A stretch of DNA of 48,796 bases from Candidatus Bathyarchaeota archaeon (GCA_013388905.1 JACAEI010000005.1:1-48796), one strand, 5' to 3'. Positions 1 to 48,796 are shown, counted from the stretch's first letter. Made by a program: numbers and translations. The notes: generated by a model not told the origin, from the letters alone.

Positions 1-915
1 AGTAACATCACGAGTAACATGACTCGTGACTTCTATTGTACCGTCAACCATTTGGTTGTTAGTTGCGTTAACGTCTCTTTCCACCACGGTGGCATTCGCA
101 AAAACCCAATAAATGCCAAAAGTCATATTCACTGTGTTCAAATAGAATGCATATTCTCGAAAAGTCGACGGAGCCAAGTTAACAACCACTTGCGCACCAA
201 CAACTTTAATCTCACCCGTAATTGTGTTATTAACATAGGTCGTAACTGTGAAATTTTCTGCAATCTCACCAAAATTTGTAGCCTCGACATCTATCCTAAG
301 AGTGCTGTTCTGAGTAACAGAAGGAGACTTCGGTTGAACCTTCGTTATTGCAACATCACGCCTAATAGTCGTAAAAAAACCATCAACAGCAGTATGTGGA
401 ATGGAGTTGGCATACTGATCACCAACTACAGTATTGGCTAAATCCAAAAGAGTTGACCCTTCATCTATCACCTTGAAAGTAAATGTGGCCAAACTAAAAC
501 TACCAGAAACTGGAGGAGACGGAGGAATAGCAGCTATTGAAAGAAAGTATCGTGACCTACCATCATCTAGTACTGTAATGTCCTCTCTGCCTACGTAATA
601 GCGGTCCCCCCACGAAGCAGGAGGCGTGCTAGGCGTCACTGAATAGTTAATCCACTCTTTTGTTGTGTAGTTCCATAAGGTTGATTCTAGTAAAGAAGTA
701 TTCCAAAAAAGCCTAAACTCATATCCAAACATTTCTTGAACATTGGTAATCATCACACTAATTGTTATTGTCTCACCAACATTTGCTGTAGAAGCACTTG
801 GATCAACAAGTATCTTTGTGCTTTGCGCATCTGCTAAGGGAACTATAAAATTCGAACTAGTCAGAAAAGTTATCCCAATAAGTAAGCACACTGCTAGCGC
901 CTTAATATGATTCAT
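1..915 (-). CDS. Secreted cohesin/CARDB surface protein (C-terminus outside window)
   Basis: An open reading frame runs from an ATG at 915 off the left edge, so 305 codons are visible and the C-terminus is missing. The N-terminus (MNHIKALAVCLLIGITF) is a signal peptide ending near ADAQS. Residues about 35-200 resemble a cohesin domain: they share the layout of the cohesin modules in the next gene, including the block VVGDQYANSIPHTAVDGFF. Residues from about 205 (RRDVAITKVQPKSPSV) begin a CARDB-type Ig domain. A GGTG stretch lies 7 nt before the ATG and a TATA-like ACTTATATAT lies at 951-960 on this strand. The protein is probably an extracellular scaffold or binding partner for the dockerin proteins encoded nearby. 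Cohesin assignment rests on pattern similarity, not on a profile search; a dockerin or membrane anchor may lie beyond the window. Confidence 0.8.
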   Translation of the reverse strand, partial: MNHIKALAVCLLIGITFLTSSNFIVPLADAQSTKILVDPSASTANVGETITISVMITNVQEMFGYEFRLFWNTSLLESTLWNYTTKEWINYSVTPSTPPASWGDRYYVGREDITVLDDGRSRYFLSIAAIPPSPPVSGSFSLATFTFKVIDEGSTLLDLANTVVGDQYANSIPHTAVDGFFTTIRRDVAITKVQPKSPSVTQNSTLRIDVEATNFGEIAENFTVTTYVNNTITGEIKVVGAQVVVNLAPSTFREYAFYLNTVNMTFGIYWVFANATVVERDVNATNNQMVDGTIEVTSHVTRDVT

Positions 916-950
916 TGTGCGCACCGTGGCTATGAATCGAGGAGTTTTGA

Positions 951-960
951 ATATATAAGT
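951..960 (-). promoter_or_regulatory. TATA box of the partial cohesin gene
   Basis: An AT-rich box reading ACTTATATAT on the minus strand lies about 36-45 bases before the ATG at 915. A start about 25 bases downstream would give a very short leader. Confidence 0.4.
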
Positions 961-1001
961 TTTGAGTTGTTAGCTATTAGTTATCTTTGGCTTTTACAAA
1001 T

Positions 1002-1008
1002 AAAAAAA
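1002..1008 (-). terminator. Oligo-T terminator after the cohesin-dockerin gene
   Basis: A run of seven T on the minus strand lies just past the stop codon of the 733-residue cohesin-dockerin gene. Oligo-T runs are the usual intrinsic termination signal for archaeal RNA polymerase. Confidence 0.4.
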
Positions 1009-1016
1009 GGTGGAGG

Positions 1017-3218
1017 CTAACATGATTCTCCGAGGTGTGTAGATACAAGTATCATGTCTAACACGTTTATACAGCCGTCTCTGTTGACATCTGCGTACAT
1101 ATTATAATTCGGGTCGCCAGGTTTGCTTCCAAAAGCCATGTCTACTAGAATTAAGTCCAATACGTTTACTGTTCCATCAGCGTTGACATCGCCTACTATT
1201 CTAATTTTAACCTTGACTGGTGAAGTGTACACGTTGTCAGCTATGTCTACTTCTCCAAGAATTATCGAGGCTTGAGCGCTTATCGTCTGGTTATGACAGT
1301 ATGGAATGCCCGTTGTATCCCACAAGAACTTCAACGTAGCATTTGCATTACTTGCAAGATCTGTAACATTTTTTGTTCCTATAGCGGTTTCGTTATAGTA
1401 GGCGGTTACGCTGAACGTTATCGGAAGCAATCCTTGATTCTGCACAATAACCGTTATGTTAATTTTCCATCCTTGGTAAACCGATGAAAAGTCTGGTATT
1501 ACATCAAGCACCGCAACGTCAGGTGCAGCTACATGCACCACTCCGTCTGCTAAGAAGTTGTTCGTCGTGTTTTGTTCCAGTGGGACTATGCTGGCTAGAG
1601 CGCTTATAACATAATCATCTGGCGGAACTATGGCAGTATTCCATGAAAACAGAAGCGTAATGTTAGTTAACGGCGGCAAGTCAATTACTGGCACAATTGC
1701 TATTGCAGTAGATCCATAATAAGCTGTAACGTTAAAGCTCTCGTTCCTAAATATTCCCAAGTTTGCGGCAACAACTGTTACGTTAACTGTTGTTCCTGGA
1801 TAGACTAAAGTAGGCTCAGCTGTAACTTGAAGGATAGCTACATCTGGCGGAGCCACACTTACGAAACCGTCACTAGTTACATGAGTGATGGGCAATCCTT
1901 GGTTATCAATAAGTGTCGTTTCGTATAGATGCAAGAAGCAGAATCCGTATGTTTGCACTTGGAAGGTGATTGTAGCTAGTTTTATTGATGGGATTGTAGA
2001 AATGGGCATTGCAGGCGAATAATATGAGACGTTAACAAACGCAATTCCGTTTACGTCATCAATTCCTATATTGTGAGTAAAGTGGGTTTCATTTGAAGGA
2101 TGTGGATATATCAGTATTCCGATGCCGTTGAGGAAGCTTGTGTCATACGAAAGCTTGAATTCATAGCTGTAAAGGTTTGTTATGTTCGCAATTTTGACAT
2201 CTACTGTGAAGGTTTGCGCAGGTGTTAGACTTGGGTCTATTATTACTGGTGGATCGACGTAAAGTCTTGCCAGCAATACGTTGTTGAAATATCCATCGCT
2301 GGTTTCATGTAGAAGACTTCCGCCAAACTTGTCGGCGAGTGTAGTATCATATAAGTGCAAGTTGCTCTCTCCTAATCCTGCCACTTGAAAAGTTATCATT
2401 GCTAGTGTTCCGTTGCCGCTGGCAGGAGGTGCTGGCGATACTAGCGAAATAGCTATCCATACTGTGCCTGTGGTTGGGTTATCTTCCATTCTGTTTATTG
2501 TTGTGGTTCCGAAGCTTTTGAGGAATGGGCCTTCTTCAATTTCTGCTACATCTAGAATTGTCGTGTTATAGCTTAGCTTAAGGTCGAAACTGTAAAGGTC
2601 ATTTGCTTCTTCAATGTTTATGTTTACTGTAAAGTTCTTTGGTGGCGTCAATTCTGGGTTAATGATGCTTGATGGTTGGATGTATAAATGCGCTGGGATT
2701 ATTGGAATGTTGGAGAAGAAACCGTCTCCTACGTTATGCGGTATTAAGTTTGCGAATGGGTCGCCTAGAATTGTATTGGTTAGGTCAAGCAACGTTTTGC
2801 CCATGCCAGTAACTTTGAAAGTAAATGTCACTAAAGTGGTGCTTCCAGCGAAGCTTGTTGCAGGAGGCACAGCTGTGACTGAGAGCCAATACCATCCTCC
2901 AGCTTCGTTAGTCTGGTTTGCAGCTAGGAAATAGTTGCTCCAAGGTAAGGTGAGCTGAACACGTATTAAGTCTAGAATAGTTGTATCCCAATAAAGTCTG
3001 AATTCTATTCCGTAAAGGTCTGTGACATTAGCCACTTTGGCAGTTACTGTGAAGTTTTTGGGTGGCACCAAGGAAGTATCAATGATGCTTGGGGGGTCTA
3101 TGTACAATTTTGGCGTCGGTTCTTGTGCAGTAGAGTTTCTGACGAACCCTATGCCTAAAGAGGAAGTCAAGAGAATTATAAGAATACTGGTGCAGATTAT
3201 ACGCTTAGATAATTTCAT
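1017..3218 (-). CDS. Secreted protein with three cohesin-like domains, two CARDB domains and a C-terminal dockerin
   Basis: A 733-residue exported protein. The start at 3218 (MKLSKRIICTSILIILL) is chosen because it gives a signal peptide and has GGAGG four bases upstream; a longer reading to 3308 has neither. Cohesin-like modules begin near residues 33, 176 and 317, each opening with a LYIDPPSII-type strand and closing with a THxTSDGFF-type strand. CARDB-like Ig domains begin near 456 and 564. Residues 674-733 are a type I dockerin with two calcium loops (DVNADGTVNVLD and DVNRDGCINVLD). One chain thus carries both halves of the cohesin-dockerin pair, as adaptor scaffoldins do, so it could link the other surface proteins into larger assemblies. 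Binding specificity cannot be read from sequence alone. Confidence 0.88.
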   Translation of the reverse strand: MKLSKRIICTSILIILLTSSLGIGFVRNSTAQEPTPKLYIDPPSIIDTSLVPPKNFTVTAKVANVTDLYGIEFRLYWDTTILDLIRVQLTLPWSNYFLAANQTNEAGGWYWLSVTAVPPATSFAGSTTLVTFTFKVTGMGKTLLDLTNTILGDPFANLIPHNVGDGFFSNIPIIPAHLYIQPSSIINPELTPPKNFTVNINIEEANDLYSFDLKLSYNTTILDVAEIEEGPFLKSFGTTTINRMEDNPTTGTVWIAISLVSPAPPASGNGTLAMITFQVAGLGESNLHLYDTTLADKFGGSLLHETSDGYFNNVLLARLYVDPPVIIDPSLTPAQTFTVDVKIANITNLYSYEFKLSYDTSFLNGIGILIYPHPSNETHFTHNIGIDDVNGIAFVNVSYYSPAMPISTIPSIKLATITFQVQTYGFCFLHLYETTLIDNQGLPITHVTSDGFVSVAPPDVAILQVTAEPTLVYPGTTVNVTVVAANLGIFRNESFNVTAYYGSTAIAIVPVIDLPPLTNITLLFSWNTAIVPPDDYVISALASIVPLEQNTTNNFLADGVVHVAAPDVAVLDVIPDFSSVYQGWKINITVIVQNQGLLPITFSVTAYYNETAIGTKNVTDLASNANATLKFLWDTTGIPYCHNQTISAQASIILGEVDIADNVYTSPVKVKIRIVGDVNADGTVNVLDLILVDMAFGSKPGDPNYNMYADVNRDGCINVLDMILVSTHLGESC

Positions 3219-3366
3219 TTTTCCTCCTTCTCCTTCATATTTAGTAAGCTTTGAGTCTATTTTAGCGTTTTGGAAAAGAGTTCTAGGCGCCTTATGGCAT
3301 GAAAACAAAAAAGTGAAACATTATCCTTTTAAGCGTAGCTGTCTTAAAATTTTTTATTTGTGATTT

Positions 3367-5019
3367 TTATCGTTGTTTGTTTCTTAGATTGTGACAATAG
3401 TACCAAGCGGTCCAGCCTGAATTAAAAGAGTTTTCGTCTTTCTTTTTTCTTCTGCGATAAATCAGAATGAGTAGCAAGAGAAGTGCCAACATTGGAAGTA
3501 GAATCCAGAGCCAATAGAACCAGTCTGGAACAAACCAACGTGCTGGGGCTTTGACTAATTCGACAGTGCCATCAACGAAAGAATTGTTTTCTAGGTTTAT
3601 TTCGCCCGGGACAGAGCTTGCTAGGGCTTTGAGGAGATAGTTTCCTTCCGGCATGTTTGCTGTGTTCCATTGAAAGACAAGTACTCTTTCAGTTTCGGAT
3701 TCAAGGTTTTTAACTATAAGTATTCCTATGATGTTTGAATCTTGATAGAGTGTGACGTTGAAGTTTTCAGTGTAATTTCCTAGATTTTTGACAACTACTG
3801 TGACGCTGAGTATGTCTCCAATGTGTACTGAAGTGTATACAGGAATTACATTTAAGATGGCGATGTCGTGGAAACGCTGAAGTTCAAGTTCAATTTTAAC
3901 GTAATCACCAATAAAATCGTTGTCTGAAACATCAATTTCATTTGGAACCGGTATTGCGTAGGCGCTTATTTGATAGATGCCTTCTGATGCGTCGCTTGTA
4001 TTCCATGTTAATTTTAATGTTCTCTGCGAAAATGGTTGCAAGTCGATGATTGTAGCTTGGGTTATGTATGTCTCGTTGCCGTAAACCGTAATAGTGAAAG
4101 ATTCATATTCAGAGCCTTTATTCATCACTGTGACATCGATGTGGATTATGTCGCCTTTATATACGATTTTTGGGAATGCTTCAACATTTGCTATTGCTAC
4201 ATCATTTTTGACTATTAAAAATTTTTTTGAAACTTCAGGGCAATAAGGAGTTCCTCCTTGACTTATAGGAGCAGTATACGCGTTTGCATAAACGGTGGCA
4301 AGTGCTAAGGATGTGTTTTTTGGAATGTAGAAATGGAAATAAGCATAAGTCACAGTCTCGTTTGGTGGTATAGCCACATTGTCTTGTTGAGTCGCGTAAA
4401 GTGAACGATTTAATGAGTCATAAGTTGTAACGGTAAGTGTAGCTGTTTTCTCGGTCAATGCGATGTTTTTCAATGCTAGCTCAATTATTACTTGTTGTGT
4501 TAGCGCAAATTTCTCCTGTTCTATTTTGTTTTCGCTCAAAGTTTTTATTGTAACTACCTCCACGATCCATCCTACTTTAAATGTAAGCGTATCTTGAATG
4601 ATTGTGCCGCCCATATTAGCATTGGATATAACTGTCCAAATGCCGAATGCTGTTTCTTCTTCGTGCGGTATTGTAAAACTTGTTGTTGCAATGCCTATGC
4701 TATTTGTAAAGATAGTTCTGTAAACGGTGATGTTTTCAATTGTGTTTGGTGGACCACGGATTTCGAAAGCAACAGGAATGTTGGGCACTGGATAATTGTT
4801 ATAAGTTATTAATGCGTAGATGATAGCGCTTTCACCTGGACCAAAGGCATCGCTAGACATATCAGGCCCTGTTCCGCTGTAGGGGTCTTTTTGAGTGAAC
4901 AAGTCGAGTTTTCCGCCTGTGCTACTTGAAAAGGCGATATTTACGTTCCCACTTGCTAAACAAAGCAGAATAAGTGCTATTGTAAGAATTATCGCTGCTT
5001 TTTCAAGCTGTAGCCTCAT
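3367..5019 (-). CDS. Membrane-anchored surface protein with Ig-like and two CARDB domains
   Basis: An exported protein of about 551 residues. The start at 5019 (MRLQLEKAAIILTIALILL) gives a compact signal peptide; ATGs at 5073 and 5085 remain possible and no start has a clear ribosome site. Residues about 36-150 form an Ig-like module, and about 160-268 a second module; both are recognisably shared with the 738-residue cohesin protein (AYTA...YCPEVS near the end of the second module). CARDB domains begin near 271 and 384. Residues about 501-523 form a transmembrane helix followed by RRRKKK, so the N-terminal bulk faces outward. It has neither cohesin nor dockerin. With its neighbours it may be the membrane-tethered element of the surface system, which is inference from context. 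Confidence 0.8.
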   Translation of the reverse strand: MRLQLEKAAIILTIALILLCLASGNVNIAFSSSTGGKLDLFTQKDPYSGTGPDMSSDAFGPGESAIIYALITYNNYPVPNIPVAFEIRGPPNTIENITVYRTIFTNSIGIATTSFTIPHEEETAFGIWTVISNANMGGTIIQDTLTFKVGWIVEVVTIKTLSENKIEQEKFALTQQVIIELALKNIALTEKTATLTVTTYDSLNRSLYATQQDNVAIPPNETVTYAYFHFYIPKNTSLALATVYANAYTAPISQGGTPYCPEVSKKFLIVKNDVAIANVEAFPKIVYKGDIIHIDVTVMNKGSEYESFTITVYGNETYITQATIIDLQPFSQRTLKLTWNTSDASEGIYQISAYAIPVPNEIDVSDNDFIGDYVKIELELQRFHDIAILNVIPVYTSVHIGDILSVTVVVKNLGNYTENFNVTLYQDSNIIGILIVKNLESETERVLVFQWNTANMPEGNYLLKALASSVPGEINLENNSFVDGTVELVKAPARWFVPDWFYWLWILLPMLALLLLLILIYRRRKKKDENSFNSGWTAWYYCHNLRNKQR

Positions 5020-5328
5020 TTGTATCAATAGTTTAGTTGCCGCTGTATTTTTTAACGAGTATTCCGAAAGCATGAATATTACCATGCTGTTGTATTTCTA
5101 ACCTACAATGCGACAACCGCGTCCTTCCGCGATATTTTGTTTTAGTGGAGATTATTCTATCTTTTTGCTTTCTCGTAGCCTTCGCTTTCCTTTCTCCTCT
5201 CTATTTTAAAATTAAAAGAACTGTCTATTATACATAATGGAGATATTTTCTAGAAGAATTTATAAATTATGCGAAGTTCGGTATGAATTATATTTCTTAA
5301 TGGTTTAAGCGACTATAGTTGTTTGTTT

Positions 5329-6309
5329 TTATGGTGGGCCAATCCATCCCAGATATTTCGCTGTTACGATAAGGTCTAGGACATTTACGTTGCCGTCTCT
5401 GTTGACATCTGCTGGAATGCTTCCTGGTGGGCCTGTCCATCCTAAGGAACCTGCTACGACGATTAGGTCTAGGACGTTGACTGTGTTGTCGCCGTTTAGG
5501 TCTGGAACTCGTATTTCGATTCTTTTCTTTTCAACGGCAGTTTCGTTAAGGTATTTGCATGTTGTGGTTATGTTGTAGTAGCCGTAGTGTTGGTAAAGTG
5601 GCACAGTGAAGTTTGTGAAAAAGTGTGCTTCCGCTTGGATTACTGCTTTGCTTGTTTTAAATTGTGTGGTTGCTGTGTTAGCTGTGATGTTAAATGTGGC
5701 GAATTTTTCTATGGACAATGCGGTTCCGTTCAGTCTTGGCAGGTCTGTGAATGTATTTGCGTATACTATGGCGGTTCCGGTGGGCGCTTTGTCTAGGATA
5801 TACATTGGTAATGTGAATGTCCCATTTGTTTGAGGCATCATGTCGCTAATTGTTAGTCGTGCTGTGTCCATTATTCCTTGTTGGGAATCAAATACTGTCA
5901 GGGCAAGTTCAAAGGTTACTCTTGTGTTGTTTTTATTTTTTACTGTTATGGTGAAATAGGCAAGAGTTCCTTTTTTGAAGGAGCTTTTCGGGTTCCCTGA
6001 TTGGTCACTGGGGTATAATGAGAGTATTTGAATTGTTTCTGTGGTTGGGAGGGTTCCTGTGTTGAGGGTTCTGAGAAGAAGTGGCCAACCAGTTGAATCA
6101 TCCATTTCTATGCTTATTACGCCGTCTGAAACTCTCAAGTCGTTGTAGTATAGATATCCAAAAACTTGGACAGGGTCACCAAGCCAGTATGAAGGCTTGT
6201 CAGTGTATAGAACTATTTCCAACTTTTGAGCTTTTGTTGTGGTTGTTAAAAGTGTAAGGAAAAGAATTGCGCTCATAAAAGTTATTAGGATTTTTTTATG
6301 GTTTTGCGT
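5329..6309 (-). CDS. Small secreted dockerin protein, apparent ACG start
   Basis: The C-terminal 58 residues are a dockerin with two calcium loops (DLNGDNTVNVLD, DVNRDGNVNVLD) separated by LGWTGPPGSIPAD. The middle carries the AYANTFTDLP-type module shared with the two flanking surface proteins. The first in-frame ATG (6276) would give a signal peptide without basic residues. Reading from ACG at 6307-6309 gives QNHKKILITF before the hydrophobic core, a normal export signal, and a GGAGG lies exactly 8 bases upstream, the same spacing as the TTG start of the neighbouring gene at 8644. Either ACG is used, or a TTG/ATG start was lost by mutation or sequence error; the ATG at 6276 is the conservative alternative. 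Function beyond docking is unknown. Confidence 0.75.
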   Translation of the reverse strand, partial: TQNHKKILITFMSAILFLTLLTTTTKAQKLEIVLYTDKPSYWLGDPVQVFGYLYYNDLRVSDGVISIEMDDSTGWPLLLRTLNTGTLPTTETIQILSLYPSDQSGNPKSSFKKGTLAYFTITVKNKNNTRVTFELALTVFDSQQGIMDTARLTISDMMPQTNGTFTLPMYILDKAPTGTAIVYANTFTDLPRLNGTALSIEKFATFNITANTATTQFKTSKAVIQAEAHFFTNFTVPLYQHYGYYNITTTCKYLNETAVEKKRIEIRVPDLNGDNTVNVLDLIVVAGSLGWTGPPGSIPADVNRDGNVNVLDLIVTAKYLGWIGPP

Positions 6310-6392
6310 TCTCGCTTCCTCCCTTCATTTTTTACTTAGCTATAGACGGTTATTTTAGTCTTCTGGAATAATCTTCTTAGGAAATTTTAACT

Positions 6393-6400
6393 AAAAAAAA
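6393..6400 (-). terminator. Oligo-T terminator after the three-cohesin gene
   Basis: Eight T in a row on the minus strand, about 28 bases past the stop of the 738-residue gene, fit an archaeal intrinsic terminator. Confidence 0.45.
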
Positions 6401-6427
6401 GGGAGAGGGTGGTTTTTTTATTCGAGT

Positions 6428-8644
6428 TTAGGCTGCTAGTATGACGAAGGGTACGCTGACTTCTGGACAGTAGGCTACACCTGACATGGAAGGTAGAGCT
6501 GTGTAGGCGTTTGCCCTTACTACTCCTGTTCCTGCGCGTGCCCAGTATGGGACTCTGAATCCTGTCAGCGTCACATAGTGTGGGCCGTAGCCGACTGCGG
6601 TAAGGGATACAGTCATGCTGCCTAGTGGGTAGCCAACTTCGTCGAATATTGAAACTGTGATTGTCACGGGTCTACCTTGTAGTGATATGCTGTGGTAGTC
6701 AACTCTGATGTATGGTACCCATAGGTGTTTATATGCTGGTTCGTTGAGTGTTATGCTGTCTATTTGGATAAGCCAGCCAACCTCAAAGTGAAGTATGTCT
6801 GTGATTTTTATGCCGTCAACGTCTGCGGATGCGTAGACTGTCCATGTGCCGAATACTTGTGTTTCGGCATCGACATCTGGCCATGGTATTCTGAAGCAGT
6901 AGACGGCTATGCCTGTTACTGGGTCTGTGAAGACGGTAACATAGAATGTTATGTTATAGACTGGGTTTTCTGGTCCGTGGATTTCAAGTTCTACTGGCTT
7001 GTTGGGTATTGGCCACCTGTTGTATGTGAGTTTCACGTATAGGCAGACGAGGTCCTGTGGCGAGTAAGCGTCAGCATCGTGGAATCTCTTTTGTCCGCCG
7101 AATGGTTCTGGATATTGCGTGTAGACGTCGATGTATCTCTTGTCTAAGGTGATTTGGTATGTGCCGTCGTGGATTAATTCAACTGGTATCGGTAAACCGG
7201 AGTAGTCACCGAAGATTGGGTCGTGCAAATCAAATGTGCTAACAACTGTTTCTCCTGGTGTACCGACTGTTGATCTGAATGTTATATAGGCGATTATTCC
7301 ACCTTGATCGATAGTGTTCTCTGGGTTTGTGGTTGGGTAGATGTATCCTGGTGGTTCAGGGCCTCCGTTTAAGAGGAGGTTGACCAATGTTATTGTTCCT
7401 GTGCCTGTGTAGACTTGGAAGTATGTGATTTCTTCTGGTGGTGTTCTCCATGGGAATGACGCTAGGAATGGTCCTTCTGCGACTGAGATGAGTTCCATGA
7501 GGGTTGAGTCGTAGTCTAGGCTGAATTGTACTCCGAAGAATTTGTCTGCAGAGCTGATGTTGTATACTCTCACTTGGATGGTGAATAGGACACCTTCGTC
7601 GACAACTGTCGTAGCTGGCGGATATACACCTATGGCTTTCTTTGCTGGAGACGGAATTGCGATGGTGTATAAACCGTCAATCAATGCATGATAGCCTATG
7701 TTAACTGCGGAGAAGTCTTTAACGACAACGTTTTGCAGGTGCAGTGGGCATGTCAGGATGTTTCCTACTTCACCGTATGTTGCAGTGAATTGAATTGTTG
7801 CGATGACTCCTGAGCCGCTTGGGAATGGTGGTGGTCCAGCTGTCAACACTACATGTCCGCTTACGACACCAGTCAAGTCATCAACTGTATAGCTGAAGGT
7901 TGTGGTGCCGAAGCCACTGAAGAATGGTCCTTCAGTTAGGCCTGTAGCGTCAAGAAGTGTTGTGTCGTAGGTTAATTCGAAGTATACATCTGCAACTTGC
8001 CATAGTGCATCGACGTTTAGAATTCTAACTGGTAAGTCAAATGTTTGGCCTACGAATGTGGCTGTAAAGCTGTCTGCTTTGATATCTGGCAATGGTGGCA
8101 TAACAAAGTAAAATTTGAATAAACCGTCATTTGTGGTGTGTGGAATTGGGTTGGCACCTGAGTCACCGAAGATATCATCATATATGTCGATGTAGCTGGA
8201 CAAGAAGCCAGGGCCTGATGGTGCGCTCATTATTTTGAAGGTCATTATTCTGAGGTTTAGCGAGCTTCCTGTGAATGGACCAGAAGTGGAGACTATCGAC
8301 ACCCAACTTCTGCCGTTGGTAGCGTTATAGTTGTTGGTAGTCACGTTAGTAGCGACGTAATATGAACTCCATGGTAGGTTGTCTTGGATAGCGACAAGGT
8401 TCAATACGTCGCTCTTCCAAGTGATCTTGTATTCAATACCAGCGAGATCTGTCATGTTTCCGAATATCAATTTAACTTGGAAAGTGTCGCCAACTGATGT
8501 TGTATCCGTATACTTCTCAACTAATCCTGGGTCAATGGAAACGTGGGTTCCTGGATAAGCCTTGGCCTTTGGTGTGAATATTGCCATTGAGCTTATGAGA
8601 AGCACTGCGATAATTGATGCAGCCAAAAGTCTATGTAGTTTCAA
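6428..8644 (-). CDS. Secreted protein with three cohesin-like domains and Ig-like modules
   Basis: A 738-residue exported protein starting with TTG at 8644; GGAGG lies 8 bases upstream and the signal peptide (MKLHRLLAASIIAVLLISS) ends near KAKAYP. Cohesin-like modules begin near residues 32, 181 and 335. An Ig-like module (about 500-625) and a terminal module (about 632-738, with ANAYTALPSMSG and YCPEVS) match those of the anchored protein at 3367-5019. It has no dockerin, transmembrane helix or recognisable sorting signal at the C-terminus, so it is either released or held by another surface protein. It is the closest cohesin gene to the dockerin-bearing solute receptor transcribed in the opposite direction, and may be its partner. 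The pairing is inferred. Confidence 0.85.
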   Translation of the reverse strand: MKLHRLLAASIIAVLLISSMAIFTPKAKAYPGTHVSIDPGLVEKYTDTTSVGDTFQVKLIFGNMTDLAGIEYKITWKSDVLNLVAIQDNLPWSSYYVATNVTTNNYNATNGRSWVSIVSTSGPFTGSSLNLRIMTFKIMSAPSGPGFLSSYIDIYDDIFGDSGANPIPHTTNDGLFKFYFVMPPLPDIKADSFTATFVGQTFDLPVRILNVDALWQVADVYFELTYDTTLLDATGLTEGPFFSGFGTTTFSYTVDDLTGVVSGHVVLTAGPPPFPSGSGVIATIQFTATYGEVGNILTCPLHLQNVVVKDFSAVNIGYHALIDGLYTIAIPSPAKKAIGVYPPATTVVDEGVLFTIQVRVYNISSADKFFGVQFSLDYDSTLMELISVAEGPFLASFPWRTPPEEITYFQVYTGTGTITLVNLLLNGGPEPPGYIYPTTNPENTIDQGGIIAYITFRSTVGTPGETVVSTFDLHDPIFGDYSGLPIPVELIHDGTYQITLDKRYIDVYTQYPEPFGGQKRFHDADAYSPQDLVCLYVKLTYNRWPIPNKPVELEIHGPENPVYNITFYVTVFTDPVTGIAVYCFRIPWPDVDAETQVFGTWTVYASADVDGIKITDILHFEVGWLIQIDSITLNEPAYKHLWVPYIRVDYHSISLQGRPVTITVSIFDEVGYPLGSMTVSLTAVGYGPHYVTLTGFRVPYWARAGTGVVRANAYTALPSMSGVAYCPEVSVPFVILAA

Positions 8645-8996
8645 ACTTGCTTCCTCCTTTCTCCTTTCTTTTTATCAGCGTGAAATAATGTATCGGAATT
8701 CAGATTTAAAGATTCCGGAATTATCCTCTATTTCAACTGCAAACAAAAACCAATGATTTTACCTCATAATTTGTGTATTTATAGGGGTTTCCTCGTCTAA
8801 AATCTTGGTTGAAACTATGTTTTTTTACCGTGGAAACTTTGAGCAAAAACAGTTGCCTTGCCGTTGAAAAGAACCTTTGTAAATTTTATGTGGAAGTTAG
8901 TCAAGTAGAACAATGTTCCGCAATATTTAAATTCGAATTCTCACACATAATCATCCCGCTGAAAGAAAAAAATAGAAAAAATGGAGAAAGGAGACC
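8645..8996. promoter_or_regulatory. Divergent promoter region between cohesin and transporter genes
   Basis: This 352-base stretch has no convincing gene. On the plus strand ATATTTAAAT (8923-8932) is a good TATA box for the solute-receptor gene, and AAGGAG (8988-8993) is its ribosome site. On the minus strand CTTTAAAT (8704-8711) is a TATA candidate for the three-cohesin gene. A shared regulator could act here, but I see no clear operator repeat. Confidence 0.6.
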
Positions 8997-11042
8997 ATGA
9001 AAAACAAATTTGTAATTCTCTCTATTGCACTCTTAGCTTTGCTTGCGATCTCTGCAATACCACTTCCTGCACAAGCTGCTGTAACCTACGGTCCAAGAAT
9101 GGATGAAGTTCTTATCAAAATCTATGGAAGCGACACAGCCGAGTTTGCAGCCCTTGAGGCACAAGAAATAGATTTGGTTGACTGGCCATTAACACCAACT
9201 GAAATTTCGAAATGGTCAGCACCTCCGTACAACACTTACATAGCACTTGACCCCTACAGAGAAATCGGGATGTGGCAGGTTGACATAAACAACAACTTGA
9301 CGATGCTTTCGTATCCAAACTGGCCAAGTCCAACCAGCTATGTAGTTTTTAGACGCGCAATCGCCTACATGGTTGACAAACCATACATTATCAGCTCAAT
9401 TGTAGGTGGCTACGGCGCGCAAATGGAAACGCCTATTATGCCTTGGCTTAGATGGTATGATACTAGCATAACGCCGTACACGTACAACCCAGCCGCAGCA
9501 TGCCAAATACTCTTTGACAATGGCTGGAGAGACTCACCAGACCCCGACATAGTCACAGACGTCAAATTCCCGCCAGGACACCCACTAGCCGGACAAAAAC
9601 TGAAAGACGTAATGACCAACGGACCAAGCGGTCCATCTGATCCGGGCTTAATCTTCTATATTAGGTCTGATCACAGTCTAAGACGACAGGCTGGTATACT
9701 CTTGACGAATGGAGATGCAACGCACAAGGGACTTGAGGCTATTGGCATACCAATTGACCTTCAAGATGTGCCAAGACAAGTGAGCAGCCCCAAGGTTATG
9801 TTCCAGAAAGACTTCCACTTGTACATGGGTGGTTGGAGTCTCAGCAGAGACCCAGACTACTTGTATGACTTGTGGCACAGCGACCAGATGAACTGGGAGA
9901 TAACCGAGTTTGCATGGAACTACGTCAACATAAACGATGCGCTATGGGATCAATACACTGCCGCTTTGAAGAGACCAGCAACCCTCGAAGAAGCTGAAAT
10001 AAACGCCAAACTTGCCCAGCAAAGATTCGTAGATCAAGCATTCTTCATCCCAATCTGGACAACCCTAGGCTATATGGCGCACAACAAAGCCCTGCATGTC
10101 CTTAACGTAGACTCTTACGGTGTTCGCAACTGGTGGAACATATTTGCTGTTAACAAGCCATCAGTAGGCGTCACAGGAGGGCAACTTAGATGGGGCTTCA
10201 TGCACGACCCTGAAGCATTGAACGTTATATACTCCCAGTGGGTTTGGGACTGGCAAGTTCTTGACAAGATATACGACAGTCTGCTGGCCATGAACCCGCT
10301 TAACATCGCGGTTGACATGCCGTGGATGGCAAGCGGATGGAGCGTTGGCACATGGACTAATCCTGACACAGGACAAATGTCGTCCAAAATATCATACACA
10401 TTGAAGACAGGCATTAAATGGGTTAACTCCACAAACGGCGCCATACTAGGCGACGTCACACCAGAAGACGTCAGATTCAGCTTCCAATACGTCTACGACC
10501 ACGTCGGCTGGAACTATCCATCAGTAGCTGACATATACGTTAACCCAGACGGCAGTCTAAAAATCGAAATCGTCGGCAACACGATTACATTCTACGAAAG
10601 TGTCCTAAGCGTTTGGGCTTTGCACTGGGTTGGAGGCTTACCAATTATACCCAAGTTCCTCTTCCAAACAATCGCTGACCCACACGGCTACACTCCAGGC
10701 AACTTGGGAATAAAAGAAACCATGATTGGCTCTGGTGCACACTACTTCTCAGGTTACAACGTTGGAGTAAGCATGCTGTTGTTGGCTAACCGCAACTACT
10801 TCATGCCTATAGTGCCAAATACCGACACAGACCCAACATACATAAAAATTGACTGGGGCATATTCAAAGGCAACGTCAAATCAGGCGACTGGACAGTCAA
10901 CGTCCTAGACCTAATCGTTGTAGCAGGACAAATCGGCTGGACAGGCCCACCAGGCGACATCCCAGCAGACATCAACAAAGACGGCAGCGTAAACGTACTC
11001 GACCTAATAATCGTAGCAACAAACCTAGGCGCAAGCTGGTAA
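8997..11042 (+). CDS. Family 5 (peptide/oligosaccharide) ABC solute-binding protein, permuted, with C-terminal dockerin
   Basis: A 681-residue extracytoplasmic receptor for the permeases that follow. Residues 1-27 are a signal peptide. The two halves of the SBP_bac_5 fold are in swapped order: residues about 35-385 match the usual C-terminal half (FRRAIAYMVDKPYIISSIVG, then the NYVNINDALWD region), while the usual N-terminal opening (GGQLRWGFMHDPEALN, KIYDSLLAMNP, GIKWVNS, EDVRFSFQYVYD) begins only near 395. The chain ends in the mid-domain strand (YIKIDWGIF) and passes into a dockerin (about 623-681) whose first loop is degenerate and second is DINKDGSVNVLD. Lack of a lipid or membrane anchor suggests the dockerin holds it at the surface. 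Substrate is unknown; oligopeptides or oligosaccharides are both possible for this family. Confidence 0.9.
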   Translation: MKNKFVILSIALLALLAISAIPLPAQAAVTYGPRMDEVLIKIYGSDTAEFAALEAQEIDLVDWPLTPTEISKWSAPPYNTYIALDPYREIGMWQVDINNNLTMLSYPNWPSPTSYVVFRRAIAYMVDKPYIISSIVGGYGAQMETPIMPWLRWYDTSITPYTYNPAAACQILFDNGWRDSPDPDIVTDVKFPPGHPLAGQKLKDVMTNGPSGPSDPGLIFYIRSDHSLRRQAGILLTNGDATHKGLEAIGIPIDLQDVPRQVSSPKVMFQKDFHLYMGGWSLSRDPDYLYDLWHSDQMNWEITEFAWNYVNINDALWDQYTAALKRPATLEEAEINAKLAQQRFVDQAFFIPIWTTLGYMAHNKALHVLNVDSYGVRNWWNIFAVNKPSVGVTGGQLRWGFMHDPEALNVIYSQWVWDWQVLDKIYDSLLAMNPLNIAVDMPWMASGWSVGTWTNPDTGQMSSKISYTLKTGIKWVNSTNGAILGDVTPEDVRFSFQYVYDHVGWNYPSVADIYVNPDGSLKIEIVGNTITFYESVLSVWALHWVGGLPIIPKFLFQTIADPHGYTPGNLGIKETMIGSGAHYFSGYNVGVSMLLLANRNYFMPIVPNTDTDPTYIKIDWGIFKGNVKSGDWTVNVLDLIVVAGQIGWTGPPGDIPADINKDGSVNVLDLIIVATNLGASW

Positions 11043-11052
11043 AAACCATAAC

Positions 11053-11095
11053 CCGATCCTCCAAGATCGGGCTAAATCCCGTCATTTTTTCTTTT
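11053..11095 (+). terminator. Stem-loop and T-tract between receptor and permease genes
   Basis: CCCGATC (11053-11059) and GATCGGG (11066-11072) form a 7-bp stem with a 6-base loop, followed by a T-rich tract at 11086-11095. It follows the receptor stop codon closely and could end most transcripts or protect the receptor message, giving more receptor than permease. Confidence 0.55.
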
Positions 11096-11110
11096 GAGAA
11101 ATTCACCAAA

Positions 11111-11120
11111 ACTTAAATAC
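11111..11120 (+). promoter_or_regulatory. TATA box of the permease genes
   Basis: ACTTAAATAC lies about 50 bases before the dppB ATG and downstream of the stem-loop, so the permease genes probably have their own promoter. Confidence 0.45.
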
Positions 11121-11165
11121 TATATCTATTTCTTCAAATGAGTAAAGCAGAAATAGGGAACTGCC

Positions 11166-12212
11166 ATGGGACTCCGAGAATACATTATAAAAAGAGCAGT
11201 ATTCTCATTCATCCTCATCTTGTTTGTGATAGTATTAAACTTCATGATTTTTGAGCTAATGCCCGGAAGAGTCGAAGAGATGTTTATAAGACCAGGTATG
11301 AGAAGGGAACAAGTAGACGCGCTTATACGATTGTGGGAGCTAGACCAACCAGCATGGACCAGATTCTTAAAAATGGTCTACAACCTACTTTCCGGCAACT
11401 TCGTGAACACATATTCTTATCGTTCACAGCAGCCAATCTCCATTGAAATTGGAATGAGACTGCTGAATACTATGATACTTATAGGAACATCTACTGTGAT
11501 CTCAATGGTGTTAGGCATATTGCTGGGGGTAATCTCTGCCCACAAAAGAGGGGGAAAATTGGACAACACCCTTGTGCTTATGAGTTTAGCCACTTACTCC
11601 TTTCCCACATTCTGGATGGGAATGCTCTTCATACTAGTCTTCTCGATCCAACTCCACTGGTTCCCTTCAGCGCACCCTTATCCTACAGACTGGCAAAGCA
11701 TATACAGAGATGTTGGAGGATTTCCACCACCGGCAGCAACTATTCCTATTGGAGGAATATCAATAGCAATACCAAGCCTTACCGAAATCCAAGGAAGGGT
11801 ATATCACTCAATATTGCCAGTTGCAGTACTAACCCTTTTCCAGTATGGCGGTTGGCTACTTCTTGCCCGTGCTAGCGTCTTAGAAACAATCACAGAGGAC
11901 TATGTAACAACTGCCAGAGCAAAAGGGTTGAAAGAACGCACTGTCCTATTAAAACACGTATTAAAAAACGCCTCACTCCCACTAATAACCAGTGCAGCAC
12001 TATCCTTCGGCTTCATGCTTTCAGGCGCCATAATAACAGAAGGCGTTTTCTCCTACAGAGGCTTTGGCTCATGGATATGGGAATCTGTACAATACAAAGA
12101 TTTTCCTGTTCTCTCAGCAATGTTTTTCATTATAGCATTATGTGTTATACTGGCCAACTTTTTGGCTGATATACTTTATGGCGTAATCGATCCACGAATT
12201 AAATACGGGTGA
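11166..12212 (+). CDS. dppB: Oligopeptide-type ABC transporter permease DppB/OppB
   Basis: A 348-residue inner-membrane permease of normal family length. The N-terminus (MGLREYIIKRAVFSFILIL) is the characteristic first helix of DppB/OppB, and later segments carry the cytoplasmic coupling region near TTARAKGLKERTVLLKHVLKN, which contacts the ATPases, ending with GVIDPRIKYG as usual. It pairs with DppC to form the translocation pore for the substrate delivered by the dockerin receptor upstream. The next gene begins within a few bases of its stop codon, so the two are translated together. Substrate specificity cannot be told from sequence. Confidence 0.95.
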   Translation: MGLREYIIKRAVFSFILILFVIVLNFMIFELMPGRVEEMFIRPGMRREQVDALIRLWELDQPAWTRFLKMVYNLLSGNFVNTYSYRSQQPISIEIGMRLLNTMILIGTSTVISMVLGILLGVISAHKRGGKLDNTLVLMSLATYSFPTFWMGMLFILVFSIQLHWFPSAHPYPTDWQSIYRDVGGFPPPAATIPIGGISIAIPSLTEIQGRVYHSILPVAVLTLFQYGGWLLLARASVLETITEDYVTTARAKGLKERTVLLKHVLKNASLPLITSAALSFGFMLSGAIITEGVFSYRGFGSWIWESVQYKDFPVLSAMFFIIALCVILANFLADILYGVIDPRIKYG

Positions 12213-12217
12213 AAAAC

Positions 12218-13816
12218 ATGGCCACTCGAAAAGAAAAAATAAATTTTACAATTCAGAGATTGCGTGGTTTTCTAGCAACTTTTGCAAGAACTAAACGAGG
12301 CTTAGCAGGAGTAGCAATCCTCGTAATATTCACTTTAATTGCACTTCTTGCACCAGTACTGGCACCTCACGACCCAGTTAAAGATCGATTTGTAGGAGGG
12401 TACCAAGCTAAGCCAGAGTGGTATGATAAGCTCTTTCCAGCAGACCCCCAAAGCCACAATTTTATCCCCATGACAAATCCAGGATTTAACAATCCCGAGT
12501 CGCTAAGCGATTTTAACATAACAAAAACAAGCAGTCTTGTAAGCGTATATCATAACCCAACCTTAGGAAAGGACGCACCAGGAAGCCTAGCAGTTGAATA
12601 CAAAAATCCCAGCTCCACCCCTGCCGGAACACAGTCAGTAAACATAACTAAAGAGTTTTACTACCCACATCAAAGACCCCTTGCACAAATAAGCTTTTAC
12701 GCGCAATTCTATGTTGAGGGATCAACCTATATGAAGGAAAATAAAGTTCTCCTTGATGTTCCGGTTAACATTTCGCTTGTAATCTATCGAGTTGTAAACG
12801 AAACAACAAAAATAACAACCGACATTTTTCGATATAATGAATTGATCCATCCATACGAGCTTCCATTAATCGGCACTTCCTTAGACGCACGCAGAACAGT
12901 GACAGAACCAACAACAACATGGATACCAAACCCAGTTTCCAGACTGGACTCAAACAATCTTAGAGGTCCTATCTTCGGTACAGACGTCACTATAGACATA
13001 ACAAATGACACTTTAAACCAACCAGCTAATTACATCTACTCTGTTGAACTAGTCTTTCTGGACACAGCACCAAGAAAATCAAATGTACAGACAACAGTTT
13101 ACGTGGACGACCTCAACCTTAAAGGCTTAGGCACTGCCTATGGATTATTCGGAACCGACAGAGAAGGACGCGATATATATTCCCAACTTATCTACGGAAC
13201 TCAAATATCCCTCCTGGTTGGTCTATCTTCAGCCGGCATTTCCGTAGTAATTGGACTAATCGTTGGAATGATCGCAGGATACTCTGGCGGCGCAATAGAT
13301 GAACTAATAATGAGGATCACAGACGCACTGCTAGTTATTCCAAACCTTCCACTCCTCTTGGTTTTAGTCGCAGTGTTAGGACCGAATCTTTGGAACCTAA
13401 TCCTCGTAATAGGAGTACTCGGCTGGATGGGTTTTGCACGCGTAATACGCTCTGTAATTCTCTCCCTCAAAGAAAGGCCCTTCATAGAAGCAGCCAAAGC
13501 TGTAGGAGCAGGAAATGTGCATATAATGCTAATTCACATACTGCCAAATATAATGGCATTAGTATACGTAACACTCGCAATGACAGTCCCAAGTGCAATC
13601 GTCGCAGAGGCAGCACTAAGCTGGCTAGGCCTATTCGATCCCGCCGTAATGTCTTGGGGAAGAATATTATACGATGTCCAACAAGGACTAAACATTGATA
13701 AATGGTGGTGGGTTGTGCCTCCAGGCCTGCTAATATCAATTGTAGCCTTATCTTTTATCTTCATAGGACACGCACTTGATGAAATACTAAATCCAAGACT
13801 AAGACAGAGAAGATAA
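12218..13816 (+). CDS. dppC: Oligopeptide-type ABC transporter permease DppC/OppC with large extracytoplasmic insertion
   Basis: A permease of 532 residues, far longer than the usual 280-300. The ATG at 12218 is preferred because GGTGA lies five bases upstream; a GTG at 12209 overlapping the dppB stop is possible. The first transmembrane helix (GVAILVIFTLIALLAPVLAP) is followed by about 250 extra residues before the standard core resumes at YGLFGTDREGRDIYSQLIYG. The coupling loop (EAAKAVGAGNVHIMLIHILP) and terminal ALDEILNPRLRQ are intact, so the core should work. The insertion lies outside the membrane, is beta-rich, and ends in VYVDDLNLKG, a typical closing strand of jelly-roll carbohydrate-binding-like domains. 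It may touch the surface-held receptor or its substrate. Confidence 0.93.
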   Translation: MATRKEKINFTIQRLRGFLATFARTKRGLAGVAILVIFTLIALLAPVLAPHDPVKDRFVGGYQAKPEWYDKLFPADPQSHNFIPMTNPGFNNPESLSDFNITKTSSLVSVYHNPTLGKDAPGSLAVEYKNPSSTPAGTQSVNITKEFYYPHQRPLAQISFYAQFYVEGSTYMKENKVLLDVPVNISLVIYRVVNETTKITTDIFRYNELIHPYELPLIGTSLDARRTVTEPTTTWIPNPVSRLDSNNLRGPIFGTDVTIDITNDTLNQPANYIYSVELVFLDTAPRKSNVQTTVYVDDLNLKGLGTAYGLFGTDREGRDIYSQLIYGTQISLLVGLSSAGISVVIGLIVGMIAGYSGGAIDELIMRITDALLVIPNLPLLLVLVAVLGPNLWNLILVIGVLGWMGFARVIRSVILSLKERPFIEAAKAVGAGNVHIMLIHILPNIMALVYVTLAMTVPSAIVAEAALSWLGLFDPAVMSWGRILYDVQQGLNIDKWWWVVPPGLLISIVALSFIFIGHALDEILNPRLRQRR

Positions 13817-13846
13817 ACTCAAACTTGATTATGGAGGAAAAGAACT

Positions 13847-16111
13847 TTGAAAAAACTCTCACAAATAGCTACAATCATAACGTTATGCACTATTGTTTTA
13901 AGCTTCAGTTTCAGCTTCTTTAAACCCGCAAACGCAGCTGTTCAGTACACTCTAGTTGTTGAAGTTTCTGGAGGCGGCACAACCATTCCAGCTCCAGGCA
14001 CCCACCTTTATGATAAAGATTCAATTGTTTCGGTTACTGCCCTTCCAGATCCTGGTTGGGTGCTGAGTCACTGGCGTCGTAATGGGTCTGAGGCTGGTTC
14101 AGCTAATCCATACAACCTTACTATGAACGCTAATTACACTTTAACCGCAGTCTTTGCTGAAATAATTAATGGCGACCTTGTCGTCAAAAACGATGAGGTG
14201 ACAGAATTTGTAAACAGAAACATCTTTCTGAATGGCAATATAGCGATCCAAGAAAATGGCATATTGCGATTCGACCGAACAAGAATCGCTGTGAACAGGA
14301 GCATAACGGTTCAGGAAAATGGCACCTTATTCTTAAACAGGACAATATTGATTTTCAATCAAACAGGCGTTGGATACAATTTGACTCTCAAAAATCCTGT
14401 GAGCGGTCAACCTAGACTCCTCGCATTCAACTCTAACATCACATCAAGCATTCAAATCTACATGAATGGCGCTTCTGCTACCATCACAAACATGACATCA
14501 CCTTCAACATTTACCCTTGCCAACTCGTTTATAAACGTCACTGGAATAAAATCAGCCCTTTTTAGGATATTCGCAGAAAACTCTTCCCAAGTTTATCTAA
14601 ACAAAATCAACATAGCTTTACAAAACTTGAGGATTACAAGCTCCTCCGCTACACTAGTTAACGCTCAAGTATCATCCTTCTTTGCTCAAGTCAATGCGAA
14701 AGCTAACTTTTCAAAAAGCACCGTAAGGGAATCATTCGTATTGGCCACAAATGCAAGCGCCCGAGTAGAAAATTCCACTTTAACTGGAGTAGTGATCACA
14801 AATGCAACTGCCTATATCACAAAAACAACAATAGCCGGTTTACAAGCCTTTGGCAACGCAAGTCTTGTGATTGAAGATTGCGGGGCTCAAGCTGGCGCTG
14901 CAATAAGCACTGTCAAAATTTATAATCAGACAAAAATTTCTATTTCAAGGTCGGAACTGCTCACTTTTGCGTCATATAACACTTCAGAGGCAACACTGGA
15001 AAAAGTGAGGTCAGTTGGAAGCGCATCTTTCATAGCTACTTATGGAAAAAGCAGAGTCATTGTTAACAATAGCGAGCAAGCAGACTATTTCTACCTGAGC
15101 GATAACTCGACAGTCTCTATCTCTAATACTACGACGCGAAAAATTTTAGCTTGGGAAAATGCCAATTTCTCTTTGTCAAAAGCTGTTGTGCGGGAAGCTT
15201 TAAGCATATTTGACAATGTTTTTTCACTCATAACCCAGACTAGAATTTATCAGCGGTTTGCCATATCTGGATATTCCTCCACATTAATTTCAAACTCCAA
15301 CTTGACTATTACAAGTACTTGGGACACATCAATTTTCTCCATCAGCAATTCTTCAATAGCTTTTTTGTTGATTGCAGAATCTTCAAATGTGGAAATCAAT
15401 AATTCGCTAATAAACGAACTCCGCCTCCAAGCCCGCTCCATTAAAGGCATCTTCAAAGGATTTAACAGCGCATTCATAACGTATTGGAATATAATGCAAA
15501 ACAATTCTCTTGAGATTAATCCATTAAGTAGTATGATGCCAAACTTGACGTTGAGAAGCTCGCAGATACCTCGATATTTCAGTCTCGAATTCTCAGGAAC
15601 ATCTAACATTAACATAACAAATGCGAAACTATACTATGTGGGCGCCTTGGAAAACACAATAATAAGGATGCTGAATTCAACGATGGAAACGTATGATGTA
15701 GAAGGCTTAAATGCCAAGATTTATGCGCATTTATACTTCACCTTTCTTATTGTAACTCCTCAAAATGCGCCTATAGCTGAAGCAACTGTTAAAATCATAG
15801 ACGTTAATGGAACAATTGTTGAATCTGGCACCACTGACGTTAATGGTATTTTTAAATCCAACAAACTGTTAGAGGCAGTCACAATAGGCGATAAAAGAAC
15901 CATAGAAGAAAGTTTGCTGATTGAAGTATCAAAAGATAGCTATTTCGCTAGAGCCCCTTCTGCCCAGTTTACGGGAGGAGATACAAGGGTGGAGCTGCCA
16001 ATACCACTTTCTTGGTGGCAAGAATATTGGTACTTGATTGTAGTATACGTCGTATTAGCATTATTCGTAACTTCGATGATTATACTGAAGAAAACTGGAA
16101 AGATTGGTTAA
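13847..16111 (+). CDS. Membrane-anchored beta-helix-like surface protein with InlB-like repeat
   Basis: A 754-residue protein starting with TTG, nine bases after GGAGG, 30 bases behind dppC and so probably in the same operon. A signal peptide (residues 1-28) is followed by an InlB-like repeat module (about 31-105: WVLSHWRRNGSE, MNANYTLTAVF). Residues about 110-640 are short repeating strands rich in Asn, Ser and Thr (LFLNRTILIF, VENSTLTGVVITNATAYI), as in a right-handed parallel beta-helix. Residues about 645-700 resemble a carboxypeptidase-regulatory-like domain (APIAEATVKIIDVNGTIVES). One transmembrane helix (WYLIVVYVVLALFVTSMIIL) anchors the C-terminus. Beta-helices often bind or cut polysaccharides, but no catalytic residues can be assigned. 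Confidence 0.8.
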   Translation: MKKLSQIATIITLCTIVLSFSFSFFKPANAAVQYTLVVEVSGGGTTIPAPGTHLYDKDSIVSVTALPDPGWVLSHWRRNGSEAGSANPYNLTMNANYTLTAVFAEIINGDLVVKNDEVTEFVNRNIFLNGNIAIQENGILRFDRTRIAVNRSITVQENGTLFLNRTILIFNQTGVGYNLTLKNPVSGQPRLLAFNSNITSSIQIYMNGASATITNMTSPSTFTLANSFINVTGIKSALFRIFAENSSQVYLNKINIALQNLRITSSSATLVNAQVSSFFAQVNAKANFSKSTVRESFVLATNASARVENSTLTGVVITNATAYITKTTIAGLQAFGNASLVIEDCGAQAGAAISTVKIYNQTKISISRSELLTFASYNTSEATLEKVRSVGSASFIATYGKSRVIVNNSEQADYFYLSDNSTVSISNTTTRKILAWENANFSLSKAVVREALSIFDNVFSLITQTRIYQRFAISGYSSTLISNSNLTITSTWDTSIFSISNSSIAFLLIAESSNVEINNSLINELRLQARSIKGIFKGFNSAFITYWNIMQNNSLEINPLSSMMPNLTLRSSQIPRYFSLEFSGTSNINITNAKLYYVGALENTIIRMLNSTMETYDVEGLNAKIYAHLYFTFLIVTPQNAPIAEATVKIIDVNGTIVESGTTDVNGIFKSNKLLEAVTIGDKRTIEESLLIEVSKDSYFARAPSAQFTGGDTRVELPIPLSWWQEYWYLIVVYVVLALFVTSMIILKKTGKIG

Positions 16112-16134
16112 TTCCCAACTAGCGAAAACTTTCA

Positions 16135-16473
16135 CTAATTAGGTAAGTTTTGTTTCTTCTTTTTGTCTTCTAGCATATCTAAATATTCTTCTACTCTTTG
16201 TTCAACATTCCATGATGATATGTGCCGTACTCCGTGTCCAATGGAATCAGATACTCTTAGAGTTTTTGTCTTGGAGAGATTGTACTGTGACCTTGCACGT
16301 TTTTCTTCATCGATAATTGCATAGATGCAGACTACTGTTGGAAGAATAAATAAAGTTAAAGGATGAAGAAAGACAAACATCCATATCTGTATCATAGTAT
16401 ACAATCCAAAGAAAATAGGCACCCAAAACCAAATAGTTGTCAAAGAAGTTTTAACAATCCATATAATATCCAA
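16135..16473 (-). CDS. Small two-helix membrane protein, unknown function
   Basis: About 112 residues with two hydrophobic segments (TIWFWVPIFFGLYTMIQIW and FVFLHPLTLFILPTVVCIYA) and a charged cytoplasmic-type tail (EEKRARSQYNLSKTKTLR ... EDKKKKQ). The TTG at 16473 is used as start, but the frame stays open upstream through residues reading FDEGVKLEVENLKDS, which look like coding sequence, so the true N-terminus may lie further up with a start I cannot identify. It is convergent with the beta-helix gene. I do not recognise the family. Confidence 0.5.
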   Translation of the reverse strand: MDIIWIVKTSLTTIWFWVPIFFGLYTMIQIWMFVFLHPLTLFILPTVVCIYAIIDEEKRARSQYNLSKTKTLRVSDSIGHGVRHISSWNVEQRVEEYLDMLEDKKKKQNLPN

Positions 16474-16668
16474 GATAGAATCTTTGAGGTTTTCTACTTC
16501 CAGCTTTACTCCCTCATCGAAATTTCTATCAATGAGATATTTAACTCTTAACTTCTATTTTGATTCAGATTTTCTGCGTCTTATTTGAGACAGACATAAA
16601 CGAACTCTAGTGAAAGCATAGATAAAACGAAGGAGAAACAGTGAGAAACAAGATTTCGGCTGTTGTGT

Positions 16669-17667
16669 TTATTTCTCTTTGCCGTAAAGGTGGCACGCCA
16701 CGAAGCGAGTTCCACCGACATGGATCAGTGAAGGTTCTTTGGTGCGGCAAATATCTCCGATGTATGATGGGCAGCGTGTGTGGAACCTACAACCTGAAGG
16801 AGGATTGACTGGGCTTGGTATTTCTCCTTTGATAACCACTTCTGATCGAGCCATAGTTGGATCCGGAACTGGAACCGCTACTACTAGTGCTCTTGTGTAT
16901 GGGTGTAAAGGTTCTAGAATTACTTCGTCGACTGTGCCCATTTCCATTATTTTACCCAGATACATTACTGCGATGCTATTGCATATGTGGCGTGCAAGTG
17001 CTAAGTCGTGGGTTATGTAAAGAAATGTTGTGCTGAATTTCTCTTGTAAGTTGACCATCAAGTTTAATATTTCTGCTCGAATAGAAACATCAAGCATGGA
17101 CACTGGCTCATCAGCTACGATAAACTCAGGATCTAAGACTAATGCTCTTGCAACTGCAACTCTTTGTCTCTGTCCTCCGCTAAGCTCGTGGGGGTATCTG
17201 AAAAGAAATTCGTCGGCGGGGATCAGTTCTACATTCTCTAGAGCTCTGACAACTTTCTCTGAAACTTCTTTTGGGTTATGTACTCCTTGTACTCTTAACG
17301 GCTCTGCAACTATGGTTTCTACGATCATTCTTGGGTTTAATGATTCGTATGGGTCTTGAAAAACAACTTGTAACTTGCGGCGCAATGATTTCATTTCTCT
17401 TTCTGGAATGAAAGAGATATCTCGACCTTCAAAAATGATTTTCCCCTCAGTAGGCTGAATAAGCCTAAGTAGGAGTCGGCCGGTTGTGGTCTTTCCACTT
17501 CCGCTCTCACCAGCTAACGCGAATATTTCGCTTTTCTTGACTTTAAACGAGATTCCGTCTACGGCATGGACGAACAACTGTTTTCTTGATACCAAAGTCC
17601 TAAAGAATCCCATTCTCACTGGAAATAATTTCTTCAAATTTTCGACTTCTACTAATGCATCAGCCAT
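16669..17667 (-). CDS. dppF: Oligopeptide-type ABC transporter ATPase DppF/OppF
   Basis: A 332-residue cytoplasmic ATPase that powers the DppBC pore together with DppD. The Walker A motif (GESGSGKTT, residues 53-61), signature (LSGGQRQRVAVARAL), Walker B (FIVADEP) and switch His (THDLALA) are all present. The C-terminal oligo-HPY region carries four Cys (GCRFHTRCP ... CRTKEP ... ACHLYG) of the type that can hold an iron-sulfur cluster in DppD/OppF proteins. GAGG precedes the ATG. It lies 13 bases behind dppD in one transcript, on the strand opposite the permeases, so the transporter is split into two units about 3 kb apart. Confidence 0.96.
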   Translation of the reverse strand: MADALVEVENLKKLFPVRMGFFRTLVSRKQLFVHAVDGISFKVKKSEIFALAGESGSGKTTTGRLLLRLIQPTEGKIIFEGRDISFIPEREMKSLRRKLQVVFQDPYESLNPRMIVETIVAEPLRVQGVHNPKEVSEKVVRALENVELIPADEFLFRYPHELSGGQRQRVAVARALVLDPEFIVADEPVSMLDVSIRAEILNLMVNLQEKFSTTFLYITHDLALARHICNSIAVMYLGKIMEMGTVDEVILEPLHPYTRALVVAVPVPDPTMARSEVVIKGEIPSPVNPPSGCRFHTRCPSYIGDICRTKEPSLIHVGGTRFVACHLYGKEK

Positions 17668-17680
17668 AAGAATTCCTCAC

Positions 17681-18649
17681 TCATCCTTTTTCATAAAGCC
17701 AGCATCTAACATATCGCCCTTTTTCAACGTTCCACCATGATGGTTCTTTCTTTATGCAAATATCCATAGCGTATTTACACCTTGGATGAAACCTGCATCC
17801 AGTAGGCGGGTTCAATAAATCTGGAGGAATCCCAGGAATTGACACCATGCGTGTTCGTTCTCCTTTTATGCTGGGGAAGGCGCTTATCAACCCTTGAGTG
17901 TATGGGTGCAAGGGCTTTTTGAAAGTGTCCATGACATTTCCGTATTCTGCAAGCATTCCAGCATACATTATACCCATTTTCTCACAAGTCTCTGCGACAA
18001 TGGACAAGTCGTGGCTAATGAGAATCATGCCAAGGTTTAATTTCTCTTTTATTTCTCTCAATAGCTTTAACACCTGCGATGCAACAATGACATCGAGGGC
18101 AGTACATGGTTCATCTGATATTAGAAGCGCAGGATTACACGCTAAAGACATGGCTATCAGTGCTCTCTGCCTCATTCCTCCACTGAACTCATGGGGGTAA
18201 TTGTCTGCTCTTCCAGGATCCAACCCTACCAACTCAAACAGTTTGGCTACTCTTTCATTGATTTCTTCTTTCTTCATGCGAGGTTCATGAATTTTTATAG
18301 CTTCCGAGACTTGATCGCCAACTTTAAAGACAGGATTAAGAGCATTCATAGCTCCTTGAAAGACTATTGAAATCCCTTTCCAACGAATTTCTTGCCTGAA
18401 CTCTTTGTCTTTTATTTTGACAATGTCCTTGCCTTCAAAAAGGATTTTTCCACGAACAATTTTGCCATTTGATGGAAGAAGCTTGAGTATGGATAGTGCG
18501 ACTGTGGTCTTGCCACAGCCTGATTCTCCCACTAATCCTAACGCTTCTCCTTTCCCCACATTAAAAGTGACGTTTTCTGCAGCCCTTACCGGGCCTCTTA
18601 ATGTGGTATAAAACGTTGTTAGATTTTCAACTTGAAGAACCGCTGACAT
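17681..18649 (-). CDS. dppD: Oligopeptide-type ABC transporter ATPase DppD/OppD
   Basis: A 322-residue ATPase, partner of DppF. It has Walker A (GESGCGKTT), signature (FSGGMRQRALIAMSLA), Walker B (LLISDEP) and the switch His (ISHDLSIVAE), then the oligo-HPY segment (PPTGCRFHPRCKYAMDIC) with the four-Cys pattern ending RCWLYEKG. GAGGA lies just upstream of the ATG, and AAACTTAAAT at 18721-18730 (minus strand) is a good TATA box for a dppD-dppF transcript. Length and motifs are standard for the family. The substrate is set by the receptor, not by this subunit. Confidence 0.96.
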   Translation of the reverse strand: MSAVLQVENLTTFYTTLRGPVRAAENVTFNVGKGEALGLVGESGCGKTTVALSILKLLPSNGKIVRGKILFEGKDIVKIKDKEFRQEIRWKGISIVFQGAMNALNPVFKVGDQVSEAIKIHEPRMKKEEINERVAKLFELVGLDPGRADNYPHEFSGGMRQRALIAMSLACNPALLISDEPCTALDVIVASQVLKLLREIKEKLNLGMILISHDLSIVAETCEKMGIMYAGMLAEYGNVMDTFKKPLHPYTQGLISAFPSIKGERTRMVSIPGIPPDLLNPPTGCRFHPRCKYAMDICIKKEPSWWNVEKGRYVRCWLYEKG

Positions 18650-18720
18650 GTCTAGTCCTCTTCAGTTTTTCCTTCTCCAAACTCTCCTTTTTATTTGACA
18701 TAATGGAGCGCAGAGTGTAG

Positions 18721-18758
18721 ATTTAAGTTTTTAGTATTAAACTGGGCAATATTTAAAT
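18721..18758. promoter_or_regulatory. Back-to-back TATA boxes for dppD and the 131-residue gene
   Basis: AAACTTAAAT on the minus strand (18721-18730) serves dppD. ATATTTAAAT on the plus strand (18749-18758) lies about 32-41 bases before the ATG at 18790, so that message would have a leader of only a few bases. Confidence 0.5.
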
Positions 18759-18789
18759 CTATTATTTCATTCTTTTTCAGTGTGTAATT

Positions 18790-19185
18790 ATGAAGATTCG
18801 AAGAATCTGGACGGATAAAAACGTTCGCTTAGACTCACTAGTCGAGTCTGTGGAGCATTTTCTTAAAATGAAAGGTTTTACAGTCTCTAAAAGAAAACAA
18901 ATCCGGTTTGGCGAGCAGTTTCTTATTGTCGCAATAGGAAAGCACGAAGACGGTTCTCACGTGATAATTGAAGGGAAAATTCTCAAAAAGAAAAATGAGG
19001 TTATTATCGAGCTTTCCGCTGGTGAAGGACCAATTTCTAAGGTGGACGCTCTAGCAAATCTGTTTGGCGCCGGTTATGTCACGTTGCGGAATGTAAAATC
19101 TGAAGAAGTTTTAATTAGATTGGAACCTGAATTCTATGTATATATCGACCAGGCAATGATAAATTTGACGAAGCCATCTCCATGA
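18790..19185 (+). CDS. Conserved small archaeal protein, unknown function
   Basis: A 131-residue soluble protein with no signal peptide or membrane helix. It opens MKIRRIWTDKNVRLDSLVES, has a predicted helix then a beta-rich middle (QFLIVAIGKHEDGSHVIIEG), and contains the loop NLFGAGYVTLRN. The layout (helix, then several strands, a glycine-rich turn) suggests a compact alpha/beta fold. The TATA spacing indicates a nearly leaderless transcript, common for archaeal housekeeping genes. I do not recognise a named family. Confidence 0.7.
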   Translation: MKIRRIWTDKNVRLDSLVESVEHFLKMKGFTVSKRKQIRFGEQFLIVAIGKHEDGSHVIIEGKILKKKNEVIIELSAGEGPISKVDALANLFGAGYVTLRNVKSEEVLIRLEPEFYVYIDQAMINLTKPSP

Positions 19186-19263
19186 AATTTTAAGAATTGC
19201 ACCTTGATATTTCAGCATAAATATTCCAAGAAGGAGGCACTAATTTGATTTTGTTTCGTTTTC

Positions 19264-19812
19264 TTATGCTGAGTAGATTAGTTCCTTTGAAAACGCTCCT
19301 AAGAAGGCGCAGACGATAGTGAAGAAGAAAACAATCGGAAATAATGCTCTAAAGGTATTTAGAAGACCCCAGTAAAGAGTCCATGACCAGCCAGTTACAA
19401 TGTCATGAAACACTTGCCCCCAGCCACCAACATTCCAAATGAAGTTTCCAATATAAACGCTCGAGATAACTGAAGAAATTATTAGGGCGCTGATGCTGCC
19501 GTAAAATACCTTGTCCACTTCAACGATGAGAATTCCACTTATGAAACTTGCGACGCTTATAATTAGAATATCAAGGAGTTTTAATGTTGCTCCTTGCCAG
19601 TTGTAGAATGGAGGAGGTATGCCTCCTTGCTCTATGAAGCGTAAGAATAGGGGATCTGAATAGCAAAACGCCAAGTATTCATTAATGACAAGTGCTGCAA
19701 TCATGGTGCTCCAAATAGCGACGATAAGAAGGTTTATCCTATTCCTTTTGATTTTTTTGGGAATGTTTCTAATCTTCTCTGCCAATTTCAAATCCAATAA
19801 TTTTCCACCCAA
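19264..19812 (-). CDS. Polytopic membrane protein, unknown function
   Basis: About 182 residues with a basic N-terminus (AEKIRNIPKKIKRNR) and four to five hydrophobic helices (INLLIVAIWSTMIAALVI, LLDILIISVASFISGILIV, ISALIISSVISSVYIGNFIW, ALFPIVFFFTIVCAFLGAF). An extracytoplasmic loop is rich in aromatic residues and proline (QGGIPPPFYNW). The reading shown starts with TTG at 19812, but GGGTGG inside it points to an internal TTG (residue 6) as an equally good start. No transport or enzyme motif is visible, and I do not recognise the family. Confidence 0.65.
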   Translation of the reverse strand: MGGKLLDLKLAEKIRNIPKKIKRNRINLLIVAIWSTMIAALVINEYLAFCYSDPLFLRFIEQGGIPPPFYNWQGATLKLLDILIISVASFISGILIVEVDKVFYGSISALIISSVISSVYIGNFIWNVGGWGQVFHDIVTGWSWTLYWGLLNTFRALFPIVFFFTIVCAFLGAFSKELIYSA

Positions 19813-19898
19813 TTAGCAAAGGATTATTGCATTGTTAATATAATTAAGGCTTTGTTTAGAGTAATATGCAGAAGTGTGGAGCATTTTTCAGATTTGCG

Positions 19899-20723
19899 TT
19901 ACTTTTTCGTTCCTTTTTGTGTCAATGAGACAGCAAAGATGGATAAAATAGCCAAGAGTGATGTAATTACGCCCGGAGAAGATTCGGGAATCACCAGGGG
20001 ATATCTATCAATATTGTTTGTGTCGATAATGTATGGTGTGTCCCATATTCCTGAGGCATCTATCTCTTCAGCGTTTGGGTATTTTTCTTTGTAATCGCTC
20101 CAGTAGTTTCCGCCAGAAGGAAAGTCATCATCCCAAGCATTATTGAAGGAATCAAATATATGTGTCTGGTTTGCATTGTCAATGAAGCCGTTGTGGAAGA
20201 TTCTATTGTTTCCAGATTCAGACAGTGCGATTCCGTATCTCTTGTTTGATGAAATAGTATTGCCATAAATGGTGCTTCTGTCTGTATATACGGCATATAT
20301 CCCATCCCAAACATTGTTTGTTATCGTGTTGTTAAAAATTGTGATGTTGCTCGAAGTGAAAAGGTAGAATCCGTAAGAAAAGTTTTCAACTTTCGTGTTT
20401 TGTATGGTCACATTTATTCTGAGAGTCAAGTTTATTCCATTTCCATTTCCTGTGCCTCGAATAGTGTATCCTTTACCGTCAAGTGTAATGTTGTCTCTTT
20501 CAATTATTATAGAATAATTGATGTTGCCTGTTAAAACATAAGTTGTGTTGTTGATATTTGAGATAGGCGCTGTTGAAGGTTCAATTGTCCCATCAGCTCT
20601 AATATAGATTGTTCCCTCTACATAACTTACGTGAATGTTAAGAACTGTTTTAATCAAAGCACATAGAACTAATGCTAAAATAATAGCTTGAATCGTTTTT
20701 GGCTTAAACTTCTTCAATTGCAT
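19899..20723 (-). CDS. NosD-type parallel beta-helix surface protein
   Basis: A 274-residue exported protein. After a signal segment (MQLKKFKPKTIQAIILALVL) come NosD-like right-handed beta-helix repeats: SNITIFNNTITNNVWDGIYA, RSTIYGNTISSNKRYGIALS, NNRIFHNGFIDN, then the typical end of this family, NAWDDDFPSGGNYWSDY. The C-terminus has a short hydrophobic helix and basic tail (VITSLLAILSIFAVSLTQKG), probably a membrane anchor. Many such proteins sit on archaeal cell surfaces; binding to polysaccharide is likely but the ligand is unknown. There is no sign of a copper site or nos operon here. Confidence 0.88.
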   Translation of the reverse strand: MQLKKFKPKTIQAIILALVLCALIKTVLNIHVSYVEGTIYIRADGTIEPSTAPISNINNTTYVLTGNINYSIIIERDNITLDGKGYTIRGTGNGNGINLTLRINVTIQNTKVENFSYGFYLFTSSNITIFNNTITNNVWDGIYAVYTDRSTIYGNTISSNKRYGIALSESGNNRIFHNGFIDNANQTHIFDSFNNAWDDDFPSGGNYWSDYKEKYPNAEEIDASGIWDTPYIIDTNNIDRYPLVIPESSPGVITSLLAILSIFAVSLTQKGTKK

Positions 20724-20805
20724 CGCTCACTAACAATATTTATATTTTCTTATTATTTTCAATTTCGATTGGTAGAAAATTACGCATAGAAGTTAATTCC
20801 AAAAG

Positions 20806-20815
20806 GCTTAAAAAG
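20806..20815 (+). promoter_or_regulatory. TATA box of the InlB-repeat protein gene
   Basis: GCTTAAAAAG lies about 45 bases before the ATG at 20858. A GGAGG four bases before that ATG is the ribosome site. Confidence 0.45.
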
Positions 20816-20857
20816 TTTCAAATCATATTTAGTAATGCCGAGGGAGAAGGAGGATTA

Positions 20858-23800
20858 ATGCGGCTATTCACTATATTAGTAGGTTTAGTTCTTACACTGA
20901 TGATTTTGCCATTCTTGTTGACACCAAGCAATGCGGGATACACAGTCCCCATAGTTTGGTCAAACAAGAAACAATATGACCCGTCGGAAATGGCTTATCT
21001 TTTTGGATACGGCTTTAACCCGTCATCGCCAGTTACGGTGACTATCATTAGACCTGACTTAGTTGAAGATATTGTTCAAACTTCAACGGATCAGTTTGGT
21101 TATTTCACTTGTCAATATCTTTTGGACGGTATTCATGGTACTTTTCACGTAACTGCAACAGACGGCGTGAATGTTGCCACAACAACTTTTGATAACTGCC
21201 TTTATCTCCGTGCCTCTTGGTCGAACTCAGACTGCCTATACATCTACTCAGAAGCAGGTGGTTTGTCAAAATCCAAACAATATTACATAAAATATTTTGA
21301 CCCAGCAGGCATTGAACGGCGACAAAGCCCAACTTATACAGGAGTACTTTCCTTCACAGACCAATTAACTATTCTTCCCACTTTTCCAAATATTCTTGGA
21401 TATTGGACAGTTAAACTTTACGAGAATAATGCCCTCAAAAGAACAAAGCAAGTCTGCATCGACAGAATGGTGTGGACAACAGATTCAACCTACACAAACC
21501 TAAAAACATCATTCGTCCAAGGCGAAACTGTATACTTTAAAACAATAGGGTTGAACACTGCCAAGTATTATCGTTTTAAGCTTCAGTGGCCTAATGGAAC
21601 TAGATTTTTCATAGGAAGCTGGACTACAGGCGTAACCCAGATGACAGGGAGCTACGTGTTGCCATCAAACGCTCCTATTGGCTCATGGAAGGTTCATGTA
21701 AGACAAGCAGATAGCTCGTCCGGTACCAATGAAATCCATTATGTTGATTGCAATTTCCAAGTTACAACAGCACCTACACCTTTGCAATATTACTTAACGG
21801 TTCGAACTGATCCGACAGGAATAGGGACAATTCCTGGACAAGGATGGTATAATTCAAGCACAGTTGTCAATTTAACGGCAACTGAATTCTTTCCAGGGGT
21901 ATCAGGCACTCGATATAGGTTTGACTATTGGGATCTTGATGGAACACCAAATCCAGTAGGCGTGAGAGACATCTCCATTTTAATGAACGCTAATCACACG
22001 GCTACAGCGCACTATGTAATCCAATACTTCCTTAACTTGACAACTAGTCCGTCTGGGATTACGACACCAGCAGGCATTGATTGGTATGACGCTGGAACAA
22101 ATGCGCCAATTTTTGCTCCAGAATTCATAAGCATCACACCTGACGTTTCTCGCTATCGATTTGATGGTTGGACAACTGGAGACATGTCAGAAATCGCCGA
22201 TCCCTCGGCAACTAACACAACAGTTTTAATGGATAAGACAAAAACTGTGACAGCCAACTATGTTGTCCAGTACATGGTCAAGTTTGACCACACCGGCTTG
22301 GACTCCTCTGCTCTTGGCACAATTGTAACAGTCGACAGTTCACCTAAAACTTATGGCGATCTTCCCTATAGTTTTTGGGTGGACAGCGGCACAGTTGTCA
22401 CATATTCTTATGCTGCTATAGTGCCAAGTAGCACTTCCGGCAAAAGGTTCAGCCTAATAGATGTAAATGGACCTACGTCGCCAATTACGGTAACAAACGC
22501 CATCACAGTAACAGGAAACTACAAGATACAGTATTTAGTATCTTTCACTCAGATTGGATCAGCTGTAGCTCCAACGGTAACTTATATGGCAGACGTTGAC
22601 CCTACTGAAAGTGTTCCATTCAGTGTGTGGGTTAAAGCCGGTTCTCAAATCTCATATACCTATCAGGATATTGTTTCAGGTTCACCTGGGGTAAGATATG
22701 TCTTGACAAGTGTTACTCCAGCTTCGCCACAAACAGTGAATGATCCTTTAACGATATCAGGAAACTACAAAACACAATATTACTTGACCGTAAACTCGCC
22801 ATATGGAGTGCCTTCGGGCGCTGGCTGGTACGATGCAGGCGCAACAGCTTATGCTGAGGTAAGCACGGGTACAGTTGACCATGGAAACGGTACACGCAGA
22901 ATATTCGTTAACTGGAACGGAGATGCTTCTGGAACAAATTATGCACAAAGCGATCCGATAACAATGAATGGACCGAAAACTGCAAACGCAAACTGGAAGA
23001 CGCAATATCTGCTCACGGTTCGCACCAACGGACTTGGCACAAAAATTACTAACGTTTACAATGGCACAACAGTTTTGGGAACAGCTACTGACGCCACGCC
23101 ATTTACTGGCTGGTTTGATCAAGGCGCTATGATTCAACTGAACATAGATAGTCCAATCAGTGGAAACCCAACAAGTTATATTTTCTCACAATGGACAGGT
23201 GATGCTTCCGGCACAAATAGACCAGTATCTGTGACCATGAATGCGCCGAAGGACATAACAGCCAACTACACCAGCATTACCCAATATGAAGTTATCTTCA
23301 CTCAAACAGGTCTTGATTCCTCAGCAACTGGCACGGTCGTAATCGTTAACGGTATTCCTAAAACATATGGCAACTTACCCTATAGTCTCTGGGTAGATGA
23401 AGGCACCGTAATCACATATTCATATAGCAATGTTTCCAGCATAACCTTTAATAAGAGATTCATTTTAACAGGGGTAAGCGGTCCCGCATCACCAATAACA
23501 GTAACAGGTTCGATTACAGTAACAGGCAATTACAAGACACAGTATTATTTGACAATATCCTCTCCCTACGGCACACCAACACCCGCAAGCGGATGGTATG
23601 ATTCAGGCCCAACCCTGATCGTGTCAATCAGTTCACCAGTCGCAGGTCCAACCGGCACTCGCTACGTTTGCACAGGCTGGACTGGAACTGGAAGCGCTCC
23701 ACCTTCGGGAACAGGAACCTCAACCTCCTTCATTTTGACTGCACCTTCCAGCGTTACGTGGAATTGGAAGACCCAATACCTCTTGACAGTACTTACCGAT

Positions 23801-24160
23801 CCGTCTGGCTTGAGTCCTCAACCATCACGAAATCCAACTGGTGAAAGCGGTCCCACAAACGGCTGGTGGTATGACTCCTCAGTAGATGTGACTTTAACAG
23901 CTCAGACAATTGGTGGATATTCATTCACCAACTGGGATGTGGATGGAGCCTCAAAGGGTGGTGGTGTGAATCCCATCATAGTTTCGATGAATGCTCCTCA
24001 CACTGCTACAGCCCATTACCAGCAGCTTCCAGCAATGCCTGTAGGAGGCTACTCCATCTCCCTAGCCAAGAAAGCCTCATCAACACACACAGTGGCTTAC
24101 ACAGCACTGATTGCAATCTTTGGAATAGTCTTAATCTTGATAAAACGCAAAAGAAAATAG
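20858..24160 (+). CDS. Large membrane-anchored surface protein with nine InlB-like repeats
   Basis: An 1100-residue exported protein with a clear GGAGG ribosome site. Residues 1-27 are a signal peptide; residues about 28-305 are Ig-like surface domains (KKQYDPSEMAYLFGYGF, VTATDGVNVATTTFDN). From about residue 309 to 1055 there are nine repeats of about 70-95 residues, each opening with a QYxLTV-type strand, with WYDAG/WYNSS early, and ending in a MNxxxTxxAxY-type strand, the layout of divergent InlB B-repeats. A C-terminal helix (AYTALIAIFGIVLILI) and KRKRK tail anchor it. Such repeats act as stalks or adhesive modules in other microbes; its binding target is unknown. Length may vary between strains by repeat number. 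Confidence 0.85.
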   Translation: MRLFTILVGLVLTLMILPFLLTPSNAGYTVPIVWSNKKQYDPSEMAYLFGYGFNPSSPVTVTIIRPDLVEDIVQTSTDQFGYFTCQYLLDGIHGTFHVTATDGVNVATTTFDNCLYLRASWSNSDCLYIYSEAGGLSKSKQYYIKYFDPAGIERRQSPTYTGVLSFTDQLTILPTFPNILGYWTVKLYENNALKRTKQVCIDRMVWTTDSTYTNLKTSFVQGETVYFKTIGLNTAKYYRFKLQWPNGTRFFIGSWTTGVTQMTGSYVLPSNAPIGSWKVHVRQADSSSGTNEIHYVDCNFQVTTAPTPLQYYLTVRTDPTGIGTIPGQGWYNSSTVVNLTATEFFPGVSGTRYRFDYWDLDGTPNPVGVRDISILMNANHTATAHYVIQYFLNLTTSPSGITTPAGIDWYDAGTNAPIFAPEFISITPDVSRYRFDGWTTGDMSEIADPSATNTTVLMDKTKTVTANYVVQYMVKFDHTGLDSSALGTIVTVDSSPKTYGDLPYSFWVDSGTVVTYSYAAIVPSSTSGKRFSLIDVNGPTSPITVTNAITVTGNYKIQYLVSFTQIGSAVAPTVTYMADVDPTESVPFSVWVKAGSQISYTYQDIVSGSPGVRYVLTSVTPASPQTVNDPLTISGNYKTQYYLTVNSPYGVPSGAGWYDAGATAYAEVSTGTVDHGNGTRRIFVNWNGDASGTNYAQSDPITMNGPKTANANWKTQYLLTVRTNGLGTKITNVYNGTTVLGTATDATPFTGWFDQGAMIQLNIDSPISGNPTSYIFSQWTGDASGTNRPVSVTMNAPKDITANYTSITQYEVIFTQTGLDSSATGTVVIVNGIPKTYGNLPYSLWVDEGTVITYSYSNVSSITFNKRFILTGVSGPASPITVTGSITVTGNYKTQYYLTISSPYGTPTPASGWYDSGPTLIVSISSPVAGPTGTRYVCTGWTGTGSAPPSGTGTSTSFILTAPSSVTWNWKTQYLLTVLTDPSGLSPQPSRNPTGESGPTNGWWYDSSVDVTLTAQTIGGYSFTNWDVDGASKGGGVNPIIVSMNAPHTATAHYQQLPAMPVGGYSISLAKKASSTHTVAYTALIAIFGIVLILIKRKRK
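21782..24030 (+). repeat. Nine tandem coding repeats (InlB-like modules)
   Basis: Imperfect repeats inside the surface-protein gene, marked by strand openings LQYYLTV, IQYFLNL, VQYMVKF, IQYLVSF, TQYYLTV, TQYLLTV, TQYEVIF, TQYYLTI and TQYLLTV. Two versions alternate in part: a FTQTGLDSS type and a SSPYGTP type, suggesting duplication of multi-module blocks. Confidence 0.75.
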
Positions 24161-24217
24161 CAGCGGCACCAATTTTTCTATTGTCAAGCAGAAACCTAAG
24201 TGGAGATTATCTAAAGA

Positions 24218-25198
24218 ATGGCGAGGAAGACAGAAGAATTGGTAAATAAACAAATTCAAATTATGTCAAGGAAAAGACTTGCAATAATTTCCATAATAAT
24301 CGCCATTCTAATTATGTTAGGTTGGCGTATCGCCATCCTTTTTCCTCAGTCTGAGGTTCCATTTTCTATGAAAGCTACCATAATTGACCAGCTAGCAGGA
24401 GAATTTCCAAATTTTGCATTTATTCAGAATGTCACAGGGATTTTGGAGAATCGCGGTTTCAACGTTACATACTATAATGGTACGTTAGATGTTAGCTTTT
24501 TCAGGAACCTGGCAAAAAACAATTATGGCATAATAATTTTGCGGGTTCATTCAGCCTTAAGATACGACAACTCGTCAATAGACTTCTTCACAAATGAGGA
24601 ATTTGTGTATAGCAAGTATCCCCAAGAAGTAGACGCAGGGCTTCTGACTAATGGAACACTTTTTTACGGTCCTAAAAAATACTATTTCGCTATCTCTCCA
24701 GATTTCATCAGAAATCTTGAAGGTCGATTCCCAAAGAGCATAATAGTGGCAATGGGTTGCTCCAGCCTAAAACCTGGGCTGGAAGAAACGATGGCTAGAG
24801 CTTTTTTGGATAAAGACGCCATGGCTTATGTGGGCTGGGCAGATCTAGTGTTGCCAAAAGATACAGACAGTGAAACAAGCCAACTGCTGAAAATGTTTGT
24901 AAGCGAAAACAGTACATTGTGGAATGCTGTAAAGATGACAAGAAGGATTCAATATAGTGGTGTATTGTCTCCCTATAATATTACGTCAACTATTAACTTT
25001 GATAGTTGGCTGAGGCTTTATCCTTCTTCTGCAGCTAATCTAACAATATCTGAATTGATCTCAGAAGCAAAAACCTTTTCCACCATGGCAATGTCTATTG
25101 AAGTAGAAGCATTCCTATTTTTTTTGGCAACAAATACTGTTAAGGAAGCAGAACGTTTTCACATTGAAAAGGCTGCTCTAGTAGTTAATTCCTTATAA
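24218..25198 (+). CDS. Membrane-anchored protein with possible caspase-like (clan CD) fold
   Basis: A 326-residue protein with one N-terminal transmembrane helix (LAIISIIIAILIMLGWRIAIL) and a large outward domain. The domain alternates hydrophobic strands and helices. One strand leads to a His (NNYGIIILRVHSAL) and a later strand leads to a Cys (KSIIVAMGCSSLKPG), followed by a helix and AYVGWADLVLP. This strand-His, strand-Cys order is that of clan CD peptidases (caspases, gingipains, CHAT). The usual His-Gly is His-Ser here, so activity is uncertain. It is 57 bases behind the InlB-repeat gene, in the same direction, and could process surface proteins. The assignment is a hypothesis; the gene itself is well supported. 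Confidence 0.75.
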   Translation: MARKTEELVNKQIQIMSRKRLAIISIIIAILIMLGWRIAILFPQSEVPFSMKATIIDQLAGEFPNFAFIQNVTGILENRGFNVTYYNGTLDVSFFRNLAKNNYGIIILRVHSALRYDNSSIDFFTNEEFVYSKYPQEVDAGLLTNGTLFYGPKKYYFAISPDFIRNLEGRFPKSIIVAMGCSSLKPGLEETMARAFLDKDAMAYVGWADLVLPKDTDSETSQLLKMFVSENSTLWNAVKMTRRIQYSGVLSPYNITSTINFDSWLRLYPSSAANLTISELISEAKTFSTMAMSIEVEAFLFFLATNTVKEAERFHIEKAALVVNSL

Positions 25199-25500
25199 TG
25201 CCTTGAAACGATTTCATAAAGCTGACTTCGTAGAATGTCCCCAGACAAATTACTTCTTTGAAGCCTTCCCAATTGCTCCGCCAATTTCTTATCCTCTAAA
25301 ACTTCATTCAACCATTTTTCGAAGTCGCCACGGTTTAGGTGGAACTCTAAGGATTTTATGTTTACTTGATTTATTTTTTCCAAAAAATCCTTCAGAGATG
25401 ATGCGCTTAAACCTGTATAGTTTCCTATTGATGTAAAGAAGTAGAATGCTTTTTCGCGTGGAATTGTCCTCAGACTTTTTGGAGTTGTTTCTGAGGTCAT
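25159..25500 (-). CDS. DUF5752-like small protein, paired with an Lrp regulator
   Basis: A 113-residue soluble protein. The blocks PREKAFYFFTSIGNYTGLSA and SLEFHLNRGDFEKWL resemble the DUF5752 family of archaea, whose function is not known. Its ATG overlaps the stop of the Lrp-type regulator by four bases (ATGA), so the two are translationally coupled and probably act together. Its 3' end overlaps the convergent membrane-protein gene by 40 bases. The helical C-terminus (DILRSQLYEIVSRHYKEL) looks able to make a protein contact. Confidence 0.78.
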   Translation of the reverse strand: MTSETTPKSLRTIPREKAFYFFTSIGNYTGLSASSLKDFLEKINQVNIKSLEFHLNRGDFEKWLNEVLEDKKLAEQLGRLQRSNLSGDILRSQLYEIVSRHYKELTTRAAFSM

Positions 25501-26048
25501 ACTGTTTCTCTCCGTTCTATATTACGCGTTTCCTTTATAAATGTAATCTTCTTAGGATCACTGACAATTGAAAAGGCGTTTTCCTTAAACTTTTTTGTTA
25601 GTATAGAAGTTCGAATCCGTAGAACGCCTGGTAAAGGTGCAATCGAGTTAGCGATGAACGTATGTAAGCTCTCTTGATTTTCTGCGGTGATTTTTGCTAT
25701 TATTTGAAGTTCTTCTGAAAGAGACGTGTAAACTTCAAGGATTTCTGGTGCTTTGCACAGTTTTTCGGCAACTTTTTCGCTCTCTTTGGGTTCTGTGTAA
25801 ATTGTCATTATAGCTGTGATTTTTTTTGCTCCAGCCTTTTCTGCATCCACTATTGTGGTGTATTGCTTGATGATTCCGTACTGTTCCATGCGCTTTATCC
25901 GGTCGTAGACGGTTGAGTGGGCTATGCCCAGCTGCTCACCTATGTCTGTGTAAGTCTGCCTTGCGTCTTCTCGTAATGCTTCCAAAATTTTGTAGTCTGT
26001 AGCATCTAAAGCGATAGTGTTGTTTTTGAGTTTCAAAAGTTTTCCCAC
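25497..26048 (-). CDS. Lrp/AsnC-family transcription regulator
   Basis: A 183-residue regulator starting with GTG. Residues about 15-70 are the winged-helix DNA-binding domain (DATDYKILEALREDARQTYT, LGIAHSTVYDRIKRMEQYGI). Residues about 80-155 are the RAM/AsnC ligand-binding and oligomerisation domain (ITAIMTIYTEP, EVYTSLSEELQIIAKI). A 25-residue C-terminal extension follows. Members usually form octamers that wrap DNA and sense amino acids or other small molecules. It leads a two-gene unit with the DUF5752-like gene; the targets cannot be told. Confidence 0.93.
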   Translation of the reverse strand: MGKLLKLKNNTIALDATDYKILEALREDARQTYTDIGEQLGIAHSTVYDRIKRMEQYGIIKQYTTIVDAEKAGAKKITAIMTIYTEPKESEKVAEKLCKAPEILEVYTSLSEELQIIAKITAENQESLHTFIANSIAPLPGVLRIRTSILTKKFKENAFSIVSDPKKITFIKETRNIERRETV

Positions 26049-26238
26049 TGCAAATCTATTAGTAGCATCTTGTTTGGATTTATTGTTTTTTGTCGGAAAA
26101 GTGTAGAATTTCAGTTGTTTCTTAGTCAGAATTTTGTTATTGTTTTCCGTAAATTTGTCGATAATTAGGGTTTTTGGCTACAAAATTTCAATTTCAAGAA
26201 TTTTTACTCTATAATTTTGCGAATAATCTGATAAATAA

Positions 26239-26303
26239 GTTTAAATTTATGTCTGAGAAAATAGAGTATTGTTCTAGAAGATTCTACTAGTAGTTGTGGT
26301 GGA
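26239..26303 (+). promoter_or_regulatory. TATA box and ribosome site of the 163-residue gene
   Basis: GTTTAAATT (26239-26247) is a TATA box, and GGTGG (26299-26303) three bases before the ATG at 26307 is a ribosome site. The 258-base gap up to the Lrp gene also holds CGGAAAA and TTTTCCG inverted half-sites some 40 bases apart, of unknown meaning. Confidence 0.5.
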
Positions 26304-26306
26304 AAG

Positions 26307-26798
26307 ATGAGGATGTCTAGGGTTTGGGAAATTCTGAAGAAATTTAAGGACAAATGTGGATTCCATGGTTGGCGAACCTCTGAAAACGAGGATTGGATTG
26401 AGGCAAATGAGCAGTATCATAATTTTCTATGTACTAGAAATATTCATCCATCTTCTTTTAAAAAAATAGTTTCAAATAGAAAATGTATTGTCAGAGAAGG
26501 TTTATCATATCGAGTTGTTGATGCATCCTATACGGCGTGGCTGTTTTCTGAGACACCTTCGGAATCGCTTGTTAGAACAGTTTTTGAGAATCCAGATTTT
26601 GCAGAGAGAATAGCACTTTATGACATTAGCCCCTTGCTAGAGGGAAAAAACCTTTGCATTAGACTGAACAATACCGATAGCCATGTGTTCCAAGAGTTCG
26701 AGCGATTTCTAAGAAACGAATTAAAAGTCAAGCTTAAGCGTTTTCCATTTTTTAAAACAGAAATAGTGGAAAATCATGCTGTTGAGGAAGTAGCCTAG
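26307..26798 (+). CDS. Hypothetical protein
   Basis: A 163-residue soluble protein with GGTGG just ahead of its ATG and a TATA box 60 bases upstream. It opens MRMSRVWEILKKFKDKCGF and contains KLKRFPFFKTEIVENH near the end. No signal peptide, membrane helix or metal-binding motif stands out, and Cys residues are scattered. The region VDASYTAWLFSETPSESLVR is well-formed but matches nothing I can name. It is followed at 58 bases by the coiled-coil gene in the same direction. Confidence 0.65.
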   Translation: MRMSRVWEILKKFKDKCGFHGWRTSENEDWIEANEQYHNFLCTRNIHPSSFKKIVSNRKCIVREGLSYRVVDASYTAWLFSETPSESLVRTVFENPDFAERIALYDISPLLEGKNLCIRLNNTDSHVFQEFERFLRNELKVKLKRFPFFKTEIVENHAVEEVA

Positions 26799-26855
26799 TC
26801 TTCAAGAGATTTTTTCAAAGGTTTCATAAAGGAAATGCGCTAAAAGATAATTTCA

Positions 26856-27467
26856 GTGAAGGTAATGTCACACAACGCGGAAAAAACAAAGAAGATTATA
26901 GCATTTAAGCAGAAATTGGAAAAACGTGCTGAAGAGTTAAGATCTGAGCTTAAGGAGTTACAGGCAACACTTGAAGCAGTGAACGCTATACTTTTGGAGA
27001 AAGGGTTTAAACGTGCAGAAATAGGAAAAGCCTCTGCTGAGACGGAGACTTGGCCGCCGAGGGAAGAGTCAGCTGCTGAACCTTTTGCTATGCAAGTTCC
27101 CACAGAGAATGAGAACGTTGTTCCATTGACGACTGTATCAGGTGAACTTTTAGCTATTCTCTATGTTGGTGAAGACTCATTGCAAGTTTTGCCAGCTGAA
27201 GACAAAAACTTCGACGTTAACACGCCGCCTTTCACTTCATTTCTTGTAGAGCGTGTTCTGGCAAAAATGAAGGAAAAAGACAACGAGTTAGCTAGAACTG
27301 GACAGATTCCACCAGAGAAGATTTTCTCTTACACTATCACAAGGGAAGGTGACATAATCCGCGAAATAATAATTAGAAATGTTGATCAGACGCGTTTGCG
27401 GGAGCTTAAGTCAAGTATTCGTTGGACTTTAGAGAAAATGCACGAGAAGCTGAAGAGTCAAAGTTAG
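26856..27467 (+). CDS. Coiled-coil protein of unknown function
   Basis: About 203 residues; GTG at 26856 and ATG at 26865 (MSHNAEKTKKI) are both possible starts. The N-terminal 60 residues are a strongly charged coiled coil (KQKLEKRAEELRSELKELQ). A Pro/Glu-rich linker leads to a compact alpha/beta domain (SGELLAILYVGEDSLQVLP, FSYTITREGDIIREIIIRN) and a final helix (LKSSIRWTLEKMHEKL). The layout suggests a cytoplasmic dimeric adaptor. I recognise no named family. Confidence 0.7.
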   Translation: MKVMSHNAEKTKKIIAFKQKLEKRAEELRSELKELQATLEAVNAILLEKGFKRAEIGKASAETETWPPREESAAEPFAMQVPTENENVVPLTTVSGELLAILYVGEDSLQVLPAEDKNFDVNTPPFTSFLVERVLAKMKEKDNELARTGQIPPEKIFSYTITREGDIIREIIIRNVDQTRLRELKSSIRWTLEKMHEKLKSQS

Positions 27468-27483
27468 ACTAGAGCTTTATGGT

Positions 27484-27636
27484 ATGACAGTGCTGAAGGC
27501 GTTTTTAAGCATCTCGATGACAGTGTTTATCTGTCTTGTGTATATGCTTACAGCTAGAAAGGAAACTCCTAAAAGAAGTAGTAAGGCGCCTATTATTCTA
27601 CGTTCTGGGATATCCATACGGCTTTTCTTATCCTAA
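27484..27636 (+). CDS. Possible 50-residue membrane peptide
   Basis: An ATG at 27484 opens 50 codons (MTVLKAFLSISMTVFICLVY, then a basic tail) with one hydrophobic helix at the N-terminus. There is no ribosome site, and it runs into the 3' end of the thioredoxin gene on the other strand. Composition is plausible for a small membrane protein, but this is weakly supported. Confidence 0.25.
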   Translation: MTVLKAFLSISMTVFICLVYMLTARKETPKRSSKAPIILRSGISIRLFLS

Positions 27637-27948
27637 ATGTTTTTTCAAGATGGATTCAATGTGGTTTTTTGGGCACAGTCCCACTATTCTGGCAACTTCT
27701 CTTCCATTTTTAATTATTAGCATCGTTGGTATACTATAGATTTGGAATTGTTCAGCAATCTGTGGGTTTTCGTCTACATTGAGTTTTCCTATGAGCACTC
27801 TTCCGGCATATTCAGTAGCTAGTTGCTCAATTGTTGGGCCTATGGCTTGGCATGGTCCACACCAAGGTGCCCAGCAGTCAATTAGGGCTAGAGCATTTTT
27901 TTGGATTATTTCGTTGAAGTTTATATCTGTTATGTGGGCTGGCTCCAT
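27628..27948 (-). CDS. trxA: Thioredoxin
   Basis: A 106-residue cytoplasmic thioredoxin that reduces protein disulfides. The active site is WAPWCGPC with Cys30 and Cys33, the buried acidic residue is Asp24 (ALIDCW), and the cis-proline loop is SIPTM. The fold is complete in length. Archaeal thioredoxins of this type often carry a 30-residue charged N-terminal extension; exactly such an extension is encoded just upstream in another frame (see next entry), so the present ATG may be an internal Met of a longer original protein. Confidence 0.95.
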
Positions 27949-28057
27949 TTTTTCTACTTCTTTCCTTTAAGCCTATAAGCTCCTTTAGTTTTTTGGCTTT
28001 GATATGTTTCAGTTCTTCGTCTTCCTCGGATATAAACTGTTCGTGTTCATTGCTCAT
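27878..28057 (-). CDS. 59-codon ORF encoding a charged thioredoxin-like N-terminal extension
   Basis: ATG at 28057 opens [20 protein letters not shown] followed by [11 protein letters not shown], a helix of the kind found at the N-terminus of many archaeal thioredoxins. After about residue 31 the frame becomes unprotein-like and overlaps the thioredoxin gene. Skipping one base near 27964 (in TTAAAGGAAAG) would fuse it directly to [10 protein letters not shown] of thioredoxin. It may be a separate small protein, a true frameshift, or a sequence error. Confidence 0.45.
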
Positions 28058-28063
28058 TCGCTT

Positions 28064-28507
28064 TCATATGCAATGTTTTAAAGAGGTTTGTAAAGCCTTA
28101 AACTTTCCGTAAGCGTCTTTTGGATTCGAAATTTCCTCAGCCAGTTTTTCGAACGGGCATGTGTCTGTTCGGCTTATGTTCAGTATGTTTTCAACTAGTT
28201 CATTCCATTCGTGGTAAATTGTATATTTTTCAAGGAGCGTCTTTGCTTTTTTGCTTAGGGTTATTGCATAAACTGCCTTTATTCTTGAATGAGCACAGAG
28301 CAACGCGATTGCTTTGCCAGTGATTCTGTCAGCGACAGAAGCATCTTCCAGCGTATCTCCAAACTTTTCAATAGCTTCTAAAAAGCCAGAAATTCCATGA
28401 GAAGCATTCTCGAAGAGTATTTTTCCGTTTTTTACGATTGATATTGTTAAATCGTTTTCTTTTAGGCGTTGTTTGGCTATCTCTAAGTCTTGCATGCTAA
28501 TCTTCAT
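28064..28507 (-). CDS. DUF1893 family protein
   Basis: A 147-residue soluble protein of the DUF1893 family, related in fold to cytidine deaminases but without an assigned reaction. The recognisable blocks are NDLTISIVKNGKILFEN, ASVADRITGKAIALLCAHSR, KAVYAITLSKKA and the terminal CPFEKLAEEISNPKDAY. Members often sit beside redox or metal-related genes in archaea and anaerobic bacteria. Here it follows the FmdE-like gene by 33 bases and precedes the thioredoxin pair, so it belongs to the leftward operon that starts at the NikR-type operator. Confidence 0.88.
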   Translation of the reverse strand: MKISMQDLEIAKQRLKENDLTISIVKNGKILFENASHGISGFLEAIEKFGDTLEDASVADRITGKAIALLCAHSRIKAVYAITLSKKAKTLLEKYTIYHEWNELVENILNISRTDTCPFEKLAEEISNPKDAYGKFKALQTSLKHCI

Positions 28508-28540
28508 GAGGATGATAAAGTGCTGTAATTTAGACGTTTC

Positions 28541-28981
28541 TTATTTTATCTTAAATAGCTGATTTTCCGGCATAGAAGCAATTTCCCAAGCAAGCGCCTC
28601 ATTTGAAATGCCTTGTGAAATTTTTTTCAAAAGTTCCTCGACTACTTTTGTTTTAACTGATACTGTTAACGTGCTATTCATGTTTTGCAGTTTAAAAATT
28701 GCCACTATTTCTTTTTGCGAGTTTTTCATTTCAAGTTTCTGATTGCCCACGGTGCAATTAGTTATGATTTGAATTCCATCTAAGACGCATGAGAAAGGCG
28801 TTAAAAGTGGAATTCGGGCAGTGACTTTTAACACTTTATTTCCTTCAGTTTTGTGTTTTAAATTTGTTTTTGCGAGTTGTCCCATTCTGACTCCAATAAC
28901 GAGAAATGGACCTAAATGTCCGTGAAAGTCTGCTGCTTTCTCAATTAGCCGTTTCAAGTCGAATTCAATTTTTGTCTCCAT
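28541..28981 (-). CDS. fmdE: FmdE-like protein
   Basis: A 146-residue protein of the FmdE family, named after a protein co-purified with tungsten/molybdenum formylmethanofuran dehydrogenase. The diagnostic start AADFHGHLGPFLVIGVRMG is present, and DGIQIITNCTVGN follows, a Cys in a conserved position. It lacks the C-terminal zinc ribbon of the longer family members. It is five bases behind the membrane-protein gene and so co-transcribed from the NikR-controlled promoter. A role in metal or pterin cofactor handling is plausible, but no other formylmethanofuran dehydrogenase subunit is in the window. Confidence 0.85.
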   Translation of the reverse strand: METKIEFDLKRLIEKAADFHGHLGPFLVIGVRMGQLAKTNLKHKTEGNKVLKVTARIPLLTPFSCVLDGIQIITNCTVGNQKLEMKNSQKEIVAIFKLQNMNSTLTVSVKTKVVEELLKKISQGISNEALAWEIASMPENQLFKIK

Positions 28982-28986
28982 TGCTT

Positions 28987-29532
28987 TTACATCTTCTGCA
29001 GATCAATCCTTGCTGAAAGTGTTTTCGTCAGAACAATTCCTACTATGGCTCCAGCAACTCCACCTGTAGCATGTAACATTGCGAAGAAGGCTATGCCGCC
29101 GAATAATGCTGTTAGGAAAGTTGAATTCATGAAAAGACTGCCTATTATTACGCCCGTTGTGGTCGTAGAAACGAAGGATACGAAAAGCAAAGTAATAGTG
29201 CTTAACACGCGTTTGTCTAGGCTGTTTTTGTATCCGACAAGTTTCGTTAAGATGTCGAAGACTATACCTGCGGCTGTGAAACCAAAGAATTGCGTAGCAG
29301 ATGGATTGAGCGTCAAAGTTATGATTGTGGCAATTATGCTCGTCATGGTTACTGCTCCGAATTTTCTGACCCACCATAAGACTAAGATGAATGCGAAAAC
29401 GCCTAAAGTGTCGCAAAAGAATGGCAGGTGTGTTGCATTCCAGAAGATTGGTGCGATATAGGCACTTAGAACGCCATAGAATGCCGCGCTTATTGTTATG
29501 GCAGCAATGTGTTTACTTGTGAAATAGGTCAA
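28987..29532 (-). CDS. Membrane protein resembling an ECF transporter S component
   Basis: About 181 residues and six hydrophobic helices, the size and layout of the substrate-binding (S) subunits of ECF-type vitamin and metal importers. The N-terminus (TSKHIAAITISAAFYGVLSA) resembles S components, and ATGGVAGAIVGIVL lies in the last helix. It starts with TTG seven bases after AGGTG. Its promoter region holds the candidate NikR operator, so nickel, cobalt or a compound that contains them is a reasonable substrate guess. No ECF ATPases or T subunit are in the window, so they would be shared from elsewhere. The substrate is inferred from regulation only. Confidence 0.7.
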   Translation of the reverse strand: MTYFTSKHIAAITISAAFYGVLSAYIAPIFWNATHLPFFCDTLGVFAFILVLWWVRKFGAVTMTSIIATIITLTLNPSATQFFGFTAAGIVFDILTKLVGYKNSLDKRVLSTITLLFVSFVSTTTTGVIIGSLFMNSTFLTALFGGIAFFAMLHATGGVAGAIVGIVLTKTLSARIDLQKM

Positions 29533-29535
29533 ACG

Positions 29536-29563
29536 GTAACACCTTTTGATATTTTAGTGTTAC
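29536..29563. promoter_or_regulatory. Candidate NikR operator
   Basis: A perfect 7-bp inverted repeat, GTAACAC-N14-GTGTTAC, 28 bases long in total. This is the overall length of the E. coli NikR site (6-N16-6). It lies between the TATA box at 29571-29580 and the start codon of the membrane-protein gene, across the expected transcription start, where a bound repressor would block initiation. The nikR gene is divergent and adjacent. Confidence 0.7.
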
Positions 29564-29570
29564 TAATAGA

Positions 29571-29580
29571 GCATAAAAAC
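29571..29580 (-). promoter_or_regulatory. TATA box of the ECF-S-like/fmdE operon
   Basis: GTTTTTATGC on the minus strand; transcription would begin about 25 bases on, inside the inverted repeat at 29536-29563. Confidence 0.45.
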
Positions 29581-29668
29581 TTTACTGTCTCGAGACTTTC
29601 AGCGATTCAAACGCTGGTTCTATCTATATGTAAGAGAGGGGATAGGTCTCTGCTGGGCAGACGGCGAA

Positions 29669-29679
29669 AAGTTTTATGA
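29669..29679 (+). promoter_or_regulatory. TATA box of nikR
   Basis: AAGTTTTATGA lies about 31-41 bases before the nikR ATG at 29710, implying a very short leader. No copy of the 7-bp half-sites lies here, so autoregulation is not indicated. Confidence 0.35.
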
Positions 29680-29709
29680 GCAATATTTTTAACTATCTTT
29701 GGGAAGTTT

Positions 29710-30117
29710 ATGGCAAAAATAGTTCGTGTGGGCGTTACGTTTCCACCTGATTTGCTTAAAGATTTTGACGCAGTAATTGGTAAGATGGGTTATGAGAATC
29801 GTTCTAAGGCTGTTCAAGACGCTGTGAGACTGTTTGTTTCTGAGCGGAAGTGGCTTCAAGAAGAGAAAGGCACACAAGCAGGTGTCTTAATGTTGCTTTA
29901 TGACCACGAAGTGAAAGGCTTAGAAAGCACGTTAACTCACATCCAACATCATTATGCGCATATTATCTGCTCTACTATGCATATTCACCTAAGCGAAAGC
30001 GACTGCCTCGAAGCGATAGCCGTAAAAGGCAACGCAACAGAACTACGCCGCCTAAGTGACGAACTAACAGCAAAAAAAGGAGTAAAAATCCTCAAAACCA
30101 TGCTTATCTCAATTTGA
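29710..30117 (+). CDS. nikR: NikR, nickel-responsive transcription regulator
   Basis: A 135-residue ribbon-helix-helix repressor. The N-terminal 45 residues form the DNA-binding RHH (VRVGVTFPPDLLKDFDAVIG, NRSKAVQDAVRLFV). The C-terminal ACT-like domain keeps all four residues of the square-planar nickel site: His80, His91, His93 and Cys99 in HIQHHYAHI and MHIHLSESDCLE, equal to His76, His87, His89 and Cys95 of E. coli NikR. It should form a tetramer that binds DNA when nickel is present. The divergent ECF-S-like/fmdE operon, with an inverted repeat over its start site, is the obvious target. Confidence 0.95.
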   Translation: MAKIVRVGVTFPPDLLKDFDAVIGKMGYENRSKAVQDAVRLFVSERKWLQEEKGTQAGVLMLLYDHEVKGLESTLTHIQHHYAHIICSTMHIHLSESDCLEAIAVKGNATELRRLSDELTAKKGVKILKTMLISI

Positions 30118-30160
30118 CTCCAAATTAGTGAGCTATCAGCAATTGTATGATATAATCGTT

Positions 30161-31072
30161 CTAACCAGTTATCTCAAACATTTTCTCCAAAGCTTTACGC
30201 GCCTGCCGCGCAATAGCATCTGGAACAGTAACAGCATATTTCTCTTCCTTCAGAGCCACATACAACTTCTCAAGTGTGTTCAATTTCATGTTGGGGCAGA
30301 CAGCTGCCTCATAGGCCGGTATAAACTCCTTCTTCGGGTTGTCTTTCTTCAGCCGGTGCAGTAACCCCTCTTCGGTGCCCACAATAAACCTCTTAGCAGG
30401 GCTTTCCCTCGCATAGCGGCACATCTGCGAAGTACTTCCAACAAAATCAGCCGCATCTCGCATTCCAAGACTACATTCAGGGTGAACCATCACAACTGCA
30501 TCTGGATACTGCATCTTCAGCACTTGCACATCTTCCGGCTGAAACAGCAAATGCGTCGGACAGAACCCCCATTCAGGAATCGGGATAATTTTCTTACCAG
30601 TTTTCTTCTCAACATATTCAGCTAAGTTTCGGTCAGGCCCAAAAAGCACAGTCTCAGCATTTAGAGACTCTATAACTTCCACAGCATTAGCTGATGTGCA
30701 ACATATATCACAATACGCTTTAGCAGAAGCCAAAGTATTCACGTATAACACTACGGGTAAAAGCGGATAAAGCACCTTCCAACGCTTTATCTCATCAACA
30801 GTAAGCATTTGCGCCATAGGACAACGTGCGCCTAAACTAGGCAACAAAACCTTCTTACTCGGATTCAGTATAGCCGCTGACTCAGCCATAAAATCGACAG
30901 CGGAAAACACGATTATCTCCGCCTCCTGCTCATTCATGGCTTTTCTGCTTAACTCAATGCTGTCGCCCACATAGTCCGCAATATCCTGAATTTCTGGACG
31001 CTGGTAATTATGCGCCAAAATCACTGCTCTCTTCTCTTTCTTCAACTTGGCAATTTTATCCGTTAACGACAC
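30161..31072 (-). CDS. nadA: Quinolinate synthase NadA
   Basis: A 303-residue cytoplasmic enzyme that condenses iminoaspartate with dihydroxyacetone phosphate to quinolinate in NAD synthesis. It has the opening AVILAHNYQRPEIQDIADYV, and Cys84 (LGARCPM), Cys171 (EWGFCPTH) and Cys259 (AAVCPNMK) match the three ligands of the catalytic 4Fe-4S cluster in the Pyrococcus-type enzyme. HPECSLG and the SLNAETVLFGPD block are also typical. The start is GTG. No nadB or nadC lies next to it in the window. The sequence is standard and intact. Confidence 0.97.
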   Translation of the reverse strand: MSLTDKIAKLKKEKRAVILAHNYQRPEIQDIADYVGDSIELSRKAMNEQEAEIIVFSAVDFMAESAAILNPSKKVLLPSLGARCPMAQMLTVDEIKRWKVLYPLLPVVLYVNTLASAKAYCDICCTSANAVEVIESLNAETVLFGPDRNLAEYVEKKTGKKIIPIPEWGFCPTHLLFQPEDVQVLKMQYPDAVVMVHPECSLGMRDAADFVGSTSQMCRYARESPAKRFIVGTEEGLLHRLKKDNPKKEFIPAYEAAVCPNMKLNTLEKLYVALKEEKYAVTVPDAIARQARKALEKMFEITG

Positions 31073-31217
31073 TTCATTCGCCTGTTAACCACATTATGGC
31101 AATGCTCTAACATACGCTAAAATATATCCTTTACCAAATCGCAAACCTTTTCGAAAACGACAAACAAAAAAAATGAAGATAAGACTGCTACTGCTCAGCA
31201 ACTGACAATCATAGCTT

Positions 31218-31331
31218 TTAATTGGTTCTCTTACGAACCAAAGTGTCATATACAACAGGATTATCAACTAACGCCTCAAGCTTAACATCTTCAATCTTCT
31301 TATTCGAATGCACATCTCGCCTCTTATTCAT
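31218..31331 (-). CDS. Possible 37-residue basic protein
   Basis: ATG at 31331 opens MNKRRDVHSNKKIEDVKLEA followed by LVDNPVVYDTLVRKRTN. GGTG lies about eight bases upstream, and a GTG start four codons earlier is possible. Codon choice and the balance of charged and hydrophobic residues look like coding sequence. It sits between the tRNA and nadA on the same strand. No family is recognised. The rest of the 372-base gap between nadA and the tRNA shows nothing else I can support. Confidence 0.4.
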   Translation of the reverse strand: MNKRRDVHSNKKIEDVKLEALVDNPVVYDTLVRKRTN

Positions 31332-31444
31332 CCTCTCATCCACCTTATAGAGTTCAAATTTTTCAGCCTATTAAGTCGCAAGTCTTAATAAACATTTCCC
31401 ACATCTCGTTCAACCAAACTACAACAAAATTATAGGCGCCTTAG

Positions 31445-31556
31445 TGCAGGGGGCCGGATTTGAACCGGCGTACCCCTTCGGGACGGGATCTTGAGTCCCG
31501 CGCATAAAGCCCCATGCGTTTGTGCCAGTGGTTTGACCTGGCTCTGCTACCCCTGC
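31445..31556 (-). tRNA. tRNA-Leu (CAA anticodon) with a 27-nt intron in the D arm
   Basis: The 7-bp acceptor stem pairs GCAGGGG with CCCCTGC, the T arm is GCCGGTTCAAATCCGGC, the anticodon arm is CGGGA-CTCAAGA-TCCCG (anticodon CAA), and there is a long class II variable arm. As it stands the 112-base gene has a D region too long to fold. Removing 27 bases (31505-31531, or one base over) leaves an 85-base tRNA whose D arm pairs GCA with TGC and keeps GG in the loop. CCA is not encoded. The intron lies near position 22/23, a noncanonical archaeal site. Confidence 0.88.
31505..31532 (-). other. tRNA-Leu noncanonical intron
   Basis: 27 bases, with a one-base ambiguity because both edges carry A. 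GGTC before and GGCT at the end can pair (with G-U pairs), placing cleavage in AA^A and TT^A three-base bulges, a relaxed bulge-helix-bulge; CCA and TGG form a short helix inside the intron. Confidence 0.65.
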
Positions 31557-31584
31557 ACCTAACTGCAAACATGCTTTTTCTTTC

Positions 31585-31593
31585 TTTTAATTT
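31585..31593 (-). promoter_or_regulatory. TATA-like box of the tRNA-Leu gene
   Basis: An A/T box (AATTAAAAG on the minus strand) about 29-37 bases before the tRNA 5' end, the normal spacing for archaeal tRNA promoters. Confidence 0.4.
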
Positions 31594-31684
31594 TTCCGAT
31601 TATAATGGGTGTTGATTGTTTGTTGATTCAAGTTTTAGCAAGGTTTTTCTTATACGTGATTCCTTATTGTTGTGACAGTTAAAC

Positions 31685-31999
31685 ATGAGCAGGTTAGATG
31701 TAAGCGATGCTTTCGTTGCTGGTCTCAGCTTAGCCATGGGACTGTCGATGGGACAGTATATGATTCAACTAATGAAGCCTTTGGAGAAGCCTGTTAAACA
31801 AGTTATTATATGCCTCAAATGTGGCAACCGAAATCCAAGTGAAAACAAGTTTTGCGGAATCTGCGGTCACGCCTTGTATCCGCCATCGCCTATTCGATGC
31901 CCACAATGTGGAAATGCAATGCCATCCAACATAAGATTTTGTAGAAGATGTGGCTTTCCGCTAAAGAAGAAAGAGAGAATTAGAAAAAAGAGAAGCTAG
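31685..31999 (+). CDS. Double zinc-ribbon protein
   Basis: A 104-residue protein. The N-terminal 30 residues form a glycine-rich hydrophobic helix (AFVAGLSLAMGLSMGQYMI) that could touch a membrane. Two zinc ribbons follow: CLKCGNRNPSENKFCGICG and CPQCGNAMPSNIRFCRRCG, each with two CxxC knuckles. The tail is very basic (KKKERIRKKRS). The ribbons are of the same type as those ending the SPFH protein encoded five bases away on the opposite strand, and the two proteins may share a pathway. Confidence 0.8.
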   Translation: MSRLDVSDAFVAGLSLAMGLSMGQYMIQLMKPLEKPVKQVIICLKCGNRNPSENKFCGICGHALYPPSPIRCPQCGNAMPSNIRFCRRCGFPLKKKERIRKKRS

Positions 32000-32004
32000 A
32001 CGCT

Positions 32005-33093
32005 TTAGCCTAATTTTTCTCCACAGTTGCCGCAGAACTTTGTTCCCACAGGATTCTTTGTGCCACATTTTGAACAAGTAATTTCTGCACCAGCTTCTGC
32101 TTGCCGTGTTAGAGGCGAACCGCAATTACCGCAAAATTTCGCACTGGCAGGATTCTCAGCATTGCATTTGGAGCAGACAATTTTGGCTGCTGGCATCAGA
32201 CTTGTGCCACAGTTCCCACAAAACTTCGTTCCAACAGGGTTTTTAGCGCCGCAGTTCTGGCAAATCACAACTTGTTGCGCTTGTTGAGCCTGAGTTTGCT
32301 GCATTTGCTGCGCCATCATGTAAGGCATAGTTAAACCCATTCCAGCACCTAAGCCCGCTGCCGCAGCACCACCGCCTTCTGAACCCTTCAGTTCTGTGGC
32401 TGTTTCCTTCATGTACTGCATCACCATTGCTTGAGCGCCCATTCCAGAAGCGAATCTTCTTGCTTCTTCCGGAATCTTGACGCCCTCGAAGACGCAGTCT
32501 ATGACTTTCAAGCCTACTCTTGTCGCTTCGTCTCCGATTTTCAATGTCACCTTATCTGTAGTGGCGTCTACATTTTTTACAACTGTGAAAATATCATGGT
32601 TGCCGAATTCGTTTATGATGCGTTCGTTTATGAATCCTCTAATGTAATTTTCTACATCTCTCGAGGTGCTGGCGCCTCTGTTACCGAAAAACTCCATAAC
32701 AAACAATTTTGGGTCTTCAACTTTGTAGAGCATATAACCAAAAAAGCCCAACTCAGCTTGATATTTTATGTCGCCGCTTGGTGCCGAATATGCTGTGCCT
32801 CCGAAGTTGGCACGGAATTGGCTGTTGCTAACGAATACTACTTCACAGTCAAAGATGTCCCCCATAATACCTAAAGCCTTCAATGTGCCTGTCAAAAGTG
32901 GAACATTCTTGCTTGTTATGGTGTGCCTTCCAGGTCCAAAAACGTCGTAAGCTTTGCCGTCTCTGAAGAAGACTCCCCACTGATTTTCTTTAACAATTAC
33001 TTGACTTCCAAATTTGAGTGTAAGTTTTGGAAATCTATACGCTATGTCTTCTGCTCCAGCGTAATCCCATGCGACTCTTTCAATAATTGGCAT
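32005..33093 (-). CDS. SPFH/Band 7-like protein with three C-terminal zinc ribbons (YdjI type)
   Basis: A 362-residue protein. Residues about 25-230 form an SPFH-like domain of the YdjI/COG4260 kind (SQVIVKENQWGVFFRDGKAY, FGPGRHTITS, ENYIRGFINERIINEFG). A Gly/Ala/Gln-rich stretch (about 245-280) leads to three zinc ribbons (CQNCGAKNPVGTKFCGNCG, CSKCNAENPASAKFCGNCG, CSKCGTKNPVGTKFCGNCG). SPFH proteins form large oligomeric rings on membranes. Four bases separate it from the upstream coiled-coil gene. In Bacillus the relative YdjI belongs to a membrane-stress operon; a similar role is possible here. No hydrophobic anchor is visible. Confidence 0.9.
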   Translation of the reverse strand: MPIIERVAWDYAGAEDIAYRFPKLTLKFGSQVIVKENQWGVFFRDGKAYDVFGPGRHTITSKNVPLLTGTLKALGIMGDIFDCEVVFVSNSQFRANFGGTAYSAPSGDIKYQAELGFFGYMLYKVEDPKLFVMEFFGNRGASTSRDVENYIRGFINERIINEFGNHDIFTVVKNVDATTDKVTLKIGDEATRVGLKVIDCVFEGVKIPEEARRFASGMGAQAMVMQYMKETATELKGSEGGGAAAAGLGAGMGLTMPYMMAQQMQQTQAQQAQQVVICQNCGAKNPVGTKFCGNCGTSLMPAAKIVCSKCNAENPASAKFCGNCGSPLTRQAEAGAEITCSKCGTKNPVGTKFCGNCGEKLG

Positions 33094-33097
33094 TCAA

Positions 33098-33631
33098 CTA
33101 AACCTCCATGGGTCTGAACTGTTTTTCTCGACTATCCCATTTAGACTCAAAACCAAGTATTAAGGATTTAATGTTCCTTGCTTTAGCTGCTGCATCAGAC
33201 CATTTTTCAGCTTGACTATCATTGTATAAATCTTCCACCGCATTCGCTATTGCTTGGATGTCTGCACTTAAGTCCTTATCATAATTGAAAACCCGAGCCA
33301 ACTCAGTTTCTCTTATATGCCCTTTCCGGTCCATTAAGCCTGCATATCCGTAATCGGCGCGGTTAACTTTCTCTCCGACTCTGTCAATGATTTGTATGAC
33401 TTTTTTGAAGTCGTCGTTTGCTTTTCCAGCATTCAACGCCGCTAGATATAGTTCTTCCCATCTGTGGCGCATGCTTTTGAAATCAGCATAATAGAAGTCT
33501 CGAAGCTTCTTGTCCAGTTCTCGCAAGTCTTCTTTTGTGGAATATCCGAGTGTAAATACGTTTTGGATTTTGTCAAGTATTCCTTGTTTGTCTTTCACTT
33601 TTTCTATGGTTTCTTTCTCTCTTTCCGACAT
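33098..33631 (-). CDS. Helical protein of the SPFH cluster
   Basis: A 177-residue, highly charged, almost wholly helical soluble protein (EREKETIEKVKDKQGILDKI, RELDKKLRDFYYADFKSMRH, DIQAIANAVEDLYNDSQAEK). It lies between the zinc-ribbon protein gene (12 bases upstream) and the SPFH gene (4 bases downstream), so the three are one operon and probably one complex. It is not a clear PspA or ESCRT-III homologue, although its size and helicity invite that comparison. I recognise no named family. Confidence 0.75.
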   Translation of the reverse strand: MSEREKETIEKVKDKQGILDKIQNVFTLGYSTKEDLRELDKKLRDFYYADFKSMRHRWEELYLAALNAGKANDDFKKVIQIIDRVGEKVNRADYGYAGLMDRKGHIRETELARVFNYDKDLSADIQAIANAVEDLYNDSQAEKWSDAAAKARNIKSLILGFESKWDSREKQFRPMEV

Positions 33632-33643
33632 TTTCTATACCTT

Positions 33644-34894
33644 CTAAGTGATTTTAAATAGGGGTCTTCCTCCTCCTAAAACTTTTCCTTCACAACCATC
33701 GATGACAATCACGTAGTTTTCTCCTTTTAACGTATAGTGAACAAACCAGACTGGCGCATGCACAAGCTCAGCCTCTCCAAGAACTACGCTTGTATTGCAC
33801 GTTTCAAGTGAATCTACTTTGCCACTTGCAATTAGTTTTTCTTTTGCCTCAACCTCCGCTTTAACTTTCATTTTGGCTTCTTCTTCGCCAAGTTCTGTAT
33901 TGAGAAACTCAGCTTCTGGAGGAATCCTGCCAGGGTCAAAGGGAATCTTCTTTGCAGCAGGCACATCATAATAGTTTATTTCACTTATCATTGTTCTTCT
34001 CGCTAATGTTGGCCAAACATAATTGTTTGAGAAGGAATACGCAATAGTATAGGGTTTTTTATCTTTTTGCTGTATTTCTGCATAGGCTTTGGCACCAGCA
34101 AGAACCAGTTTTCCAAACTTTGCGAACCCACTTGAGCGTTTGTCTGTGACAGCCTCTTGAGCTTGATGAATCTCTCCCATAACTCCCATGCCTGCCTTAC
34201 CCCTAAACGATGTGTTTGCGTTGGCTGAGAAAACCCAAAAAGGAACATAGCGTAATTTCACGTTTGTTATTGAGGAATCTTTTGAAACACCCATCCTAAA
34301 AATGCCCTTATCCATGTATTTTTTCGCTGCTTCCACAGCTTGCTGAGCAAAAAGACGATTCTCGAGCATGCTATGCTTCTTTATCTCTTCTCTCGTAGCC
34401 ACGGTCAAAGTGAAGCCACAGTATCTGCATGTAACAACCAAATCTTCTTGTGTCACGTTAAACGGTGCGCCGCATCTGCTACAGTTTGTAGGAGGGGGTT
34501 CCGCCGACTTTTGAACTGGCGTAGGCGATTGTGGAGCTGTAGGCGCTGGAATTGTGGGTGTCGCTGCTCCTGTTGGAACAGGCTGACCCACTGCCGTTTC
34601 TGTGTGACTTTTGAAAGCTTGTGGGTTTTTGGCAGATGCTAGAATAACGTCTTCAACAACAAACCAGCCTTCTTGATTGTTGTCGTTTATTCCAGTAACA
34701 ATGAAATCGTCTGGAACACCTTTCACGCTCAGTGATTCTCTTGCTCCAAACATTCCAGGCTTTTTATAATCTATCATGAAACTAGTTTCGCCCGTTAATA
34801 TGCGCTCAATTTTGTAGCCTTGTTTTTCCATGGCGGCCTTCAGTTTCTCTAACAAAACTTTGATGTCGACTCCGAGGTTTTGATAACGTGCCAT
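33644..34894 (-). CDS. Zinc-ribbon protein of the SPFH cluster
   Basis: A 416-residue protein, first gene of the three-gene SPFH operon. Residues 1-100 form an alpha/beta domain (VDIKVLLEKLKAAMEKQGYK). A Pro/Thr-rich linker leads to a zinc ribbon near 137-162 (CSRCGAPFNVTQEDLVVTCR followed by YCGF). The rest is a beta-rich domain (RYVPFWVFSANANTSFRGKA, ELVHAPVWFVHYTLKGENYV) that ends close to VLGGGRPLFKIT. Bacterial ydj-type operons also combine an SPFH protein with a zinc-ribbon protein, which supports a shared membrane-associated job. No transmembrane helix is clear. Confidence 0.78.
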   Translation of the reverse strand: MARYQNLGVDIKVLLEKLKAAMEKQGYKIERILTGETSFMIDYKKPGMFGARESLSVKGVPDDFIVTGINDNNQEGWFVVEDVILASAKNPQAFKSHTETAVGQPVPTGAATPTIPAPTAPQSPTPVQKSAEPPPTNCSRCGAPFNVTQEDLVVTCRYCGFTLTVATREEIKKHSMLENRLFAQQAVEAAKKYMDKGIFRMGVSKDSSITNVKLRYVPFWVFSANANTSFRGKAGMGVMGEIHQAQEAVTDKRSSGFAKFGKLVLAGAKAYAEIQQKDKKPYTIAYSFSNNYVWPTLARRTMISEINYYDVPAAKKIPFDPGRIPPEAEFLNTELGEEEAKMKVKAEVEAKEKLIASGKVDSLETCNTSVVLGEAELVHAPVWFVHYTLKGENYVIVIDGCEGKVLGGGRPLFKIT

Positions 34895-34979
34895 AGCTAT
34901 CCAACAGTGTTATCTTAAAAGGGTAGCTTAAAATTTGTGGAGTTTGAATATCTTTTTCTTGGAGTGGAACATGCTCGGT

Positions 34980-35666
34980 TCATTTTATTATTAGCTGGTA
35001 AATCTCTTTTGTTACGTATTCCAGATACTTCTCTTTATCTGTCAGGTTGAATATTGTTACGGAAGCATCTCTTGTTAAGCCCACCACATAGCCGTATTCT
35101 TTAGACCTTGCCACCACATACCATAGGTCGCCATGCTTGCAATAGTCTTCGAAAAGTGAAGTTGTAATCAAATCAGGACCATAGAGCGAAAGTTTATTCA
35201 CATTTGGGATGTCAACATTATCAAAAAACGTTATCTTAGTATCCTCTGGATTTTTTAAGTGAAAATCTTTCAGCGTTTCAGGAGGTATTCTAGCTTCTAC
35301 TATGCTGCCCATTTTTTCGAAAAGAATTTCGCTGAGCTTATTTGCGATAAAATTGGCTAGACGCTTCTTCTCAACAACTGTCAGAAATGTGGAGTCTTCA
35401 CGTTGCGAAAAACTGAAAACGGCTTCTACTGTACGCGGTAATGGTGCAACTTTACCTCTATGGAAAACATGCGTTACATAATCGTGCGAATAAATGCCTC
35501 TAAGCATGTTTTCTTTCGGTAGAAGTCCTACAACTTCTGTAATAAGCGTAAATTTGTAGTCGCCTTCCTCGTAGGCTTCTTCGGTGTGATAATCCTCAAG
35601 CCTTGATGCGATTTCGGCTATTGAAAGCGGTTCTGAAAGTTTAAAGACTTTACCAGCAACAACCAT
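34980..35666 (-). CDS. Conserved hypothetical protein, divergent from the SMC-like operon
   Basis: A 228-residue soluble alpha/beta protein beginning MVVAGKVFKLSEPLSIAEIA. It has conserved-looking blocks RTVEAVFSFSQREDSTFLTV, KKRLANFIANKLSEILFE and the end KEKYLEYVTKEIYQLIIK. No enzyme motif or signal peptide is seen. Its start faces the SMC-like operon across 186 bases, so the two may share a control region, but there is no sign that it is part of that complex. I do not recognise the family. Confidence 0.68.
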   Translation of the reverse strand: MVVAGKVFKLSEPLSIAEIASRLEDYHTEEAYEEGDYKFTLITEVVGLLPKENMLRGIYSHDYVTHVFHRGKVAPLPRTVEAVFSFSQREDSTFLTVVEKKRLANFIANKLSEILFEKMGSIVEARIPPETLKDFHLKNPEDTKITFFDNVDIPNVNKLSLYGPDLITTSLFEDYCKHGDLWYVVARSKEYGYVVGLTRDASVTIFNLTDKEKYLEYVTKEIYQLIIK

Positions 35667-35796
35667 GTTAAACCACGCCCTTTTAATGTGATGCCTTTTG
35701 CTTAAGAAATTTTAGTCTGGTAGATAAAAAGTGTGCATATTTCCATGTAAAACCTTTCTGTGGCGTCTTATGGCTTTGATGGAAACTTTGCCTAAT

Positions 35797-35808
35797 TGTT
35801 TTAATACT
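35797..35808 (+). promoter_or_regulatory. TATA-like box of the SMC-like operon
   Basis: The A/T stretch TGTTTTAATACT lies about 45-56 bases before the ATG at 35853, with GAGG between them, in the divergent gap. Confidence 0.35.
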
Positions 35809-35852
35809 GGATTTTTACCCTTATTATCACCCCTAAGAGGCAGCTAAACGCA

Positions 35853-37820
35853 ATGTTGATTCAAGAGGTCATCCTCGAAAACTTCATGTCCTACGAGTAT
35901 TCTAGGGTACCCTTTAAATCTGGGATAAACGTCATCTGCGGACCTAACGGGTCTGGAAAATCCTCGCTTTTATTGGCTGTTTCCGTGGCGTTAGGTCAAT
36001 CCTACACGGAACGTTCCAAAAAGCTGAGTAATCTGATACGTTGGGGGAAAGATCAGGCCCGTGTAACATTGGTTTTGGACAACGCTAAAAGAGGCAATAG
36101 AAGACCAATTCCAAAGTTTAATAAAGACCAGATTTTTCTAACCCGTGTTCTGCGTCGAGATGGTCAATACTGGTTTGAGCTTGACAACCGGGCTGCCACA
36201 AAAACAGACGTTGCACGATTATTATCTAAACTGGGCGTTGATCCAGAAAACATGCTTATTATTATGCATCAGAACATGGTTGAACAGTTCACTGTGCTTT
36301 CGCAACAAGAAAAGCTGCGCATGGTTGAGGCAGCTGTAGGACTTGAGCCTTACCGTGCAAACGTTTTAGAAGCTCAAAAAAAGCTGACACGCATACTAAG
36401 CCAAGAAGATTCAGTAAGCAAGCTTCTGGAATCAGCTGAGCAGACGCTTAATTATTGGCGAGAACAATATGGCAGATACCAAGAAAAGAAACAGTTGCAA
36501 ACCAAAAGGCGATTTTTAGAAAGAGAACTTGCGTGGGCGGAAGTTGCCCGAAGAGAAGACGTAGCTAAAGACTTAGAGGAAGAAATGAAAAAAGAGCTAG
36601 CTATTCTGAATCAGATAGAGGAAGAGACTAAAACTGCGATAGGGCAATTGCAGACCGAACAAGGTGCTCATGACAAACTGAGAAAAGAATGGAAGACACT
36701 TTTTGACGAACGCTTAAGTCTTGAACGCGAAAAATCCAAAATCGAAACAACAATCTCACTTTGCGACCAGCTTCTAAAAGAAACCGCTATACTTGAAACA
36801 GTTAATGAGAAACATGAAAACCCGTCATCCATGATAAGTCCACTAGCAAGAGAAGATTTGTCAGCGCAGTTTAAGCTTCTCAAAAGCGCAAACTTGAACG
36901 CGCTGATACAGAATAATAGCCAGCAACTGTCAAAATTAAACGCCAAAATAGATGAAAATCAGAGAAGAACGCAGAGCTTGGAAGAAGAAACCGAAAAAAT
37001 TGGCAACCACGTTCTAGAAAGCCGAGTTAAGCTGGCTTTATTGCAGTATCGTCGTGGCAATGTTAAAGAGAATTTAGAAAGACTAGAGAATCAGCTTAAA
37101 AGTGCAAAGACAATTTTGAACGAGTCTTTGACGAAAGCAGAGCAAACAGGCCCCAGAATAGCCGTTATAAAAACTGTTGGCGAAATACTGGACGAAATGC
37201 GAATCACCGATGGACATTTAACTGCTCTTGCTGATGTTTCAGAAGACATAGAACGCATGTACGAATCCTACTCAAAACTTTACTTAGAACTAAAAGAAAA
37301 AGCGCAACAAGTAACGGAAAATAGAGAAAAAACGCTGGAAGAAGTCAAAACACGAATGCAAAATTGGAGAACAGTAATCCAAAGTCTGCTGGACCGTGTG
37401 AATCTGGAGTATCAGAAGACTTTGGCTCAAGCGCAAGCGGTTGGTGAAGTAAGACTGGCTAATGGACATGATATAGAACTAGCTGGATTAGAGATTGTTG
37501 TGGGCTTCAAAGGCGGTAAACCTGTGCCTCTTGATGCTTATACGCAGAGTGGTGGAGAAAGGACAACAGCCACTATGAGCTTTCTGTTGGCTTTGCAGCA
37601 ACATGTTCGTTCACCGTTCCGCGCCGTTGATGAATATGATATTCACATGGACCCGAAGAACCGTGAAATAATTTCGAAAATGCTCATTTCAACAGTTAAA
37701 GACGCAAATGCGCAATACATTGTGATTACGCCCAGCCAGATAACGTTTGCAAAGGAAGAAACAAACATAATTACAGTGCAAAATGTTGAGGGCAAATCTG
37801 TAATCAGAGAGGTTGCCTAA
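35853..37820 (+). CDS. Short SMC-type ATPase with Smc5/6-like head
   Basis: A 655-residue SMC/Rad50-class ATPase. The N-terminal head has Walker A (CGPNGSGKSSLLLAV, about residues 29-43) and a Q-loop region (MLIIMHQNMVEQF). A coiled coil of only about 300 residues (about 195-500) follows, with a break near ENPSSMISPLAREDL but no zinc hook and no obvious hinge domain. The C-terminal head has the signature (QSGGERTTATMSFLLALQ) and Walker B (FRAVDEYDIHMDP), which resembles Smc5/Smc6 (VDE-N-GMDP type) more than canonical SMC. It is first in an operon with kleisin-like and tandem winged-helix genes, the stop overlapping the next ATG by one base. It probably loads on DNA as a dimer with these partners. 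Confidence 0.9.
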   Translation: MLIQEVILENFMSYEYSRVPFKSGINVICGPNGSGKSSLLLAVSVALGQSYTERSKKLSNLIRWGKDQARVTLVLDNAKRGNRRPIPKFNKDQIFLTRVLRRDGQYWFELDNRAATKTDVARLLSKLGVDPENMLIIMHQNMVEQFTVLSQQEKLRMVEAAVGLEPYRANVLEAQKKLTRILSQEDSVSKLLESAEQTLNYWREQYGRYQEKKQLQTKRRFLERELAWAEVARREDVAKDLEEEMKKELAILNQIEEETKTAIGQLQTEQGAHDKLRKEWKTLFDERLSLEREKSKIETTISLCDQLLKETAILETVNEKHENPSSMISPLAREDLSAQFKLLKSANLNALIQNNSQQLSKLNAKIDENQRRTQSLEEETEKIGNHVLESRVKLALLQYRRGNVKENLERLENQLKSAKTILNESLTKAEQTGPRIAVIKTVGEILDEMRITDGHLTALADVSEDIERMYESYSKLYLELKEKAQQVTENREKTLEEVKTRMQNWRTVIQSLLDRVNLEYQKTLAQAQAVGEVRLANGHDIELAGLEIVVGFKGGKPVPLDAYTQSGGERTTATMSFLLALQQHVRSPFRAVDEYDIHMDPKNREIISKMLISTVKDANAQYIVITPSQITFAKEETNIITVQNVEGKSVIREVA

Positions 37821-38650
37821 TGCAGACGAAAAGAGAACGCTCAAAGCTGGGCAGAGAAAAGCTTCAACGCATAATCGAAATGTGTAAATCAGTTGAAGAC
37901 CGCTCGCTTGACCCTTTTCTTATTGACGTTGACGGAGTCATTAGCACTGTTAAAGAGTATTTTCCAGAATGGAAAATCCCAGACGACTTGAACTTAGATG
38001 CTGAAACTATACATCGCTTAGCTTCCGTTATAAAACTCCAAAGCGAATGGGTTAAACATCGCTCGACTTCGCTCTACACAGACCCATTCTTATTAGAAGA
38101 AAAGCTTGCGCGCATAGCAAAAGAAGATATGGTGGAAATCTTTACAAAGATTTGGCATCCTATAATCGAGTTCGAGCAGATTTCGCTTCACAGTTTTGCA
38201 GAATCCCTTCGCTATTGGGAAAGCCTTTTGCCACTTAAGGAAAGATGGAAGGAATTCGCACCAGAAGAAGTTGAAACAAGTCTTGCAACAAGAGAAGAGC
38301 TTATTAAGCAACAGATTTTGCGAGACAAAGCTTTTTCCGAAGAATTGGAAAACTTTTGGCAAGAACTGAAGCAACAAGTTGAAACAAAGGGCAAAGAAGG
38401 AAAGATTCGCTACTGGGATTTTGTGGGTGCAGAAACTTACGAGGATACTGTACAAAGGGCGTTTATGACTAGCTTCCTTGTTACATACGGTTACGCAACA
38501 TTGGAAATAATTCCATTAGAGGAAGAAATTTTCGTCAAACCATATGAAAAGCAGATGGCTAAAGCTGGCAAAAAACAGCTGATTTCCATACCCATATCGG
38601 TTTCAGTTAAAGACTGGCTGAAGTGGAAGAGAGGAGAACTGAATGAGTAA
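37820..38650 (+). CDS. Kleisin-like partner of the SMC-type ATPase
   Basis: A 276-residue protein encoded between the SMC-type ATPase (1-base overlap) and the winged-helix gene (8-base overlap). It is mostly helical (LGREKLQRIIEMCKSVEDRS, HSFAESLRYWESLLPLKERW). The C-terminal part (about 205-276) reads as a winged helix of kleisin type: AFMTSFLVTYGYATLEIIPL then EEEIFVKPY, much like the C-terminal domain of ScpA that binds the SMC head. Position, length near that of ScpA, and this terminal domain support a kleisin that bridges the two ATPase heads. Sequence similarity is low, so this is a structural inference. Confidence 0.8.
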   Translation: MQTKRERSKLGREKLQRIIEMCKSVEDRSLDPFLIDVDGVISTVKEYFPEWKIPDDLNLDAETIHRLASVIKLQSEWVKHRSTSLYTDPFLLEEKLARIAKEDMVEIFTKIWHPIIEFEQISLHSFAESLRYWESLLPLKERWKEFAPEEVETSLATREELIKQQILRDKAFSEELENFWQELKQQVETKGKEGKIRYWDFVGAETYEDTVQRAFMTSFLVTYGYATLEIIPLEEEIFVKPYEKQMAKAGKKQLISIPISVSVKDWLKWKRGELNE

Positions 38651-39197
38651 GAGAAAAGCGTACTATGCCAGCAAAATTAAAAGAGCCATCCACATGCTCT
38701 TCTACCGAAGGCACAAGAAACCCGGCGTGAAAGGATGGGAACTCAGAAAAGCTTTAGGCTCAGACTATCCGAAGGTGCTCAAAATTTTAGACGATTATTT
38801 GAAGACGCTTGATTTGCAGGTGAAGACTGTTTTTGAAGAGGAAAAACCAGTTGAAAAACCAACTTTGGAAGAGTTAGATAAGGCGAGATTCTACGTGACT
38901 TTGCGTGGTGAATTGACGCCTAAAGAGACTAAAATGATTGGGTGGCGAATAGATGACTTGGCAGGCTTAGCCATAACAATCGCATACATAATTTCTAAAA
39001 AGGGCAAAGCCCAACGAAAAGAGGTTGAAGACCTTTTGCGCGAAAAGCTTCCTGGATGGAAAGTAGGACTTAACATCGACCGCTATATCCGCTATGGATA
39101 CTTGACGCAAGACGAGAATGAACAGTTGTATTTAGATTGGAGAACCCGCGCCGAAGTCGACCAGAAAGCACTAATAGATTTGCTTCTGACAAAATAA
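38643..39197 (+). CDS. Tandem winged-helix (KITE/Nse3-like) subunit of the SMC-type complex
   Basis: A 184-residue protein, last of the overlapping SMC operon. The first winged helix spans about 8-85 (KIKRAIHMLFYRRHKKPGVK, ALGSDYPKVLKILDDYLKTL). The second spans about 100-184 and ends RYIRYGYLTQDENEQLYLDW then RTRAEVDQ, a wing-and-helix pattern like the end of Nse1/Nse3-MAGE domains (a YLxY strand then WGPRAxxE). Two winged helices of this size next to a kleisin are the mark of KITE proteins (ScpB, MukE, Nse1/Nse3), which bind kleisin and DNA. The assignment is by pattern and context. Confidence 0.8.
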   Translation: MSKRKAYYASKIKRAIHMLFYRRHKKPGVKGWELRKALGSDYPKVLKILDDYLKTLDLQVKTVFEEEKPVEKPTLEELDKARFYVTLRGELTPKETKMIGWRIDDLAGLAITIAYIISKKGKAQRKEVEDLLREKLPGWKVGLNIDRYIRYGYLTQDENEQLYLDWRTRAEVDQKALIDLLLTK

Positions 39198-39249
39198 AGT
39201 CGAAGCGTATTTTTTATCTACCAATTCTTTAGCATAACTTTGCAGAAGG

Positions 39250-39260
39250 CTTTATATTTA
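39250..39260 (+). promoter_or_regulatory. TATA box of the ArsR-like regulator gene
   Basis: CTTTATATTTA lies about 42-52 bases before the ATG at 39302, implying a leader near 18 bases. Confidence 0.45.
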
Positions 39261-39301
39261 TCGTTTTGTATTAGGTAAATATCAAATTGAAATAGAAAAA
39301 T

Positions 39302-39889
39302 ATGAATGTGAAGGTGGTGAATGTAGAATTGTCTGACGAGTTTAAAGAAGAAATGAAAAAGCTCAGAGAAGAAATTTCAAAACTAAAGAAACAGCTTGAG
39401 GCTGTTACTGAAAAAGAAACTAGAAGACGTCATGGAATCTACATTGATGTTGGCAACCATGTGCATGACTACATGGAAGACATCGTGGAGAGCGTTGCCG
39501 AGGGCATACATGGCGAGCTTGACAAATCCATTTTTATTGGTCCAAGAGGAGTCAGAATCTGCAAACGAGAAAGACGCCATCCAGAAGAGTGTGAGCAAGA
39601 TATTGACTTTCCCAAAATAGCTGAAGTCATGAGCGCTCTGGGACAAGAACACAGGCTAAAGATATTAAAGGAACTTACAAGTGGAGGCAAATACATCAAC
39701 GAGCTCCAAGAGAAACTTTCTGAAATCACTGCAAGCACGCTGTCAAGTCACCTCAATGTTCTCGAAGAAGCAGGGCTTGTAGTTCAAGAAAAAGTTAGAG
39801 GACGCTACCTCATCACTATACCAGGCAGAACTGCTTACAAAATGGCAATACGCGTCACCAAATTTCTTGAAAGGGGGAGTCAAGAATGA
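39302..39889 (+). CDS. ArsR-like winged-helix regulator with coiled-coil N-terminus
   Basis: A 195-residue protein. Residues about 10-40 are a coiled coil (KEEMKKLREEISKLKKQLEA). A His-rich middle (RRRHGIYIDVGNHVHDYMED) and the block CKRERRHPEECEQD follow and could bind metal. Residues about 105-185 are an ArsR-type winged helix (EVMSALGQEHRLKILKELTS, TASTLSSHLNVLEEAGLVVQ, EKVRGRYLI). The gene overlaps the next by four bases (ATGA), so the regulator and its unknown partner are coupled. It could sense a metal or the partner protein; neither can be told from sequence. Confidence 0.85.
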   Translation: MNVKVVNVELSDEFKEEMKKLREEISKLKKQLEAVTEKETRRRHGIYIDVGNHVHDYMEDIVESVAEGIHGELDKSIFIGPRGVRICKRERRHPEECEQDIDFPKIAEVMSALGQEHRLKILKELTSGGKYINELQEKLSEITASTLSSHLNVLEEAGLVVQEKVRGRYLITIPGRTAYKMAIRVTKFLERGSQE

Positions 39890-40491
39890 TATGGCACAAA
39901 TACGAATTGGAAAGCACAGTTATGAAGGCAAGTGAGGCTTTGACGTTATGGAAAACAGAGAATGGCATAGTTAAAATCGACAAAAACACGATAGCAATTC
40001 CAATAAAATCAGGCGATGAACGAAAAGGCTACGTATTTCATGGGAATGGTAAACTGCTTCTAGACACTATTGTGGAGACTGAAAAAGGCGCAATTGGCGA
40101 ACCTGTTGAAAAAGAATTAGAGGAACCGTTTTTGGTGCTGGGAAATGCGGAAGAAATCCAACAGCGCTTTATCACGGCTAGTGAAGAAGACTTAAAAATA
40201 ATGGGCTATGAAAGCGAACAGAAATTCTTTGCTAAGACTGAAGAACTATTTGACCGTTTCCTTGGAAGGGGACTGATACATGAATATGGTTGTTGCGGAA
40301 AGACTGGCGGTTTCATTTTTGCCTTTCCGAACAGCGGTGGCAAATTAGACATCCTCATTACTAAAGGCTCTAAGCTTGTTTACAAAGCTGCGGATAAAGT
40401 CTTTGTTTCAAACAAGCGCAAAGTGGTTTTGAAAACTCCAAAAGAAGTAATAGTATCAAGTGATCAAAAATACATGATCTTCAAGCGCTAA
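39886..40491 (+). CDS. Unknown protein coupled to the ArsR-like regulator
   Basis: A 201-residue soluble protein that starts inside the stop of the regulator gene. The N-terminal half is beta-rich (VKIDKNTIAIPIKSGDERKG, GYVFHGNGKLLLDTIVETEK). The C-terminal half has a vicinal Cys pair (HEYGCCGKTGGFIFAFPNSG) and ends KTPKEVIVSSDQKYMIFKR. The Cys pair beside glycines hints at metal or redox chemistry, but I do not recognise a family. A fixed regulator-partner pair suggests a small sensory or stress module. Confidence 0.72.
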   Translation: MIWHKYELESTVMKASEALTLWKTENGIVKIDKNTIAIPIKSGDERKGYVFHGNGKLLLDTIVETEKGAIGEPVEKELEEPFLVLGNAEEIQQRFITASEEDLKIMGYESEQKFFAKTEELFDRFLGRGLIHEYGCCGKTGGFIFAFPNSGGKLDILITKGSKLVYKAADKVFVSNKRKVVLKTPKEVIVSSDQKYMIFKR

Positions 40492-40547
40492 CCTTTTCTT
40501 TTGGCTTAGCGCTTGAATTCCTTCTTCTTTAGGAAAATTGACTACGT

Positions 40548-40643
40548 TCATTTTCTTATTTTGCGGTAAATGAAGGCTATAATGTCTAGGATGATTACTG
40601 TGGCAAGAATCAGCAGTGGACTGCCCAAAAATTGGTCGATCAT
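40548..40643 (-). CDS. 31-residue single-helix membrane peptide
   Basis: ATG at 40643, 17 bases after the nusA-like stop, opens MIDQFLGSPLLILATVIILD followed by IIAFIYRKIRK and a stop. It is one hydrophobic helix with a basic tail, the shape of a real small membrane protein. It sits where rps12 would follow in many archaea. There is no ribosome site, so translation may be coupled to the gene before it. Confidence 0.5.
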   Translation of the reverse strand: MIDQFLGSPLLILATVIILDIIAFIYRKIRK

Positions 40644-40660
40644 GTTTTGTGCGCCTGAAG

Positions 40661-41098
40661 TTATGTTATGCTGACGTTTTGTATTTGGAAGTATCTTTTG
40701 GCTAAAAAGCGCAATCGCTCAGCGTTTCGCCCATTTTTTCCGATTGCTACGCCTTTGTCTCGGGGGTTTACTGTTACAACAGCTATGGATTTTCCATCTG
40801 GTCTCTCTGTAATCCGCACTTCTCTAACAGTTGCTGGTTTTAAGGCATTTTTAATGAATTGTGCTGGGCTATCTGAATACTCGATTATTTCATGCTTCTT
40901 TCCTGTCATTCTTTCTAATGTGCGGATATTTCTTCCACCTCTCCCGATTGCCACGCCCACTTGTCCAGTATTGACGACGAAAATCACACGTCCTTGTTCT
41001 TCATCGATTATACAATCTTTGACGCTTGCATTAGTAATACTTTCGAATAGGGCTATGTAACGCATTTCGTTGCTTGTGAATTTTATGCCGCTGGTCAT
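40661..41098 (-). CDS. nusA: NusA-like KH transcription factor
   Basis: A 145-residue archaeal NusA-type protein made of two KH domains, with the RNA-binding GxxG turns in AIGRGGRNIRTLERMTGK and AIGKNGRNAERLRF. It lacks the N-terminal polymerase-binding and S1 domains of bacterial NusA, as is normal for archaea. It overlaps the L30e gene by four bases and forms the end of the rpo2-rpo1-rpl30e-nusA unit, the classic archaeal order. It probably binds nascent RNA near the polymerase. Confidence 0.95.
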   Translation of the reverse strand: MTSGIKFTSNEMRYIALFESITNASVKDCIIDEEQGRVIFVVNTGQVGVAIGRGGRNIRTLERMTGKKHEIIEYSDSPAQFIKNALKPATVREVRITERPDGKSIAVVTVNPRDKGVAIGKNGRNAERLRFLAKRYFQIQNVSIT

Positions 41099-41430
41099 TC
41101 ATTTCCTCCGCTGGATTCCTCTGGCGCCGTTTCTTCTGTTAATCTAAGAATTTCTGAATCGCCCGGCTCTCTTATACTTAGCGCCGAAACACTGAAAGGT
41201 TTACCGCATAGGGCAGCCAGATCTAATGACGAACCCTTGTGGATTATTAAGGGAACATTCGAAAGATTAGCGTAGTATTCTATGTCTTCTCGTATTGCCT
41301 CAGGGCAGTTTGCGGCAAGAATTATCATTTTAGCTTTTCCCATCTTAGCATTTTGCAAAGCCGAGTTTGCTCCAAAAGTAACTTTGCCAGTCTTCGCGGC
41401 GGTTGAGATGGCTTTGTCTATGTCTATCAC
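41095..41430 (-). CDS. rpl30e: Ribosomal protein L30e
   Basis: A 111-residue large-subunit protein of the L7Ae/L30e fold. Recognisable blocks are KTGKVTFGANSALQNAKMGK, AKMIILAANCP and the loop NVPLIIHKGSSLDLAALCGK, followed by FSVSALSIREPG. The acidic tail (EETAPEESSGG) is longer than usual. It overlaps rpo1 by four bases and nusA by four bases, so the polymerase, ribosomal and termination genes are translated as a block. Confidence 0.96.
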   Translation of the reverse strand: MIDIDKAISTAAKTGKVTFGANSALQNAKMGKAKMIILAANCPEAIREDIEYYANLSNVPLIIHKGSSLDLAALCGKPFSVSALSIREPGDSEILRLTEETAPEESSGGNE

Positions 41431-44400
41431 TTGTTCTTTCCTCCCATTTCAAACGTCGACATATAAAGTTCCACGAGCCCTGTGCCAATTGGTATGGATT
41501 GCCCAACTATTACGTTTTCGGTCACACCGTCTAATGGGTCGCTTTCACCTTTGACAGCTGCATCCACTATATTTGGAACAGTTATTTCAAATGCTGCTCT
41601 GGCTAAAACACTTGACTTCTTGCCGCTGATACCATGTCTTCCTATCTGTTGCACTTCACCTGTAGAAGTCATCATGTCAGAAACAAGCATAACATGGCGA
41701 ATGTCCACATCCAAGCCTTGGTCCTCTAGGACACCTTTTGACTCGAGCATCAATGCGGTTCTGGCAGCTTCTATACCCAAGGTTTTTGCTATTTCATGAA
41801 CATTATTTGTTGTTGTTCTTGAAGTGTCCACTCCATAGACTTCTAAAACTTTAGGCAGATTTGAACCGTCTGTTCTTATGACCCATTCTCCACGTTCTTC
41901 AGTAACCAGTACACGTTTTATGCCAGAGACTCCTCTAATGTGAAGGGACGTAACTTTGTCAAGCAGTTTCCTAAGTTGTTCAACTTTTTTGGGCTTTATG
42001 TGAATCGTGTTGCCCCTAGTTTTTATTGTGCAGTTTTGCGTCTCCAGCTTCTCCTTCAATTCTTGTGTGGTTACTGCTCTGTCTTCCATCATTGTCTTGT
42101 TAAGTTCTACAATTATTTCCTCATTAACTGGGTCTTCATAAATTCTTTCTGCTAAGTCCTCTAGCGTTGTGTAGACTATATCTCGGGCGATTTTTACTGC
42201 AGACTCTCTGCTTTTCTTATGTTCTTCAGTTAAATAAATGGTCATTATTGGCGTTGACGGGATTCTTCTGGCATCCACAATTTCTATTAGTCGTGGCAAA
42301 CCCAATGTTACGTTCTGCTCTCTGACACCAGCATAGTGAAATGTTCTAAGTGTCATTTGTGTGCCGGGCTCGCCTATGGATTGAGCTGCAACTATACCGA
42401 CTGCTTCTCCAGGCTCCATTAGCGCACGTTTGTATTGCTCAACTGTTAACTTAATCGCATTATCTACTCCTTCTGTGGTTAGTTTTGCCTTAGCAAGATT
42501 CTGCTTAAGCTCCTCTATTAGTATGGGTGTAAGCTGGTTTTCAACCTTCTTTAGTTGCTCTTTGATGTAATCGCCTGTGGCTGATTTTCCTTTCTCTCGT
42601 ACAATTTCAAGTTGGTCGATTAATCTGCTTACGTTTACTGCTTTTCCATGGTCGCTTTTGGCCGGATCTACGCCGTCTTCACCATATTTGAATTGGATTA
42701 TGTCTCCTGCAGAATTCCTAACGGTGCTGTCATATTCCAAGCGTATATGTTCCAGCGCGTTGATGAGTCTTCTTTGCATGTAACCGCTTTGTTGGGTTCT
42801 AACTGCTGTGTCTACGAGTCCTTCTCTTCCACCCATGGCATGGAAGAAGAATTCGATGGCGTCAAGTCCTTTCTGGTATGATGAATATACAAATCCTCTA
42901 GCCTTCGGGCTTGGATCGCCAACTTTGAAATATGGCAGTGCCCGCCCTTGGTATCCTCGTAGTATTCTTTTTCCACGCACCGATTGTTGTCCTATGCAGG
43001 CGCTCATCTGTCCAATGTTTAAACTTGAGCCTCTGGCTCCTGTTCGCGTCATGATTATGCCTGAATTGTCAAGGGTAAAGTTTTCATCGGCGATTTTGCC
43101 TGCATCATCTCTGGCTTTTGCTAGCTCGTTCATCACATAAATCTCGAAGGAATCTTCAAGAGTTTGGCCTGGAAGTCTGGATAATGTTCCCTTACGGTAA
43201 CTTTCTACGATTTCTTCTACTTTTTTCTGAACTCTTTCCATAGTTTTATTTATTCTACTTTCGGCGGTCGGAGACAAAACAAGCTCGTCAAAAGAATACG
43301 TGAAACCTCGCATAGTGATGAAAAGCTTCAACAATCTTGTTACCTTGTTTAAGAATTCTCTTCCCGCACGGCTTCCATAATCTTTTATTATTCTATGAAG
43401 AAGACTCTCTGACTGTTCAGCTCCAATTGAGCGTCTATCTATAACGCCGCTTACCAGTTCACCGTTCTTTACAACAACATAAGCGTCGTGCGTACAGTTC
43501 TCTTCTTCACATTTTACACATCCTTGGCAGATGTTGGATTTCAACACGTAATTCATAGTCCTAGGCAAAAATAAGCTGAAAATCTGTTTACCTGTCCAGA
43601 GAGGTTGCGGCTGTTTTATCTTTGGCTCTGGCATTGGCCCGTAGTATCCTGCTGCCATTAATAATCTATTAACTTCTTCTGCAGTCAAATAACTGCCTTT
43701 TCTGGTAAACAAGTATGCAGCTGTTATGAAGTCTCGAATAGCGCCTATTATTGGGCCTCCAAACCTTGGCGAGAGTATTTGGTCTTGAACTTGCATGAGC
43801 AGTAATGCTTCTGTTCGGGCTTCTTCACTTTGTGGTATGTGAAGGTTCATTTCGTCTCCGTCGAAGTCGGCGTTGTAGGGTGGGCATACGCATAAATGCA
43901 AGCGGAATGTCTTGTAGGGCAAGACTCGCACGTAATGTGCCATTATCGACATGCGATGAAGCGATGGCTGTCGGTTAAAAATGGCTATGTCGCCATTTTT
44001 GAGATGTCTTTCCACTAAGAATCCGGCTTCTATTGCCTCAGCGATTTTCTCTCGGTCTGTAACAAACTCCAGCCTAATTCGTTTGCCGTCAGGTCTAATA
44101 ATGTAAAGTGCACCAGGATATTTCTCTGGGCCATTTACTACGAGTTTTCGCATTTCTTCAATGTTCCATTCTGTGACCTTTTCTGGCACGGATAGGCGCA
44201 TGGCGACTTCCAGCGGAACACCAACTTCGTTGATGTCAAGGTTCGGGTCGGGAGAAATAACCGTGCGTGCTGAGAAGTCAACTCTTTTTCCGGAAAGATT
44301 ACTTCTGAATCTTCCTTCCTTTCCTTTTAGTCTTTGGGAAAGTGTTTTTAGGGCTCTTCCAGAACGATGTCTCGCAGGCGGTATCCCAGACGCTTCATTG

Positions 44401-45248
44401 TTAAAATATGTTGTCACGTGATACTGCAAAAGCTCGGATAAATCTTGAATGATGAGAGTTGGCGCGCCAGCATCCATGTTCTCCTTCAATCTTTGATTAA
44501 TGCGGATTATGTCTACCAGTTTATGGGTCAAGTCATCTTCCGAGCGAATGCCCGATTCCAAAGTAATTGATGGGCGAACATAAACAGGCGGCACTGGCAA
44601 GACTTGCAGAACCATCCATTCGGGTCTCGCAGCTTTTGGGTTAAATCCGAGAAGCTCAAGGTCCTCGTCGGGGATTCGTTCAAGTCTTTCGCGGATCATG
44701 CTTGGTGTTAACGGTTCTGAGCCGCTTTCTGGAATTTGTTCACTGAATTTTGTTGGTTTTTCAAAAACTATTTTGTACTGAATTGCTCCACAATGTGGAC
44801 ACTGTTTTATTTTTGTTTCTTGTGTAATAACCTTGTAAACTTCGTCTGGAACTAAACCCAAAAGTTGGCGTGTTTTCTCGATTTTAGCTCGTGTTCTCTT
44901 TGCGGTTTCGTCTGGAAGCATTATACGCCCACAGTTTCTGCAGGTTGCCCTTAAAAGGTCGTAGATTAGCTTTGCAAATTCGATGTGGATTATTGGAACT
45001 GCAAGTTCAATGTGGCCGAAGTGTCCTGGGCAGCGGATGGCTGTGTTACCGCATGTTTTGCATCTCTGCCTAGGCTCGAGTGTTCCAAGTCTGCCATCCA
45101 TCAATCCAGCAGTAATAGGGGCGCCATCTTCATCATATGTGTCTGGTGTTTGAATCTCTACAACCGAGAGTTTGCGTATTTCTTGTGGTGAGAATAAACT
45201 GAAATTGATTTCATCAACAACTTTATGTATTAGCTCTTCTATGCTCAT
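41427..45248 (-). CDS. rpo1: DNA-directed RNA polymerase subunit A (fused A'/A'')
   Basis: A 1273-residue largest subunit of RNA polymerase. The N-terminal clamp zinc site is CKTCGNTAIRCPGHFGH, and the catalytic magnesium loop is NADFDGDEMNLH (near residue 463). The bridge-helix/trigger-loop region includes GEAVGIVAAQSIGEPGTQMT and LRTFHYAG. In most archaea the chain is split into A' and A'' near residue 880-900; here it runs on without a stop or intein. The fused form is seen in Thaumarchaeota, Aigarchaeota, Korarchaeota and Bathyarchaeia. The gene follows rpo2 by one base and overlaps rpl30e. Confidence 0.98.
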   Translation of the reverse strand: MSIEELIHKVVDEINFSLFSPQEIRKLSVVEIQTPDTYDEDGAPITAGLMDGRLGTLEPRQRCKTCGNTAIRCPGHFGHIELAVPIIHIEFAKLIYDLLRATCRNCGRIMLPDETAKRTRAKIEKTRQLLGLVPDEVYKVITQETKIKQCPHCGAIQYKIVFEKPTKFSEQIPESGSEPLTPSMIRERLERIPDEDLELLGFNPKAARPEWMVLQVLPVPPVYVRPSITLESGIRSEDDLTHKLVDIIRINQRLKENMDAGAPTLIIQDLSELLQYHVTTYFNNEASGIPPARHRSGRALKTLSQRLKGKEGRFRSNLSGKRVDFSARTVISPDPNLDINEVGVPLEVAMRLSVPEKVTEWNIEEMRKLVVNGPEKYPGALYIIRPDGKRIRLEFVTDREKIAEAIEAGFLVERHLKNGDIAIFNRQPSLHRMSIMAHYVRVLPYKTFRLHLCVCPPYNADFDGDEMNLHIPQSEEARTEALLLMQVQDQILSPRFGGPIIGAIRDFITAAYLFTRKGSYLTAEEVNRLLMAAGYYGPMPEPKIKQPQPLWTGKQIFSLFLPRTMNYVLKSNICQGCVKCEEENCTHDAYVVVKNGELVSGVIDRRSIGAEQSESLLHRIIKDYGSRAGREFLNKVTRLLKLFITMRGFTYSFDELVLSPTAESRINKTMERVQKKVEEIVESYRKGTLSRLPGQTLEDSFEIYVMNELAKARDDAGKIADENFTLDNSGIIMTRTGARGSSLNIGQMSACIGQQSVRGKRILRGYQGRALPYFKVGDPSPKARGFVYSSYQKGLDAIEFFFHAMGGREGLVDTAVRTQQSGYMQRRLINALEHIRLEYDSTVRNSAGDIIQFKYGEDGVDPAKSDHGKAVNVSRLIDQLEIVREKGKSATGDYIKEQLKKVENQLTPILIEELKQNLAKAKLTTEGVDNAIKLTVEQYKRALMEPGEAVGIVAAQSIGEPGTQMTLRTFHYAGVREQNVTLGLPRLIEIVDARRIPSTPIMTIYLTEEHKKSRESAVKIARDIVYTTLEDLAERIYEDPVNEEIIVELNKTMMEDRAVTTQELKEKLETQNCTIKTRGNTIHIKPKKVEQLRKLLDKVTSLHIRGVSGIKRVLVTEERGEWVIRTDGSNLPKVLEVYGVDTSRTTTNNVHEIAKTLGIEAARTALMLESKGVLEDQGLDVDIRHVMLVSDMMTSTGEVQQIGRHGISGKKSSVLARAAFEITVPNIVDAAVKGESDPLDGVTENVIVGQSIPIGTGLVELYMSTFEMGGKNK

Positions 45249-45249
45249 G

Positions 45250-48200
45250 TTACGCTTTCTCCTTAAGCTTCAATTTAGGCGATATGCAAAGGCTCATCAG
45301 CTCTTGAAGAAGGAGCTTAAACGCATAGGAAATTATTACTGGTGAGATTTTGGCTTTGTCTTCACAGATTCTGCAGACATATTTTCTTTGTTTCATGTCA
45401 TAATAGGCTATGTGACCGCAGTTTTCGCAAACATAAAGTGTATACTTGTCTGATTCTTCCAGTAGCCTGTCACGTAGAAGCATCGCTGCACCATGTCCAA
45501 TTAAACAGTCACGTTCCATTTCGCCGAATCTTAGGCCTCCGCCTCTGGCTCTTCCTTCTGTGGGTTGTCTTGTTAGCATTTGTACTTGTCCTCTGGCTCT
45601 GGCGTGTATTTTGTCAGCGACCATGTGATGCAGTTTCTGGTAATATACGACGCCTACGAATACGTCTGCCACGAATTTTTCGCCTGTTACACCATTGTAA
45701 AAGACTTCGCTGCCGGTGTGGCTGAAGCCAAGTTTAATGAGGGCTTTTCTGAGGTCATCGGATTTTTCGTTTGCAAAGGGTGTCCCATTAACCGATTTGC
45801 CTCTTAGGGCTGCAACTTTTCCTGCTAATGACTCGACAAAATGTCCGATAGTCATTCTGGAGGGAATGGCGTGCGGATTAACTATAACGTCTGGAATTAT
45901 GCCATCTTCTGTAAAGGGCATGTTTTCAGGCGGAACAATTAAGCCGATTACTCCTTTTTGTCCGTGGCGAGAGGCGAACTTGTCGCCTAATTCTGGGACG
46001 CGTTGGTCGCGGACTCTAACTTTGACAAGTTTGCTTCCCTCAACGGATTCCGTTATAAAAATTGCATCAACGATCCCCGTTTCTGAAGGGCGCATATCCA
46101 CAGATGTGTCTCGCATTGATGGTCCTTTAACTTCAAATTCTTTGTATTCTTCTAAGAATCTTGGAGGGCTTATTCTGCCGATAAGAACGTCGCCGCCTGC
46201 AACTGATGATTCGAGACTTATTATGCCGTCGGGCTCAAGCAATCTGTAATATTGTTCTCCTCTGTAGCCTCGTGTTCCTGGTTCTGGTTGAACAAACTTG
46301 TCTTTCAGTCCTCCTAAGTATTGGCGGCACTCTGCTTCGTATATTCTGTAGAAGTTTGAGCGTCCTAAGCCTCTTTCTATTGAGGCTTTGTTAAACACGA
46401 GGGCGTCTTCCATGTTGTAGCCTTCAAAAGATAGTACAGCCACGACACAGTTTTGTCCAGAAGGTCGAAGCTTGTAGCCTATTGTTTCCATTAACGCTGT
46501 TTCAACCAATGGGACTTGTGGATAATGCAAGATGTGCGACCTTGAATCGACGCGTTGGTGGAAATCTGTAGCGTATATGCCCAAAGCCTGCTTTGCCATA
46601 GCCGCCTGATACGAATTGCGTGGCGACTGGTTATGTTCTGCATAAGGTATCGTTGACGCGCATATTCCAAGAATTGTATAGGTTGCGATTTCTATATGTG
46701 TATGTTCTGAAGTGATTTCTTCGAGATTTATAGCGATGCGAGCGTTTTCTTCTTCCTCCGCATCTAAATACTCGATTATTGCGTTTTTGGCGAGGTCTTC
46801 CCATGACCATTCTCCAGACGATATCTTGTCGATGTGTTCGGGTTGAAGTTTTGATACGCCATTTTGAATGATTATGAGCGGTCTTCTAACTCTGCCTTCA
46901 TCGCAGTTAATATAAACTTCATCTCTTTCCCCATGTATTTTTAAGAAATGGGCAAGGTTGACCTCGTTTGAAATTTCTCCTCTTCTTCGTTTTTCCTTAA
47001 ATTCCAGCGTTAATTCTTTTGGGTTGTTGCAGTATCCGACAATGTTTCCGTCGACGAAGATTTTAGCTCCAGACCGCTTCAAAGAATCGTTGGCTTCATA
47101 AACTGATACAACACCCATGTCGAAAAGCACTTGTTTTATTTTTTCTGGGTTTACGCCTACAGAAATACAGGCAGATAACGCCAGATTTTTGACTAGTCCG
47201 CAGTTGGAGCCTTCTGGCGTTTCGTTTGGACATAAACGTCCCCAATGAGTTGGATGCAAGTCTCGTGCTTCAAAGTTTGGTTGGCTTCTGCTTAATGGCG
47301 ATTGTAACCTGCGTAAGTGGCTTAGTGCGGATATGTGATTTGTTCTATCTAAGAGTTGGGTTACGCCGACTCTGCCTCTGCCCCAGTTTCCGGTGGCAAG
47401 TGCATGTTGCAAGCGTTCTGTTACGATTCCGGGGCGAACAGCAGCAGAGACAGTTATTATTGGACCTTTTACGCCGATGCGTTCAAGCTGGTATTTTATG
47501 TCTCTGATAAGGTTTCTGAAGGCCACTCTGAACAAGTCAGCAAGTAGCGGACCTGCAAGTCGCAATCGTTTGTTTTTGAAATGGTCTTTATCGTCGGGTT
47601 GTCTTCTTCCAAGTTTTAATTCGATAACTCTAGATGTCATTTCGCCGAGGAACAGCCCTTTATCTTTTCTATGCTGGTTTGTTCTGCCAATGTGTGGTAG
47701 AAAATTCTTATCCAGTATTGTTTCGGCTTTTTGGATGCGATATTCCTCAACCTGTCCATGGGCAACACGGTTCCCAATAAATATGATAGCATCCTTCATG
47801 GTGTCTACGCCTAAGGCTTTTTCAAAAGATGGATCCAGCTCGGTTTGTATTTCCTTTTCTACAGAAACAGCTTCGGCTATTTCTTTATCTGATTCCAAGC
47901 CTAAGGCTCGCATAACCACAACTAATGGAATTTCAGATGGTACACCTGGCATTGAAACATATATTGCGCCGTCAGCCTTCATTTTCAATTCTATTCTGGC
48001 TCTAAAACCAACAGTTGTCGAGAACATTTTTGCTTGATAAGCAGGTGTTGCGCCTTTTTCATCTATGTCAACTATTATGCGGTTGGGCGCCAAATCTTCC
48101 ATGGCTACTATTACACGTTCTGAACCGTTTACTATGAAGTAGCCGCCAGGGTCGTCTGGGTCTTCTCCGCAGGCTATTAGTTCCTCGCGTGAAAGCTGCG

Positions 48201-48615
48201 ATAAAAAGCATAGTTTTGATTTTAGCATGACGGGGATGTTTCCGATATAAACAAGTTCTGTGTCTTGTTCTCTACCGTCTATTACCGGGGTCATTTCAAG
48301 AGCTATTGGGGCGGCATAGGTTAGATTTCTTAGTCTAGCCTCCATGGGATAAATCTCGTGTTTTGTGCCGTCTACTTCAGTTGTGTATGGGCTTGTGATT
48401 CTGGTCTGAGGATCTATCACCCAGATTTGTCCTAGTTTAACTTTATATGGGTTTTCAGGAACCTCTATTGGAATCTCGCCTATTTCGTCTATTACTTCCT
48501 GTAAACCATGGTCGATGAATTCGTTGTAAGAATCCAAATGTTGGCGAACCAGACCTTTATCTTTAAAAAAAGCTTTTAACAAAAGACTTGTATCTTCTTT
48601 TGAAATTTCAGCCAT
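45250..48615 (-). CDS. rpo2: DNA-directed RNA polymerase subunit B (single chain)
   Basis: A 1121-residue second-largest subunit, not split into B' and B''. Conserved blocks include PVMLKSKLCFLSQLSREELI, GYFIVNGSERVIVAMEDLAP, LCPNETPEGSNCGLVKNLA, the active-site region LGDKFASRHGQKGVIG and GEMERDCLIGHGAAMLLRDR; the zinc ribbon near the C-terminus is CENCGHIAYYD with CRIC. The start at 48615 (MAEISKEDTS) is chosen over 48642 because the TATA box at 48641-48650 overlaps that upstream ATG and would place the transcript start only a few bases before 48615. The rpo5 (rpoH) gene often found upstream is not seen in the window. Confidence 0.97.
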   Translation of the reverse strand: MAEISKEDTSLLLKAFFKDKGLVRQHLDSYNEFIDHGLQEVIDEIGEIPIEVPENPYKVKLGQIWVIDPQTRITSPYTTEVDGTKHEIYPMEARLRNLTYAAPIALEMTPVIDGREQDTELVYIGNIPVMLKSKLCFLSQLSREELIACGEDPDDPGGYFIVNGSERVIVAMEDLAPNRIIVDIDEKGATPAYQAKMFSTTVGFRARIELKMKADGAIYVSMPGVPSEIPLVVVMRALGLESDKEIAEAVSVEKEIQTELDPSFEKALGVDTMKDAIIFIGNRVAHGQVEEYRIQKAETILDKNFLPHIGRTNQHRKDKGLFLGEMTSRVIELKLGRRQPDDKDHFKNKRLRLAGPLLADLFRVAFRNLIRDIKYQLERIGVKGPIITVSAAVRPGIVTERLQHALATGNWGRGRVGVTQLLDRTNHISALSHLRRLQSPLSRSQPNFEARDLHPTHWGRLCPNETPEGSNCGLVKNLALSACISVGVNPEKIKQVLFDMGVVSVYEANDSLKRSGAKIFVDGNIVGYCNNPKELTLEFKEKRRRGEISNEVNLAHFLKIHGERDEVYINCDEGRVRRPLIIIQNGVSKLQPEHIDKISSGEWSWEDLAKNAIIEYLDAEEEENARIAINLEEITSEHTHIEIATYTILGICASTIPYAEHNQSPRNSYQAAMAKQALGIYATDFHQRVDSRSHILHYPQVPLVETALMETIGYKLRPSGQNCVVAVLSFEGYNMEDALVFNKASIERGLGRSNFYRIYEAECRQYLGGLKDKFVQPEPGTRGYRGEQYYRLLEPDGIISLESSVAGGDVLIGRISPPRFLEEYKEFEVKGPSMRDTSVDMRPSETGIVDAIFITESVEGSKLVKVRVRDQRVPELGDKFASRHGQKGVIGLIVPPENMPFTEDGIIPDVIVNPHAIPSRMTIGHFVESLAGKVAALRGKSVNGTPFANEKSDDLRKALIKLGFSHTGSEVFYNGVTGEKFVADVFVGVVYYQKLHHMVADKIHARARGQVQMLTRQPTEGRARGGGLRFGEMERDCLIGHGAAMLLRDRLLEESDKYTLYVCENCGHIAYYDMKQRKYVCRICEDKAKISPVIISYAFKLLLQELMSLCISPKLKLKEKA

Positions 48616-48640
48616 TTTTAACCATCTCTTGTGATTTTTC

Positions 48641-48650
48641 ATTTAAATAA
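48641..48650 (-). promoter_or_regulatory. TATA box of the RNA polymerase operon
   Basis: TTATTTAAAT on the minus strand, about 26-35 bases before the ATG at 48615. It supports a nearly leaderless rpo2 message. The remaining 150 bases to the window edge hold no gene I can support. Confidence 0.55.
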
Positions 48651-48796
48651 AATGAACGGGAATTCTGAGGTGTGGTGTCTTTCAAACTTTTAATTCTCCT
48701 CTGGTTGTTGGGTCATCCAACCTTAAAAATGGTCTCCAATATTTTAAAGAGCTAAAAGCAGAACTACATATCTATCTAATAAACTTTACCATTTAA

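Follow-up and report, generated by a model that had tools for sequence, protein, structure and literature searches.

The stretch of DNA considered here (the window, 48,796 nucleotides) comes from a Bathyarchaeia genome; the closest named locus encodes an ATPase that is 87% identical to the one described below. Window positions 35853-39197 hold a unit of three overlapping genes encoding, in order, (i) an SMC-type ATPase, (ii) a kleisin, and (iii) a KITE protein, with neighbouring reading frames that overlap by 1 and 8 bases. A preliminary description of the locus, drawn up before the present analysis, gave coordinates, motifs, and overlaps that all prove correct when checked against the reading frames (Table 1).

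Table 1. Operon genes, their main features, and the divergent neighbour, in window coordinates
Feature	Position	Strand	Remarks
Protein X	34980..35666	-	228 aa; no known family; linked gene, divergently transcribed neighbour of the operon
SMC-type ATPase	35853..37820	+	655 aa; placed in the Smc5/6 lineage, not decisively; no hinge or zinc hook
Walker A, GPNGSGKS	35940..35963	+	ATPase residues 30-37; usually GPNG(S/A)GKS in relatives
Coiled-coil tip	36810..36884	+	ATPase residues 320-344; a short helix after a disordered turn, at the usual place of a hinge or hook
ABC signature, SGGER	37548..37562	+	ATPase residues 566-570; S566-G567-G568-E569-R570 invariant in 48 relatives
Walker B and D-loop, AVDEYDIHMD	37623..37652	+	ATPase residues 591-600; DE-type Walker B, compare Smc6 'LDEFDVYMD'
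Kleisin, Nse4-like	37820..38650	+	276 aa; matches from a wide profile
Nse4_C domain	38417..38623	+	Kleisin residues 200-268; PF08743, E=4.1e-4
KITE protein, Nse1/Nse3-MAGE-like tandem winged helix	38643..39197	+	184 aa; AlphaFold2, Foldseek, and Pfam in relatives
KITE winged helix 1	38649..38903	+	Residues 3-87; DSSP of model
KITE winged helix 2	38949..39155	+	Residues 103-171; DSSP of model

The ATPase belongs to the SMC superfamily: Walker A, the Q-loop, the signature, and Walker B all occur in an ABC head whose two halves are connected by coiled coil, and the protein matches the Pfam family SMC_N with E=4.5e-38. Residues G30, P31, N32, G33, G35, K36, and S37 of Walker A are invariant among 48 relatives of the protein, across which Gln140 and a Walker B of the DE(Y/F)D(I/V)H(M/L)DP type also recur. 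The signature reads SGGERT in the window ATPase. The Walker A, the SMC signature, and the VDEYDIHMDP stretch named in the preliminary description are all present and recur in the relatives, and its remark that the Walker B context lies nearer to Smc5/6 agrees with the DE type of this motif.

The ATPase has neither a hinge nor a zinc hook. In its AlphaFold2 model (pLDDT 86.5), the head is followed by one long helix of 156 residues (165-320); the chain then makes a disordered turn (320-329, pLDDT below 50), forms a short helix, and runs back as the return coil (345-526), in agreement with the roughly 300 residues of coiled coil expected earlier. The SMC_hinge family (PF06470) finds no match in the window ATPase at E<=1 and matches the canonical SMC of the same genome at 5e-21. 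An SMC protein in the strict sense carries a dimerising hinge where its coiled coil ends, and the window ATPase has none. A CxxC zinc hook, the mark of Rad50 and ASRP, is found in the arms of none of the 48 relatives. Apart from one truncated row, these range from 561 to 693 aa, and in the region of residues 225-400 the two distal arms and the tip together amount to only 82-104 residues in several lineages; since the SMC_hinge model is 116 positions long, the arms of many lineages leave too little room for a hinge. The tip is poorly conserved, its positions being filled in about half of the relatives, and the coiled coil beside the head is far better conserved than the distal coil. Kleisins bind the head-proximal coiled coil (the neck) of SMC proteins, and high conservation near the head with low conservation at the tip is the pattern that kleisin binding at the neck would predict here. 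The arm tips might still dimerise in a manner invisible to a monomer model.

The second protein is a kleisin that, judged by sequence profiles, appears related to Nse4, the kleisin of the Smc5/6 complex, which serves chromosome repair in eukaryotic cells, our own included. Pfam Nse4_C matches 28 of its 34 relatives (best 1.8e-6), and a 52-sequence profile compared with the PDB matches yeast Nse4 (3.2e-5) and human EID3 (2.5e-4); the same profile reaches the ScpA C-domains (0.018 and 0.023) and N-domain (0.088) more weakly. Absence of a kleisin fold had been named in advance as a reason to abandon the reading of the locus, and the matches to both Nse4 and ScpA point to its presence. The C-terminal winged helix proposed earlier also stands, but not its assignment to the ScpA type, since Nse4_C and Nse4 match better. 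A single short kleisin match of 39% in a 344-kb viral contig (L032, 5001-5132) was judged to be probably chance.

The third protein is modelled by AlphaFold2 (pLDDT 84.9) as two winged helices. As the KITE profile has no credible match among PDB sequences, and the window sequence alone no significant match, relatives were sought by fold. Foldseek against the whole PDB places MAGE-G1/NSE1 (1.6e-5, 1.1e-4) and yeast Nse1-Nse3-Nse4 (1.9e-4, 4.8e-4) at ranks 1-4, with a TM of 0.59 to the query for the yeast chains; lower in the list, at 4.4e-3, come ScpB and MukE among cullins. The Pfam families MAGE and SMC_Nse1 match 7 and 4 of the 48 KITE relatives, respectively, though weakly. Model and family matches together suggest a relative of Nse1/Nse3, the KITE subunits of the Smc5/6 complex, as the two winged helices and Nse1/Nse3-like pattern of the preliminary description had implied.

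A profile built from the 48 ATPase relatives scores highest against Smc6 (239 bits) and yeast Smc5 (232), followed by human Smc5 (196), Pyrococcus Smc (181), and Smc2 (155), so that the lead of Smc5/6 over Pyrococcus Smc (239 or 232 versus 181) is moderate. A profile restricted to Bathyarchaeia again puts Smc5/6 first, and the single window sequence as query finds yeast Smc5 first by a narrow margin. Rad50 scores far below SMC5/6 in these comparisons, and the outcome that was to count against the earlier reading, a placement with Rad50/RecN, did not arise.

Trees of the heads alone point the same way. They comprise 34 operon ATPases, 18 canonical SMCs, 2 Rad50, and three eukaryotic Smc5/6 chains (from PDB alignments), and they unite the operon ATPases and Smc5/6 in one clade with support of 100/99. 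When six rows, mostly long branches, are left out (both Rad50, the B. subtilis Smc, and three divergent canonical SMCs), this clade is split from canonical SMC at 100/100. Within it, no branching order has firm support. Eukaryotic Smc5/6 is represented by only three rows, all of them long branches, and a grouping of Smc5/6 with canonical SMC is kept by the AU test (p=0.098); the placement of the ATPase in the Smc5/6 lineage, which the head trees favour, is therefore not decisive.

Smc5/6 components thus rank first for each subunit independently, the ATPase and kleisin by profile and the KITE protein by fold. The operon is likely to encode a minimal chromosomal SMC-kleisin-KITE complex of the Smc5/6 lineage, whose nearest relatives by profile and fold are the proteins of the eukaryotic core (Smc5, Smc6, Nse4, Nse1, and Nse3), with which it shares the Walker B type, an Nse4-type kleisin, and an Nse1/Nse3-type KITE. 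The differences are considerable: the eukaryotic complex is built of heterodimers, whereas the window genome has one ATPase of this family in place of two different SMC subunits, and the operon carries one KITE gene, so that homodimers are expected; the hinge is missing, the arms are much shorter, and the 184-aa KITE has no RING. The preliminary description had proposed a minimal machine possibly related to the ancestor of Smc5/6. The relationship is supported for all three subunits, but "ancestor" is better replaced by a relative that is probably a sister family. Eukaryotic Smc5/6 retains its hinge, and the hinge-less archaeal form is for this reason probably a reduced sister.

The three genes travel together. 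Among Bathyarchaeia, kleisin and KITE lie near the ATPase in 79 of 80 loci, nearly always contiguously, which is far beyond chance, and all three are present in 28 of 30 distant loci across the phylum; the conserved linkage on which the earlier reading depended is accordingly found in related genomes. Of 398 Thermoproteota genomes searched with the kleisin profile, 157 have a match; they fall in 78 of 163 genera. In 61 related genomes, strong ATPase matches and KITE agree in 59 (both in 49, neither in 10). The two exceptions are G032, with KITE only, and G043, with a truncated ATPase only (C58, 6668-7702, a 438-aa frame), where neither kleisin nor KITE was detected; decay after partner loss or a contig effect may explain the latter. 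Three genomes of a single genus (G048, G054, and G057) are nearly complete and yet have no copy of the operon, so the set is dispensable in some lineages.

Several loci depart from the usual layout. At L158, the ATPase gene lies some 2 kb away and is read from the opposite strand; at L102, kleisin and KITE lie 2.5 kb downstream of the ATPase; and at L165, about 1.9 kb separate KITE from the kleisin, and the ATPase is found in another part of the contig. The ATPase frame of L057 (bin490 chromosome, G009) is interrupted by two stops, through either decay or assembly error.

The locus is unlikely to encode a shortened form of an ordinary, condensin-type Smc-ScpAB complex that has no particular tie to Smc5/6. 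Such an origin would account for the shared plan, in which SMC, kleisin, and KITE are encoded together, and for a structural search in which Pyrococcus Smc is the first match of the ATPase model, and it can draw on the weak kleisin match to ScpA (0.018 to 0.023), the KITE fold match to ScpB, and the AU result, under which Smc5/6 may fall outside the clade. Smc-ScpAB differs, however, in its SMC of about 1180 aa with a hinge and in its ScpA and ScpB families, the Pfam models of which match neither of the window partner proteins; Smc5/6 components come first for all three subunits; and canonical archaeal and bacterial SMC heads are split from the operon heads with 99-100% support. A true Smc-ScpA-ScpB operon is, moreover, encoded elsewhere in the same genome (L193, G000:C24, 3758-8585), with a canonical SMC of 1183 aa and ScpA and ScpB genes that overlap if the first start is used. 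Less probable again is a defence system against plasmids or phages of the Wadjet or Lamassu kind. Wadjet JetABCD, like MukBEF, follows the same kleisin-KITE-SMC plan, and the ATPase matches the LmuB and mad3 models, as would any SMC head; Wadjet and MukBEF, however, have long arms with a hinge, and Wadjet adds the nuclease JetD. Kleisin and KITE match none of JetA, JetB, or JetD, no nuclease recurs among the operon neighbours in the loci compared, and a conserved locus in most related genomes looks like core genes rather than a mobile island of defence genes. It is very improbable that the ATPase is a repair enzyme of the Rad50, RecN, or ASRP/coalescin type whose neighbours are unrelated: the protein is short, as are the archaeal SMC-related ASRP/coalescin/Sph proteins (the NCBIfam ASRP model has 593 positions), and it gives a weak full-length ASRP match (65.6 bits against a cut-off of 300), but its Rad50 score is far below that for SMC5/6, it has no zinc hook, which most ASRPs carry (PMC9389158), and its kleisin and KITE partners are conserved, whereas Rad50 is without such partners (PMC10586767) and ASRPs have no consistent neighbours reported (PMC9389158).

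The window genome also encodes Mre11-Rad50 (L194, G000:C21, 818-4143), where Mre11 adjoins a short Rad50-like protein; this carries a CPLC hook and, at 697 aa, falls clearly below the Rad50 of relatives, which has roughly 900 aa (L205).

Other genomes with the operon may have no canonical SMC. PF06470 misses some long SMCs (families f25, f29, f40, and f41 have frames of 1128-1174 aa), so 31 of the operon-positive genomes without a hinge match were searched again, this time with a canonical SMC as query. Of these, 13 have a frame longer than 1100 aa, and no canonical SMC was found in the other 18, which represent ten families. In those 18 genomes the operon complex would be the only SMC-kleisin candidate, subject to the completeness of the draft genomes. 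Crenarchaea have been reported to be without condensin, a statement that concerns canonical SMC (PMC10769869); as the operon occurs without canonical SMC in ten Thermoproteota families, reported absences of SMC complexes deserve a recheck.

A working model for the Smc5/6-lineage complex can be patterned on the established Smc5/6 clamp (PMC9191643). Two ATPases would engage head to head upon ATP binding, bridged by the kleisin with its N-terminal domain at one ATPase's neck and its C-terminal winged helix at the other's cap, and a KITE homodimer on the middle of the kleisin would press DNA onto the heads. The short arms (about 23 nm here and far shorter elsewhere) would form no closed large ring. 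Because without a hinge the arm ring could not be closed in the usual way, the kleisin/KITE clamp over the heads may be the main or only DNA-holding compartment. In genome maintenance the complex would probably use ATP to clamp DNA or to translocate over short distances; it would work alongside Smc-ScpAB in the window organism and stand in for it in lineages that have none.

The hinge is central to ring closure, DNA entry, and loop extrusion in current SMC models, and a conserved, apparently functional hinge-less complex offers a direct test of the head-kleisin-KITE clamp alone. We tentatively propose, with rather less assurance than the Smc5/6 relationship itself, that the operon represents a phylum-wide family of hinge-less archaeal Smc5/6-type machines, the sole SMC-kleisin complex in some lineages, that work as ring-less ATP-driven clamps and could be the closest archaeal relatives of the eukaryotic Smc5/6-Nse1-Nse3-Nse4 core; if true, the head-kleisin-KITE clamp would be shown to be the functional core of SMC machines.

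Archaeal ATPases that group with Smc5/6 have already been published (PMC9389158; PMC10003631). The window ATPase is very probably a member of this archaeal "SMC5/6-related" SMC set (Yoshinaga and Inagaki 2021, cited in PMC9389158). Within the literature surveyed, which comprised no preprints and few subscription papers, no description was found of kleisin or KITE partners, the missing hinge, the distribution, or the sole-complex status. The operon adds archaeal counterparts of Nse4 and Nse1/Nse3 to that of the ATPase, which bears on the origin of Smc5/6.

The neighbourhood of the operon offers further leads. Protein X lies beside the operon in 14 of the 39 loci compared, in several families, usually just upstream and divergent; it has no match in Pfam, NCBIfam, PADLOC, or the PDB and is possibly a regulator or a fourth component. 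No Nse2, Nse5, or Nse6 was recognised among the immediate neighbours. In many distant lineages, a large Lhr-type helicase gene lies convergently just downstream of KITE (L157, L160, L162, L166, L168-L171, L173, L175, L181, and L182), an association that suggests a link to DNA repair. In the window, the minus strand at 32005-34894 encodes an SPFH/Band 7 protein with zinc ribbons and then two proteins, of 177 and 416 aa, that belong to no known family. Downstream of the operon, at 39302-40491 on the plus strand, an ArsR-like winged-helix regulator with an N-terminal coiled coil is encoded by a gene that overlaps that of a 201-aa protein of no known family.
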